61,330 bases of DNA from Bacteroidota bacterium (GTDB lineage Bacteria > Bacteroidota > Bacteroidia > Bacteroidales > UBA7332), in contig JAUZOF010000002.1 in NCBI GenBank assembly GCA_030706585.1, positions 1 through 61,330 on the forward strand, written 5' to 3'. Below the pieces are notes generated by a model that did no database searches, was not told where the DNA came from, and saw only the letters and a list, made by a program, of their open reading frames with translations. Each line of letters starts with the position of its first letter. The stretch's first letter is position 1. Shown here piece by piece: positions 1 to 61,330 of the stretch. A program made the translations under genes and the position numbers.

Positions 1-50
1 AAGAATAGGATTTCAAATACTTAAAGTTGATGATATAAACTTACAGAACT

Positions 51-1124
51 ATGAATAAACTAATATATATATTGGGAATATTTATTTTGGTCACATTGCT
101 GCCATCGTGTAGTAAAGATGACAGTCAGGGTGGAACAATAACTCCTGTGACAGATGTGAAAACTACTCCTTTTTACGGTTCGGTAATTTTGAACTGGGCT
201 GATCCGGCAGATAAGGATTACTACTATACCATGGTTTCATATGTGAATGCTAAAGGGCAAAAGGTGACCAGAAAAGTGAGCTGTTACGATGCTGATGCTA
301 CAGGTCGTACTACCTTAACAATAGGTGGTTTTACTGATGTTAAGTCGTATGACTTTACATTGACTTCATATGGCTTTTCCGGAGCTGTGTCTAAAACTGT
401 TAATATTTCGGCGACTCCATTAAGTACCGATGCGGCAAAGGATTATATTCTTACTACAATTAAAGCCGTGCCGGCTTTTGAAGGTGCAGAAGTCAGCTGG
501 ACCAATGAGACCGGAGTTGAAAATTACGTGAATATTTCATTTACCGATGGACAGGGAGTTAATCAGGTGAAGAAATTTAAGGCGTCTACTTCTGGAAAGG
601 CTGTTGTTGGAAGTTTTATGGCGGCAACAACCATAACAGTAACGGTTGAAAATGTCTCAGGAAGCAAATCTGCGGCACGGGCTTTAGATCCCGTGACTCC
701 AACTATTGGAGAATTGGCTAAAAGCCAGATGTCGATTGCATCTATTTCTTCAGAATGGGGTGGGTGTTCAGGGTCTTATCTGATAGATAATGATATATAC
801 ACTTATTGGCATACACAATTAACAGGCTTCCCTCATTGGGTTGTTGTTGATCTTGGCAATAGTTATTTTGTAAATGACATCCAGTTTGTACGTCGTCAGG
901 ATGATGGTGGCAATGGGCAATGGGCGCCGACCAAAATTCAGTTGATGTACAGTCAGGATGGAGTGAATTTTACCGATATTGGCACTTATGCTTTTGATAA
1001 TACCAAGGTATATGGTCACGATTATCCATTTGCACAGATATACGGGCGATATATAAAGTTTGTTGGAATTAGTGGTGGACAACCTTGGATGCACATGGCT
1101 GAAATGTCCGTCTTTTATAAATAA
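51..1124 (+). CDS. SusE/F-position surface lipoprotein with C-terminal F5/8 type C (discoidin-like) domain; putative glycan binding
   Basis: ORF 357 aa; lipobox-like N-terminus (LVTLLPSCSKDD), Fn3-like repeats, C-terminal 'IASISSEWGG..YLIDNDIYTYWHTQ..PHWVVVDLG' discoidin-type signature. Confidence 0.8.
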   Translation: MNKLIYILGIFILVTLLPSCSKDDSQGGTITPVTDVKTTPFYGSVILNWADPADKDYYYTMVSYVNAKGQKVTRKVSCYDADATGRTTLTIGGFTDVKSYDFTLTSYGFSGAVSKTVNISATPLSTDAAKDYILTTIKAVPAFEGAEVSWTNETGVENYVNISFTDGQGVNQVKKFKASTSGKAVVGSFMAATTITVTVENVSGSKSAARALDPVTPTIGELAKSQMSIASISSEWGGCSGSYLIDNDIYTYWHTQLTGFPHWVVVDLGNSYFVNDIQFVRRQDDGGNGQWAPTKIQLMYSQDGVNFTDIGTYAFDNTKVYGHDYPFAQIYGRYIKFVGISGGQPWMHMAEMSVFYK

Positions 1125-1161
1125 CTCTGATTGGTTTCTCATTTATTAAAACAGTAAATTT

Positions 1162-1989
1162 ATGAACAAGATAAGGTTTTGTATTCTCGTGATTGCTGTT
1201 GTGGCAATGAATTTGGTCACTAGTTGTAAATCGGATAATGATGTTTTCCCGGTGTCATTTACTTTCGATCAAGCTTCAGCTATTGATTCTGTCTATGAGA
1301 ATGATACTTACGTGTTGAAGGGGAAAATCGTAGCAGGTGGAAATATTGAACAAGTACAGTTCTTTCGGAGTTTTACGTTCAATAACAAACCAGATCAGGT
1401 GGAAATGGCCGGTACTGCAAAGTATAATCTCAAAGATACCTGTGGATTTTCAATATCAGTTCCTCAGGTTACATCTACTACCACAATTAAAGTGGTCGTG
1501 ACACAGAAAGGCGGTCATCAGGACGAAAAGAGCTTTACTATTAAAACTATTCCGGTAAATATTAAGACTTTTTCGGGAATCTATTTAGGCGGTTGGAATA
1601 GTGGGTATGGAAGTTGTCTGGAAGCAGAAACCGGAACAATGCAAAGTGGAAGTGCTACTACCGATCCTGATGTTGCGCCTCTTTTGGATGTCTTTTTTGA
1701 TGATGCAAAGCTGGCTTGTACCGATCTTGATAGCATATATTATGGTGTGAATCGGTTAAAAGATACTGGTACAAGGTTTAATAAAACGACATTGAGTGCG
1801 GCTGACTTTGATAAAATCAGATCCGATATTTATTTTAAGGATTATACAGCACCGCTTAAGGAAGTTGCTATTAAAGAGGGTGATGTAATTTTCTTTATCA
1901 CAAAAGGAGGCAAGAGAGGCTTGATCAAAATTATTTCGATGACAGAACCAGAGGGAGACCTTTTGATTGATGAGAAAATTCAAAAATAG
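1162..1989 (+). CDS. Putative lipoprotein of unknown function, SusE/F position
   Basis: ORF 275 aa; lipobox-like NLVTSCKSD; immediately downstream of the discoidin lipoprotein, upstream of a terminator. Confidence 0.7.
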   Translation: MNKIRFCILVIAVVAMNLVTSCKSDNDVFPVSFTFDQASAIDSVYENDTYVLKGKIVAGGNIEQVQFFRSFTFNNKPDQVEMAGTAKYNLKDTCGFSISVPQVTSTTTIKVVVTQKGGHQDEKSFTIKTIPVNIKTFSGIYLGGWNSGYGSCLEAETGTMQSGSATTDPDVAPLLDVFFDDAKLACTDLDSIYYGVNRLKDTGTRFNKTTLSAADFDKIRSDIYFKDYTAPLKEVAIKEGDVIFFITKGGKRGLIKIISMTEPEGDLLIDEKIQK

Positions 1990-2050
1990 ACTGATTTTTC
2001 TGTTGATTTCCTGAAAAAAGGGAGAGTGTTTGCTTATATGAGAAGAAGAT

Positions 2051-2094
2051 AAAATGCCATCTTAATAATCCGTATTTGGATGGCATTTTTCTTT
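2051..2094 (+). terminator. Intrinsic terminator or attenuating intercistronic hairpin
   Basis: AAAATGCCATC-loop-GATGGCATTTTTCTTT inverted repeat plus T tract, between the lipoprotein gene and the first GH gene. Confidence 0.75.
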
Positions 2095-2117
2095 GAAAAT
2101 AGGATGTAAAAATTAAA

Positions 2118-4826
2118 ATGCTGTTTATGAGGGTTTTATTAGCAGTGTTTGCTTGCTTTTGGGAAAGCTTGTTTATTCAGGGATTTAGTCAGACCTATGG
2201 TCAACCGGTGGATCCGAGATGCGAATATCAGTGCAATCCGAGTGGAATTGATGTGCCTCATCCCCGATTGTCATGGCGATTGGATGATGAACGAAGAGGA
2301 GCTTTTCAATCAGCTTACAGAATTTTGGTAGCGTCCGATTCGTCTCTTCTATCTGAGGGCAAAACTGATATTTGGGATTCCGGCAAGATACGTAGTTCAC
2401 GAACCAATTCAGTTCCGTATAATGGTCCGTCTCTACGATCTGATAAACAATATTTCTGGAAAGTCATCGTCTGGGATGAAAATGGGAAAGCTTGTGTTCC
2501 GTCTGCAATAGCTCGTTGGAATACAGGCTTATATGGTTTAAAGGACTGGAAAGGTTCGTGGATTGACGATGGTCAGAATGTGAATTTTAAACCGGCTCCC
2601 TATTTTCGCAAAATTTTTGCTGCTAAACAAAAAGTGAAAAGAGCCTTTGCATATATCTGTGGCCTTGGTTATTATGAACTGTATTTCAACGGATCAAAAA
2701 TTGGAGATCGGATGCTGGATCCGGGCTATACGCGGTTTGATAAAACAGCCTTGTATGCATCGTATGATGTTACTCGTTTTGTGCAAGAAGGGAATAATGC
2801 AATTGGTGTAATTCTTGGAAATGGATGGTATAACGAGCAATCAAAGGCTGTCTGGTATTTTGATAAAGCTCCATGGAGAGCCAGACCCAGATTGCTTTTT
2901 AATTTATCGATAGAATATACTAATGGAGAAAAAGAAATTATAAGCAGCGATACTTCATGGAAAGTTGGAATGGGTCCTATCGTATTCAATAATATCTACT
3001 CCGGCGAAAAATATGATGCGCGGTTAGAACAAACCGGATGGAATACCACAGGCTTTGACGATAAGGGTTGGAAGCAGGCTGCTGTTATCTTGCCGAATGA
3101 AGGACGCGTGAAATCGCAATTGATGCCACCCATCCGAATTAAAGAAACCATCAGACCGATTGCATGTAGAAAAATTGATTTTAAAACTTATTTCTACGAC
3201 TTAGGGCAGAATTTTGCAGGACTTAGTAAAATTCGCATAAGGGGAGAGAAGGGAGCTGTGATTCAAATAAAACACGGTGATAAGTTGGATGCAAATGGTC
3301 GTTTGGATAATAAATTGAATAATCAATATTATACTTTTGAAGATTCATTAGAGCAGGGACAAACCGATACGTATATTCTTAAAGGAGAAGGGATTGAAGA
3401 ATATATGCCTCGCTTTACATATCATGGCTTCAGATACGTGGAAATATCCTCCGACAAAGAGATTGATCTTGAAAAAGGGAGTCTGGAAGGAATGGTGATG
3501 CATACCGACCTGTTTCCAATCGGTAGTTTTGAATGTTCTAATCCGCTGGAAAATGCCATTTGGAAAGCGACCAGATGGTCCTATTTGTCTAATCTTTTCA
3601 GTATTCCTACTGACTGTCCGCATCGCGAAAAAAACGGCTGGACCGGAGACGGGCATATTGCTTCTGAATTCGGACTTCTGAATTTCGACGGAATTTTATT
3701 CTATGAAAAATGGATCAACGATTTTGCCGATGAGCAACGTAACAGTGGAGAAGTGCCGGGGATTATTCCAAGTTCCGGTTGGGGTTACTCTTGGGGTAAC
3801 GGTCCTGCCTGGGATAGTGGTTTGTTGTTGATTCCATGGAATTTGTATCAGTATTATGGCGATGATGAGTTGATTCGCAATCACTATGAAAATTACAAAC
3901 GGTATGTCGATTACCTGACTTACCGATCCAAAGATCATTTGGTTGACATTGGTCTGGGCGACTGGGTGCCTTGGAAAACAGAAACTCCGGTGGAATTGAC
4001 CTCTTCCTGTTATTACTATATGGATGCTTTGCTGTTGTCGAAATTTGCAGGCTTAACTGGTAGAGTCGATGATGAATCGTATTATAAAATTCTGGCGGCA
4101 ACCATCAAAGAGGCGATAAACCGAAAGTTTCTGGATACAGCCAAAGGAAGTTATGCAAATGGGGGCCAAACGGCTTTAAGTGCAGCTCTTTATTTCGGAA
4201 TTGTTCCGGACGAATGGATAGGGAAAGTGGGAAACTTACTTGTTCAATCTGTAAAAGAGAATGGGATGGATGTAGGTTTGCTGGGAAGTAAATATCTTTT
4301 GAATGCATTGAGTAATACCGGACATTCTGACGTTGCATATTCGCTGGCTTCAAGAGATTCTCAACCTTCGTGGGGATGGTGGATCAAGAATGGTGCCACA
4401 ACATTGCACGAAGACTGGAAATCGGAGAGTTCTCTCAATCATATCATGATGGGTGAGGTAAGTGCATGGATGACTCATACTCTTGCCGGAATAAATATAG
4501 ACCCGGAGAATCCGGGATTTAGAAATGTGATTATAAAACCTCAGTTTGTGGCGGGTTTGGATCATGTTAAAGGAAGTCTTAATAGTGTTCCTGGCGAAAT
4601 CAGCTCAGAATGGACGCGTAGCGCAGATGGAATTACGTTGAATTTAAGAATACCGGCCAATACAACTGCCACGGTGTATTTCCCCAAAAACGCTGAAGGA
4701 AAAATCGTTGAAGAGAGTAAAGTTCTGAATGCCAAATCGACGAAAGGTATTCAATACTTGTCGAAGACCGATACTTATTTGGTTTATCGAATTGTGGCGG
4801 GAACTTACATTTTTAAGTGGAAATAA
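2118..4826 (+). CDS. Alpha-L-rhamnosidase, GH78 family
   Basis: 902 aa; 'PTDCPHREKNGWTGDGHIASEF' GH78 catalytic-region motif, N-terminal 'PRLSWRLDDERRGAFQSAYRILVAS', C-terminal rhamnosidase beta domain. Confidence 0.92.
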   Translation: MLFMRVLLAVFACFWESLFIQGFSQTYGQPVDPRCEYQCNPSGIDVPHPRLSWRLDDERRGAFQSAYRILVASDSSLLSEGKTDIWDSGKIRSSRTNSVPYNGPSLRSDKQYFWKVIVWDENGKACVPSAIARWNTGLYGLKDWKGSWIDDGQNVNFKPAPYFRKIFAAKQKVKRAFAYICGLGYYELYFNGSKIGDRMLDPGYTRFDKTALYASYDVTRFVQEGNNAIGVILGNGWYNEQSKAVWYFDKAPWRARPRLLFNLSIEYTNGEKEIISSDTSWKVGMGPIVFNNIYSGEKYDARLEQTGWNTTGFDDKGWKQAAVILPNEGRVKSQLMPPIRIKETIRPIACRKIDFKTYFYDLGQNFAGLSKIRIRGEKGAVIQIKHGDKLDANGRLDNKLNNQYYTFEDSLEQGQTDTYILKGEGIEEYMPRFTYHGFRYVEISSDKEIDLEKGSLEGMVMHTDLFPIGSFECSNPLENAIWKATRWSYLSNLFSIPTDCPHREKNGWTGDGHIASEFGLLNFDGILFYEKWINDFADEQRNSGEVPGIIPSSGWGYSWGNGPAWDSGLLLIPWNLYQYYGDDELIRNHYENYKRYVDYLTYRSKDHLVDIGLGDWVPWKTETPVELTSSCYYYMDALLLSKFAGLTGRVDDESYYKILAATIKEAINRKFLDTAKGSYANGGQTALSAALYFGIVPDEWIGKVGNLLVQSVKENGMDVGLLGSKYLLNALSNTGHSDVAYSLASRDSQPSWGWWIKNGATTLHEDWKSESSLNHIMMGEVSAWMTHTLAGINIDPENPGFRNVIIKPQFVAGLDHVKGSLNSVPGEISSEWTRSADGITLNLRIPANTTATVYFPKNAEGKIVEESKVLNAKSTKGIQYLSKTDTYLVYRIVAGTYIFKWK

Positions 4827-4886
4827 ATAAAACGTATTTGAGCTATTGGAATATGTCTTGGTAAAATAAACTTGAGAAAATTGGAA

Positions 4887-7058
4887 ATGAAGATTATTTT
4901 TGGAGAAACTATCGAAGCAGCGAAAACTCAGCTGGTAAAGGGACTCATTCTCGCGGCAATTGTGAATTTCATGTGTTGTAATTGTCTGTTTGCAAAGGAT
5001 CTAAATATACATATTGCAGGAAGAGCGATAAAAACCGCTATACTGTTGCCAGTGAACACATCTTCGATTATTAAATACGCAGTCGGTGATATACGGAAGG
5101 ATTGTGAAGAAACAACCGGCACTTCTCTTGTGACTGAAAATCAGCTGCCAGTCAAAGCTAATACCGTAATTATTCCCTTTGAAGTTTCCAATGTGCCGGC
5201 AGAAGTTGCGACTTTGGAAAAAGAAGGGAAAGTCGATTTTGCCTCTCTTCGGGGAAAATGGGAAAGCTATATTATCCAACCGCTGAAAGATCCTTTCAAA
5301 AAGGGATATGATGTACTGTTGGTCGCCGGAAGTGATGGACGAGGAGCCATGTATGGCTTGTATGATATTAGCGAACGGGTTTTCGGGACTGATCCTCAAA
5401 AACTGTGGACCGATGCAAAACCCAAGAAAGTGAATCGTGCCGACTGGACATTTGGAACGATATCCAAAGGAGAACCTACTTTCAAATATCGCGGATGGTT
5501 CGTGAACGATGAAAACTATCTCTTGTCTTGGAAAGGCCCGGATAAAGACGATATGCGCATTGAGCCTGAAGTTTGGGCTGAGATCTTTGAAACCATGTGC
5601 CGGATGCGGGCAAATTTCTATACGATCATCGAATATGGCTGGTCACCCGATTCTGCAACTCTGAAACTGGCCAACGATCGCGGACTTTCTGTAATGGGCT
5701 CGCATATGCATATGCTTATTGCCAATACTTCGCACGAATGGTTTCCTTTTACACAAAAAAAATATGGGAAGGAACTCCCTTACGACTGGAGTACCAACCG
5801 CGACGAGATGATTTCGTTTTGGGAAGACGCGGTAAAAAAATATAAGAATTATTCGGCTATTTGGCCTGTCGGGCTGAAATCATGGAATGACCGTGATTTT
5901 TGCGAAACTGATCCCGGATCACCACGAACACCGGAAGGCAGAACCGTTTTTACCAATGATGCCATTTCCGAACAAATGAAACTACTTCATAAATACCTTG
6001 ATCCGGCCAAAGGTCAACCTTTATGCTCTTATGTGATGCGGGGCGATCCGGTTCTTCAGTATCATACGGGCAAGCTGAAATTTCCGGCAAACACCGTCAT
6101 TCTCTGGCCTGATAATCCTTCATTCGGAATGATGGGAGAGGTGCCCACAAAAGAAGATTTTGCGCGGAACCCTTTGCACGGTATCTTTTTTCATTTGACC
6201 TATTGCGATAACCAATGGGTACAGTGGACTCCTTTGAAGCAGGTTCAGCATGAGTTGATGAAAGCCGTGGATGCCAATGCAACTACAATGGCCGAGTTTA
6301 ATGTGGGAGATATACGTGAACTTCCGCTGAAGATTTCGATGGCAATGGATTTAACCAATAATGTGAGTCCGTGGAAAGCTAATTCTGATTATTGGAGAAC
6401 TTTTACCGAAAATTGGTGTAAGAAACAATACAGTCCGTCCAATGTAAAAAAAGTGGTCGATCTGTATGAAAAATACTGGAAAATGGAGATGCCATGCCGA
6501 AGCACCATTGTGGTGGAATGTCTTTCATGGTATACCGTGATGCCGGGGAATATACTGGACTCTCTGAAAGAAAAGTCAAATGTTGCCAAGTCTATTGGTG
6601 ATTATATTGCGAATCGTGTGAGAATTCCCAGTGGAGATCGTTTCGGAAAAATGGGACTGCCGTACCTGAAAGAAAGCGCTTCCTCCTGGGATGATCTATA
6701 CCGTCAGGCAAAGAGTGCATCTGATCTGATTCATCCTTCTCGTCGTCAATTTTATTTTGATTCGTTTACGCTTCAGGTACAAACATCCCGTTTGGTAAAT
6801 CATTGGGGTGCTGATATTTTGTCTGCTTTTGATGCCATCGGTAAAAAGGACTATAAAACTGCTGCTGCGCATTTGGAAACAGCTACAAAATGGCTGATGG
6901 AGATGAAAACAGAACGTGATAAGGCTCAACACGATAAGTGGAAAAACTGGTTTAGAGGAGAAGAAAATGTAAGTTGGATCAACTCATTCTGGGGATTTCA
7001 TATCGATCGGGAAATTGATACTGATCTTAAATTGGCGGCTATTCTAAAAAACCTGTAG
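4887..7058 (+). CDS. GH115-like glycosyl hydrolase (alpha-glucuronidase family)
   Basis: ORF from 4872 (TTG), ATG at 4887; 'FKYRGWFVNDENYLLSW', 'GRGAMYGLYDISERVFG' typical of GH115-type proteins. Confidence 0.65.
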   Translation: MKIIFGETIEAAKTQLVKGLILAAIVNFMCCNCLFAKDLNIHIAGRAIKTAILLPVNTSSIIKYAVGDIRKDCEETTGTSLVTENQLPVKANTVIIPFEVSNVPAEVATLEKEGKVDFASLRGKWESYIIQPLKDPFKKGYDVLLVAGSDGRGAMYGLYDISERVFGTDPQKLWTDAKPKKVNRADWTFGTISKGEPTFKYRGWFVNDENYLLSWKGPDKDDMRIEPEVWAEIFETMCRMRANFYTIIEYGWSPDSATLKLANDRGLSVMGSHMHMLIANTSHEWFPFTQKKYGKELPYDWSTNRDEMISFWEDAVKKYKNYSAIWPVGLKSWNDRDFCETDPGSPRTPEGRTVFTNDAISEQMKLLHKYLDPAKGQPLCSYVMRGDPVLQYHTGKLKFPANTVILWPDNPSFGMMGEVPTKEDFARNPLHGIFFHLTYCDNQWVQWTPLKQVQHELMKAVDANATTMAEFNVGDIRELPLKISMAMDLTNNVSPWKANSDYWRTFTENWCKKQYSPSNVKKVVDLYEKYWKMEMPCRSTIVVECLSWYTVMPGNILDSLKEKSNVAKSIGDYIANRVRIPSGDRFGKMGLPYLKESASSWDDLYRQAKSASDLIHPSRRQFYFDSFTLQVQTSRLVNHWGADILSAFDAIGKKDYKTAAAHLETATKWLMEMKTERDKAQHDKWKNWFRGEENVSWINSFWGFHIDREIDTDLKLAAILKNL

Positions 7059-7143
7059 ATAAGAAGATTTGATAAGTCTGTTAATTCGCAAGTCTGCTCA
7101 AAAAGAAATTATGGGTAAACAGCAGAAGCCTGAATTTGCATCC

Positions 7144-9651
7144 ATGAAACTCAATATATTGATAGTAAAATTTTTGTTTTTCTCAAGCATCATTCCATTG
7201 ACGGCTCTGTCTGCAGTTAATTACGGAAATGGATTGCCGGCTACTGATGCGCTGGGTAGAGCATTGCCGATGCATCAGGATGTGGGCAATGTGCGATTGC
7301 ATAAACAGGTTGGTATATTTTACTGGACCTGGCATACAGATGGAAATGCAACTTTTTCTCCCGTTTTAAACATTACCCAAATTTTACAACAATATCCCTC
7401 AGCAGCAACAGATGCAAATCATTCTGCATGGCAGGGAATTACTGGTGGCGTTTTTTGGTGGGATGAACCTTTGTTTGGTTATTATCGCACTACCGACGAG
7501 TGGGTGTTGCGAAAACATGCCGAGATGTTGGCAGATGCCGGCATCGATGTGGTCTTTTTCGATTGTACCAACGGAAGTCTTACCTGGAAATCGTCATATG
7601 CTAAACTGCTCGAAGTATGGGAACAGGCGCGTAAGGATGGTGTCCAAACGCCTCAGGTAGCATTTCTACTGCCGTTCAGTGCCACCGACGGATCGATGGC
7701 TTCGCTGAGTGAGTTGTATGACGAACTTTATAAGCCACAATTATATAAAGATTTGTGGTTTATGTGGAATGGAAAGCCTTTGATTATGGCTTATCCCAAT
7801 TGCCTGACGGCGAACAGAAGCAGTGCAGGTCTGAAATTTACAGCTACCGCTCCGTTTTATGGCGTTAATGCCACCTGTCCGAGCTGGGGAAATAACGTAG
7901 GAAATCTCACTTTCCGTTTGTACAAGTGGAATAATAGTTATGCAGAAACGGTTGCAGGGCCTGTTATTGCGGAAAAGACATTTGTCAATTTTGCAGATAA
8001 TGCGAAACTCACCCTGACTTTCGAGAAGCAGGATGTAGGAACCTATCTGTGGGAACTTTGCAACGGAACTGAGACGGTGGGTGTATGGAAATATACCGAT
8101 ACCAATGGTTCTTCAATCAGCTATTTTAACTCAACTCAAACCAGTGGAAATTATCTGAGCGAGATTGCTTATTCCTCCGATCTGACTTTCACTCCACTGA
8201 CTACAGGAGCCGGTACGACGCCGGTACAGGTATTGTCGATGATTAGTCAACAGAGAATTGATTCCATTAAATCATTTTTTACGTTTCGTCCCGGCCAGCC
8301 CGACTATGTTAACGGACCGTCGGATAACCAGCAATGGGGATGGCTCGAGAACTATCCGCAACATGGTTATGGATTGAAATCGAACGGTGGATATGAAGAG
8401 GTGACTGTTGGTGTTGCACAAAATGCCTCGTCAGCGAGTGGGGGACATGCTTGCGGCTTTAATTCTGCTTATACGTACGGCCGAAGCTATACAAAAGCCA
8501 ATGGGCAGGATTTTTCCACAGGAGCTTATGTTTACGGGAAAAATTTTCAGGAACAGTGGGGCCGGGCTCGTCAATTGGATCCTGACCTGATTTTTGTGAC
8601 CGGTTGGAATGAGTGGATTGCCGGACGTTGGTTCGACTGGGACGTGAAACCGTTTGCTTTTGTGGATGAGTATTCTGCTGAAAAAAGCCGTGATATTGAG
8701 CCCGTGAAATCGTGGGGAAATAAAGGTGATGTTTACTATATGCAGTTGGTCAACAACATAAGAAAATATAAAGGAGTGCCAGCCGAAGAAGCTGCTTCGT
8801 TTTTGGCGACTATTGATATGAACGACCGTAGTTTCTGGAATAATGTTAAGCCTGAATTCTTGTCTTACAAAGGAAATGTTTTGCATCGCAATCATCCCGG
8901 ACAAGGTACTTCACTTGTTTATACCAATAACACCGGACGAAATGACATTGTCAAAGCAAAAGTTGCGAGGGATAAAGATTATTTGTATTTCTATGTCGAA
9001 ACGGCTGATGCATTGACAGATAAATCGGATCCGAAATGGATGCGGCTTTTCATTGATATTGACCGGAATAAAAATACCGGATGGGAGGGATATGATTTTG
9101 TCCTTAACCGAAGCAATCCAAGCGATTCTGTTAGCATTGAAAAAAGTGCAAATGGTTGGAATTGGAGTAAAGTTGGCGCTGCCGGATATGCAGTGAACGG
9201 TTCGACACTTGTTTTTAAAGTAAAACGCTCACTATTGGGCGTTGCAGAAGAACAGAGAACCAATTTTGAATTTAAATGGAGCGACAACATGCAGGAAGAC
9301 GGTAACATCATGGATTTTTATGTGAATGGGGATGTGGCACCCTCCGGACGTTTTAATTACCACTATTTTGTGGATACGTCAACAACTCCGACACAACCGT
9401 CAAATGTTCAATTCCAGATTTTTCCCAATCCGACCGCGGATAAACTGAACGTGGTTCTTCCAGTCGGCATTGAGAAGAATGCGGAACTATCCATTTATAA
9501 CAGTTCCGGGAAGAGGGTGTGGGTTAAACAATTGTCGGATTCTGCGATATCAGAAAGCATTAATCTGTCATTTCTGAATAATAAAGGAATGTACATTGTT
9601 GAACTAAAGACCCGTGGAAAGCTGATGAAAGAAAAATTTATTTATAGATAG
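7144..9651 (+). CDS. Secreted protein, GH71/GH99-like TIM barrel (uncharacterised family, paralog 1) with inserted beta domain, C-terminal CBM9/DOMON-like domain and T9SS sorting domain
   Basis: ORF opens at TTG 7069; signal peptide starts at ATG 7144 (MKLNILIVKFLFFSS). 'VGIFYWTWH', 'AEMLADAGIDVVFFDCTNG', 'VTGWNEWIAGRW'; C-terminus 'FQIFPNPTADKLNVVLP...KGMYIVELKTRGKLMKEKFIYR' is a Por/T9SS type A tail. Confidence 0.8.
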   Translation: MKLNILIVKFLFFSSIIPLTALSAVNYGNGLPATDALGRALPMHQDVGNVRLHKQVGIFYWTWHTDGNATFSPVLNITQILQQYPSAATDANHSAWQGITGGVFWWDEPLFGYYRTTDEWVLRKHAEMLADAGIDVVFFDCTNGSLTWKSSYAKLLEVWEQARKDGVQTPQVAFLLPFSATDGSMASLSELYDELYKPQLYKDLWFMWNGKPLIMAYPNCLTANRSSAGLKFTATAPFYGVNATCPSWGNNVGNLTFRLYKWNNSYAETVAGPVIAEKTFVNFADNAKLTLTFEKQDVGTYLWELCNGTETVGVWKYTDTNGSSISYFNSTQTSGNYLSEIAYSSDLTFTPLTTGAGTTPVQVLSMISQQRIDSIKSFFTFRPGQPDYVNGPSDNQQWGWLENYPQHGYGLKSNGGYEEVTVGVAQNASSASGGHACGFNSAYTYGRSYTKANGQDFSTGAYVYGKNFQEQWGRARQLDPDLIFVTGWNEWIAGRWFDWDVKPFAFVDEYSAEKSRDIEPVKSWGNKGDVYYMQLVNNIRKYKGVPAEEAASFLATIDMNDRSFWNNVKPEFLSYKGNVLHRNHPGQGTSLVYTNNTGRNDIVKAKVARDKDYLYFYVETADALTDKSDPKWMRLFIDIDRNKNTGWEGYDFVLNRSNPSDSVSIEKSANGWNWSKVGAAGYAVNGSTLVFKVKRSLLGVAEEQRTNFEFKWSDNMQEDGNIMDFYVNGDVAPSGRFNYHYFVDTSTTPTQPSNVQFQIFPNPTADKLNVVLPVGIEKNAELSIYNSSGKRVWVKQLSDSAISESINLSFLNNKGMYIVELKTRGKLMKEKFIYR

Positions 9652-9736
9652 CGACTGACTCTCCAAAAGTAGGAATTTGCTTTTGGAAGTGCTGTGATAT
9701 AGTGCTGTAGAAATTTAATAACCAAATTGATACGCA

Positions 9737-11527
9737 ATGAAGAATATTATTTTATCAATTTTTGTGCTCTTGATGATTTCTCCTGTTTTTGCACAACAAC
9801 CACGGGCAGAATATCCGCGTCCGCAATTTGAAAGAACAGAATGGCTTAACCTGAACGGCGAGTGGACCTATTCGTTCGACTTTGGAAACTCGGGAAAAGC
9901 CCGAAAACTTGAAGAAAGTAATGGCTTTGAAAATAAGATTATTGTGCCTTTTTGTCCTGAAAGTAAATTGTCAGGAGTTGAACATAAGGACTTTATAAAC
10001 AATATGTGGTATCAGCGGAGAATTACGGTTCCTGCGGGCTGGTCCGGAAAGAATGTTCTCTTGCATTTTGGAGCGGTATATTATAAAACCGAAGTTTATG
10101 TTGATGGACAATTTGTGGGTCGTCACTTTGGGGGCACTTCTTCATTCGAATTTGATATCACCCGTTTTGTGACTCCCGGAAAAGAGGCCAATCTGGTAGT
10201 GTATGTTGCCGATGATCTTCGTTCTGGAATGCAGGGCGGTGGAAAACAGTGCTTTAATTATTATTCCGAAGGGTGTTCGTATACCCGTGTAACAGGTATC
10301 TGGCAAACAGTTTGGATGGAGGCTGTTTCTCAATACGGGTTGAAGCAAGTGCATCTGGTCCCTGATGTCGATCAGAAACAATTGGTTGTAACTCCTGCTT
10401 TTTTCAAGGAAAGCAATGCTAATTTATTGAAAATTACACTGAAAGATAAGGGTAAGGTTGTTGCTGAGAAAACCGTGAAAGCCAGCAACAGCGCTGTATG
10501 TGTCTTGCCGGTTTCTAACCTGAAAACATGGTCGCCCGAAAGTCCGTTTTTATATGATGTGGAATTAACAGTTATTGGTGCGGATAATCAGGCGATTGAT
10601 CACGTGAAATCGTATGTGGGGATGCGCAAGGTTCACATTGACGGCAACCGCATTTATCTGAATAATAAGCCATATTATCAACGTTTGGTACTCGATCAGG
10701 GCTTTTATCCCGACGGTATCTGGACCGCTCCAAGCGACGAAGCGTTGAAACACGATATCGAAATGTCTATGGAGGCCGGTTTTAACGGTGCGCGCTTGCA
10801 TCAGAAGGTTTTTGAAGATCGTTTTCATTACTGGGCCGACAAGCTCGGATATCTCGTATGGGCTGAATCTTCAAGTTGGGGACTGGATGCCAATAATGAG
10901 GCGGCTGCCCGTAATTTTATAGCCGAATGGTGCGAAAATGTGGTACGCGAACGCAATCACCCTTCCATCGTTACCTGGACTCCTTTCAATGAAACATGGG
11001 GGCCTTCGATGGAGCAATATCCCCGTTTCGTGCAGGATATTTATACCCTTACCAAGGCAATAGATCCGACTCGTCCTATCAATGATGCCAGTGGAGATAC
11101 TCACGTAGTTACCGATATTTGGAGCGTTCATAACTATGAAGGAAATCCGGAAAAACTCGCACAGGCGCTTTCTCCTGATAAAGAGGGCAAGTTGTTCACC
11201 AATTATACTGCACATGCTTTCCAGGTTTATTCAGGACAACCCTATTTGATTGACGAATTCGGAGGAATGATGTGGAATCCGAACCGCGATAAAAATCAAC
11301 CGGCCTGGGGTTATGGGGAATCACCGAAAGAGATGACAGATTTTTATAATCGTCTTGAAGGCCTTGTAGATGCTATTCTTAAAGTAGACAACGTGTGGGG
11401 GTATTGCTACACACAGTTGACGGATGTGGAACAGGAACGTAATGGAATTTATTACTACGACCGTACCCCGAAATTCGATATAAAGAAAATCCATTCCATT
11501 TTTTCGAAAGTTCCTCGGCAAAAATAA
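9737..11527 (+). CDS. GH2 family beta-glycosidase
   Basis: 596 aa; sugar-binding domain 'EWTYSFDFG', acid/base 'TPFNETWGP', nucleophile 'LIDEFGGMMW'. Confidence 0.88.
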   Translation: MKNIILSIFVLLMISPVFAQQPRAEYPRPQFERTEWLNLNGEWTYSFDFGNSGKARKLEESNGFENKIIVPFCPESKLSGVEHKDFINNMWYQRRITVPAGWSGKNVLLHFGAVYYKTEVYVDGQFVGRHFGGTSSFEFDITRFVTPGKEANLVVYVADDLRSGMQGGGKQCFNYYSEGCSYTRVTGIWQTVWMEAVSQYGLKQVHLVPDVDQKQLVVTPAFFKESNANLLKITLKDKGKVVAEKTVKASNSAVCVLPVSNLKTWSPESPFLYDVELTVIGADNQAIDHVKSYVGMRKVHIDGNRIYLNNKPYYQRLVLDQGFYPDGIWTAPSDEALKHDIEMSMEAGFNGARLHQKVFEDRFHYWADKLGYLVWAESSSWGLDANNEAAARNFIAEWCENVVRERNHPSIVTWTPFNETWGPSMEQYPRFVQDIYTLTKAIDPTRPINDASGDTHVVTDIWSVHNYEGNPEKLAQALSPDKEGKLFTNYTAHAFQVYSGQPYLIDEFGGMMWNPNRDKNQPAWGYGESPKEMTDFYNRLEGLVDAILKVDNVWGYCYTQLTDVEQERNGIYYYDRTPKFDIKKIHSIFSKVPRQK

Positions 11528-11569
11528 GCGACTTTTGGAAAAATGTTCAAAATGTAAAACCTTTTGCTT

Positions 11570-13162
11570 ATGAGAATAGTGTATAACTTACTTAATATTA
11601 TTGGCTTAGTTGCTGTTTTGTGTGTAGTGTCAGCTTTTCAACCGGTAGACACAGGCAAAAGTGCAGCGCAAAATGAGAAAAAAGAAGCCAATGCGAACGT
11701 TGCACGACTCGCGGGAGCATGGCGCGTCGATATTCCACAGGGCGATGGGGTCGTGATCCCTACCTATTTTGTTCTTCATCCAAACGGGGACAATTACGAG
11801 GGAACCGTTTCGATTAAAGCCACGGTGGATTTACCTATACGTAATCCGCATTGGGAAGAGGGCGATTTTGTGTTTGGTACGGACTGGAATATCGGATACC
11901 GTTTGCATCCTGAAGGTGAAAGTTTTTTCGTGACGATCAATTACGGTAATGGTTTTGAAAAAGGCTCTGCGATTCGCATACCGGAAACTGAAGCCATGAC
12001 TCCGAAAGCACTTCCTTTGCCGGAGTTGACCGATGTGCCGTCGAACGGAGCCGCTGCAACTCCTCCCATGGGATGGAATAGCTGGAATCATTTCGGTAAC
12101 CGTGTCGATGATGCGATTGTGCGCAAAGCGGCGGATGCGTTGGTCAACAGCGGCCTTGCAAAATTGGGATATGTGTATATCAATATTGACGATTGCTGGC
12201 AAGGTGGACGGGATGCTCATGGAAACATCGTTCCCAACAAGAAATTCCCTGATATGAAAGTTCTTGCCGATTATGTTCACAGTAAAGGTCTGAAACTGGG
12301 TCTTTATTCATCTCCCGGACCACGAACCTGTGGCGGTTATGAAGGCAGTTTCGGCCATGAGGAGCAGGATGCCAGGACGTATGCCGCCTGGGGTATCGAT
12401 TACCTGAAGTACGATTGGTGCAGTGCACAGCGCATGTACTCTAACGCTCAGGTTCGGGCTGTTTATCAAAAAATGGGAGAAGCTATCTCTAAAGCCGGGC
12501 GTCCCATTGTTTACAGTCTGTGCGAGTATGGCATAGAAGACGTATGGAAATGGGGTCAAACAGTAGGTGGAAATCTTTGGCGAACCGGATACGACATTAA
12601 TGACAGCTGGAACCGGATGGTCGAAATCGGATTTAATCAGGGGAATTTTTCTGTTTATGCCGGACCCGGTCATTGGAATGATCCGGATATGTTGGAAGTT
12701 GGCAACGGCGGCATGACTGATACCGAATATCGTACGCATTTCAGCCTCTGGTGCCTGTTGGCAGCTCCTTTGCTCGCCGGCAACGATCTGAATGCCATGT
12801 CAACCGAAACCCTGAATATTCTGGGAAACAAGGAGGCAATTGCCGTTGATCAGGATGCGTTGGGAAAAGCTGCGGTTCCGGTAATAAAAGATGGAGATAT
12901 TCAGATTTGGGCACGTGATCTGCACGATGGTTCGAAAGCGCTAGGCATTTTTAATATTGGAGAAGCAAGTCGCAAAGGAATAGTGGCTTTTCAGGATTTG
13001 AAAATCAGTGGAAAACAAAAGGTCAGAGATTTATGGCAGCATGCCGATCTGGGAGTTTTTGATACACAGTTCAACTACGAAGTTCCATCTCACGGTGTCG
13101 TGTTCGTGAAAATCACAAAGAATCACTTAGCCGGCAAGAAATCAATTCATCATAAGAAATAA
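11570..13162 (+). CDS. Alpha-galactosidase, GH27, with unusual N-terminal domain
   Basis: 'PPMGWNSWNHFG', 'YLKYDWC', 'GPGHWNDPDMLEVGNGG'; N-terminal ~130 aa precede the catalytic domain; ATG at 11570. Confidence 0.9.
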   Translation: MRIVYNLLNIIGLVAVLCVVSAFQPVDTGKSAAQNEKKEANANVARLAGAWRVDIPQGDGVVIPTYFVLHPNGDNYEGTVSIKATVDLPIRNPHWEEGDFVFGTDWNIGYRLHPEGESFFVTINYGNGFEKGSAIRIPETEAMTPKALPLPELTDVPSNGAAATPPMGWNSWNHFGNRVDDAIVRKAADALVNSGLAKLGYVYINIDDCWQGGRDAHGNIVPNKKFPDMKVLADYVHSKGLKLGLYSSPGPRTCGGYEGSFGHEEQDARTYAAWGIDYLKYDWCSAQRMYSNAQVRAVYQKMGEAISKAGRPIVYSLCEYGIEDVWKWGQTVGGNLWRTGYDINDSWNRMVEIGFNQGNFSVYAGPGHWNDPDMLEVGNGGMTDTEYRTHFSLWCLLAAPLLAGNDLNAMSTETLNILGNKEAIAVDQDALGKAAVPVIKDGDIQIWARDLHDGSKALGIFNIGEASRKGIVAFQDLKISGKQKVRDLWQHADLGVFDTQFNYEVPSHGVVFVKITKNHLAGKKSIHHKK

Positions 13163-13198
13163 ATTTTTCAAATTAAATATCAATTAATTAACTGCTTA

Positions 13199-15376
13199 AT
13201 GAAACGTAGCGCATTTTTACTGTCACTGTTTGTTTCCATTTCGTTGGGCTCATTTGCCCAAATTATACCGGTTGTTACCCGGCAAAATGCATTGGTTTTT
13301 CAGGTCAATCCGAATAAAGATCTGCAAATGGTTTATCTCGGTGAAAAACTGGCTAATCAGGATGAATATGGCCAGATTCCGGGTCTTTTCAATCAGTCGG
13401 GGGATTATACGGGCTTATATAATTCGGCATACACGTCGTCCGGTACCCGCAATTTGCTTGAGCCGGCTATTTCCGTGACACATTGGGACGGTAACAATTC
13501 GCTCGACTTGCAGTATGTCAGTCATCAGGTCGAAAAAATCAGTGACGATATCTCGCTCCTGAAAATTGTGCTGAAAGATCGCGTTTATCCATTTCAGGTG
13601 ACGATGTATGTGAAATCATATTTTGCCGAAGATGTGATTGAACAATGGACTGAAATAACACATCAGGAAAAGAAGAGTGTTACGCTGCACAAATACGCGT
13701 CGGCTAACCTGAGTCTGAAATCGTCGGCTTTCTATTTGACTCAATATCATGGTGATTGGGCAAAGGAGATGCATCCGGAAGAATCCAAACTGACACATGG
13801 TATTAAAACGCTGGATTCCAAGCTGGGAACACGTGCCAACCTGTTTCAACCCTCATTTTTTATGCTATCGATGGGAAAACCGGCAAGCGAAGATGAGGGA
13901 GAAGTGCTTTATGGTATGATGGAATGGAGCGGAAATTTCAAGATCGACATGGAGCTTGATCCTCAGGACAACTTACGTCTTATTGCCGGAATCAATAATT
14001 ACGCATCGGACTATTCTATTGTAACCAATCAGACGTTTAAAACTCCGGCCTTTTTGTATGTTCTGTCGCAGAACGGAAAAGGGGAAGCCAGTCGCAAGAT
14101 TCAGGCCTGGGCGCGCAACCATAAATTGCTGGATGGTAAAGGCAATCGGTTGACCTTACTCAATAACTGGGAAGCTACCGGTTTTGGCTTCGACGAACAA
14201 AAGCTCTTTTCGATTCTGAAAGACACCAAAAAACTGGGTGTGGATCTGTTTTTGCTCGACGATGGCTGGTTCGGTAATAAATATCCCCGCAATAGCGATA
14301 ATGCCGGATTGGGTGATTGGCAGGCCAACCGTGCTAAACTGCCCAATGGAGTGGCATCTCTGGTGAAAGAAGCCGGAGCTACCGGCGTGAAATTCGGAAT
14401 CTGGGTTGAACCCGAAATGGTGAATCCGGCAAGCGATTTGTATCATCAGCATCCCGACTGGGTAATCAAGCAACCCAATCGTGGAGAGTATTATTTCCGC
14501 AATCAGTTGGTGCTCGATTTGAGCAATCCCAAAGTGCAGGATTTCGTGTTTGGCGTGATTGATGGTCTTTTCAGGGAGAATCCTGATTTGGCATATATTA
14601 AATGGGATTGTAACGCGGTTATATACAATGCCTATTCGGCTCATTTGCAAAATCAATCGCATCTGTATGTCGATTATGTAAACGGGTTGTATAACGTTTT
14701 GAAACGAATTCGCGACAAATATCCGACGGTGCCTATGATGCTTTGTTCCGGTGGCGGAGGCCGTGTGGATTACGCAGCATTACAGTATTTTACTGAATTT
14801 TGGCCGAGCGATAACACCGATCCGCTGGAGAGAGTCTTCATGCAATGGGAATATTCATATTTCTTTCCGTCGATGAGTATGTCGTGCCACGTTACCGACT
14901 GGGGACGACAACCGCTTAAATACAAGGTGGATGTGGCAATGATGGGCAAAATGGGATTTGATATTGTTGTAGACCGTTTGTCCGAGAACGACTTAAAATT
15001 CTGTCAACAGGCTGTTGGTAATTACAATCAATTGAAGGATATTATCTGGCATGGCGACCAATACCGTTTGGTAGATCCTAAAAGCAACGACTTTGCTTCA
15101 CTGATGTATGTCGATTCGTCGAAACAAAAGGCCGTTGTCTTTAATTATCTGGTAAATAACCGTTATGATGTAAGAAGTGTTTATCCTGTAAAAATGAAGG
15201 GATTGAATCCTGATCAAAAATACAGTGTGCAAGAGGTGAATCTTTACCCCGGAACGCAGTCGGCACTTGATTCCCAGAAAGTTCTTTCGGGCGATTTCCT
15301 GATGAGAGTAGGGTACAATCCACGTGTTGATGGATCGAGACAAAGCGTAATCTTGCTGATTGAAGAAGCGAAATAA
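13199..15376 (+). CDS. Alpha-galactosidase, GH36
   Basis: 725 aa; 'LDDGWFG', 'GIWVEPEMVNP', 'YIKWDCN' nucleophile region, 'CSGGGGRVDYA'. Confidence 0.93.
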   Translation: MKRSAFLLSLFVSISLGSFAQIIPVVTRQNALVFQVNPNKDLQMVYLGEKLANQDEYGQIPGLFNQSGDYTGLYNSAYTSSGTRNLLEPAISVTHWDGNNSLDLQYVSHQVEKISDDISLLKIVLKDRVYPFQVTMYVKSYFAEDVIEQWTEITHQEKKSVTLHKYASANLSLKSSAFYLTQYHGDWAKEMHPEESKLTHGIKTLDSKLGTRANLFQPSFFMLSMGKPASEDEGEVLYGMMEWSGNFKIDMELDPQDNLRLIAGINNYASDYSIVTNQTFKTPAFLYVLSQNGKGEASRKIQAWARNHKLLDGKGNRLTLLNNWEATGFGFDEQKLFSILKDTKKLGVDLFLLDDGWFGNKYPRNSDNAGLGDWQANRAKLPNGVASLVKEAGATGVKFGIWVEPEMVNPASDLYHQHPDWVIKQPNRGEYYFRNQLVLDLSNPKVQDFVFGVIDGLFRENPDLAYIKWDCNAVIYNAYSAHLQNQSHLYVDYVNGLYNVLKRIRDKYPTVPMMLCSGGGGRVDYAALQYFTEFWPSDNTDPLERVFMQWEYSYFFPSMSMSCHVTDWGRQPLKYKVDVAMMGKMGFDIVVDRLSENDLKFCQQAVGNYNQLKDIIWHGDQYRLVDPKSNDFASLMYVDSSKQKAVVFNYLVNNRYDVRSVYPVKMKGLNPDQKYSVQEVNLYPGTQSALDSQKVLSGDFLMRVGYNPRVDGSRQSVILLIEEAK

Positions 15377-15412
15377 AATCTGAAAATTTTTAAGAATTGA
15401 GCCTATTATACT

Positions 15413-17287
15413 ATGATTAAATCAACCTTTTTAGTGATGTTTTGCTTGCTTGTAATGCTTGGAAATTGCGAGCAAGCTTTCGGGCAAGCTGCGGCGCCCA
15501 TGATTCCCAAGCCGGTAGAAGTGAAGAATCTTACCGGAACTTTCCAGTTGACAGCCAAGTCAAAAGTCATTGTCCCTGCCGGTAATATAGAGATAGAGGA
15601 GATTGCACAATCGTTTGCCGGGCAGTTGGCCTCGGTTATCGGACAAAAACCGGAAATTGTCAGCAGAAACCAGAAGCAATCCATTGAGTTTAAAATAAAC
15701 GGCGAGTTCAATTCCCGTCTGGGTAATGAGGGGTATTTCCTTTCCGTAACGCCAAAGATGATTACAATTTCGGCAAACAAACCTGCCGGACTTTTTTACG
15801 GAGCCCAAACTCTGTTGCAGATGATTTCTCCGGATAAAACCAATGCTCCGATACAGCTTGCTTGCACTGAAATAACCGATTATCCCCGATTTGGATGGCG
15901 TGGGCTGATGCTCGATGTTAGCCGTCATTTTTTCACAAAGGAAGAGGTAAAGCGGTTTATCGATCAGATGGCGAAATACAAGTTTAACGTGTTTCACTGG
16001 CACCTGACCGACAATCAGGGGTGGCGTATCGAAATTAAAGGATTGCCTCTGCTGACCAATGTTGGAGCATGGCGTGTCGCCCGCACCGGCAATTTCGGCT
16101 ATTTTGCTCCTCCGGCTGACGGAGAACAAAGCACCGACGGCGGATTTTATACTCAGGACGAAGTGCGTGACATTGTGAAATATGCACAGGAACGGTATGT
16201 GACCATAGTGCCGGAAATTGATGTGCCGGGACATAGTCTGGCGTTTATTGCCTCCTATCCCGAATCGTCTTGTACTCAGATTCAATATCCTGTGAATGCA
16301 GGGTTTCCGACCGGTGCCGATGTGGTGCTTTGTGCCGGAAATGACGATGTATTTAAAAAACTGGAAACTATATTCTCGGAAGTAGCATCTCTGTTCCCGG
16401 GCAAATATATTCATATCGGGGGCGATGAGGCCGATAAGGCATTCTGGAAAAAATGCCCCAAATGTCAGGAGAGGATGAAGCAAGAAAACCTGAAAAACGA
16501 AGAAGAGCTGCAAAGCTATTTTATTAAAAGGGTGAGCAAAATACTGGAATCCAACGGTAAGAGTTTGATCGGATGGGATGAAATCCTTGAAGGTGGACTT
16601 GCCTCCAATGCGGCTGTTATGTCGTGGCGTGGTACCGAGGGAGGTGCGGCAGCCGCCAAAGCCGGACACCCGGTTGTGATGACTCCCAATCAATATTGCT
16701 ATCTGGATCATACTCAGGGTGAGAATGTCATTGAACGATACGGAATCCTGTTCTGTTGTTTTATGCGAATGAAAGAGGCTTACAAATTTGATCCGATGAC
16801 CGGAGTGTCCGATTCTGCATACGTGCTGGGCGGACAAGCCAACTTGTGGACCGAAATGGTGCCCAATTACCGCAGAGCTGAGTACATGGTATGGCCGCGT
16901 GCGTTGGCTCTGTCCGAAGTGCTCTGGTCGCCGAAAGCAAACCGCGACTGGGACGAATTTGTACCACGGGTAGAAGCTCAATTTCAAAGATTTGACAAGG
17001 CCGATGTCAATTATGCTCCGAGTATGTACGATCCGGATATTTCAATGATAAAAGCCGGCGAAGATGATTACCGGATTGTTTTTACGCCTGAAATTAAAGG
17101 ACTGGATGTCTATTACACTTTCGATTTTACTTTCCCCGATCATCATTCGGCAAAATATGACGGGCAACCGATAAAGACTCCGAAAGGAGCTACTGATATC
17201 TGGGCGATAACCTACCGAAATGGAAAACCCATCGGACGTTTGTTGACCATAAAGTTTGATGAATTGAAATCCAGAATGGGTAAATGA
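15413..17287 (+). CDS. Beta-N-acetylhexosaminidase, GH20 (paralog 1)
   Basis: 624 aa; 'WRGLMLDVSRHFF', 'VFHWHLTDNQGWRIEIK', 'HIGGDEADKAFWKKCPKCQ' catalytic D-E pair. Confidence 0.93.
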   Translation: MIKSTFLVMFCLLVMLGNCEQAFGQAAAPMIPKPVEVKNLTGTFQLTAKSKVIVPAGNIEIEEIAQSFAGQLASVIGQKPEIVSRNQKQSIEFKINGEFNSRLGNEGYFLSVTPKMITISANKPAGLFYGAQTLLQMISPDKTNAPIQLACTEITDYPRFGWRGLMLDVSRHFFTKEEVKRFIDQMAKYKFNVFHWHLTDNQGWRIEIKGLPLLTNVGAWRVARTGNFGYFAPPADGEQSTDGGFYTQDEVRDIVKYAQERYVTIVPEIDVPGHSLAFIASYPESSCTQIQYPVNAGFPTGADVVLCAGNDDVFKKLETIFSEVASLFPGKYIHIGGDEADKAFWKKCPKCQERMKQENLKNEEELQSYFIKRVSKILESNGKSLIGWDEILEGGLASNAAVMSWRGTEGGAAAAKAGHPVVMTPNQYCYLDHTQGENVIERYGILFCCFMRMKEAYKFDPMTGVSDSAYVLGGQANLWTEMVPNYRRAEYMVWPRALALSEVLWSPKANRDWDEFVPRVEAQFQRFDKADVNYAPSMYDPDISMIKAGEDDYRIVFTPEIKGLDVYYTFDFTFPDHHSAKYDGQPIKTPKGATDIWAITYRNGKPIGRLLTIKFDELKSRMGK

Positions 17288-18546
17288 TTATAAGTGCAAC
17301 ATCGATGAGAATACTATTTTTTATTGCAGTGTTGGCCTTTTTCGGACATACAGCGCTTGGTCAAGGAAAAGCCCCAACAAAGAAGCAAGCCTTTGAGAAT
17401 GAATTCCGCATAGGAATATTCTGGCCGCCGGTATGGGAACATACCAATCAGGCTCAGTATAAAATTATTAAAGATGCTCATATCAACTACATACAAAATG
17501 TGCTTGGTTCGCAGCTCGATACAGAAGAACGTAACCGGAAAATGCTGGAACTGGCCGGAAAAAACGGTTTGAAACTGTTTGTGGCCGATCCGAGGGTAAA
17601 TGGCTCTGCTGATGATATCAAAGCGATGGTGGAATGCTACCGAAAGTATCCGGCAACGTCGGGTTATTATGTGGTTGATGAACCGGATGTGAAAGGAATG
17701 GACGGAGCGGCAAAAAAATATCAGACCATCCTCTCGTTCGACCGACAAGCTGTGCCCTATGTCAATCTGTTGCCTTCGTGGGCGGTACCCGATTACGACA
17801 ATTATGTGACCCAATGGATTGAAAAATGCGGGAAAGAAAATCTGAAATATCTCTCGTTCGACTGCTATCCGTTTTTGCTTGACGGAACCTTGCGAAATAC
17901 CTATTATCAGAATCTGAATGTTATCCGTAAGGCCGGATTGAAAATCGGAGTACCTACCTCTTGCTATCTTCAATCGGTGGGTATACCGGGATCTTATCGT
18001 CGACCCAGCGAAGCTGATATGCGATTGAATGTTTATTCGTGTTTGGCCTACGGAATTAAAAATCTGGTGTGGTTTACCTACTGGACACCTACCGGCAGAG
18101 GAGAAAAATTTACGAATGCTATTATCGACTCCTGCGGCAAAAAGACCGATTTGTACGTTCCATTTCAGCAGTTGAATCTACGCATTTCACAGCTGGGTAA
18201 AACGTTGATAAATCTTGATGCTCTATCGGTTTATCATGTTGGAAAAGAGGTTGCTGCAGGAATGGACGCGCTGCCTTCGGATTATGTGTTGCAACCGGAG
18301 TCTCATAATGCAGAATTGCTTCTTGCTGATTTTAAGGAAAAAACGGTGCACAAGCAATTTGTGATGATTGTCAATAAATCGGTTCAGTTCCCCGTTTCCC
18401 TTCCATTTCACCTGAAAACAGGAACGCAGATCAGAGAAGTCGCCCACGCTTCCGGAGATTCAAAAAAGAGCCGTTATGATAAACGATCGCAAACACTGTA
18501 TGTCGATCTGCTTCCCGGGGAAGGAAAATTGTTTGAAATTTATTAA
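17284..18546 (+). CDS. Secreted TIM-barrel glycosidase-like protein of uncertain family
   Basis: 420 aa with signal peptide; 'GYYVVDEPDVKGM' acid/base-like motif, 'LVWFTYWTP'; start overlaps GH20 stop (ATGA). Confidence 0.55.
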   Translation: MIISATSMRILFFIAVLAFFGHTALGQGKAPTKKQAFENEFRIGIFWPPVWEHTNQAQYKIIKDAHINYIQNVLGSQLDTEERNRKMLELAGKNGLKLFVADPRVNGSADDIKAMVECYRKYPATSGYYVVDEPDVKGMDGAAKKYQTILSFDRQAVPYVNLLPSWAVPDYDNYVTQWIEKCGKENLKYLSFDCYPFLLDGTLRNTYYQNLNVIRKAGLKIGVPTSCYLQSVGIPGSYRRPSEADMRLNVYSCLAYGIKNLVWFTYWTPTGRGEKFTNAIIDSCGKKTDLYVPFQQLNLRISQLGKTLINLDALSVYHVGKEVAAGMDALPSDYVLQPESHNAELLLADFKEKTVHKQFVMIVNKSVQFPVSLPFHLKTGTQIREVAHASGDSKKSRYDKRSQTLYVDLLPGEGKLFEIY

Positions 18547-18566
18547 TCATTTACCTATAAATCAAT

Positions 18567-20891
18567 ATGATGATGAGATTGTTAAAAATAAGTTTGCTGG
18601 CATTCATTTGTTTGTTCTGCACTACTTTGTTGCATGCAGAGAAAAACTGGACTGCTCAATGGATTACAGCACAAGGAGTAAAAAATGAGACGAATACATG
18701 GATGTGTTTCAGAAAACAAGTGAATTTTCAAAATGTGCCGAACAAATTGATAGCCTCAATCGCTGTCGATAGTAAATATTGGCTCTGGATCAATGGTAAA
18801 ATGGTAATTTTTGAAGGCGCGCTGAAACGGGGACCTTCACCTGAAGATACTTATTATGACGAAGTCAACCTGGCTCCGTATTTGAAAAAAGGGCATAATA
18901 CCATCGCGGTGCTGGTATGGTATTTCGGCAGAGAGGGTTTTTCTCACAAAAGCAGTGGAAAAGCAGGCTTGGTTTTCGATTGTAAAGCTTCCGGCATTTC
19001 TCTGAATTCTGGTAAAAGCTGGAAAGCTGCTATTCATCCGGCCTATTTGCCATTTGAAGGTGTACAGCCTAATATGCGTGTTCCCGAACCAAGTCTTTGT
19101 TTCGATGCCCGAAAAAATATAGAGGGATGGATGCTCGAAAAATATAATGATTCGTCGTGGAAGTCAGCCGAAGAAATGGGGACTCCGCCTTGTAAACCAT
19201 GGAATCATTTAGTGTTGCGTTCAATTCCTCAATGGGAAAATTATGGATTGAAGGATTACGTCAATAAAAACCAGATTCCTGCTGTCAGCAACGGAGAACC
19301 GATCGTCTGTAAGCTTCCTTCCAATCTTCAGGTTACCCCCTGGTTGCAGGTTGAGGCTGCTGACGGACAAACCATCGATATTCGTACCGATCATTTTGAA
19401 GGCGGTGGCGAACCTAATGTGCAAGCACGTTACATCACTAAAAAGGGCGTTCAGTCGTATGAAAATTACGGTTGGATGAATGGTGAGAAAGTGATTTATA
19501 CCATCCCTAAAGGGGTGAAAATAATCGCGCTGAAATACCGGGAAACCGGTTTTGATACGGAATTCTCAGGTAGCTTCAATTGTTCTGACGATTTTTATAA
19601 CAAATTGTGGGACAAATCCCGTCGTACGCTGTATGTTACCATGCGCGACAATTACATGGACTGCCCGGACCGTGAACGTGCTCAGTGGTGGGGAGATGAA
19701 GTGAACGAAAGTGGCGAGGCCTTTTATGCGTTTGACTGCAAGAGTCATGCGTTGCAAAGAAAAGGTATACTGGAACTGATCAACTGGCAGAAACCGGATA
19801 GTACCCTGTTTGCTCCGGTTCCGGCCGGTAACTGGGACAAAGAGCTTCCAGACCAGATGTTGGCTTCGGTCGGTTATTTTGGTTTCTGGAATTACTATGT
19901 GCAAACCGGCGATTTGCAGACTATATCCAAGGTGTATGACGGTGTAATGCGTTATCTCGGCGTTTGGAAACTCAATGCCGACGGTTCTATTGTAACCCGT
20001 CAGGGAGGTTGGTACTGGGGCGATTGGGGCGAGCAAAAAGATATGGATTTGATTCATAATGCCTGGTATTACATTGCACTTAAAGGTGCCCGTAATATGG
20101 CTCAGGTACTTCATAAAGATGCGGATGCCGCAAATTTGCAACAGCAAATGGACAAGTTCAAAGCGGCTTTTAATAAATTATTCTGGACAGGCGAAGCCTA
20201 CCGTTTTCCATCTTACACAGGAAAAACCGACGATCGCGTTCAGGCATTGGCAGTAGTTTCGGGCTTGGCTGACGAATCGAAATATCCGGCATTGTACAAG
20301 CAGTTAGTGGCTGAAGTGCATGCAAGTCCTTATATGGAAAAATATGTGATTGAGGCTTTATTTATGATGAATAAAGACCAGTATGCACTGGAACGCTTAA
20401 AGAAACGTTTTGCCCCGATGGTAAATGACCCGGAACATTCTACTCTCTGGGAAGTATGGGGGGAAGGTACCGATGGATTTCTGGGTGGAACCACGAACCA
20501 TGCGTGGAGTGGCGGAGGTTTGACCTTACTGTCACAATATGTGTGTGGTGTTTCACCTGTTGAACCGGGTTACACCAAATTTAGAGTTGCTCCGCAACCG
20601 GGTGGACTGACATCTGCTTCGGCACGGATAACCAGCGTAAAAGGAACTATTGAAACAGCGTTTAAAAGTCAGGATGCCAATTTTGAATTAACTCTTACCG
20701 TACCCGGGCATACTAAGGCTGTTGTAAAAGTTCCGGTCGGAAAAATTGTAACAATCAATCATAATGGGAAAACGATTTGGAAAACCGGCTCCGCGGTTAG
20801 TGGTACCGCTACAAAATTAATCTCTTTCTCTGCCGACAAAAGTCAGGTAGAGGTTGCTCCCGGAAAATGGAAATTTAATGCGCAAAAATAG
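18567..20891 (+). CDS. GH78-like alpha-L-rhamnosidase (six-hairpin)
   Basis: 774 aa; 'MRDNYMDCPDRERAQWWGDEVNESGEAFYAF', N-terminal carbohydrate-binding fold 'WLWINGKMVIFEG'. Confidence 0.82.
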   Translation: MMMRLLKISLLAFICLFCTTLLHAEKNWTAQWITAQGVKNETNTWMCFRKQVNFQNVPNKLIASIAVDSKYWLWINGKMVIFEGALKRGPSPEDTYYDEVNLAPYLKKGHNTIAVLVWYFGREGFSHKSSGKAGLVFDCKASGISLNSGKSWKAAIHPAYLPFEGVQPNMRVPEPSLCFDARKNIEGWMLEKYNDSSWKSAEEMGTPPCKPWNHLVLRSIPQWENYGLKDYVNKNQIPAVSNGEPIVCKLPSNLQVTPWLQVEAADGQTIDIRTDHFEGGGEPNVQARYITKKGVQSYENYGWMNGEKVIYTIPKGVKIIALKYRETGFDTEFSGSFNCSDDFYNKLWDKSRRTLYVTMRDNYMDCPDRERAQWWGDEVNESGEAFYAFDCKSHALQRKGILELINWQKPDSTLFAPVPAGNWDKELPDQMLASVGYFGFWNYYVQTGDLQTISKVYDGVMRYLGVWKLNADGSIVTRQGGWYWGDWGEQKDMDLIHNAWYYIALKGARNMAQVLHKDADAANLQQQMDKFKAAFNKLFWTGEAYRFPSYTGKTDDRVQALAVVSGLADESKYPALYKQLVAEVHASPYMEKYVIEALFMMNKDQYALERLKKRFAPMVNDPEHSTLWEVWGEGTDGFLGGTTNHAWSGGGLTLLSQYVCGVSPVEPGYTKFRVAPQPGGLTSASARITSVKGTIETAFKSQDANFELTLTVPGHTKAVVKVPVGKIVTINHNGKTIWKTGSAVSGTATKLISFSADKSQVEVAPGKWKFNAQK

Positions 20892-20941
20892 AACAGGCTT
20901 TTTTAATAGCCTTAAAAATAAACTAACCTAAAATTTAATAT

Positions 20942-23149
20942 ATGAGACAGTTCTCGTTTTTAATGTTACTGTTTACTTGTCAGATCCTTTTTGCGGGTTC
21001 TTTGCAGGTAGCCGGAAATAAGACGGTGGAGATTAAGAATTGGAAATTCCAAAAGGGCTCTAACGATAGATGGGCAGCTCCTGCATTTGATGATTCTGGA
21101 TGGGCAAACATTACAGTGCCTGCCAATTGGGAAAAAGTAGGCTATGCCGATTATGACGGTTATGCCTGGTATCGGGCAAAGGTGGTTATTCCATCGGCTT
21201 TGAAGAACAAAGTTGGACTTGCATTTTGTATGGGCAAAATCGACGACCTTGATTCAACTTTTGTGAATGGACAGTTGATCGGAAGTACCTCGCGTTGGGA
21301 TGAAGATAGGGTGTATTATATATCTTGTTCTAATCCGGCTATTCGTTGGGATAAAGAAAATATAATTGCGGTCAAGGTACTCGATAATTCCGGCCCCGGC
21401 GGAATGTTTGAGGGTCAGCCTCTGATACGACAGGCATCTACAATGGAATTTATTTCGTTCGATAATCTCAATCATCCGGTTACGGTTTCTAACCGCACCA
21501 AAGTGAATAAACTGATTGTTATCAAAACATCCGCTGATATGGTTGCAACAGGTAAACTGGAAGTGACGTTGAAAAATAACGAAACCGGCGAACTGTCGAA
21601 AATGCAAACAAAGGTTGTGCGAATAACAAAGAAACAACCGTGTAACTATCGTTTTCAGGCAACAATACCCGAAGGCGTTTCTTATGGCATTATGTATAAG
21701 TTCACGGAACAAGAGTCCGGAAAAACCATGGAAGCTTATGACGGAGTCCCTTATATTCTGACACCGAAAGCACCGAAAAAACCTTCGATTAATGGAGCTG
21801 GCGTATATGCCGTGCGTCCCGGTTCGCCGGTGATCTACCGCATGCCGGTTACAGGTGTTCGTCCGATGACTTTCTCGGTTGCCGGGTTGCCTGATGGATT
21901 GACTTTTGATGCTGTTCAGGGTGTTATTTCAGGTTCGATAGCCAAAGCAGGAGAATATGTGGTAACGTTAAATGCTCAGAATAGCGCCGGATCGGCTGTT
22001 AAGAAGTTGAAAATTGTAGTCGGCCAACAACTTGCACTTACACCTCCGATGGGTTGGAATAGCTGGAATTGCTGGGGTCTCACCGTTGATGACCGCAAAG
22101 TACGTGCATCCGCAGATGCCTTTATCAATGATGGCCTGGCTGATTATGGCTGGAGTTATATCAACATCGACGACGGCTGGGAGGCTCCAAAACGGAATGC
22201 CAAGGGTGAAATTGAGGCCAATGAAAAATTCCCTGATATGAAAGCGTTGACGGAATATGTACACAGCAAAGGATTGAAAATGGGGCTGTATTCCAGTCCC
22301 GGTCCGACTACCTGCGGTGGTTTCTTGGGAAGTTATCAGCATGAAGAACAAGATGCTGCAACATGGTCGAAATGGGGCTTTGATTACATAAAATATGACT
22401 GGTGCGGCTATACTTACATAAAACCGAACGCCACCCTTGCAGAGTTGAAGGAACCGTACAATTTGATGGGCGATATTCTGAAACGTCAGCCTCGCGACAT
22501 TGTCTATAGCCTGTGTCAGTACGGAATGGGCGATGTATGGAAATGGGGCGGCGAAACCAATGGCAATCTTTGGCGCACTACCGGCGATATTACCGATACC
22601 TGGGAAAGTATGTCGGGAATAGGATTTTCTCAGGCAGATAAATATCCGTATGCAAAACCTGGCAACTGGAATGATCCGGACATGCTGGTGGTCGGTAAAT
22701 TGGGTTGGGGAGAAGTGCGTCCCAACCGGTTGACTCCAGATGAACAATATACCCATATTAGCTTGTGGAGCTTATTGTCCGCTCCTTTGCTCATCGGATG
22801 TGATTTACAGCAGATGGACGATTTTACGAAAAACCTGCTTTGTAATTCGGAAGTGATTGCCATCAATCAGGATGAATCGGGAAAACAAGCTCAACGGATT
22901 AGTGATAAAGATCAGGTGCAAATATTTGCTAAAACTTTAGCAGACGGTAGCTTAGCCGTGGGGCTTTTTAATCTCTCGGATCAACCTAAGAAAAGTGCTG
23001 TGCTATCATGGACCACTTTGAATATTGAGGGAAATTATCGGGTTCGCGACGTTTGGCGTCAGAAAGATTTGGGTTTGCATCACGATCAGCTAAGTGTAAA
23101 TGTCCCGAGCCATGGTGTTATGTTGCTTCGCCTGATTAATGCGCATTAA
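20942..23149 (+). CDS. Alpha-galactosidase, GH27, with N-terminal GH2-like sugar-binding domain and Ig-like domain
   Basis: 735 aa; 'WANITVPANWEKVGYADYDGYAWYRAKVVIP', 'VAGLPDGLTFDAVQGVISGSIAKAGEYVVTLNAQNSAG' (putative Ig), 'PPMGWNSWNCWG', 'YIKYDWCG', 'GNWNDPDML'. Confidence 0.9.
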   Translation: MRQFSFLMLLFTCQILFAGSLQVAGNKTVEIKNWKFQKGSNDRWAAPAFDDSGWANITVPANWEKVGYADYDGYAWYRAKVVIPSALKNKVGLAFCMGKIDDLDSTFVNGQLIGSTSRWDEDRVYYISCSNPAIRWDKENIIAVKVLDNSGPGGMFEGQPLIRQASTMEFISFDNLNHPVTVSNRTKVNKLIVIKTSADMVATGKLEVTLKNNETGELSKMQTKVVRITKKQPCNYRFQATIPEGVSYGIMYKFTEQESGKTMEAYDGVPYILTPKAPKKPSINGAGVYAVRPGSPVIYRMPVTGVRPMTFSVAGLPDGLTFDAVQGVISGSIAKAGEYVVTLNAQNSAGSAVKKLKIVVGQQLALTPPMGWNSWNCWGLTVDDRKVRASADAFINDGLADYGWSYINIDDGWEAPKRNAKGEIEANEKFPDMKALTEYVHSKGLKMGLYSSPGPTTCGGFLGSYQHEEQDAATWSKWGFDYIKYDWCGYTYIKPNATLAELKEPYNLMGDILKRQPRDIVYSLCQYGMGDVWKWGGETNGNLWRTTGDITDTWESMSGIGFSQADKYPYAKPGNWNDPDMLVVGKLGWGEVRPNRLTPDEQYTHISLWSLLSAPLLIGCDLQQMDDFTKNLLCNSEVIAINQDESGKQAQRISDKDQVQIFAKTLADGSLAVGLFNLSDQPKKSAVLSWTTLNIEGNYRVRDVWRQKDLGLHHDQLSVNVPSHGVMLLRLINAH

Positions 23150-23211
23150 ATGATGAGAGCTTCAATTATAAAATTACAATTCAAGTAGAAATAAAAATTA
23201 AAACCTTAATT

Positions 23212-25071
23212 ATGAATCGATTCGTTAGATTGGTGGCGTGTTTGTGCCTGATTTTAGCAGGCGTGGAAGTGCCCGTAGCAGGGCAAAACGTGAAAAATTT
23301 AGTTCCACAACCGGTGGAAGCCAAAAGTCTTGCAGGAGCATTTCAGTTGACGGCAAAAACAAAGATTGTCGTACCTGCAGGCAATAAGGATATCCGGGAA
23401 GTGGCTGATTTGTTTGCGGCACAACTGGCCTCGTTAACCGGTCAAAAATTGGAGGTGGTTGCTGGCAAGACAACACAGGCCATTGCATTCAAATTGAACA
23501 ATCAGGCAAGTAGCCGTCTGGCAAACGAGGGTTATTCTTTGACGGTGACTACACAAGGCATTACTATTTCGGCCAACAAACCTGCCGGACTGTTTTACGG
23601 AGCACAAACATTGTTACAACTCATTCCTCCGGCTAAGGCAAAGGGATCGGTGGCTATCGCTTGTGCCAATGTTTCCGATTATCCGCGTTTCAAATGGCGC
23701 GGGCTGATGCTGGATGTCAGCCGTCATTTCTTTAGCAAAGATGAAGTGAAACGCTTTATCGACCAAATGGTCAAATACAAGTACAATGTATTTCACTGGC
23801 ACCTGACAGACGATAACGGATGGCGTGTCGAAATCAAGTCTTTCCCGAAGTTGACCAGTGTCGGCGCTTGGAGTGTCTCCCGTACCGGTCGTTACGGTTC
23901 GTTCGAGCCCGAACAGTCTGGTGAAGCTGCAACTTACGGAGGATTCTATACCCAGGATGACATTCGCGAAATTGTGAAATATGCCGCAGATCGCTTTGTA
24001 ACCATTGTTCCGGAAGTAGATGTTCCTGCTCATAGTTGTGCTGCAATTGCCGCTTATCCCGAAATGTCGTGTGCCGGTAAACAAGTGAAAGTATCGGCAG
24101 GTACCAATAATGGAATCGGAGAGAACGTATTATGTGTGGGTAACGAGAATAACTTCAAAATGTTGGATGTTATTTTTGGAGAGTTGGCCTCTTTGTTTCC
24201 CGGGGAATATATTCATATCGGAGGTGATGAAGCCAATCGTGAATTTTGGAAAAATTGTCCGAAATGTCAGCAACGGATGAAAGACGAAAATCTCAAGGAT
24301 TTAGCTCAATTGCAAAGTTATTTCACCCAAAGAATAGGTAAGATTTTGGCATCCAAAGGTAAAAAACTCATCGGTTGGGACGAAATTTTGGAAGGTGGAA
24401 TTGCTCCCGATGCTACCGTGATGTCGTGGCGCGGACTTGATGGCGCTATTGCTGCTGCCAAAGCCGGTCACCATGCTGTAATGTCGCCTACTTCGTTTTG
24501 CTATCTTGATTATCTGCAAGGCGAAAAAAATATAGAACGGAACTCTTTCGGTTTTTTACGTGCAAAACGGATTTACGAGTTTGAACCGGTTCCTCAGGGC
24601 GTAGATTCAAGTTATATTTTGGGAGGACAGGGCAATGTGTGGTGTGAATTTATCCCTAACTTCAGAAGAGTGGAGTATATGACCTGGCCCCGTGCGCTGG
24701 TTTTGTCAGAAATCTTGTGGTCGCCTAAAAAGAATCGCAGCTGGGACGAGTTCGTTCCTCGTATGGAAGCACAGTTCCCGCGTTTTGATCAGGCAGAGGT
24801 AAACTATGCAACCAGTATCTACGATCCTGAAATTGCAATGGTAAAATCGGCTGATGGCGATTCCCGGATTGTGTTCACTCCTGAAATTAAAGGACTGGAT
24901 ATTTACTACACGTTCGATTGTACTTTTCCTGATAAATTTTCCGCAAAATATGATGGACAACCGATTAAGACTCCTAAGGGATCGTCTGAAATTTGGGCAA
25001 TTACCTATCGTGATGGCAAACCTGTCGGACGTTTATTGGTTATTACATTCGATGAATTAAAAAGACGATAA
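23212..25071 (+). CDS. Beta-N-acetylhexosaminidase, GH20 (paralog 2)
   Basis: 619 aa; 'HIGGDEANREFWKNCPKCQQRM'; strong end-to-end similarity to 15413-17287. Confidence 0.93.
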   Translation: MNRFVRLVACLCLILAGVEVPVAGQNVKNLVPQPVEAKSLAGAFQLTAKTKIVVPAGNKDIREVADLFAAQLASLTGQKLEVVAGKTTQAIAFKLNNQASSRLANEGYSLTVTTQGITISANKPAGLFYGAQTLLQLIPPAKAKGSVAIACANVSDYPRFKWRGLMLDVSRHFFSKDEVKRFIDQMVKYKYNVFHWHLTDDNGWRVEIKSFPKLTSVGAWSVSRTGRYGSFEPEQSGEAATYGGFYTQDDIREIVKYAADRFVTIVPEVDVPAHSCAAIAAYPEMSCAGKQVKVSAGTNNGIGENVLCVGNENNFKMLDVIFGELASLFPGEYIHIGGDEANREFWKNCPKCQQRMKDENLKDLAQLQSYFTQRIGKILASKGKKLIGWDEILEGGIAPDATVMSWRGLDGAIAAAKAGHHAVMSPTSFCYLDYLQGEKNIERNSFGFLRAKRIYEFEPVPQGVDSSYILGGQGNVWCEFIPNFRRVEYMTWPRALVLSEILWSPKKNRSWDEFVPRMEAQFPRFDQAEVNYATSIYDPEIAMVKSADGDSRIVFTPEIKGLDIYYTFDCTFPDKFSAKYDGQPIKTPKGSSEIWAITYRDGKPVGRLLVITFDELKRR

Positions 25072-25103
25072 ATGATTGGAAGACTTGTTTTATTGTTGCC
25101 GAA

Positions 25104-27086
25104 ATGAAAAATCCACGGTTCTCTGTTTTGTTGTTTATTAGTCTGTTTGTTTTAGGTTCTTTGTTAGCTGAAAACCGTTGGAAGCTGATGCCAGGAGGTC
25201 AAATCTCCTGGCAAATCGGTGAAGGTTTGCCACATTCCGACCATATTGAAATGAGTGGCGACAGCATTTCGGTGATTTTGAGATATTCGGTCGGAGCCGA
25301 TCGTTCTTTTCATTTGGAACGACAGCTGGTGTGGCCGATGCTTCGCACTATTCCCAACAATACTTATGGAAGTCTGATTCATTCGGTAAATGACGATTGT
25401 CTGTCAACCATCAAGGTTAACGGGCAATCGTTGGAGAAACTGGAGACAACGGAAATCTCGCTTCACGGTTTGATGCAGGTAAGGAGCAAATCGTCTCAGG
25501 CGGAATTGCTGCGTACTATCTTTCCCTCGCCTGAACATCCGGCTTGTTACGAAGAGTATTCGCTGACCAATAAATCGTCGGAACGAATATCGGTTGAGAT
25601 TCCTCATTCCAGAGTGATTGCAACCACAGATCCCGAACGGGGAGTGAGAGGTAGTTATCAAATCATTGCCGAGCTTGAAGGTGGAGGCTTTTACTGGTTG
25701 AATCCGGGTCAAACCCTGACATGGAATTTGCGTATTGCAGCTCAACCTCTTGGTGGCAGCTATTCCAAAATGGCTGTTGCAGTAGAAAAAAACAGGCGGA
25801 AGATTCTTGTGGAAATGTGGAGCAATAACTTGGTGCTTGAAACTCCGGATAATGTGCTGAACCGGGCTTTCCAGTTTGCCAAGATCCGGGCTTCGGAAAG
25901 CATCTTTAAAACCAAAGGTGGATATATGCACAGTCCGGGCGGAGTGGCTTATTATGCCGCTATCTGGGCAAACGATCAGGCCGAATATGTCGGTCCGTTC
26001 TTTCCTTACCTGGGATATGCGAAAGGAAATGAGGCTACTCTTAACGCTTATCTCCATTTTGCCCGTTTTATGAACGACGAATACAAACCGATTCCAAGTT
26101 CGATTATTGCCGAAGGAACCGACATCTGGAATGGTGCCGGCGATCGGGGTGATGCGGCTATGATTGCTTACGGAGCATCACGCTTTGCATTGGCATTGGG
26201 AAATAAAGAGAGTGCTCAAAAACTGTGGCCGCTGATAGAATGGTGCCTTGAATACAATAAACGAAAGCTGAATAACGAAGGGGTTGTTACTTCTGATGCT
26301 GACGAACTTGAAGGTCGTTTCCCGGCAGGGAAAGCCAATTTGTGTACCTCCAGTTTGTATTACGATGCGCTAATATCGACTGCAAAATTGGGAAAAGATC
26401 TGGGTAAGAGTGATGCGCAAATGCAGTTGTATCGCGAAGAAGCACAAACGTTGCGCCGTAATATAGAATCCTTTTTTGGTCGTACCGTGGATGGTTTCCC
26501 CACTTATCGCTACTACGACGGTAATGAGGTGTTGCGTTCCTGGATTTGCATGCCGCTGACGGTAGGCATTTACGACCGTGCACAAGGAACCATCAACGCC
26601 CTGTTTTCTCCGCGTTTGTGGACCGAAGACGGGTTGGCAACTCTGGCTGGCGATAAAACGTTTTGGGATCGATCAACTCTGTATGCACTCAGAGGAGTGC
26701 TTCAGGCCGGTGAGACCGACAAAGCCGTTAAATATCTTCAATATTATTCGCAACGTCGGTTGTTGGGGGAGCATGTGCCCTATCCGGTGGAGGCCTATCC
26801 TGAAGGAGGACAGCGCCATCTTTCTGCCGAAAGCGGATTGTATTGCAGAATCTTCACCGAAGGATTATTTGGCATTCGTCCCACAGGTCTGAAGTCGTTT
26901 GAACTGTCGCCCCGTTTGCCGAAAAGCTGGAACAAAATGGCGTTGCGGAAAATCAATGCCTTTGGAAACGAATTTGATATTGAAGTAGTTCGTAAACATT
27001 CGGGTTTGCAGGTCAAAGTAATATCAAAAACAAAAACGATAGTGAAACCCGTTTCGGACGGGAAAACACTAACGATTAACTTGTAA
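25104..27086 (+). CDS. Secreted six-hairpin ((alpha/alpha)6) glycosidase-like protein, family uncertain
   Basis: 660 aa; N-terminal beta domain then 'YYAAIWANDQAEYVGPFFPYLG', 'AEGTDIWNGAGDRGDAAM', 'SAESGLYCRIFTEGLFGIRPTG'. Confidence 0.55.
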   Translation: MKNPRFSVLLFISLFVLGSLLAENRWKLMPGGQISWQIGEGLPHSDHIEMSGDSISVILRYSVGADRSFHLERQLVWPMLRTIPNNTYGSLIHSVNDDCLSTIKVNGQSLEKLETTEISLHGLMQVRSKSSQAELLRTIFPSPEHPACYEEYSLTNKSSERISVEIPHSRVIATTDPERGVRGSYQIIAELEGGGFYWLNPGQTLTWNLRIAAQPLGGSYSKMAVAVEKNRRKILVEMWSNNLVLETPDNVLNRAFQFAKIRASESIFKTKGGYMHSPGGVAYYAAIWANDQAEYVGPFFPYLGYAKGNEATLNAYLHFARFMNDEYKPIPSSIIAEGTDIWNGAGDRGDAAMIAYGASRFALALGNKESAQKLWPLIEWCLEYNKRKLNNEGVVTSDADELEGRFPAGKANLCTSSLYYDALISTAKLGKDLGKSDAQMQLYREEAQTLRRNIESFFGRTVDGFPTYRYYDGNEVLRSWICMPLTVGIYDRAQGTINALFSPRLWTEDGLATLAGDKTFWDRSTLYALRGVLQAGETDKAVKYLQYYSQRRLLGEHVPYPVEAYPEGGQRHLSAESGLYCRIFTEGLFGIRPTGLKSFELSPRLPKSWNKMALRKINAFGNEFDIEVVRKHSGLQVKVISKTKTIVKPVSDGKTLTINL

Positions 27087-27146
27087 CAATAGCCGTGTGC
27101 AGTTAGTTTAATTTGAAATGCAAATCAAAATACGAGTTCAAATATC

Positions 27147-28403
27147 ATGAAGAAAATAAAAGCTGTCGGAGTATTGATTTCTGTGCTGATACAGGTGATC
27201 TTTATGTCTCCAGCCGGGGCGCAAGAGGCAAAGACATTATCTGCATCCGATATTTTCCTGATAAAGGAGATTGCTTCATTGCGAAACGATTTGTCGGAAG
27301 CACGCTCTATCAGATTGGAGCATCTGACAATCGAAAATCAGATGAAGGCAGCGTGGATTATAGAAGAACTGCTGAATCGGGCTGAGCAGAAAACTTGTGG
27401 TACCCTGAAATCCCTAATTAAAAGTGAATTTGATTGGGGAACTTATGAGTCTGCGGAAGCGATGGTTGCTCAGGCAAAAGGGTTTTTGAAAACGCTGAAA
27501 GAAGGAAACGATCCGTTTGAAGGGAAATTTGCTGAGCCCGGAGGGTATACTACCGATCATACGTTTATAAAAAAGGATGGAAAATATCATGTTTTCTATA
27601 TTCGTGGAATTGCCGCTACTGATTGGCCGGCTTATCAGTTGTTTAATTTTGGTCATGCCGTTAGTAAAGACTTAAAGAACTGGACGATAGAAAAGCCGGT
27701 TTTGCAATGCCCGAAAACAGGCCCGGATGTTTTTCAGGTCTGGGCTCCGCATATTATTAAGCGCAAAGGCGTTTATTATATGTTTTATGCAGGTGTGAAT
27801 TTCAATGTTTGCCAGTCGATATGTTTGGCGACTTCGAAAGACCTGTATAACTGGACCCGTGATGAAAAAAATCCGGTCATTATATCAGGGTCTTGGGCTC
27901 AGGGAGTGTATGATCAGAATAAATGGTCCGATTGCCGGGATCCGATGATCCTGAAAGATGGACGTAATTATTATTGCTACTATACATCAATGAGGATGAA
28001 CCCGGAAACACAGAAGCAGGAACAATGCATCGGAATCTCCGGTTCTACTGATTTGCTCAACTGGAAAGACGAAGGCTTTATTCGATTGGAACATAGTTTG
28101 GATATCCCGCCAGAGTCGCCGTTTGTGGTGAAGCGCAAAGGAACCTATTATCTGGTGTATACAAACTATCGTCACGGGATTGTTTATCTGACCAGTAAAA
28201 ATCCAGTGAAAGGATGGAAGGAAGCTCCGGAAGATAAAATGACCATTATGAGTGGAGTGTCAGCAACCGAGATTCTAAAGGACGGGAAACAGTGGAAAAT
28301 ATCTTTAATCTCCCATCAGAAAAACGGATTGCATTTTATGGAATTTCGAAATTTGATATGGAATAAAGATGGGTCAATCAATGTAAAACCGCTTGATGAA
28401 TGA
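27147..28403 (+). CDS. GH43-like five-bladed beta-propeller glycosidase with N-terminal helical extension
   Basis: 418 aa; 'TTDHTFIKKDGKYHVFYIRG', 'VWAPHIIKRKGVYYMFYAG', 'DCRDPMILKDGRNYYCYYTS', 'ESPFVVKRKGTYYLVYT'. Confidence 0.75.
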   Translation: MKKIKAVGVLISVLIQVIFMSPAGAQEAKTLSASDIFLIKEIASLRNDLSEARSIRLEHLTIENQMKAAWIIEELLNRAEQKTCGTLKSLIKSEFDWGTYESAEAMVAQAKGFLKTLKEGNDPFEGKFAEPGGYTTDHTFIKKDGKYHVFYIRGIAATDWPAYQLFNFGHAVSKDLKNWTIEKPVLQCPKTGPDVFQVWAPHIIKRKGVYYMFYAGVNFNVCQSICLATSKDLYNWTRDEKNPVIISGSWAQGVYDQNKWSDCRDPMILKDGRNYYCYYTSMRMNPETQKQEQCIGISGSTDLLNWKDEGFIRLEHSLDIPPESPFVVKRKGTYYLVYTNYRHGIVYLTSKNPVKGWKEAPEDKMTIMSGVSATEILKDGKQWKISLISHQKNGLHFMEFRNLIWNKDGSINVKPLDE

Positions 28404-28444
28404 CACTGCCAGACATGTTTAATAATATACTAACCTACAGAAAG

Positions 28445-30871
28445 ATGAATAGAGGAAATAGAATTCTGTTGCTGTTGCTGATGATTGCCGGATGTTTCGG
28501 CGTCTCTGGCAAAGAAAAGAACCCGGCATCTGCTCTTCCGGCTCAGGCAAAATGGATCAGTAATTGCTCTCCGGTGCTTACCGATGAGGCGGCTATGTAT
28601 GCCAATCATCCGTCTCCTTTGTTTCGCAAGGTGTTTGCACTCGATCATTCAACCATCCGTAAAGCGACACTGTATATCACAGCCGCCGGCTACTATGCCG
28701 CTACTCTGAACGGAGAGCGTATCGGGGATATTTATCTCGATCCGGCATGGACAAATTACAGCAAGCGGGTCTATTATTCGCAATACGACCTGACGGAAAA
28801 GCTCAAATCGGGGAATAATTGTCTGGGTGTTTCACTTGGAAACGGGTTTTACAATCCATTGCCTTTGCGGATGTGGGGAAACCTCAATATCCGCAAGTCT
28901 TTACCGACGGGCATTCCGGCATTTATCGCCCGTTTGGTGGTTGAATATAAAAACGGGAAGACCGCAGAAATTGTTACCGATAATTCATGGCGGTTTACAG
29001 AAGGACCCCTTCTCAAAAACAGTGTCTATTTAGGCGAATGGTACGATGCCCGTCAGGAAATTGCAGGTTGGAATGCTCCCGGTCTTAACGATGCAAGCTG
29101 GGCTAAAGCTTGTGTGGTGGATGGCCCCGGTGGAAAACTACAGTCCCGCTTCTTTGCTCCGGTAAAGGTGACCGACCGGTTTACTCCCGCAAAAATTGAG
29201 AGTACGGCCAAGGGGATTTATTTGGCCGACATGGGTACCAATTTTGCCGGAACGTACAAAATCAGACTGAAAGGACATCCCGGAGATACGGTTACTTTTT
29301 GTTTTGGTGAACGGATTTACGAGAATGGAAGTCTGAACCCGATGACCACTGCCTGCGGACAGATAAAAGGTGCCGGCATTGGAGGCCCCGGAGCGCCTGA
29401 CTTTGCTTTGCAAACAGATTCGTATGTGTTTGGCAAGGATACCGTGGTTTGGTATTCGCCCCGATTTACCTTTCATACCTTCCGTTACATGGAAATCAAA
29501 GGGTTGGGGTATCAACCCCAATTATCCGATATTGAAGGTCTGGCTCTGAATTCGGCTGTGGAAGAGAGCAATCATTTCGAATGTTCTTCTCCCATATTGA
29601 ATGCCATCCAAAAAATCAGTACCCGCACTTTCAAATCGAATCTGGTAAGCGTGGAATCCGATTGTCCGGCACGCGAACGCTTCGGCTACGGAGGCGACAT
29701 CAATGCTGTTGCCGACTCGTACATCTACAATTTTGGAATGCATGATTTCTATAAAAAAGCAGTTCACGATTGGGTTGATGCTATGAACGATTCGATTTTC
29801 GTAGATACTGCTCCTTTTATCGGATTGGCATATTGCGGAATAAGCTGGGAATCGGCATTCCTTTTCATGCAGGATAAACTGTACGAATATTACAACGACA
29901 CCGAGATTGTTTGCGAAATGTATGCGCGCGATCTGAAATGGATGGATAAGGTGGCCCGCTTGCACCCCGGATTAATTGTTGATAACGGGCTCGGCGATCA
30001 CGAGTCGATGATTCCGGTGCCGGTCCAGATTACCGGAACCTGCCACTATTTGCAGGCGGCCGGAGTGATGAAACGCTTTGCGGCGTTGATGCATGATAAA
30101 GCCAATGAAAAACGTTTCTCAAAACTGGAAGCCAAACTCAGGGCGAAACTCCAGGAGACATACTGGAAAAAACCGGGTGCGGATGTTGAAAAGGTAAATA
30201 AACAAACCTTGTATTCCGCATTGTTGTACTCCGGCGCGATAGCAGAAAACGTCAAGAAGGCAGTGGCTGATTCTCTTATTGCAGTGGTAAAGAGAAGCGA
30301 AAACGGCCATTTTACTACCGGTATATTCGGTACGAAATACATTTTGAATGTGTTGTCGCAGGCGGGAATGACTCAACAGGTTTTCGATATTGTCAACAGT
30401 CCTGCATTTCCGGGTTGGGGTTATATGGTGAATCGTGGAGCTACCACTCTTTGGGAGGCCTGGCGAGAAAGCGACAATACTTATTCCAATTGTCACCCGA
30501 TGTTCGGGAGTGTCTCCGAATGGTTCTACCGTTGGTTGGGAGGTATATCTCCCGACGAAAAACATCCCGGTTTTCAGCAATTTTATCTGAAGCCTCATGC
30601 TCCCGTAGGGTTGAATTTTGTAAAGACTTCCTATAAAACTCCATTTGGAGTTATCAGATCCGATTGGGAAAGAAAAACTACCGGAGAGATTGTTTACAAC
30701 GTTTCTGTTCCCAAAGGTACAATCGCATCTTTTCAGGCAGAAGCAAGTAAAAATGCAGAGGTTACTGTGCGTTTAGCTTCAAAAATTGTTGGGCAACAAA
30801 ACGTAGAAAGCTGTGCCGGTCATTATCAAACGAAATTGAATGCCGGAGACTATGAAATCGTGATAAAATAG
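28445..30871 (+). CDS. Alpha-L-rhamnosidase, GH78 (probable lipoprotein)
   Basis: ORF from 28400 overlaps upstream stop (ATGA); signal peptide from ATG 28445 with lipobox-like LLLMIAGC; 'SVESDCPARERFGYGGDINAVADSYIYNFGM', 'PGWGYMVNRGATTLWEAWRE'. Confidence 0.88.
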   Translation: MNRGNRILLLLLMIAGCFGVSGKEKNPASALPAQAKWISNCSPVLTDEAAMYANHPSPLFRKVFALDHSTIRKATLYITAAGYYAATLNGERIGDIYLDPAWTNYSKRVYYSQYDLTEKLKSGNNCLGVSLGNGFYNPLPLRMWGNLNIRKSLPTGIPAFIARLVVEYKNGKTAEIVTDNSWRFTEGPLLKNSVYLGEWYDARQEIAGWNAPGLNDASWAKACVVDGPGGKLQSRFFAPVKVTDRFTPAKIESTAKGIYLADMGTNFAGTYKIRLKGHPGDTVTFCFGERIYENGSLNPMTTACGQIKGAGIGGPGAPDFALQTDSYVFGKDTVVWYSPRFTFHTFRYMEIKGLGYQPQLSDIEGLALNSAVEESNHFECSSPILNAIQKISTRTFKSNLVSVESDCPARERFGYGGDINAVADSYIYNFGMHDFYKKAVHDWVDAMNDSIFVDTAPFIGLAYCGISWESAFLFMQDKLYEYYNDTEIVCEMYARDLKWMDKVARLHPGLIVDNGLGDHESMIPVPVQITGTCHYLQAAGVMKRFAALMHDKANEKRFSKLEAKLRAKLQETYWKKPGADVEKVNKQTLYSALLYSGAIAENVKKAVADSLIAVVKRSENGHFTTGIFGTKYILNVLSQAGMTQQVFDIVNSPAFPGWGYMVNRGATTLWEAWRESDNTYSNCHPMFGSVSEWFYRWLGGISPDEKHPGFQQFYLKPHAPVGLNFVKTSYKTPFGVIRSDWERKTTGEIVYNVSVPKGTIASFQAEASKNAEVTVRLASKIVGQQNVESCAGHYQTKLNAGDYEIVIK

Positions 30872-30931
30872 ATTCAGAATTTTGATATCCACAGTGCTCT
30901 TTACTGAGGACAGAGATTCCTGATATACCGG

Positions 30932-30975
30932 AAGGGAGAGATAATGCATTATTGGTATTATCTCTCCCTTTTTTA
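30932..30975 (+). terminator. Strong intrinsic terminator
   Basis: AAGGGAGAGATAAT-loop-ATTATCTCTCCCTTTTTT, 14-bp perfect stem plus T6. Confidence 0.92.
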
Positions 30976-31126
30976 GTTCAGCTCCTCTGTTTTCAGGGTG
31001 CAGTTCATACAATCTTTAGTGAATTTATCATGCGGAATGTTGATGTTGTTCGGTTTATTATGTGTTTTTGGTTTTAATTGGCTGGTAATTATGTATTTAA
31101 TGTTTTTATCTTGTAAGTTTTGCTTG

Positions 31127-31191
31127 TGTCAAAATCTAAATGTAAAGTGTCATTTTCTTTAGGTGCTTTCACTGTCATATTTTTAATTTTG
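31127..31191 (+). promoter_or_regulatory. Repeated operator-promoter, copy A (upstream of gene 31549)
   Basis: TGTCAAAAT-N11-GTGTCATTTTCTTTAGGT (TGTCA at 31127 and 31148, 21 bp apart), -7 box TAATTTTG at 31184. Confidence 0.8.
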
Positions 31192-31548
31192 TATGATTTT
31201 TTTTATAATCAAGATAATTGTTTTTGTTCATTAATGATATTTCCCTCTCGTTTGTATTAAGATAATTCGCTGTAAATTAAAAAATAAACATGGTGATTCT
31301 GAAATTTCATTTCAAATTTTTCAGAATAAAACCAGTTTGTAATCCTTGTGAATATAGCGTTTTTAAAAGATGTAATTTCTTTGTTTATAGTAGTATAGCA
31401 GGATTGGGAAAGCGATTTGAGCTAAGCATGAAAACGTATGGTGAAAATGAACATGGCGGTCAGATAATTCGAACAGACTGAAAGACGTATTTGATTTCAG
31501 AATAATTGATAGTAATAAGCAATTACCTAAAACGATAAGAAATAAAAG

Positions 31549-33306
31549 ATGAGATTGTTGAATAAGATGCTGAATTATAAATTTTTGTGTGCATTTCTGT
31601 GCTCGGTGCTGACTATGTTTGTTTCCGGGAAAAATCCGGAACAACTTAAACCGGTGGGATTTGAACGGGTAAAAGTTAGCGGAGAGTTGTATCAACGGGC
31701 AACGAAGAATTTTGATCGTTTGGAAACTGACATCTATTACCCCGAAAATGTATTTCCGGCAAAACATCATCCTTCTTCTGCCGACTGGCCGGGCGATAAG
31801 GAAGGCCGCACCATTCTGGGGCTGGTGATGGAGGCCAGAGCAACTCACCGCACACCCAAATATCTGGATGAGATGATTCGGATATTCCCCGAAAAGTTGA
31901 ATAAAAAAGGTTATCTGGGCGCTGTTCAGGGAGAAACAATCGATGAGCAACAGCTTTCGGGGCATGGCTGGTTGTTGCGCGGACTGTGCGAGTATTACCT
32001 CTGGAAGAAAGACCCGAAAGTAAAGACATATATCATAGAAATTATCAACAATCTGGTATTGACAACAGCCGGACATCATAAAGAATATCCGATTAACCCT
32101 GCGGAGAGGGTTGCCGGAACAGGAGGTATGTCGGGTTCAGCGGCCAATGTGGTAAAAGGATGGAAACTCTCTACTGATGTGGGGTGCGATTTTATTTTTA
32201 TGGATGGGGTGGTGCAGGCCTATGGACTTTTTCCTTCAGCACGATTGAAATCGTTGGTTGATGAAATGATCGCCCGTTTTCTCGAAATGGATCTGGTTGG
32301 CATGAAGGCCCAGACTCATGCCACACTGACCGGTTTGCGTGCTGTTTTGAGGTATGCGGAGATTACCGGAAGAAAGGATTTGCTGCCCGAAGTTGAGAAA
32401 CGCTACAAATTATACAGAGAGTTGGCAATGACTGAAAATTATGAAAATTTCAACTGGTTTGAACGTCCCGAGTGGACCGAACCTTGCGCTATTGTCGATT
32501 CTTACCTGTTGGCCGTACAGCTATGGCAACATACGCAATCGCCCAAATACATGGAAGATGCCCACCTGATCTATTACAACGCAATAGGGCATACACAACG
32601 TGCAAATGGCGGCTTCGGATGCGACAATTGTCCCGGTCCGGTAGATAATGCTGTTTCGGTGAAAGCGGATGAGGCCTTCTGGTGTTGCACCATGCGTGGA
32701 GGTGAAGGTCTGGCTCGTGCAGTGGAGTATAGCTGGTTTCAGAATAAAGATACGCTGGTTGTTCCTTCATTTTACACTGGAAGTGTGGATGTAAACCAGA
32801 AAGATTCTTCGGTAACCATTAGTCAGAAAACGGAATATCCATTCGGAAATAAAGTTGTTCTGACAATTGATAAAATGCAGAAACCGGGAACGATGACACT
32901 AAAGTTGTTTGCCCCCTCTTGGATAAAACAACCCGTGGTCACTGTTAACGGGCAACCTGTGAAGTTTGAGGTGAAAAATCAGTTTGTCATCGTATCTGCG
33001 AAATGTAAAGCCGGCGATAAAATTGAATATTCATTTACAATGAAGTCGGGCGTTGAAACTGTAGCGAATGTGACGCACACACCAACTGGTAAGAGTCGCC
33101 TTTTCTATGGCCCGTTGTTGCTGGGTTATGAAGGAGATGCAGAAATTGAAGTTCCACGGTCAGCTAAAGTAGTCAGAATGGACAATGGTGGCTTTCAAAT
33201 TGAAGGAACCGGTATCCAGCTTACCCCGGTTTATCATCTGATGGATGCAAAGGTTTGTAGCGGGGCATATAAGAAGCAACTTCTCTTCAGTCAGGATCAC
33301 CATTAA
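31549..33306 (+). CDS. GH127-like (DUF1680-type) putative beta-L-arabinofuranosidase
   Basis: 585 aa; 'TEPCAIVDSYLLAVQLWQ' (E-x-C) and 'AFWCCTMRGGEGLARAVEY' (CC) signature; long (alpha/alpha)6-like region. Confidence 0.65.
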   Translation: MRLLNKMLNYKFLCAFLCSVLTMFVSGKNPEQLKPVGFERVKVSGELYQRATKNFDRLETDIYYPENVFPAKHHPSSADWPGDKEGRTILGLVMEARATHRTPKYLDEMIRIFPEKLNKKGYLGAVQGETIDEQQLSGHGWLLRGLCEYYLWKKDPKVKTYIIEIINNLVLTTAGHHKEYPINPAERVAGTGGMSGSAANVVKGWKLSTDVGCDFIFMDGVVQAYGLFPSARLKSLVDEMIARFLEMDLVGMKAQTHATLTGLRAVLRYAEITGRKDLLPEVEKRYKLYRELAMTENYENFNWFERPEWTEPCAIVDSYLLAVQLWQHTQSPKYMEDAHLIYYNAIGHTQRANGGFGCDNCPGPVDNAVSVKADEAFWCCTMRGGEGLARAVEYSWFQNKDTLVVPSFYTGSVDVNQKDSSVTISQKTEYPFGNKVVLTIDKMQKPGTMTLKLFAPSWIKQPVVTVNGQPVKFEVKNQFVIVSAKCKAGDKIEYSFTMKSGVETVANVTHTPTGKSRLFYGPLLLGYEGDAEIEVPRSAKVVRMDNGGFQIEGTGIQLTPVYHLMDAKVCSGAYKKQLLFSQDHH

Positions 33307-33331
33307 TTATACCATAACAGATACGAAAAAC

Positions 33332-35143
33332 ATGAATACGAAAAAGTTAGCCTTAAATGCAGCAATATTGTTTCTTTTTTTATTTGCGGGACAACTATTG
33401 GCTCAACAGACAGTCAGTGACCAATGGGCTGCAACCGACGCACTGGGTCGGAAAGTGAGAGAGTACCGTGATGCCGGAGATAAGAAGAAAGATAAATTCG
33501 TGGCAATTTTCTATTGGACATGGCATCAGGGAGACGATGATACGACCTATCAGGTGAAGAATATCACCGAAATTGTACGCAAATATCCCGAAGCCATGAA
33601 GGATTACCATCACCCGGCATGGGGAAACAAACAACCCGGTTTTTTCTTTTGGGAACAACCTTTGCTGGGCTACTATAAGACAACCGATCCCTGGGTATTG
33701 CGCAAACATGCTGAAATGCTTGCCGACGCCGGTGTCGATGCCGTTTTCTTCGACTGCACCAATGGCGATCTCACCTGGAAAGAGTCGTATGAAGCTTTGC
33801 TGAAAACCTGGGATCAGGCACAGAAGGATGGCGTGAATGTTCCTCATATTGCCTATATGCTTCCTTTCGGACCGGTTCCTCACGGCCTTACCTCCCTGCG
33901 TCAGTTGTACCGCGATGTTTACAAACCGGGGCGCTACAAAAATCTCTGGTTTTACTGGAAAGGAAAACCCTGCATCATGGGCTATCCCGATAACCTGACG
34001 GATTCTCCCGAAGACAAAGAAATCGCTGCTTTTTTTACATTCCGTCCGGGACAACCTGATTACGTGGACGGTCCTTCGCGTAACGATCAGTGGGGTTGGC
34101 TTGAAAATTATCCTCAACATGGCTATGTGAAACAACCGAACGGCAAGTACGAGCAGGTAACGGTAGGCATTGCGCAGAATGCCAGTCCGGAGACCAAAGG
34201 ACATTGCAGCGCGTTTAATCTGCCGGGATCGTATGGTCGTAGCTTCAGCCAACGCAATGGCTTTGACCCGAGAGTTGAGGGTTATCTCTATGGCTGGAAT
34301 TTTATGGAACAATGGGATCGCGCTTTTGAGCTTGACCCGGAATTGGTTTTCGTAACAGGCTGGAATGAATATACTGCAGGACAATGGTTGCCTATACATG
34401 GATGGACAGGAAAGCCTTTCTCATTTGTCGATCAGTTTGACTGGGAGCATAGTCGCGATATAGAACCTAACAAAGGCTGGGGCGATAAGGGCGACGTATA
34501 TTACATGCAATTGGTCGATCAGGTGCGGAAATTCAAGGGGATGACACCTCCTCAAAAAATATCGTCTCCCAAAACCATCAAAATCGGGAAAACCAATGAC
34601 TGGAACGATGTTTTACCCTATTTTGCCCATTATAAAGGTAATACGATGCATAGGGATCATCGCGGACGCTACGACCAGTATTATCGCAACAATACAGGAC
34701 GTAATGATATAGAAGGAGCTAAGGTTGCCCGTGATGACGAGAATGTTTACTTCTACGTAGAAACCGCCGATGCCTTGACTCCGAAAACCGACCGAAACTG
34801 GATGATGTTGTTTATCGATGCAGACCGTGATAAATCGACTGGTTGGAATGGCTATGATTTTATTATCAATCGTGTTAGCCCAAAAGGGAATAAAGTGTTT
34901 ATTGAAAAGAATGTAGGCAATCGTTGGGAATGGGCAACTACAGCAGAAGCAAAATTTGCTGTCAACGGCAACAAACTTGAAATTGCCATTCCGAGAAGCG
35001 TGCTGAATGTTGTAGGCAAATCACTCAACTTTGAGTTCAAATGGAATGATAACATGCAGGAAAACGGCAATATCATGGACTTTTACGTTAATGGAGATAC
35101 TGCTCCGGGCGGTCGTTTCAATTTTATTTATTCTGAAAAATAA
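33332..35143 (+). CDS. Secreted GH71/GH99-like TIM-barrel protein of uncharacterised family (paralog 2)
   Basis: Signal peptide from ATG 33332 (MNTKKLALNAAILFLFLFAG); 'VAIFYWTWHQ', 'AEMLADAGVDAVFFDCTNGDLTWK', 'VTGWNEYTAGQW', C-terminal 'VYFYVETADAL...MLFIDADRDKSTGWNGYDFIINR'. Confidence 0.8.
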   Translation: MNTKKLALNAAILFLFLFAGQLLAQQTVSDQWAATDALGRKVREYRDAGDKKKDKFVAIFYWTWHQGDDDTTYQVKNITEIVRKYPEAMKDYHHPAWGNKQPGFFFWEQPLLGYYKTTDPWVLRKHAEMLADAGVDAVFFDCTNGDLTWKESYEALLKTWDQAQKDGVNVPHIAYMLPFGPVPHGLTSLRQLYRDVYKPGRYKNLWFYWKGKPCIMGYPDNLTDSPEDKEIAAFFTFRPGQPDYVDGPSRNDQWGWLENYPQHGYVKQPNGKYEQVTVGIAQNASPETKGHCSAFNLPGSYGRSFSQRNGFDPRVEGYLYGWNFMEQWDRAFELDPELVFVTGWNEYTAGQWLPIHGWTGKPFSFVDQFDWEHSRDIEPNKGWGDKGDVYYMQLVDQVRKFKGMTPPQKISSPKTIKIGKTNDWNDVLPYFAHYKGNTMHRDHRGRYDQYYRNNTGRNDIEGAKVARDDENVYFYVETADALTPKTDRNWMMLFIDADRDKSTGWNGYDFIINRVSPKGNKVFIEKNVGNRWEWATTAEAKFAVNGNKLEIAIPRSVLNVVGKSLNFEFKWNDNMQENGNIMDFYVNGDTAPGGRFNFIYSEK

Positions 35144-35280
35144 GCTGTTATTTAATGTACGAATAAATGGACTTTTCGCTCTTTTGTTAAGTTCAAATTT
35201 TACTTAGACTTTAGCTTCAGCATTCGAACGTAAGAGCAGTTTCAATTCTGATAATATACAATTTATTAAATCGATACAAA

Positions 35281-38200
35281 ATGAAGAAAAATGCATTGCT
35301 GACAGCCGGATTGACACTTTTGCTACTATTGATGGGATGGCCGATGAGTAGTTCGACTGTTGCTGCCGGAGGATTTGAACAAGGTTTTAAGGTGCCTGCC
35401 GATTCGATGAAAACCAGCGTTTACTGGTATTGGATTTCAGATAATATTTCCAGAGAAGGGGTAGTCAAAGATCTTCAGGCAATGAAAAAAGCGGGGATCA
35501 ACCGGGCCTTTATCGGTTATATCGGGCAAGATGATGTGCCTTATGGGAAGGTGAAAATTTTTAGCGATGAATGGTGGGATATCCTCCATGCAGCGCTGAA
35601 GACGGCGACCGATCTGAATATCGAGATCGGAATTTTCAATTCTCCGGGATGGAGTCAATCCGGTGGACCGTGGGTAAAACCCGAGAATGCCATGCGTTAC
35701 CTGACAGCTTCGGAACTCCATTTGAAAGGTCCTCAGAAATTCAGCCAAAAGCTCGAAAAACCGATTGCTCTCTTTCAGGATGTCAAAGTGATTGCGTACC
35801 CCGAACCTAAGGATGCACAGCTGATGCTGGATAACCGTATTGCGACATTACATTCGTTACCGGAAGTATCAGATCTTTCCACCATTGTTGACCGTGATCG
35901 TAAGACTGGTTCCCATTTTCCGGCCGAAGGCGATTTTACGTTAGATATTACGGCAAAAGCTCCATTTACAGCCCGTAGTCTTTCTATTGCGCCAATTGCA
36001 AGTCCGATTAACAATCCTGCCGTTTTGCAGGTGAAAGAGGCCAATGGAAGCTACCGTACGATTGCCGAATTTCAGATAAACCGTTACAACGACGCACTGA
36101 ACGTGGGTTTTGATCCGTATGCTCCGATTGTTGTCTCTTTTCCAGCCGTAACAGCAACTTCTTTCCGTGTAATTGTGAAGGGAATAAATAGTAGTAACGG
36201 ATTAGCCGAAGTAGAACTTTCATCTGCTCCTAAGGTGGAACGTTACCCCGAAAAAACATTGGCAAAAATGCATCAGGTGCCGTTGCCTTACTGGAACGAA
36301 TACCAGTGGACAAAACAACCGGAACCCAATGATAAATCAACAGTGATTGATCCCTCAAAGGTGGTAGACCTGACAGCAAACCTTGCTTCGGACGGAACAT
36401 TGACATGGAATGTGCCCGCAGGCAATTGGGTAATAATGCGTACCGGCATGACACCTACCGGCACCAAAAATGCACCCGCATCGCCCGAGGCTACCGGATA
36501 TGAAGTGGACAAGATGAGTAAGCAACACGTGGAAAAACATTTCTACGGATATTTGGGCGAAATACTAAAACGAATTCCGGAGGCTGACCGGAAAACTTTC
36601 AAAGTGGTGGTTGAAGATAGCTATGAGACAGGTGGACAAAATTTCACCGATGGTTTTCTGGCTGAATTCAAACATCGCTATGGATACGATCCTGTTCCTT
36701 TCCTACCGGTTTACAGGGGTTTTGTGGTGGAAAGTGAACAAGCCTCCGACCGCTTTTTGTGGGACGTGCGTAGAATGGTTGCCGACAAGGTTGCTTACGA
36801 TTACGTAGGTGGATTGAGAGACATCAGCCATAAGCACGGCCTGCATACCTGGCTCGAATGTTACGGACATTGGGGGTTCCCGAGCGAATTTTTGATGTAC
36901 GGAGGTCAGTCGGATGAGATTGGCGGCGAATTCTGGAGCGAAGGCGAGCTGGGTAATATTGAGAACCGAGCAGCTACTTCGTGTGGTCATATTTACGGGA
37001 AAACAAAAATTTCGGCAGAATCGAATACCTGCGGAGGTCCCGCTTTCAGCCGTTATCCTGCCATGTTCAAACAGCGCAGTGACCGTTTCTTTGCCGAAGG
37101 TATCAATAATACTCTTTTGCATGTTTATATCAGTCAGCCTTATGAAGAAAAAACGCCGGGCGTAAATGCGTCTTTCGGGAATGAGTTCAACAGAAAAAAT
37201 ACATGGTTTTCTCAACTGGATGTTTTTATCGACTATCTGAAACGAACAAATTATATGTTGCAACAGGGCTTGAATGTGGCCGATGCAGCTTATTTTATTG
37301 GCGAGGATACCCCAAAAATGACAGGAATCACTGATCCGGCTCTTCCTGTTGGTTATCAGTTCGATTATATGAATGCAGAAGTCATTGAAAAACAGATGAC
37401 GGTTAAAAAAGGCTTGATAACCTTGCCTCATGGTACACAATACAGGATTTTGGTTTTGCCGAAACTGGAAACCATGCGTCCCGAATTGCTGGAAAAAATC
37501 AAACAACTGGTCAACGATGGAGCGGTAGTCCTTGGTCCGGCACCACGCCGTTCGCCCAGTCTGCAAAACCAACCAGCAGCCGACCAACAGGTACAGGCGC
37601 TGGCGTCTGAACTATGGGGTGACGTTGATGGCGTAAAGGTAAAATCGCGTAATTATGGCAAGGGGATGATTATGAACGGTGTGAGCATGAAAGAAGCTTT
37701 CGATTTGATTCACTGCGCACCCGATTGCAAACTGCCCGAAGACCGCAGCATTCATTTTGGACACCGGACAATGAACGATGGTGAAGTTTATTTTGTTAGC
37801 AACCAGTCAGAAGAAACAAAATTGATTACTCCTGAATTTAGAGTAAAGGGTTTGCAACCGGAGCTTTGGACTGCAACCACAGGCGCTGTGCGTATCCTTC
37901 CGGCTTTTGAACAAACGGAAAATGCGACAGCTGTTCCATTAAAACTGGCTCCATATGAAAGTACTTTCGTGGTATTTCGCAAAAAAGCAGTTGCATCCAA
38001 ACTCTATGGTATCGAAGGCAATTATCCGACTCCGGTTGTGTTGACGGATGTGAAAGGCCCGTGGAGAGTTCAGTTTGACGCAACTCAGAGAGGACCTGAA
38101 AAACCTTTAATTTTCAACTCTTTGCAGGACTGGACTACCTCTTCGGATGACAGAATAAAATATTATTCGGGTACGGCAATCTATAACGGGCAATTTAACC

Positions 38201-38523
38201 TGAGCAAATTGCCGGGTAAGGATCAGGTAATTGTTGACCTGGGAAATCTGACTGCAATGGCTAAAGTTTGGATTAACGGGGTTTACGTTGGTGGAGTATG
38301 GACTCCTCCGTATCAGGTCAATATTTCAAAAGCAATCAAAAAGGGCAACAATGAAATAAAGATAGAGGTGGTTAATACATGGATGAACCGTCTGATCGGT
38401 GATTTTAAATTGCCTGAAAACCAACGTCCAACCTGGTGCTCGGTGAATCCTTATAGTGCAGACAGCAAATTGCAACCTTCTGGATTGTTCGGCCCAGTTA
38501 CAGTGTCGAGTGTGAAGTATTGA
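35281..38523 (+). CDS. GH106-type alpha-L-rhamnosidase
   Basis: 1080 aa; 'VYWYWISDNISREGVVKDLQAMKKAGINRAFIG', 'GIFNSPGWSQSGGPWVKPENAMRYL', C-terminal GH2-like domain 'AKVWINGVYVGGVWTPPYQVNIS'. Confidence 0.85.
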   Translation: MKKNALLTAGLTLLLLLMGWPMSSSTVAAGGFEQGFKVPADSMKTSVYWYWISDNISREGVVKDLQAMKKAGINRAFIGYIGQDDVPYGKVKIFSDEWWDILHAALKTATDLNIEIGIFNSPGWSQSGGPWVKPENAMRYLTASELHLKGPQKFSQKLEKPIALFQDVKVIAYPEPKDAQLMLDNRIATLHSLPEVSDLSTIVDRDRKTGSHFPAEGDFTLDITAKAPFTARSLSIAPIASPINNPAVLQVKEANGSYRTIAEFQINRYNDALNVGFDPYAPIVVSFPAVTATSFRVIVKGINSSNGLAEVELSSAPKVERYPEKTLAKMHQVPLPYWNEYQWTKQPEPNDKSTVIDPSKVVDLTANLASDGTLTWNVPAGNWVIMRTGMTPTGTKNAPASPEATGYEVDKMSKQHVEKHFYGYLGEILKRIPEADRKTFKVVVEDSYETGGQNFTDGFLAEFKHRYGYDPVPFLPVYRGFVVESEQASDRFLWDVRRMVADKVAYDYVGGLRDISHKHGLHTWLECYGHWGFPSEFLMYGGQSDEIGGEFWSEGELGNIENRAATSCGHIYGKTKISAESNTCGGPAFSRYPAMFKQRSDRFFAEGINNTLLHVYISQPYEEKTPGVNASFGNEFNRKNTWFSQLDVFIDYLKRTNYMLQQGLNVADAAYFIGEDTPKMTGITDPALPVGYQFDYMNAEVIEKQMTVKKGLITLPHGTQYRILVLPKLETMRPELLEKIKQLVNDGAVVLGPAPRRSPSLQNQPAADQQVQALASELWGDVDGVKVKSRNYGKGMIMNGVSMKEAFDLIHCAPDCKLPEDRSIHFGHRTMNDGEVYFVSNQSEETKLITPEFRVKGLQPELWTATTGAVRILPAFEQTENATAVPLKLAPYESTFVVFRKKAVASKLYGIEGNYPTPVVLTDVKGPWRVQFDATQRGPEKPLIFNSLQDWTTSSDDRIKYYSGTAIYNGQFNLSKLPGKDQVIVDLGNLTAMAKVWINGVYVGGVWTPPYQVNISKAIKKGNNEIKIEVVNTWMNRLIGDFKLPENQRPTWCSVNPYSADSKLQPSGLFGPVTVSSVKY

Positions 38524-38533
38524 TCATGTAAAA

Positions 38534-40561
38534 ATGAAAAAGGATCTTTTTTTTCTCCTGACAATCTGGATTTACTTTTCTTCAGGTGTATTGGCTAAAA
38601 ATACAGAGACCCATTCCAATGTGTCTCCTGAAGAAATGGCCGCCTGTCAGCAATGGACTGATAAGGAATTTGCTCAAAGCGATGCCTTGCCGTTTAGTTT
38701 TACTTACGAAGGCATATCGTCGGATAAATTTCTGGCAAAATGCAAAATGCAGTTCCAATCTAAAGGATTGAGCAATGACCGTAAGCAGGAGGTTCGTATC
38801 TATACTGATCCGGTAAGCGGGTTGGAAGTGCGTTGTGAAATGGTCCGGTATGCCGACTATCCGGCAGTGGAATGGGTCGTTTACCTTAAAAATACGGGAA
38901 AATCAAGAACCGGAATTATCGAAAACTTGCAGGCCCTGAATGTTCCGTTCGATTTGGGCGGGCACGATGATCTTTATCTAAATTATAACGAAGGCGGAAA
39001 TTCGGGACCGAAAGATTTTAAGCCCAACCGGGTGAAAATAGATCCGCAGACGCCTCAAAAATTCGGAGCATTCTGGGGTGGTTTCCCAACTGCCGAAACT
39101 CTGCCGTTTTTCAACGCCGAATGGAATTCCGGGAAGCAGGGAGTAATCAGCGCGGTAGGCTGGCCGGCGCAGTGGCAGTCCACTTTCGATCGTTCGGTTA
39201 ATACTGCTATGACCGTTAAAGTTGGACAAATTAAAACCAGGTTGTATCTGAATCCGGGTGAAGAGATACGTACTCCGCTGGTGGTGCTTATGTTTTGGCA
39301 AGGGTCTCATGATGAGGCTCAAAATATGTGGCGTCGCTGGATGTTCGATTACAACCTTCCCCGGCCGGGAGGTAAATTGCCCGAGCCGATCCTGGAAGCT
39401 GCCAGCTCGGCATATTTTGCCGAAATGTTTCATGCGACCGACAAAGACGAGATAGAATTCATCGACCGTTTTCTCGAAGAGGGAATCAAGCTCGATTATT
39501 GGTGGATGGATGCCGGCTGGTATCCTAATAAAGGCGGCAGTTGGCAGGATTTTCTGGGAACCTGGGTGCCCGACAAAAAACGATATCCGAATGGACTGCG
39601 AGCCATCAGTGATCATGCCCACTCCAAAGGCGAAAAAACAATCCTGTGGTTTGAACCGGAAAGGGTAACCGAAGGAAGCTGGATTTATAACAATCATCCG
39701 GAATGGACCCTGGGGTCGGGATCGACTCGTTTTTTCAATTATGGAAATCCTGAAGCCCTTGCCTGGATGACAAACCATGTGGATAGTGTGCTGACGAGTG
39801 AGACGATTGATTTGTATCGTCAGGATTTTGCGGTTTTTTCCTCTTCCTATTGGAACGAAGAGGATCAAAAATATCCCGATCGGCAGGGAATTGCCGAGAT
39901 CAAACATGTTGTCGGATACCTAAAGTACCTCGACGAATTGCGGAAACGCCATCCCGACATGCTTATCGATATCTGTGATGCCGGAGGAAAACGGTTGGAA
40001 ATGGAAAACCTGAGACGAGCCGTTCCGCTTTGGAGAAGCGATTATGCCTTCGAACCTATCGGCGTGCAGGGCCAGACCTACGGATTATCGTCTTGGATTC
40101 CTTTCTCAGGTGCAGGTGTAAACAGCATCAATACCTACGATTTTCTAAGCAATATGAGTCCGTCCACGGTGCTCAATCTGGATGTAAGAAACAAAACTGC
40201 CGATTATCCCTTGCTTCGCCGGTTGTTGGCACAATGGAAAGAGGTACGGGATGATTACCGGGGCGACTATTATCCTTTAACACCTTACAGCCTTGAAAAG
40301 AATGTTTGGATTGGTTGGGAATTCTTTTGCCCTGAAAAGGGAACCGGATTTATCCAAATATTTAACCGACCAGAATCGATATGTGATTCAGATCTATGCC
40401 GGTTAAAAGGGTTGAACAGAGAAAAACAATACCGTATCATCGATTTAGAAACGAATGAGAGTCGCCGGTATGATGGTGCCCGGTTGTTGGATGAGGGATT
40501 GAGATTTACCTTTAAAAAAGCGCCGGAAGCGAAATTGCTTCGCGTTGTTGAAGTAAAGTGA
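38534..40561 (+). CDS. GH36-type alpha-galactosidase (melibiase)
   Basis: 675 aa; 'DYWWMDAGWYPNKGGSWQDFLGTW', 'LWFEPERVTEGSW', 'DLYRQDFAVF', 'DICDAGGKRLE'. Confidence 0.85.
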   Translation: MKKDLFFLLTIWIYFSSGVLAKNTETHSNVSPEEMAACQQWTDKEFAQSDALPFSFTYEGISSDKFLAKCKMQFQSKGLSNDRKQEVRIYTDPVSGLEVRCEMVRYADYPAVEWVVYLKNTGKSRTGIIENLQALNVPFDLGGHDDLYLNYNEGGNSGPKDFKPNRVKIDPQTPQKFGAFWGGFPTAETLPFFNAEWNSGKQGVISAVGWPAQWQSTFDRSVNTAMTVKVGQIKTRLYLNPGEEIRTPLVVLMFWQGSHDEAQNMWRRWMFDYNLPRPGGKLPEPILEAASSAYFAEMFHATDKDEIEFIDRFLEEGIKLDYWWMDAGWYPNKGGSWQDFLGTWVPDKKRYPNGLRAISDHAHSKGEKTILWFEPERVTEGSWIYNNHPEWTLGSGSTRFFNYGNPEALAWMTNHVDSVLTSETIDLYRQDFAVFSSSYWNEEDQKYPDRQGIAEIKHVVGYLKYLDELRKRHPDMLIDICDAGGKRLEMENLRRAVPLWRSDYAFEPIGVQGQTYGLSSWIPFSGAGVNSINTYDFLSNMSPSTVLNLDVRNKTADYPLLRRLLAQWKEVRDDYRGDYYPLTPYSLEKNVWIGWEFFCPEKGTGFIQIFNRPESICDSDLCRLKGLNREKQYRIIDLETNESRRYDGARLLDEGLRFTFKKAPEAKLLRVVEVK

Positions 40562-40620
40562 AGGAAGCACATTTGCCCGTTGAAATAGGGGCAACCGCTG
40601 AAAAACTAATGTAGAATTGT

Positions 40621-42525
40621 ATGAAAAAAAATTGTATTCGTTTTTGGTTGTTATTGACAGCTTTTTTACCGGTAATGCTGTTTGCCGGCACAACATTTTC
40701 GGTCGATCCGGCTAACGGATACTGGAAAGTCTCCTCCGGTAGTCAATCACTGACTCAGATCACAACTTCATTAAATGGAAAGAATGTACTGTTGCATGCA
40801 AAAGCCGCCGGGTCGGGTTACCGTCTGACGGTGGATGGCCTTGAGGTAACTTCCGGTTTCAGGGTGGTCAACGGTCAGTGGGCTGAATTATCGGTGTCGG
40901 TACATAATCCAACGACAGATACATTGTATATTACAGCTTTCGAACCTTTGGTTGCCGGATGTGGACAGGCTCTGCAGGATGCCCGTTCTCAGGATCTGAA
41001 TATTATGTGGGAGAGTGCCACTTACGATATGGGGCGGGCCAAGGATCACGAGAGCGCCTATTATTGCGCCCTCTATTCCGACAAAGACAAAACCGGTCCG
41101 GCATGGATGTTGACTTATCGTCCGCCCCAACTATGGACCTCCATGATTAAAAAAGAGGGTGACAAGCTGACCGCATTCGTCAACTTTCATGGGCGCAAAT
41201 TTCCGGTTGACCCGGGAGAAACCATCACTTTCGATCCATTCATGCTGAGCGCTCAATTCAATGTGATGGAGGGCTGGCAGGCTATCGGAAAGCTTTATCA
41301 ACCTGCGATGTCGGTGACTAAAGCGGTACAGCATTCGGGTTTTAATACCTGGGATTTCTTTAGAGGCCAGATTTCGGCAAAAGATCTTCAGCCTGTATTG
41401 GCTGATCTGAAATCTTTTAATGCGGAAAATAAGACTCCGCTCCGCTATTTTACCCTCGATGATGGCTGGTTTCCTCAGCGGGGTAGTTGGGAGTTTGACG
41501 AAACGAAATTCCCGGGTGGAGAACGTGGATGGAACAAGACGGTGCGTGATGCCGGAATGATCCCCGGCGTATGGATTGCTCCGTTTTGGTCGAACAAGGA
41601 ACGGGTGGACGAGTTCGGAATGAACGTGCTGGAAGAGGTTCCTGACCATGTGATCCGCTATCGTGTCGATCCGAGCGATCCGAATGTGAGAAGATATGTT
41701 ATCGAATGTTTTCGGAAACTCAGTCAGGCAGGTTACAAATACTTCAAGATCGATTTTCTTGCTTTGGCCTATACCGACCGGCCTTTCAAATATTCCAAAT
41801 TTCCTCCCGAACGCGTACTTCGTGAGTTTATTCAGGAAATCAGGAAGGCTATTGGTAAGGATGCGTTCTTGTTGGGTTGCAGTACGGTGATTGCACCTTG
41901 CGCTATGATTTGCGATGGCGCGCGGATTATGTCGGACATTACCGAAAACTGGAACGTTACCAAAGAGATTTATCGGCATATAGCCTACCGCTATTGGATG
42001 AATGGTAATCTCTTTATTACCGATCCCGATTTCTTCGTGGGAAGAGGATATGAAACCCTCAAACAGGATGCCTCGCCAGGTATTGGTCTGGAAACCGGCG
42101 ATCGTCAGTATGAAGGATTTGATTATACCAAGGCGAAAACCTGGGCGACAATGTGCTTTGCTTTAGGTGGCCATTTCAACTGGTCGGATCAACCATCGGG
42201 AGTGAAAAAAGAGATTTGGAATTTGGCGGCAACCCTGGCGCAATATGGACCCGGGACTCCGGGCGTTCCTCTCGATCTGATGGATACCGAGTATCCAACA
42301 AAGTGGGTGAGGGCAAATAACGGACAGAAATATCTGGCGCTGATCAATGTGAGTGACCAGCCTGTTACTGTTCGGATAACGGAGAAAGAGATGAAAGAAC
42401 TGCATGGCTCCATTCTTTTATCCGATATCTTCTCGCACGAACAGATCCGGCATCCGGGTGGCGATCTGGAGGTGAAACTTAATGCTTACGAATCGAAATG
42501 TTTGGTTGTTGATAATAAAAAATAA
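40621..42525 (+). CDS. GH36/GH27-like (clan GH-D) alpha-galactosidase-like protein
   Basis: 634 aa; 'RYFTLDDGWFPQRGSWEFDETKFPGG', 'PGVWIAPFWSN', 'GYKYFKIDFLALAY', 'LLGCSTVIAPCAMICDGARI'. Confidence 0.75.
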   Translation: MKKNCIRFWLLLTAFLPVMLFAGTTFSVDPANGYWKVSSGSQSLTQITTSLNGKNVLLHAKAAGSGYRLTVDGLEVTSGFRVVNGQWAELSVSVHNPTTDTLYITAFEPLVAGCGQALQDARSQDLNIMWESATYDMGRAKDHESAYYCALYSDKDKTGPAWMLTYRPPQLWTSMIKKEGDKLTAFVNFHGRKFPVDPGETITFDPFMLSAQFNVMEGWQAIGKLYQPAMSVTKAVQHSGFNTWDFFRGQISAKDLQPVLADLKSFNAENKTPLRYFTLDDGWFPQRGSWEFDETKFPGGERGWNKTVRDAGMIPGVWIAPFWSNKERVDEFGMNVLEEVPDHVIRYRVDPSDPNVRRYVIECFRKLSQAGYKYFKIDFLALAYTDRPFKYSKFPPERVLREFIQEIRKAIGKDAFLLGCSTVIAPCAMICDGARIMSDITENWNVTKEIYRHIAYRYWMNGNLFITDPDFFVGRGYETLKQDASPGIGLETGDRQYEGFDYTKAKTWATMCFALGGHFNWSDQPSGVKKEIWNLAATLAQYGPGTPGVPLDLMDTEYPTKWVRANNGQKYLALINVSDQPVTVRITEKEMKELHGSILLSDIFSHEQIRHPGGDLEVKLNAYESKCLVVDNKK

Positions 42526-42530
42526 ATGAG

Positions 42531-44597
42531 ATGAGAAAATATAAATTGTTGGCTGTTGGATTGTTAGTGTCGCTTTCGCTTATTTCAATCCAGGCTCAAA
42601 AGAGCTCGAAAACAAACAAAAAAACTAAAGCAGAGAATGCCTCCGGTGATAACTATTACCGCGATATTTATCCCGATACCTGGGTGGCCAATGATGCATT
42701 GGGCCGGTCGATGCCTGATTTTCAGGATGTGGGGAAGGTGAAGACCGATCAGCGTCGGGTGGTGGGAATTTTTTACATTACCTGGCATACTCAGGATCAC
42801 TATAAAAATTTTAAGAGCCCTTATTCTGCCGATGTTGCCAAGGTGTTGAAAGGTGATCCCAATGCCCGTTTGGATGCCAAGAATCCACTTTGGACCGAAG
42901 GGTCCTACCATTGGGGCGAACCTGAAAACGGTTATTTTCTGAGTCAGGACGAGTACGTTATTCGCAAAGATATGTCGATGCTGGCCGATGCCGGAGTCGA
43001 TGTTTTGGTGATGGATGTTACCAATGCCGTTCGTTATTGGGACGAATGGGAAGTGACATTCCGTACGATGGAAAAGATGAAAGCCGAAGGAAATAAAGTA
43101 CCTAAGTTTATTTTTTGGGCATTCAACGGTCCGGTAATCACTGTTGTTCAGGATTTGTACGACCGTATCTACAAAGAAGGGAAATACAAAGATCTTTGGT
43201 ACTATTGGGATGGAAAACCTTTGTTGTTGTACAATGGAACACCCGATTTTGATGCCAATAGCGGAGGCAACAAACACCCGAATCCGCACTACGATGCAAC
43301 GGCTAAAATCGATACGAAGAATCCTCATTACGGCGATCCCGATTATACGGAAGAATTTTATAAAAATTATACCAAAGAAGTCAAGAATTTCTTTACGCTC
43401 CGTACCATGTGGTGGGGCTATTACGAATGGGGTGGAAAACGTTATATTGGCACCGAAGACAACTGGAGTTTCGGTTACAGTATGGCCGACTCCAAAGTTA
43501 AAAGCCTGAAACCGGAGGAATTGGTATCTACCCATAAAGGACAATTGGAAGAAGCGGCCGTTACTCCGGCTCAACACCCGGTTACCATGACCAGTGAAAA
43601 TATGGGCGTTGGAAAATCGTGGTCGCGGCAATATGGAGAACCGAAGTTGAATCAGTACGATACTCCCGATTCGGCCTACGTTCCCTGGTTGGGAAAAACG
43701 GTGAAGGATCCCGAAGGTTACGGTATCTATTTCCAGGAACGCTGGGACGATGCCTTGAAAGCCAATCCTCAATTCCTGTACATCAACGACTGGAACGAAT
43801 GGACGGCTGGTAAGTATCAGCCAGAAGGCGGAGGAAATACTCCATGGTTGGGACGCAACAATTCGTTCTATTTTGTCGATCAGTATAACTCTGAATTCAA
43901 CCGAACCGTGAGTCCCATGAAAGGAGGTTATACCGACAATTATTATATGCAGATGGCTCAAAATATTCGTCGTTACAAAGGAATTCGCCCGGTGCCGGAG
44001 TTGAAAGGTTATTCCAAAATCAAGCTCGATGGCAAATTTAATGACTGGAATTCGGTTTCGACCGAATATCGTGATACCAAGGGCGATGTTGCACACCGCG
44101 ATCATAACGGTTATGGCGGATTGCATTACACCGATAATTCAGGACGCAACGATTTTGTTACCCTGAAAGTGGCTGTAGATAAGCAAAACTTGTTCTTTTA
44201 TGCCGAAACAAATGAAAAGATAACCAGTTCGTCGGATAACAACTGGATGCTTTTGTTGATCGATGCCGATAAAAATCCCTCTACCGGCTGGTTTGGTTAT
44301 GATTATGTGATCAATAAAAAGGTGAAAGACAGTCAGACAACAACGTTGATGAAGTATGATCCGTCTCATCCCGAAAATCCATGGGCGGAAGTTGCAGAAT
44401 TGAAATATCGTTGTGTAGACAATAAACTGGTGGTGGAAGTTCCCCGATCATTGCTGGGTTTTACCAACAATGCATTTACTTTCGATTTTAAGTGGAGCGA
44501 CAACGCTTCGGATTTGAACGATCCGATTTCGCTTTGTACACATGGGGATACAGCCCCCAACAGGAGATTTAACTATCGTTGTATCTGGTCGAAATAA
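42531..44597 (+). CDS. Secreted GH71/GH99-like TIM-barrel protein of uncharacterised family (paralog 3, divergent)
   Basis: 688 aa; 'VGIFYITWH', 'DMSMLADAGVDVLVMDVTNAVRYW', 'YINDWNEWTAGKYQ', C-terminal 'LLLIDADKNPSTGWFGYDYVINK'. Confidence 0.8.
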   Translation: MRKYKLLAVGLLVSLSLISIQAQKSSKTNKKTKAENASGDNYYRDIYPDTWVANDALGRSMPDFQDVGKVKTDQRRVVGIFYITWHTQDHYKNFKSPYSADVAKVLKGDPNARLDAKNPLWTEGSYHWGEPENGYFLSQDEYVIRKDMSMLADAGVDVLVMDVTNAVRYWDEWEVTFRTMEKMKAEGNKVPKFIFWAFNGPVITVVQDLYDRIYKEGKYKDLWYYWDGKPLLLYNGTPDFDANSGGNKHPNPHYDATAKIDTKNPHYGDPDYTEEFYKNYTKEVKNFFTLRTMWWGYYEWGGKRYIGTEDNWSFGYSMADSKVKSLKPEELVSTHKGQLEEAAVTPAQHPVTMTSENMGVGKSWSRQYGEPKLNQYDTPDSAYVPWLGKTVKDPEGYGIYFQERWDDALKANPQFLYINDWNEWTAGKYQPEGGGNTPWLGRNNSFYFVDQYNSEFNRTVSPMKGGYTDNYYMQMAQNIRRYKGIRPVPELKGYSKIKLDGKFNDWNSVSTEYRDTKGDVAHRDHNGYGGLHYTDNSGRNDFVTLKVAVDKQNLFFYAETNEKITSSSDNNWMLLLIDADKNPSTGWFGYDYVINKKVKDSQTTTLMKYDPSHPENPWAEVAELKYRCVDNKLVVEVPRSLLGFTNNAFTFDFKWSDNASDLNDPISLCTHGDTAPNRRFNYRCIWSK

Positions 44598-44681
44598 AGA
44601 AGACAGCCCTTTGAAGAGAATGTTGATTCTGGTAGGGCCTTAATATAAATGAGATAAACCATCAAATAGAATGAATTGAAA

Positions 44682-46454
44682 ATGAACAGAATGAAAACTT
44701 TATCCCGATTTTTACTCTTTTGGGGCTTGTGTGGAGCCTCTTCGTTGGCTCAGGCGCAACTTCCATTGGGGGCTAATTTTACAGACGCTTCCAGAGTGCG
44801 TTCTACCAGCTTGACGCGTAAATATCTTACGGCCGAACGCATAGTCTGGACATCAGACCCTTCCGGACAAAAGGTTCAAAATGCGGAAAATATCCTGAAA
44901 CCAGGAATCGGACAGGCAGACCTGAATCAGGGTAAATATTTGACTCTGGTAAATGATCAAGATTCTAAGGCCGGAGTGATTCTCGATTTTGGGCGCGAAA
45001 TTCAGGGAGGAATAGAAATTATAACTACGATCAACAATCAGAATCCGGTAGGGCATGTCCGTATTCGTTTTGGGGAATCGGTCAGTGAAACGATGAGCGA
45101 TGCAGGTAGCGATGGTGCCTCCAACGATCATGCCATGCGCGATATGGTGGTTCAGTTGCCCTGGTTAGGTCGATTCGAAATGGGCAATTCCGGTTTCCGT
45201 TTTGTACGCATCGATTTGGTTGATCCCAATACGAAAATCGAGATCAAAGAGGTGAGTGCCACTTTCACTTACCGCGATATACCTTACCTCGGATCGTTTA
45301 GCTGTAACGATGAACGGTTGAATAAAATCTGGATGACAGGCGCTTATACAGTACACCTCAATATGCAGGATTACCTGTGGGATGGAGTGAAACGAGACCG
45401 CCTCGTGTGGGTGGGCGATATGCATCCCGAAGTGATGACCATCAATTCGGTGTTCGGCAATAATGGCGTTGTACCCAAAAGTCTCGATTTGGCACGCGAT
45501 TTGACTCCGCTGCCTAACTGGATGAACGGCATCAGCTCCTATTCGATGTGGTGGATTTTGATTCAACGCGATTGGTACTATTATCAGGGAAATCTGGAAT
45601 ATCTCAAACAGCAAAAAAGTTATCTGACGGCTTTGCTACACCAGTTAGCTACAAAAATTGATCCTTCCGGCAAGGAAATTCTGGAAGAGTCTCGTTTCCT
45701 CGATTGGCCTTCCAGTGAAAATAAAGAGGCCGTGCATGCCGGTCTCCAGTCTATGATGGTGATGACCTTTAAGGCCGGTGCTGAATTGTCCCGCATTTTG
45801 GGAGATAATGAAACAGCTCAGTTGTGTACCTCTTCTATCGAAAAGCTGAAGAAACATATTCCCGGAATGGCCGGTTCTAAACAGGCAGCTGCATTGTTGG
45901 CCATCTCTGGGTTGATGAATCCGGCTCAGGCCAATTCGGGAATGCTGGCACAAGACGGGGTGCATAAAATGTCGACTTTTTACGGCTACTATATGTTGAA
46001 AGCCCGTGCAATGGCCGGCGATTATCAGGGAGCTATCGATAATATCCGCGAATATTGGGGAAGCATGCTCGATTTGGGAGCCACAACCTTTTGGGAAGAT
46101 TTTGATATTGACTGGATGAAAAATGCATCCCGCATTGATGAGGTAGTACCCGATGGTAAGGTTGATGTGCACAAAACATATGGCGGCTATTGCTATAAAA
46201 AATTTCGCCACAGCTTTTGCCATGGCTGGGCGTCAGGGCCGACAAGCTGGCTTAGCCAATACGTTCTGGGTGTGAATGTACTGGAACCAGGCTGTAAAAA
46301 AATTAAGATAGAACCACATTTGGGTGATCTTAAATGGGTAAAGGGAACTTTCCCGACTCCGTTTGGCGTGCTTGAAATTGAACATCAAAAACAAGCCGAT
46401 GGCAAAGTGAAGACAACCTTCAAAGCCCCGAAAGGTGTGAACGTTATTCTTTAA
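44682..46454 (+). CDS. GH78-like alpha-L-rhamnosidase (six-hairpin)
   Basis: ORF from TTG 44676, ATG 44682; 'YLWDGVKRDRLVWVGDMHPEVMTINSVFG', 'CHGWASGPTSWLSQYVLGVNVLEPGCKKIKIEPHLGDLKWVKGTFPTPFG'. Confidence 0.8.
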   Translation: MNRMKTLSRFLLFWGLCGASSLAQAQLPLGANFTDASRVRSTSLTRKYLTAERIVWTSDPSGQKVQNAENILKPGIGQADLNQGKYLTLVNDQDSKAGVILDFGREIQGGIEIITTINNQNPVGHVRIRFGESVSETMSDAGSDGASNDHAMRDMVVQLPWLGRFEMGNSGFRFVRIDLVDPNTKIEIKEVSATFTYRDIPYLGSFSCNDERLNKIWMTGAYTVHLNMQDYLWDGVKRDRLVWVGDMHPEVMTINSVFGNNGVVPKSLDLARDLTPLPNWMNGISSYSMWWILIQRDWYYYQGNLEYLKQQKSYLTALLHQLATKIDPSGKEILEESRFLDWPSSENKEAVHAGLQSMMVMTFKAGAELSRILGDNETAQLCTSSIEKLKKHIPGMAGSKQAAALLAISGLMNPAQANSGMLAQDGVHKMSTFYGYYMLKARAMAGDYQGAIDNIREYWGSMLDLGATTFWEDFDIDWMKNASRIDEVVPDGKVDVHKTYGGYCYKKFRHSFCHGWASGPTSWLSQYVLGVNVLEPGCKKIKIEPHLGDLKWVKGTFPTPFGVLEIEHQKQADGKVKTTFKAPKGVNVIL

Positions 46455-46468
46455 TTATTGTATTGAAA

Positions 46469-49012
46469 ATGAGAATTCTAAATATGAATGCAGGAAAAAT
46501 GAAGCGGAGAAATATTGTATTGCCGGTAGTATTGGCTATTAGCGTTTGCTCATGCTTTCAGATGTTTGCGCAGCCTGGAAAAAACTCAGCACAAGCACTT
46601 GAACAAAAGGTGGAGGCTATCCTGAAGCAAATGACCATCGAGGAAAAGGTAGCTATGTGCTCGGGAAATGGAGGATTTAAAGGAGTGGAACGACTCAAAA
46701 TTCCGGGTACAGCTTGTACTGATGGTCCTCGTGGACCCAATTGCCAGGTGGGGACAACTGCGTTTCCGGCCGGCATCTTATTCGGATCCACCTGGAATCC
46801 TTCTATTGTAGAAAAAGCAGGTAAGGTAATAGGAGAAGAAACCCGTGCGATGGGACGTGGGGTTCTTTTGGGTCCGGGGTGTAATATTTTGCGTGATCCG
46901 CTTAACGGACGTTTTTTTGAATATTATACCGAAGATCCCCTGCTGAACGGAGCAATTGCTGCAGCTCAAATTCGGGGTATCCAAAGCGAAGGCGTGGCTG
47001 CCTGTATCAAACACTATGCCTGCAACAATCGGGAAGACAACCGCAATTTTTACATGTCGATGATTGACGACCGTACCCTGAACGAAATTTACCTTCCGGG
47101 ATTTAAAGCTGCTGTCAGGGACGCAAATGTATGGACAGTAATGACCTCAGCCAATGGTGTGAATGGCGAATTTGTGAGCGATAGTAAAAAAATGCTGACG
47201 GATATTCTGAAAAACCGTTTTGGGTTCGACGGCTTTGTGATGACCGACTGGCTGCAAACCCGTTCGGTTGAAAAAGCTGCTTTTGCCGGACTGGATGTTT
47301 CGATGCCGGGTGGCGACAATTGTGGGTTCGGTACTCCTTTGCTCGAAGCGGTAAAAGCAGGGAAAGTGCCCGTCAGTGTTGTAGATGAGAAAGTACGACG
47401 CATTTTGCGCGTATATGGCCGGATTGGCTTGCTCGATGGCCGTGATTTGAGTGCAGGAGCTTCTATTAATACAAAGGAACATCAACAAACCGCCTTACAC
47501 ACAGCCGAAGAAGGAATTATTTTATTACAAAACAAGAATAATGCGTTACCTCTTAACAAACAGACAGTAAAGAAGGTTTTGGTAACGGGTCCTAATGCCG
47601 ACAAACGTTTTTGTTTGCTGGCCATGGGCGGAAGTTCCTGGGTTGAATCGCCTTACGAAATCACAGTTCTGAAAGGAATTCAAAACGAACTCGGAGCAGA
47701 TCGCGTTAACTATATATCGTCCGACGATTTGGGAGGCTATCAGTTGATTCCGGAAAATGTGTTAAGCTCTGTTGGCGGAAAGAACGGATTCCATACCTGC
47801 TATTACGTTAAGGGAAAGAACGAACCGGTATTGGAACGAACCGAATCGAATGTGAATTTTATGTGGGAAATGAAGTCTCCCGATCCGTCGATTCCGGTCG
47901 ATCAATTTCGCGAAGCCCGTTTTGATGCACAAATTATGCCTCCGGTCGACGGAAAGTATACCTTCCGGTTTATCACCGGCGGTGGTTCGGCGTTGGTCTA
48001 TAATAACGAATGGGCTGGAGCTCCGATGGCAGTTGCCGATCCGGGGCGTGGCACTGGAACTGTTACGGCAGCTGTCGATTTGAAAAAAGGTGTTCCTTTT
48101 CATTTGTGCGTAATTTACTCCAAAGGCAGTGGTGACGCAGCCATGCGTATCGAGTGGGAAATGCCCGAATCGTCTCTTCAGCAGATGCAACTGACCAAAA
48201 TCGACGAAGCTGCCCGTGAAGCTGATGCCGTTGTTTATGTCGGTGGATTGGATCATAGCATTGACACCGAAGGTCGTGACAGGGTGAGCCTGGCATTTCC
48301 GCTGGTTCAGGAAAAGCTAATCAACCATCTTGCAGGCCTGAATAAGAAAGTGAATGTTGTTTTAATCAACGGATCGCCGCTTGAAGTCGGAGGTTTTCTT
48401 CCGAATGTGGCTTCGCTGACCGAAGCCTGGTATCCGGGAATGGAAGGTGGCAATGCAGTTGCAAAAATGTTGTTTGGCGATATTGATCCTTCGGGGCGCC
48501 TCTCTTTTTCCTGGACTAAAAAGCTGGAAGATTCCCCTTGCGTGAAGTTGGCAAGCCAGAACCATGATGCGGTTAACTTTGCGGAAAAACTGATGATCGG
48601 TTACCGCTATTTTGATACCAAGCAAGTTGAACCTCAGTTTCCTTTTGGTTACGGATTAAGTTATGCAACATTTGCTTACACAAAGATGAATGCGGTTAAG
48701 GCAGGAAATCATGCTGTAAAGGGAAGCCTTATGGTTAAAAATACCAGTAAACGGGATGGCTATGAAGTCGTACAAATTTACGTAAAACCGCTAACGCCTT
48801 CGGTCGAACGCCCGGTACACGAACTGAAAGCATTCAAAAAAGTATTTGTGAAAGCCGGTCAAACTGTAAAAGTCGATTTTACGTTGGATGATAGTTCATT
48901 CTCTTATTTCGATCCGGGAAAAAATGATTGGGTGGTAGATCACGGGAGATACGAAATTCAGGCGGGTGCCAGCTCTCGGAATATTTTGGCTACTGTAAAG
49001 ACTGTTTATTAA
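46469..49012 (+). CDS. GH3 beta-glycosidase with PA14 insert and C-terminal Fn3-like domain
   Basis: ORF from TTG 46463; 'CTDGPRGPNCQVGTTAFPAGILFGSTWN', nucleophile 'GFDGFVMTDW', PA14-like 'FRFITGGGSALVYNNEWAG', 'PFGYGLSYATFAY'. Confidence 0.92.
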   Translation: MRILNMNAGKMKRRNIVLPVVLAISVCSCFQMFAQPGKNSAQALEQKVEAILKQMTIEEKVAMCSGNGGFKGVERLKIPGTACTDGPRGPNCQVGTTAFPAGILFGSTWNPSIVEKAGKVIGEETRAMGRGVLLGPGCNILRDPLNGRFFEYYTEDPLLNGAIAAAQIRGIQSEGVAACIKHYACNNREDNRNFYMSMIDDRTLNEIYLPGFKAAVRDANVWTVMTSANGVNGEFVSDSKKMLTDILKNRFGFDGFVMTDWLQTRSVEKAAFAGLDVSMPGGDNCGFGTPLLEAVKAGKVPVSVVDEKVRRILRVYGRIGLLDGRDLSAGASINTKEHQQTALHTAEEGIILLQNKNNALPLNKQTVKKVLVTGPNADKRFCLLAMGGSSWVESPYEITVLKGIQNELGADRVNYISSDDLGGYQLIPENVLSSVGGKNGFHTCYYVKGKNEPVLERTESNVNFMWEMKSPDPSIPVDQFREARFDAQIMPPVDGKYTFRFITGGGSALVYNNEWAGAPMAVADPGRGTGTVTAAVDLKKGVPFHLCVIYSKGSGDAAMRIEWEMPESSLQQMQLTKIDEAAREADAVVYVGGLDHSIDTEGRDRVSLAFPLVQEKLINHLAGLNKKVNVVLINGSPLEVGGFLPNVASLTEAWYPGMEGGNAVAKMLFGDIDPSGRLSFSWTKKLEDSPCVKLASQNHDAVNFAEKLMIGYRYFDTKQVEPQFPFGYGLSYATFAYTKMNAVKAGNHAVKGSLMVKNTSKRDGYEVVQIYVKPLTPSVERPVHELKAFKKVFVKAGQTVKVDFTLDDSSFSYFDPGKNDWVVDHGRYEIQAGASSRNILATVKTVY

Positions 49013-49060
49013 TTTTGAGAAGTAGCTGTATTTATTTCTTGAGTAAATAATACAGGTCAT

Positions 49061-49105
49061 ATGCCGGATGGGTGTCTTAAAGCACACTCATCTGGCATTG
49101 TTTGC
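49061..49105 (+). terminator. Intrinsic terminator
   Basis: ATGCCGGATGGGTGT-cttaaagc-ACACTCATCTGGCAT, 15-bp stem with G-T pairs, followed by a weak T-rich run. Confidence 0.7.
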
Positions 49106-49150
49106 TATAATGAGGTCCGTTTCTTACGGATCTTGTTGAAAATTTGCTTA

Positions 49151-49215
49151 TATCAAAATATAAAGGCGAAGTGTCATTTTCTTTAGGTCGTGTTTTGTAC
49201 ATATCCGTATCTTTG
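49151..49215 (+). promoter_or_regulatory. Repeated operator-promoter, copy B (upstream of GH3 gene 49560)
   Basis: TATCAAAAT-N11-GTGTCATTTTCTTTAGGT (half-sites 49151 and 49172, 21 bp apart), -7 box TATCTTTG at 49208. Confidence 0.8.
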
Positions 49216-49559
49216 AATGCTGAAATTAACCTAAATTAAAAAATAACTCTAAAATATACAATCGAAGTTATTTGTGTGTGGGCTATATTTATTTGAAGGC
49301 AATAATAGTTTGTTGTTCGTTGTATTGTATTGATAATGAGCTGTTTTGAGATCTCTATTTCTGTTGGCATGTGTAATTGATAGAATTGTTGCTTTGCTAT
49401 TAAAGCATCGTCATATTTTCTAAAGATTTCGAGTCTCTTGCTATACAAGAAAGATATGATACAGCTCATAATGACTATACTGAAGCAAATTTGCAATCGA
49501 GCGAACTTTATCTGAGTCTTACACGAAAATTATTAACAGAGAGAATAAAAATTTTATTT

Positions 49560-52052
49560 ATGATGAAAAGATGCGTGCGTATTTGTTTTTTTATGCTATT
49601 AGTATCCGGGGTAGCTTTTTCACAAGCCTACAAGGATTCGAAACAGCCTGTTGAAAAGAGAATTAAGTCGATACTCTCTCAAATGACATTGGAAGAGAAA
49701 ATTGACTATCTGGGTGGTGCAAATGACTATTATATACGTGCTATACCTCGTTTGGGTATACCTGCCATTAAAACGAGCGATGGACCGGTAGGGTCACGCA
49801 ATGACGGTAAATCGACCGCTTATCCGGCGACGGTTTTAGCGGCATCGACCTGGAATGTGAGCCTGCTGAAAGAACTGGGCGAAGCGTTGGCTTCCGATTG
49901 TCACGCGCGTGGCGTGCATATTTTGTTGGCTCCGGGGGTGAATATTTGTCGTGCTCCTATGGGTGGTCGCAATTTTGAATATATGGGCGAAGATCCTTAT
50001 CTGGCCGGAAGAATGGCAGTGGCTTACATCAAAGGATTACAAGGTAAAGGAGTAGCGGGTTGTATCAAGCATTATGCCGGAAACGAACAGGAATGGGATC
50101 GTAACAAGGTCAGCTCTAATATTGATGAACGAACCTTTCAAGAGATTTATCTTCCTGCTTTCAAAGCTGCTGTTAAGGAAGGAAAAGTTGCTACGGCAAT
50201 GGATTCTTATAACTTGCTCAATGGAGAACATGCCACCCAAAACAGTCACTTAAATAATGATATTCTGAAAAAAATGTGGGGTTTCGACGGAATCCTGATG
50301 TCAGACTGGGGGGCAACTTATGACGGAATTGCAGCCGCTAAAGGGGGGCTGGATCTTGAAATGGGATCGGGCGACCACATGAACCGGGCCACTTTGATTC
50401 CGGCTATTAAAAACGGAGTCATTTCTGAATCGTTGATTGATGAAAAAGTGAGCCGTATCCTCAGAATTATCTTCCGTTACGGATTTTATGATCGTTCACA
50501 GCAGGATAAACGTATTCCTTTGGATAATCCCGCCAGTGCCAATGTCGCTCTAAAAGTGGCCAGGGAAGGCGTTGTCTTATTGAAAAATGAAGGGAATATT
50601 CTTCCTTTGAACGATACGAAAATTAAAAAGATTGCCGTTGTCGGACCGAATGCCAATCAATATGTATTTGGAGGTGGAAGCTCACAAACTATGCCCTTTC
50701 ATTGTGTAACTACATACGAAGGAATAAAGAATCTGGTTGGCAATAAAGTGAGTGTCGACTGTGTAAGCGAAAGTCAGAATGTGGGAGAGATGATTCAAAA
50801 TGCGGTTTTCTATGCAGATGCGGATTGTAGTGCTAAGGGCCTCAAAGGCGAGTATTTTAATAATATGACTTTGTCGGGTGATCCCGCATTTAAGCGTACC
50901 GATGAAAAAATAGATTTCAACTGGGGAACCGGAACTCCGAATAGCGATGTAAAGGACTTCCCGTCAGATGGGTTTTCTGTCCGCTGGACAGGATTTGTCC
51001 GCTCGTCGGTTAGTAGTGTTTATACTTTTGTTGCAAAAGGTGATGATGGTTACCGTCTTTGGGTAAATGGCAAACTTGTGATCGATGGCTGGAGAGATCA
51101 GCCGGCCACACAGCAAATAGGGGCTGTTGCCATGGAAGCAGGAAAAACTTATGAAGTTAAACTAGAATACTATGATCGTGCCGGTGGTGCCGAAATCCAT
51201 TTGGGATGGGCCGACAATGGAAAGTCGATAGCAAAAGCAGTGCAAACAGCTTCGTCTGCTGATGTGGCAGTTGTTTGCGTTGGATTTAATGGTGAGTTTG
51301 AACAGGAAGGTCAGGATCGTAAATTTGAACTTCCCGGCGGTCAGAGTGAATTGATTAATGCCGTAGCTAAAGCCAATCCGAATACCATCGTTATTTTGAA
51401 TGGCGGAGGCAATATCTATATGCAACCCTGGTTGGCAAATGTGAAAGGATTGTTGCATGGCTGGTACACAGGTCAGGAAGGAGGAACCGCTCTTGCCGAA
51501 ATTTTGTTTGGTAAAGTCAATCCGAGTGGTAAATTGCCCGATACGTTCGAAAAAGAATGGAGTGATAATCCCACACACGACAGTTATTACGATACTGAAA
51601 AGCAGCTGAATGTTACGTATAAGGAAGGTTTACTGGTTGGCTACCGTTATTATGATACAAAGAAGGTGAAACCACAATTTCCGTTTGGTTACGGATTGTC
51701 TTATACTACATTTGCATATGCAAACATGGTTGTTAGTAAGAATGGTAGTCACGCAGCAACAGGAAGTGTCCTGGTAAAAAATATCGGTAAACGTGATGGC
51801 TATGAAGTGGTTCAGGTTTATGTAAAACCATTGGCTCCGTCTGTTACCCGCCCGGTTCACGAACTGAAAGCGTTCAAGAAAGTATTTGTAAAGGCCGGTC
51901 AGACTGTGAAGGTCGATTTTACATTGGATGACAGTTCATTCTCTTATTTCGATGTTCAGAAAAACAGTTGGGTGGTAGATCATGGTCAATATGAAATTCA
52001 GGCGGGTACCAATTCCCGTGATATTTTAGCAACAGCCAAGGTTGTTTATTAA
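49560..52052 (+). CDS. GH3 beta-glycosidase with PA14 domain and C-terminal Fn3-like domain
   Basis: ORF 49491-52052; signal peptide from ATG 49560 (MMKRCVRICFFMLLVSG); 'KTSDGPVGSRNDGKSTAYPA', 'GFDGILMSDWGATYDG', PA14-like 'YTFVAKGDDGYRLWVNGKLVIDGW'. Confidence 0.93.
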   Translation: MMKRCVRICFFMLLVSGVAFSQAYKDSKQPVEKRIKSILSQMTLEEKIDYLGGANDYYIRAIPRLGIPAIKTSDGPVGSRNDGKSTAYPATVLAASTWNVSLLKELGEALASDCHARGVHILLAPGVNICRAPMGGRNFEYMGEDPYLAGRMAVAYIKGLQGKGVAGCIKHYAGNEQEWDRNKVSSNIDERTFQEIYLPAFKAAVKEGKVATAMDSYNLLNGEHATQNSHLNNDILKKMWGFDGILMSDWGATYDGIAAAKGGLDLEMGSGDHMNRATLIPAIKNGVISESLIDEKVSRILRIIFRYGFYDRSQQDKRIPLDNPASANVALKVAREGVVLLKNEGNILPLNDTKIKKIAVVGPNANQYVFGGGSSQTMPFHCVTTYEGIKNLVGNKVSVDCVSESQNVGEMIQNAVFYADADCSAKGLKGEYFNNMTLSGDPAFKRTDEKIDFNWGTGTPNSDVKDFPSDGFSVRWTGFVRSSVSSVYTFVAKGDDGYRLWVNGKLVIDGWRDQPATQQIGAVAMEAGKTYEVKLEYYDRAGGAEIHLGWADNGKSIAKAVQTASSADVAVVCVGFNGEFEQEGQDRKFELPGGQSELINAVAKANPNTIVILNGGGNIYMQPWLANVKGLLHGWYTGQEGGTALAEILFGKVNPSGKLPDTFEKEWSDNPTHDSYYDTEKQLNVTYKEGLLVGYRYYDTKKVKPQFPFGYGLSYTTFAYANMVVSKNGSHAATGSVLVKNIGKRDGYEVVQVYVKPLAPSVTRPVHELKAFKKVFVKAGQTVKVDFTLDDSSFSYFDVQKNSWVVDHGQYEIQAGTNSRDILATAKVVY

Positions 52053-52069
52053 CGCATAGCTATTCAATA

Positions 52070-52120
52070 AAGAGGTGCTTCGGGCTTGTTTAATACAACC
52101 TGTTGCACCTCTTTTTTTTG
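52070..52120 (+). terminator. Intrinsic terminator
   Basis: AAGAGGTGC-loop-GCACCTCTTTTTTTT. Confidence 0.88.
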
Positions 52121-52175
52121 ATCATTTTTGGATTTGAAAAATGGAGAATTGTCACTTTATAAGAGTCATCTATTC

Positions 52176-52240
52176 TGTCAAAATGGAAAGAAAAAATGTC
52201 ATTTTCTTCGGGTCATTATGCTCGGATTTCTCTATTTTTA
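52176..52240 (+). promoter_or_regulatory. Repeated operator-promoter, copy C (upstream of gene 52394)
   Basis: TGTCAAAAT-N11-ATGTCATTTTCTTCGGGT (half-sites 52176 and 52197, 21 bp apart), -7-like TATTTTTA at 52233; additional TGTCA at 52150. Confidence 0.75.
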
Positions 52241-52393
52241 CATCATAAAATCAGTTTTTTGAAAATAATTATATGGTCCTCCTTTTTAGTGGCTAATAAA
52301 GAATATATTTCTGTGGTTTTTAGCCGAAAGCAAATGATGGTTAATAGGATAGAATTCGCTATAGCAGACATCAATAATTTTAATTGATAGAGA

Positions 52394-54448
52394 ATGAAAC
52401 CATTAAAAATGATAGTTTTTTTCTTGCCCCTGACAATTTTAATGTCGGAGGCAAATGCTCAAAATGCTCCGGGTATTGATTATACCGCAAACAAGATGAA
52501 GGTATATTCAAAAACAGCAAAAGCTCTACCTTCTTTTATTCCGTTAGAGTTGGGTGATATAAAACCAACCGGTTGGCTCAAAGATTGGGCTACTGATGCT
52601 GCAAATGGGATCACCGGACATTTGGATGAATACATAGATGTTTTTAAACATGGGTGGAAGGGCTATGGGTTTCAGGCAAGAGGCGTGAATGAAGATGGTA
52701 CGGGTTGGCCGCTTGAACAATGCAGTTACTGGTTGGATGGGGCCGTTAAATTAGGATACATGCTACAAGATACAGCACTGATCAGAAAAACATCTTCACG
52801 TCTGGATATAGTTGTCAATGGTGTATTGAACGGAGGTGAATCGTTTATCTATTGGAAACCTCAATCGATTGTCAATGATTGGTTTAATAATTGGGGACAT
52901 GGACTTATGGGACGTGCTTTGGTTTCCTATTATCAGGCTACACATAAACCCGAAATAAGACAAGCACTTGAGAAGGTGTATAGAACATTCCCGATAAGAG
53001 TTTCCCGCGACTCTACCGAGTGTATGCAACGGGGAGCAACTAATATCGATGCGATGGTGGAAACTTACCTTATAACTGCGGACAAAACCATTCTTGATAA
53101 AATTATTGCCTATGGCAAAAATCGAAGTGTTATTGATGAGGAAGAAAGATGGCTTCATAAAAGAGTTGTTTCTTCGGATTTCCATCATGGAGTTACTTTT
53201 TATGAAACATTGAGAGTGCCGGCCATGATGTATTCCTGGACTGGAAATATAAAGGAGCTTCATGCCTCAGAAAGAATTCTGGAATGGGGCGAAAGTAAAA
53301 ATTTGCTTCCTGTGGGAGTCTGTTCTTCCCAGGAATACCTGTCGGGAATAGGATCTTTTAGAAATATTGAAACCTGTGATGTGCCGACTTCTATGTGGTC
53401 GCTTTTATGGATGATGCGTTTGACCGGCCAAAGAAACTGGGGTGATAAGATTGAAAAAATATTTTTCAATGCAGGCCCTGCTCCCATGGCGCGTGATTTC
53501 AAAACTATGTGCTATTATCAGTCACTCAACAGATTTAGTAGTACGCTTCCCGAAGAAGCTGTTATTCCGGGCAAGGATGATATGAAATTTACCGATCATG
53601 GTCATGAGGTTTTATGCTGCGTGGGAAACTGTAACAATATTATTCCTGACTATATCGGTGGCATGTGGATGGCAACAATGGATAATGGCTTGGCAGCTAC
53701 TTTGTATGGGCCATGTGTCGTAGAGAAACAGATTAAAAAAGAAAAACTCATTATCAATTGTAATACGACTTATCCTTTCGATGATAATATTGACATGACG
53801 CTTACAATGTCGAAGGCAATCACTATGCCAATTTATCTCCGAATTCCGGAATGGTGTGCTCATCCGTCCATAAAGATAAACAATAAGAAAGTGGAAGTAA
53901 AAGCAGAAAGAGGATTTGTGAAAATTGCACGAACCTGGCATCCCAATGATAAAATTCAGCTTTGTTTTCCTATGGAAGCGCAGGTGCAGCAGGGATATGA
54001 AACCATTTATCCGCAAACTGACTATTTTGTAAAAGGAGGCTATAAAAATGCGTCGGATACAACCATTCATAATCCATACGAATGTGTGACATACGGACCA
54101 CTTTTGTTTGCATTACCAATACCGGATGTGAATCCTAACCAAGAGGTTGAACATTCAAAATTCAATTATGCATTGGATATCGATCATGACCATTTATCCA
54201 ACCAAATTGCAATCATAAAAAAAACATTGACAGGAAAATGGTTCTGGCAATTGGATGCCCCGATACAGTTAAAAGTTAGGGTAAAGGAGTTTGACTGGAA
54301 TCCCACAGATGCACAGCCACTTCCGGCAATTCCTATTAAGGATGGCAAAGAAGCAACTGTCGATTTAGTGCCTTATGGATGTGCGAAATTTAGAGTAACA
54401 ATGTTTCCTGTGACAGAAAAATCATGGATTTCCTTTAAATTCAGGTAG
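52394..54448 (+). CDS. GH127/GH146-like (DUF1680) putative beta-L-arabinofuranosidase
   Basis: 684 aa; 'FRNIETCDVPTSMW' (E-x-C) and 'HGHEVLCCVGNCNN' (CC) signature, 'GWPLEQCSYWLDGAVKLGYML'. Confidence 0.78.
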   Translation: MKPLKMIVFFLPLTILMSEANAQNAPGIDYTANKMKVYSKTAKALPSFIPLELGDIKPTGWLKDWATDAANGITGHLDEYIDVFKHGWKGYGFQARGVNEDGTGWPLEQCSYWLDGAVKLGYMLQDTALIRKTSSRLDIVVNGVLNGGESFIYWKPQSIVNDWFNNWGHGLMGRALVSYYQATHKPEIRQALEKVYRTFPIRVSRDSTECMQRGATNIDAMVETYLITADKTILDKIIAYGKNRSVIDEEERWLHKRVVSSDFHHGVTFYETLRVPAMMYSWTGNIKELHASERILEWGESKNLLPVGVCSSQEYLSGIGSFRNIETCDVPTSMWSLLWMMRLTGQRNWGDKIEKIFFNAGPAPMARDFKTMCYYQSLNRFSSTLPEEAVIPGKDDMKFTDHGHEVLCCVGNCNNIIPDYIGGMWMATMDNGLAATLYGPCVVEKQIKKEKLIINCNTTYPFDDNIDMTLTMSKAITMPIYLRIPEWCAHPSIKINNKKVEVKAERGFVKIARTWHPNDKIQLCFPMEAQVQQGYETIYPQTDYFVKGGYKNASDTTIHNPYECVTYGPLLFALPIPDVNPNQEVEHSKFNYALDIDHDHLSNQIAIIKKTLTGKWFWQLDAPIQLKVRVKEFDWNPTDAQPLPAIPIKDGKEATVDLVPYGCAKFRVTMFPVTEKSWISFKFR

Positions 54449-54455
54449 GTGTTTG

Positions 54456-54521
54456 TGTCAAAATCCGAATGTAAAGTGTCATTTTCTTCGGTTTTTTATT
54501 CAGATGTCTCTTCTATATTTG
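54456..54521 (+). promoter_or_regulatory. Repeated operator-promoter, copy D (upstream of GH31 gene 54776)
   Basis: TGTCAAAAT-N11-GTGTCATTTTCTTCGGT (half-sites 54456 and 54477, 21 bp apart), -7 box TATATTTG at 54514; starts 8 bp after upstream stop codon. Confidence 0.8.
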
Positions 54522-54775
54522 CACTTAAAAATTTAGGGTTTGTAAATTCTTAAGTCGATTCTTATTAACAGATGTTTATGTGTGGTTTGTTGAAGTTGTA
54601 TTTACATAAAATTTTTTTTTTATCCACTCAGCTTTTTGAAATTTGTGTTGAAGTGATTATCTGAAAAATAGGCATTAAGGCCTTTCGAAGAATCTGGACA
54701 GGAAAATCGATGGCGGATTTTACAAAATAGCACCGGACTATTCTGTAATAGCATTAAAAATAAATACCTTATATC

Positions 54776-57427
54776 ATGAATCAATTAAATATAAAAAAGG
54801 AGAATAATAATTCTTTTTTATTTCGTTCTCTGAGCGTTGTTGTGCTCTTGGTAATGACGGTTGTTTCAGGTGTTGCTCAGGCAGCATCAAATTCAAAAGC
54901 AGATCCGAAAGCAATAGTTGAAGTTGGTAATGCCCGTTTTACCGTGTTGGCTCCCAATTTGATTCGGATGGAGTGGGATAGTACCCATCAGTTTGCAGAT
55001 AAAGCTTCTTTCTTTGTTGTTAACCGAAATTTACCGGTTCCGGCTTTTAAAAAAAAGGAGAATGCACAACAAGTGATTATCAGCACTGATGTGCTGGTTT
55101 TGAAGTACAAGAAGAATACCGGCAATTTTACAGATAAAAACCTGGAAATTACGTTTAAAGACGGTAAGAAGGTCGTGAAATGGATCCCCGGAACGAAAAA
55201 TGCCGGAAATCTGAAGGGCACCTATCGTACACTTGATAATTGTAAAGGCCAGTTATACGATGAAAAAACGCCGATTAATCTGGAAGAGGGCTTGTTGTCG
55301 ACAGAAGGATGGACAATGATTGACGATTCGAAGAATTTCTTGTTTGACGGAAGTGATTGGAGTTGGGTCGAAGCCCGTTCAAATAAAAATGTACAGGACC
55401 TTTATTTTATATGTTACGGAAAAGATTATAAAAAAGCGCTCTACGAATTTACTCAAATTGCAGGCAAAGTGCCCATTCCTCCTAAATTCGCTTTTGGTTA
55501 CTGGTGGTCGCGCTACTGGAATTATTCGGATGACGAGTTACGAACGTTGGTAGGCGATTTTCACGAAAATAAGATTCCTCTCGACGTGCTGGTGGTGGAT
55601 ATGGACTGGCATAAGACCAAGGGACTGAACACCTGGGACTCATTCGGGCAGTTGGCCGGTTGGACTGGTTATACCTGGGAAAAGAGCTTGTTCCCGGAAC
55701 CGAATAATTTTTTGAAATGGGTGAAAAATCAGAACCTGAAAGTGACGTTGAATTTACATCCGGCTTCAGGAATCCCGGCTGACGAACATCCATATTCTGC
55801 TTTTGCCAAAGCAATGAATTTCGATACAACTGCCCATGCTCCGATTCCTTTCGAGGCGGCGGACAAAAAATACATGAGCAATTTGTTTGACATTGTGTTG
55901 CACCCCATGCAAAAGGCAGGGGTAAGCTTCTGGTGGCTCGACTGGCAGCAGTGGCCGGATTCGAAAAAAGTTGACGGACTGAGTAATACCTGGTGGCTTA
56001 ATTACTGTTTCTTTAGCGATATGGAGCGACAGGGAGAGCAACGTCCGATGTTGTATCACCGTTGGGGAGGTCTTGGAAACCACCGTTATCAGATCGGTTT
56101 TTCGGGCGACGTAATCATTGATTGGTCATCACTCGAATTCCAGCCCTATTTTACATCTACCGCTTCGAATGTGTTGTATGGCTATTGGAGTCACGACCTT
56201 GGCGGTCACTTCTCTAAAAACCCCGATCCTAATTTTCGCGTTGATCCTGAATTGTATGTTCGTTGGATGCAGTACGGCGCTTTGAGCCCGATTTTCAGAA
56301 CTCACTCAACAAGAGATATTCGTATTAAAAAGGATCTCTGGCTTTTCCCGTATAACTACAGGAAGGCATTGCTGGATGCGGTTAATCTGCGTTATTCTTT
56401 GGTTCCCTACATCTATACAATGGCGAAGGAAGATTACGATACCGGTATTTCTCTTTGCCGTCCAATGTATTATGATTATCCCAATGCTGCGGAAGCCTAT
56501 AGCTTTAAGACCGAATATATGTTTGGCGACAATTTATTGATAGCTCCTGTTGGTTCGCCAGCTAAAAATGAATTCTCGACAGTGAAAGTATGGCTTCCTG
56601 CAGGGACTGATTGGTACGAATGGAAGACCGGAACAATGTTGAAAGGCGGCCAAACGGTTGATCGTAAATTTCTGTTGGACGAATATCCCATTTATGTAAA
56701 AGCAGGATCCGTTATTCCGATGTATGACAAAGTAGATAATCTGGAACGTCCGGTGAATGGATTGGTAGTAAGTGTATTTCCGGGAGATAACGCTTCTGAA
56801 GGTAAACTTTACGAGGATGCCGGTAATGATCAGGGATACCAAAAGGGTGAATTCGGAATAACAGTGATGAAAAAAGAAGTTTTGCCTGACGGAAAGGTGA
56901 AGATAACCATTCTGCCACGTAAGGGTGCATATCCCGGAATGTCAGCAAAACGAGATCTGGAAATTCGCTTCTATGGTATATCAATGCCTGAAAATATTGC
57001 GGTGAACGGTCAGCAGGTGGCTTATTCTGATTGCAATAAAGAAAATACATGGAGTTATACCGCACGGGATTTGACAGCCCATGTTACCATGCCACAGGTT
57101 GCATGTGACCAACCTTTTGAATGTATCGTGAGTTTTCCGGCCAATGCTGTAAGTGTGGATGGCGTGGTTGGCAAAATAAGCAGACTTAAATTGGCAACTG
57201 ACTGTATCAAGAACAACTGGAACAGAGGTGATGCTTTGCCTGAAATTATAGCATTAACCAATCAGACAGATGTACAGATTGCGTATCACCCGGAAGATTT
57301 TGCAAAGTTGATTCAAACGTTCAATAAAAACTATTCCTTATTGCCGGATGCTATCCGTACTATTCCGAATGTACCGGTTTCGAAAGAGACAATTGAAAAA
57401 AGCCTTGATTATATTGTTGAAAAATAA
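54776..57427 (+). CDS. GH31 family alpha-glycosidase (alpha-glucosidase/alpha-xylosidase type)
   Basis: 883 aa; 'PPKFAFGYWWSRYWNYSDDELRTLV', 'GVSFWWLDWQQWP', 'YWSHDLGGHF', 'MQYGALSPIFRTHS'. Confidence 0.93.
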   Translation: MNQLNIKKENNNSFLFRSLSVVVLLVMTVVSGVAQAASNSKADPKAIVEVGNARFTVLAPNLIRMEWDSTHQFADKASFFVVNRNLPVPAFKKKENAQQVIISTDVLVLKYKKNTGNFTDKNLEITFKDGKKVVKWIPGTKNAGNLKGTYRTLDNCKGQLYDEKTPINLEEGLLSTEGWTMIDDSKNFLFDGSDWSWVEARSNKNVQDLYFICYGKDYKKALYEFTQIAGKVPIPPKFAFGYWWSRYWNYSDDELRTLVGDFHENKIPLDVLVVDMDWHKTKGLNTWDSFGQLAGWTGYTWEKSLFPEPNNFLKWVKNQNLKVTLNLHPASGIPADEHPYSAFAKAMNFDTTAHAPIPFEAADKKYMSNLFDIVLHPMQKAGVSFWWLDWQQWPDSKKVDGLSNTWWLNYCFFSDMERQGEQRPMLYHRWGGLGNHRYQIGFSGDVIIDWSSLEFQPYFTSTASNVLYGYWSHDLGGHFSKNPDPNFRVDPELYVRWMQYGALSPIFRTHSTRDIRIKKDLWLFPYNYRKALLDAVNLRYSLVPYIYTMAKEDYDTGISLCRPMYYDYPNAAEAYSFKTEYMFGDNLLIAPVGSPAKNEFSTVKVWLPAGTDWYEWKTGTMLKGGQTVDRKFLLDEYPIYVKAGSVIPMYDKVDNLERPVNGLVVSVFPGDNASEGKLYEDAGNDQGYQKGEFGITVMKKEVLPDGKVKITILPRKGAYPGMSAKRDLEIRFYGISMPENIAVNGQQVAYSDCNKENTWSYTARDLTAHVTMPQVACDQPFECIVSFPANAVSVDGVVGKISRLKLATDCIKNNWNRGDALPEIIALTNQTDVQIAYHPEDFAKLIQTFNKNYSLLPDAIRTIPNVPVSKETIEKSLDYIVEK

Positions 57428-57453
57428 GTGTTTGAAAGGCTAATAATATTGTT

Positions 57454-59757
57454 ATGAAGTTTATTGAAATTGGTATTAAAAGAATGCAGGCAAGATTTTT
57501 TCATGTTCAGTTGGCGTTGATTGTGGGAGCTTTGTTGTTGTCGCCGGTTTCCAATGCGGGCAATCATACTTCTGGTTCTCAGTCTACAGAAGCAGCGCGC
57601 AAACAGAAGATGGAACGCTTTATCAATGATCTTCTTAAACGCATGACTCTGGAAGAGAAAATAGGACAGATGAATCAGGTTGGTGGCACATTTGCCAATA
57701 CCGGTCCTATCAATCCCCTGAGCGATCAGGGAAAGGAAATGCGTGAAGGAAAAATCGGTTCCGTGTTGAATCTTGCCGGCGTGGATGGAATAAGAAAGAT
57801 TCAAAAGGTTGCCGTTGAAGAGACGCGGTTGCATATCCCATTGATATTCGGGCTGGATGTTATTCACGGGATGAAAACGATCTTCCCAATTCCATTGGGA
57901 GAGGCTGCCAGTTGGGATTTATCAGCGATGGAACGCTCAGCCCGCATTGCAGCCATCGAAGCCTCTGCCATGGGCGTAAACTGGACTTTTGCTCCTATGT
58001 TGGATATTGCCCGCGATACCCGCTGGGGACGAATTGCCGAAGGGGCAGGAGAAGATACCTATCTGGGTGTTCAGATTGCTAAAGCACGTGTAAAAGGCTT
58101 TCAGGGCGATGATTTGAGCAAGAACAATACTATTGCTGCCTGTGCCAAGCATTATGCAGCTTACGGCGCTGCTATTGCCGGTCGCGATTATAATGCCGTG
58201 GATATGTCGGAAATTACCTTGAGAGATACTTACCTGCCACCTTTCAAAGCGGCTGTGGATGCCGGAGCAGCCACATTTATGTCTTCGTTTAATACGTTGA
58301 ATGGCGTTCCGGCTACGGCCAACGAATTTTTACTTCGTAAGGTGTTGAAAGGCGAATGGAACTTTAACGGTTTTGTAGTTTCTGATGCCGGAGCTGTTGG
58401 TGAGCTTATCCCGCATGGCCTGGCCGCCGATGGAATAGAAGCTGCCAGGGCTGCCGCAAATGCAGGGCTTGATATGGATATGGGAAGTAATCAGTTCTTG
58501 CAGAACTTGCCTGATTTAGTCCGTAAAGGTTTGGTTCCGGAAAAAGTAATTGATGACGCTGTTCGTCGAATATTGAGAATCAAATACGAACTTGGCCTGT
58601 TTCAGGATCCGTATCGTTATTGCGATGAGCAACGAGAAAAAACAGAACTCCTCACGCCTGAACACGTAGCCGCTGCACGTGATATGGCACGTAAATCTAT
58701 TGTTTTGTTGAAAAATGATTATCATTTGTTGCCACTGAAAAAGAGTATCGGAACCCTTGCTGTAATCGGGGCAATGGCCGATAGCCAGGGCGATATGATC
58801 GGATGCTGGGGTGGCGGTGGTGATGCAAAAGATGCCGTGAGTATTCTGCAAGGAATCAGATCGGCGGTATCGTCCCAAACTAAAGTATTGTATGCAAAAG
58901 GGTGTGAGATTGAGGCAAATGCCCCGGAAGATTTTACACCAGCCCTGGATATAGCCCGGCAGGCGGATGTGGTTGTTATGACTCTTGGAGAATCGGGAGG
59001 AATGACCGGAGAGGCGCATTCGCGGGCCAATATTAATATTCCCGGAAATCAGGAAGCACTGTTGAAGGAGGTAATTAAACTGGGTAAACCAGTGATAGTT
59101 TTGTTGACGAATGGTCGCCCGTTGACCATTTCATGGGTTGCTGATAATGTTCCTTCAATTGTTGAAACCTGGTTTTTGGGAAGCCAGGCTGGAAATGCAA
59201 TTGCTGACGTGCTTTTTGGTGATTACAATCCCTCGGGTAAACTTCCGGTTTCTTTTCCGCGTGTGCTCGGACAGGTGCCGCTGTGTTACAATGAATTGAA
59301 TACCGGCCGCCCTTTGGCGGAACATCCGGGTGATTTTTTTCGCTCCCGTTATAACGATGTCTCTAATGATGCTCTGTTCCCATTCGGTTTTGGACTGAGC
59401 TATACCACATTTGAATATTCGAACCTGCGGTTGAGTCAGAACGTTTTGACAAAAGATGGGAAGTTACAGGTGAGTGTGGATGTGAAAAATACAGGATACA
59501 GAAGCGGGGAAGAGTTGGTGCAGCTCTACATTCGTGACTACTATGCCTCGGTTTGTCAGCCGACACGTTTATTGAAAGGCTTCAAGAAACTGGCTATTGA
59601 ACCGGGACAAACGAAAACCGTAACATTGACCCTGACACCGGAAGACTTGAAATACCATAACAGTAAAATGGAATGGACTGTTGAACCGGGTAAGTTTGGC
59701 GTATTTGTTGGCGGAAATTCACAAAATACACTGAATGAAGAATTTGTGTTGAAATAG
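57454..59757 (+). CDS. bglX: BglX-like GH3 beta-glucosidase
   Basis: 767 aa; 'MTLEEKIGQMNQVGG', 'FGLDVIHGMKTIFPIPLGEAASWD', 'FNGFVVSDAGAVGEL', 'PFGFGLSYTTFEYSNL'. Confidence 0.9.
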   Translation: MKFIEIGIKRMQARFFHVQLALIVGALLLSPVSNAGNHTSGSQSTEAARKQKMERFINDLLKRMTLEEKIGQMNQVGGTFANTGPINPLSDQGKEMREGKIGSVLNLAGVDGIRKIQKVAVEETRLHIPLIFGLDVIHGMKTIFPIPLGEAASWDLSAMERSARIAAIEASAMGVNWTFAPMLDIARDTRWGRIAEGAGEDTYLGVQIAKARVKGFQGDDLSKNNTIAACAKHYAAYGAAIAGRDYNAVDMSEITLRDTYLPPFKAAVDAGAATFMSSFNTLNGVPATANEFLLRKVLKGEWNFNGFVVSDAGAVGELIPHGLAADGIEAARAAANAGLDMDMGSNQFLQNLPDLVRKGLVPEKVIDDAVRRILRIKYELGLFQDPYRYCDEQREKTELLTPEHVAAARDMARKSIVLLKNDYHLLPLKKSIGTLAVIGAMADSQGDMIGCWGGGGDAKDAVSILQGIRSAVSSQTKVLYAKGCEIEANAPEDFTPALDIARQADVVVMTLGESGGMTGEAHSRANINIPGNQEALLKEVIKLGKPVIVLLTNGRPLTISWVADNVPSIVETWFLGSQAGNAIADVLFGDYNPSGKLPVSFPRVLGQVPLCYNELNTGRPLAEHPGDFFRSRYNDVSNDALFPFGFGLSYTTFEYSNLRLSQNVLTKDGKLQVSVDVKNTGYRSGEELVQLYIRDYYASVCQPTRLLKGFKKLAIEPGQTKTVTLTLTPEDLKYHNSKMEWTVEPGKFGVFVGGNSQNTLNEEFVLK

Positions 59758-59800
59758 ATTGTAATTCAAATGATTGAGTAAAATAAATCAAAGAAAATAG

Positions 59801-60886
59801 ATGTCAGAATTAGATCAAATAGTAGATAGTTTCGAAGTTGAAGGCGGAGTCAGACAAATAGTGCCTTTGGGTGAAGGGCATATTAATTCTACCTTCAAGG
59901 TTGACATAGAAAATGGTATGTCGGCATACGTGCTGCAGAAAATCAATCACGCTATTTTTCAGGATGTTGATCTGCTGCAGGATAATATAAAACGGATTAC
60001 GGATCATATTCGCGCCAAATTGATTGAAAACAAAGAAGCTGACATTGACAGAAAAACGTTGACGATAGTTCCGGCAAGAGATGGGAAGCTTTATCATTTC
60101 GATGGAGAAAACTATTGGAGAATGATGCTGTTGATAACCGATTCCTATACATTGGATGTGGTTTCTCCCGAAAGTGCATACTGTGCGGGACAGGCATTTG
60201 GTGAGTTTCAGCGCTTGCTGTCCGACTTACCAGGCGAACCTTTGGGTGAGACAATTCCTGATTTTCACAATATGGAATTCCGGCTGAAGCAGTTTCGTGA
60301 AGCGGTGGCTGCTGATCCGGTTCATCGTTTGGGACAGGTAGCAGACTTAGTCGACGAGATAGAGCGAAGAGCTTCTGAAATGTGTATTTGCCAAGTTTTA
60401 TTTAGCGAAGGTAAATTGCCAAAGCGCATCAATCACTGCGATACTAAAGTGAACAATATGCTTTTTGACAAAGAAGGCAATGTCCTTTGCGTGATTGATC
60501 TTGATACTGTGATGCCGGGATTTGTGGTTTCCGATATTGGTGACTTTATGCGGACAGCCGGTAATACGGGAAAAGAAGATGACGAAGAGCTGGATCGGGT
60601 TAGTTTCAATATGGAGATTTACCGTGCATACACAGCCGGTTATCTTGAGGTTGCTACAAAGTTTCTTACTCCGGTGGAGATCGGATTATTACCCTTCGGA
60701 GCCAAGTTGATGACCTATATGCAGTTGGTGCGATTTCTGACTGACTATTTAAATGGTGATGTATATTACAAGATTCATTATCCGGAGCATAATCTGCAAC
60801 GGTCGAAGGCGCAATTCAAGCTATTGTTGTCAATAGAAGATAATTATAGAGAGATGCAGCTTTTTGTTAATGACTTAGAGCGTTGA
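59801..60886 (+). CDS. nahK: N-acetylhexosamine 1-kinase-like phosphotransferase (NahK family)
   Basis: 361 aa, no signal peptide; 'PLGEGHINSTFKV', 'INHCDTKVNNMLFD', 'VIDLDTVMPG', 'DVYYKIHYPEHNLQRSKAQFKLL' match the recalled NahK pattern. Confidence 0.8.
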   Translation: MSELDQIVDSFEVEGGVRQIVPLGEGHINSTFKVDIENGMSAYVLQKINHAIFQDVDLLQDNIKRITDHIRAKLIENKEADIDRKTLTIVPARDGKLYHFDGENYWRMMLLITDSYTLDVVSPESAYCAGQAFGEFQRLLSDLPGEPLGETIPDFHNMEFRLKQFREAVAADPVHRLGQVADLVDEIERRASEMCICQVLFSEGKLPKRINHCDTKVNNMLFDKEGNVLCVIDLDTVMPGFVVSDIGDFMRTAGNTGKEDDEELDRVSFNMEIYRAYTAGYLEVATKFLTPVEIGLLPFGAKLMTYMQLVRFLTDYLNGDVYYKIHYPEHNLQRSKAQFKLLLSIEDNYREMQLFVNDLER

Positions 60887-60984
60887 TAATTGATGTTATA
60901 TATTGAGAATCTGTCGGTTTGAGACAGATATAATTGTTCTTTATTTTAAAGAAGGAGTACATGTTTTTAATAGGTTAATGAGAC

Positions 60985-61022
60985 AAGGCCTCTGCGACGA
61001 TGCAGGGGCCTTTGTTGTGTTT
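60985..61022 (+). terminator. Intrinsic terminator at end of the locus
   Basis: AAGGCCTCTGC-gacgat-GCAGGGGCCTT TGTTGTGTTT, 11-bp stem. Confidence 0.82.
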
Positions 61023-61157
61023 ACACGGTATTGTTGAGTTTCCCGGTGTAAGTCTCGCATGCTACTTTGTTGTAGTCAGTATAGCCACTTCTTCGGAGAG
61101 GATTTGGGGCTGGCGATAAATATCAGCCTCCGACACGAAGTCATCGTGTTATTCCTC

Positions 61158-61199
61158 CAAAAAACAAACCGTGACCAGAAATTACTTCGGGCCACGGCT
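61158..61199 (-). terminator. Intrinsic terminator for a convergent gene entering from the right
   Basis: Minus strand: AGCCGTGGCC-loop-GGTCACGGTT-TGTTTTTTGG, 10-bp stem with two G-T pairs and a T-rich tail. Confidence 0.7.
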
Positions 61200-61217
61200 C
61201 TTCATTTTCTCTTTAGA

Positions 61218-61330
61218 TTACTGTTCTGAATAAGTTTCTGATTCAGGAACGTTTTGGTTGTTGATTGTCATTGTGCTATATTCTGAAGGAGCGACATCGC
61301 GTCGCCCCTTTCTTTCCAAAATTCGTCCGC
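61218..61330 (-). CDS. 3' end of a convergent CDS truncated by the window edge; product unknown
   Basis: Minus-strand open frame reading ...GRILERKGRRDVAPSEYSTMTINNQNVPESETYSEQ* ending 19 bp before the minus-strand terminator. Confidence 0.4.
   Translation of the reverse strand, partial: GRILERKGRRDVAPSEYSTMTINNQNVPESETYSEQ

Follow-up and report, generated by a model that had tools for sequence, protein, structure and literature searches.

Three homologous proteins in a glycoside hydrolase-rich locus

The window, by which we mean the whole 61,330-nucleotide stretch analysed here, carries three genes for proteins P0001, P0002, and P0003 (copies 1 to 3; Table 1), lying among genes of the GH78, GH115, GH2, GH27, GH36, GH20, GH43/32/130-like, GH127, GH106, GH3, and GH31 types. 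A first-pass annotation had described three ORFs of common architecture at these positions, and both the ORF positions and pairwise alignments agree with it: P0001 and P0002 align in two segments at 50-58% identity (E 1e-147), and P0002 and P0003 are 33% identical across 646 columns (E 1e-104). The three proteins are homologous along their full length (33-58% identity), far above chance, and contain the motifs quoted in that annotation, with minor variants in copy 3 (SMLADAGVDVLVMDVTNA, DWNEWTAG, and LLLIDADKNPSTGWFGYDYVINK). No fourth copy was detected in the source genome. Each protein opens with a signal-peptide-like hydrophobic stretch, and a T9SS sorting tail is present in P0001 only (PF18962, E 1.4e-11); copy 1 would thus probably reside at the cell surface, and the periplasm is the probable location of the other two copies.

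Table 1. Positions of the three copies, their domains and key residues, and selected neighbouring genes in the window
Feature	Position	Strand	Remarks
Copy 1 (P0001), 835 aa	7144..9651	+	Signal peptide; (beta/alpha)8 barrel split by an inserted domain of beta type; CBM9-like domain and T9SS sorting tail
Copy 1, accessory domain inside barrel, ~150 aa	7810..8259	+	Residues 223-372
Copy 1, Glu490	8611..8613	+	Predicted catalytic, WNEW motif
Copy 1, Ala493	8620-8622		Dyad partner position
Copy 2 (P0002), 603 aa	33332..35143	+	(beta/alpha)8 barrel between a signal peptide and a C-terminal CBM9-like domain
Copy 2, ATDALGR motif	33431..33451	+	D36 and R40 invariant in 109/109
Copy 2, D141	33752..33754	+	Ends beta-2 (FFDCTNG); candidate for the second catalytic carboxylate
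Copy 2, E346	34367..34369	+	WNEW motif; first dyad position
Copy 2, A349	34376..34378	+	Position of second dyad Glu
Copy 2, C-terminal CBM9-like beta-sandwich	34574..35134	+	Near-invariant GRND; N458 and D459 in 109/109
GH106 alpha-L-rhamnosidase	35281..38523	+	Commonest GH gene near family members
Copy 3 (P0003), 688 aa	42531..44597	+	Signal peptide and CBM9-like domain, with longer loops in the barrel
Copy 3, Glu423	43797..43799	+	Predicted catalytic
Copy 3, Ala426	43806-43808		Dyad partner position
GH78-like protein	44676..46454	+	Recurrent neighbour of the family

Apart from the T9SS tail of copy 1, searching P0001-P0003 against Pfam, NCBIfam, and PDB sequences directly returned nothing meaningful. 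Pfam gave no match over the barrel in 12 members of the family (the three window copies and nine others), and NCBIfam likewise assigned no family to seven further members. The first-pass annotation, which had recognised no characterised family here and proposed a Pfam search as a check, therefore holds in that Pfam and NCBIfam name none for these proteins. Because a 2026 paper (PMC13421300) applied the CDD model cd11575 (GH99_GH71_like_3) to a Prevotella protein whose dyad reads DYGE, some members may bear a generic "71/99-like" label, and we use "unnamed" with respect to Pfam and NCBIfam. Our literature search found no study of this family or of the DUF5722 proteins mentioned below.

Accessory domains

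The C-terminal domain had been called CBM9/DOMON-like from its letters, and a fold match now favours the CBM9 part of that call: Foldseek aligned it with the CBM9 of Thermotoga maritima Xyn10A (1i82_A; probability 0.95, E 7e-3), a moderate match that falls short of the 0.001 threshold. The two domains are alike in fold, whereas the family domain has the near-invariant GRND and no Pfam match at E ≤ 1; W490, W505, W534, and W571 are also conserved in it. Similar CBM9-like domains occur on other Bacteroidota proteins (L104-L110); L104, for example, pairs a domain of this type with one from the endonuclease/exonuclease/phosphatase family and also has a T9SS tail.

The ~150-aa domain inside the barrel of copy 1, which was absent from the first-pass annotation, recurs in adjoining ~490-aa proteins of related loci, one of them weakly GH130-like, as well as in a bacterial-looking IMG/VR protein; outside the window these occurrences are at L012:5722-7200, L081, L084, L020, L015, L022, L038, L028, and L101. 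It is probably a mobile carbohydrate-binding domain of an undescribed type.

Fold of the barrel and relationship to known families

An AlphaFold model built with 100 homologues (pLDDT 95.2, pTM 0.93; single-sequence folding gave an unusable pLDDT of 36.6) contains a (beta/alpha)8 barrel of the GH99 fold. All 40 Foldseek matches of this model in the PDB at E ≤ 0.001 are GH99 or GH71, and all nine matches of the family profile to PDB sequences at E ≤ 1 are GH99 (best 1.1e-5). The earlier call of a GH99/GH71-type TIM barrel, for which a Foldseek comparison had been suggested, was right, since only GH99 and GH71 appear among the significant structural and profile matches. TM-scores to GH99 are moderate (0.5-0.6 on target). 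A viral entry, BFVD M1HHB3 (463 residues), ranked ahead of all PDB structures when compared with the model (E 3e-14, 24% identity). A Chlorella-type wall as substrate, an idea raised by this entry, was not adopted because the accession is nameless and its chlorovirus link is only our presumption.

The best PDB matches to the barrel are GH99 endo-alpha-1,2-mannanases/mannosidases (BxGH99, BtGH99, and MANEA), and the family keeps the first dyad Glu in a NEW motif, GKP, and R and D positions of GH99. It differs from GH99 in having Ala in place of the second dyad Glu, in lacking HxEPY, and in carrying the extra CBM9-like domain and an N-terminal DALGR motif; Pfam GH99 (PF16317) gave no match at E ≤ 1 in the 12 members. 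Foldseek also matched the GH71 alpha-1,3-glucanase AnGH71C (9fnf, 9fnh, and 9fng), in which the barrel is followed by a tightly packed beta-sandwich; after the family barrel, too, comes a beta-sandwich, one that resembles CBM9. However, the family reads EWxA where GH71 has DYGE, the global TM-score is 0.38-0.40 on target, and there was no sequence-level match to GH71, Pfam PF03659 included. WbsX members (PF14307) keep NEW[A/S]EG whereas the family has NEWxAG, and neither a PF14307 match nor the NEWAEG motif was found in it. A group of D-F-G-E proteins of Bacteroides belongs, like WbsX, to the same superfamily and, again like WbsX, retains the second dyad Glu; hhalign aligned this group with the family over beta1-beta4 (E 5e-4, probability 33). 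We treat this group as an outgroup only, since GH99 profile matches in Bacteroides genomes were mostly of the D-F-G-E kind and not canonical EWHE GH99. Judged from sequence, the family is a relative of GH99, GH71, and WbsX and not a member of any of them, given that the second dyad Glu and HxEPY are missing.

Conserved and lost residues of the predicted active site

The catalytic dyad of both GH99 and GH71 has the form D/E-x-x-E (PMC12394665, PMC11025385), being EW[H/G]E in GH99, where it is reported to be conserved throughout, and DYGE in GH71 (PMC11025385, PMC12394665), and mutation of either residue lowers GH71 activity 200-15,000-fold (PMC12394665, PMC11025385). In a HMMER alignment to BxGH99, E346 of copy 2 corresponds to E333 (first dyad residue), A349 to E336 (second dyad Glu), D367 to D355, R238 to R218, and K212-P213 to K189-P190, while M176 and P178 occupy the H154 and E156 positions of the missing H[I/L]EPY motif. 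E346 is identical in 109/109 family sequences, and D141, D367, R238, and N345 are likewise invariant. The dyad partner position is Ala in 105 of the 109 (Ser in two, Met and Thr in one each), including all three window copies. The emphasis that the first-pass annotation placed on the WNEW Glu is thus justified as regards a conserved catalytic position, but the Glu with which it would be paired is gone. With the partner missing, the mechanism known from GH99 and GH71 cannot simply be transferred to the family. Even with the same dyad, those two families differ in mechanism, GH99 proceeding through a 1,2-anhydro sugar and GH71 by classical inversion. A distant Bacteroides relative (L126) has the same kind of barrel with CBM6 and ricin-type domains instead of CBM9 and reads NEWITG, so loss of the second dyad Glu extends beyond this family.

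According to the DSSP string of the model, the invariant acids at cleft-facing strand ends are D141 (beta-2), E346 (beta-7), and D367 (beta-8). Among them, D141 is likely the best candidate for a second catalytic carboxylate, as judged from the predicted structure. Its position holds Thr in BxGH99 and Asp in the D-F-G-E group; as that group retains its dyad, D141 need not be a replacement acid. D367 is less likely to be the missing acid because GH99 has the same residue (D355), which may be structural. The invariant E274 was not preferred either, as it starts its strand (beta-6), away from the predicted active site. In a TIM barrel, the end at which strands start lies opposite the active site.

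Distribution and phylogeny

A genome scan confirmed at least 559 relatives in GTDB genomes, mostly in Bacteroidota; the best 80 of these at least 559 are mostly from Bacteroidota, with a few from Kiritimatiellota and one from Planctomycetota, and members occur across gut, rumen, and environmental Bacteroidota. Within the wider order, 6 of 59 genomes (own included) had a match, the weakest covering the C-terminal domain only. Of 249 genomes drawn from the phylum, two (own included) encoded the full-length protein, the remaining matches being to the C-terminal domain on other proteins. By this whole-genome sampling, the occurrence of the family is patchy. Scanning viral contigs returned a single bacterial-looking relative (L101); a second such scan with L126 as query and a search of plasmids gave no match.

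In a quickly built tree of 109 sequences, some long branches of which were flagged, each window copy belongs to a different supported clade, and all three clades also contain orthologues from other taxa. This argues for an old set of copies and against a recent triplication. One MAG (L012) carries all three in one locus. The suggestion of the first-pass annotation that all three attack a recurrent linkage therefore appears doubtful, as separate old clades favour three different linkages. In Muribaculum and Alistipes (L066, L069, and L018), as many as five family copies were seen clustered in a row.

Gene neighbourhood

A matching MAG, 100% identical at copies 1 to 3 wherever its sequence covers them, has a longer contig on which window base 1 is immediately preceded by two SusC/SusD pairs, so that this is a polysaccharide-utilisation locus. 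We examined flanks of up to 10 kb in 79 other family loci, naming SusC/SusD clusters by sequence starts and lengths and other clusters from Pfam matches or homology with genes of the window. The most frequent neighbours were SusD (26 loci), SusC (25), GH106 (19), DUF5722 (18), and two GH78-like clusters (12 and 9). Among the 41 loci that span at least 20 kb, 14 contained GH106, whereas ~2% per locus would be expected from ~1 match per Mb, a density derived from 79 matches, counting fragments, across ~78 Mb from 15 genomes. The sole GH106 gene of one genome (L085) adjoins the family gene. A recognised rhamnosidase occurred within the flanks of just 26 of the 79 loci. The enrichment of GH106 supports a rhamnose-containing substrate without naming which, and the presence of three clades near GH106/GH78 rhamnosidases and SusC/D suggests that they act on different linkages of one rhamnose-containing glycan.

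Proposed function and alternative explanations

Taking the observed homology, predicted fold, invariance of E346, loss of its partner, and gene context together, we propose, with a probability of roughly 0.6, that these proteins are secreted glycoside hydrolases of an unnamed family with GH99/GH71 ancestry and fold, in which E346 is catalytic and which cut a rhamnose-containing glycan in a SusC/D locus. In such enzymes, E346, which follows beta-7 and corresponds to BxGH99 E333 and to the GH71 base, would be the retained catalytic residue; with Ala in place of the second dyad Glu, the proton-donor role would be supplied from elsewhere, the leading candidate being D141 at the C-terminus of beta-2, and the glycan would presumably be cleaved alongside the GH106 and GH78 rhamnosidases. 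A bolder version, tentative and on balance doubtful, posits a new GH family that performs endo-cleavage of rhamnosyl-containing backbones in many Bacteroidota with a catalytic acid relocated from the beta-7 loop to D141 at the end of beta-2; endo-action is only an analogy with GH99 and GH71.

The loss of one dyad Glu and the fused CBM9-like domain could also be explained if the family were an inactive descendant, i.e., a secreted glycan-binding protein using the barrel as a binding cleft and the CBM9-like domain as a second site, and some relatives do bear inserted or added carbohydrate-binding or similar domains. We consider this unlikely, because invariance of E346, D141, N345, R238, and D367 in 109 diverse sequences exceeds the usual conservation of binding-only proteins and several ancient paralogues have been maintained side by side. 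That the proteins form a divergent GH99 (or GH71) subgroup cleaving alpha-mannan or alpha-glucan by an essentially known mechanism would agree with the restriction of significant structure matches to these families and with the retention of the dyad's first Glu together with several framework residues. Yet the Ala in 105/109 sequences departs from a dyad reported as conserved across GH99, HxEPY is replaced, PF16317 is unmatched, and no obvious mannan-degrading set (GH92, GH76, and GH38) is present in the window, all of which make this option quite improbable. A transglycosylase, lyase-like, or other non-simple hydrolase of the same fold acting on the same glycan would suit a non-canonical active site and the company of other uncharacterised neighbours such as DUF5722, but it has no positive evidence in its favour and every characterised structural neighbour hydrolyses, and we regard it as very improbable.

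If our preferred reading as hydrolases is correct, a related family that has lost half of the GH99/GH71 dyad would illustrate how a catalytic centre can be reassembled on the same fold. Since it has no Pfam or NCBIfam name, the family may drop out of routine GH annotation, rhamnosidase-rich loci included.

Other neighbours also deserve mention. DUF5722 proteins (for example, L007:2222-4393, L012:7275-9608, and L017:2725-4860) are a second candidate enzyme for the same glycan. Two window proteins, at 17284-18546 (420 aa) and 25104-27086 (660 aa), have no Pfam match, and a 74% identical homologue of the 660-aa protein lies beside a family gene in Maribellus (L007:5432-7486).
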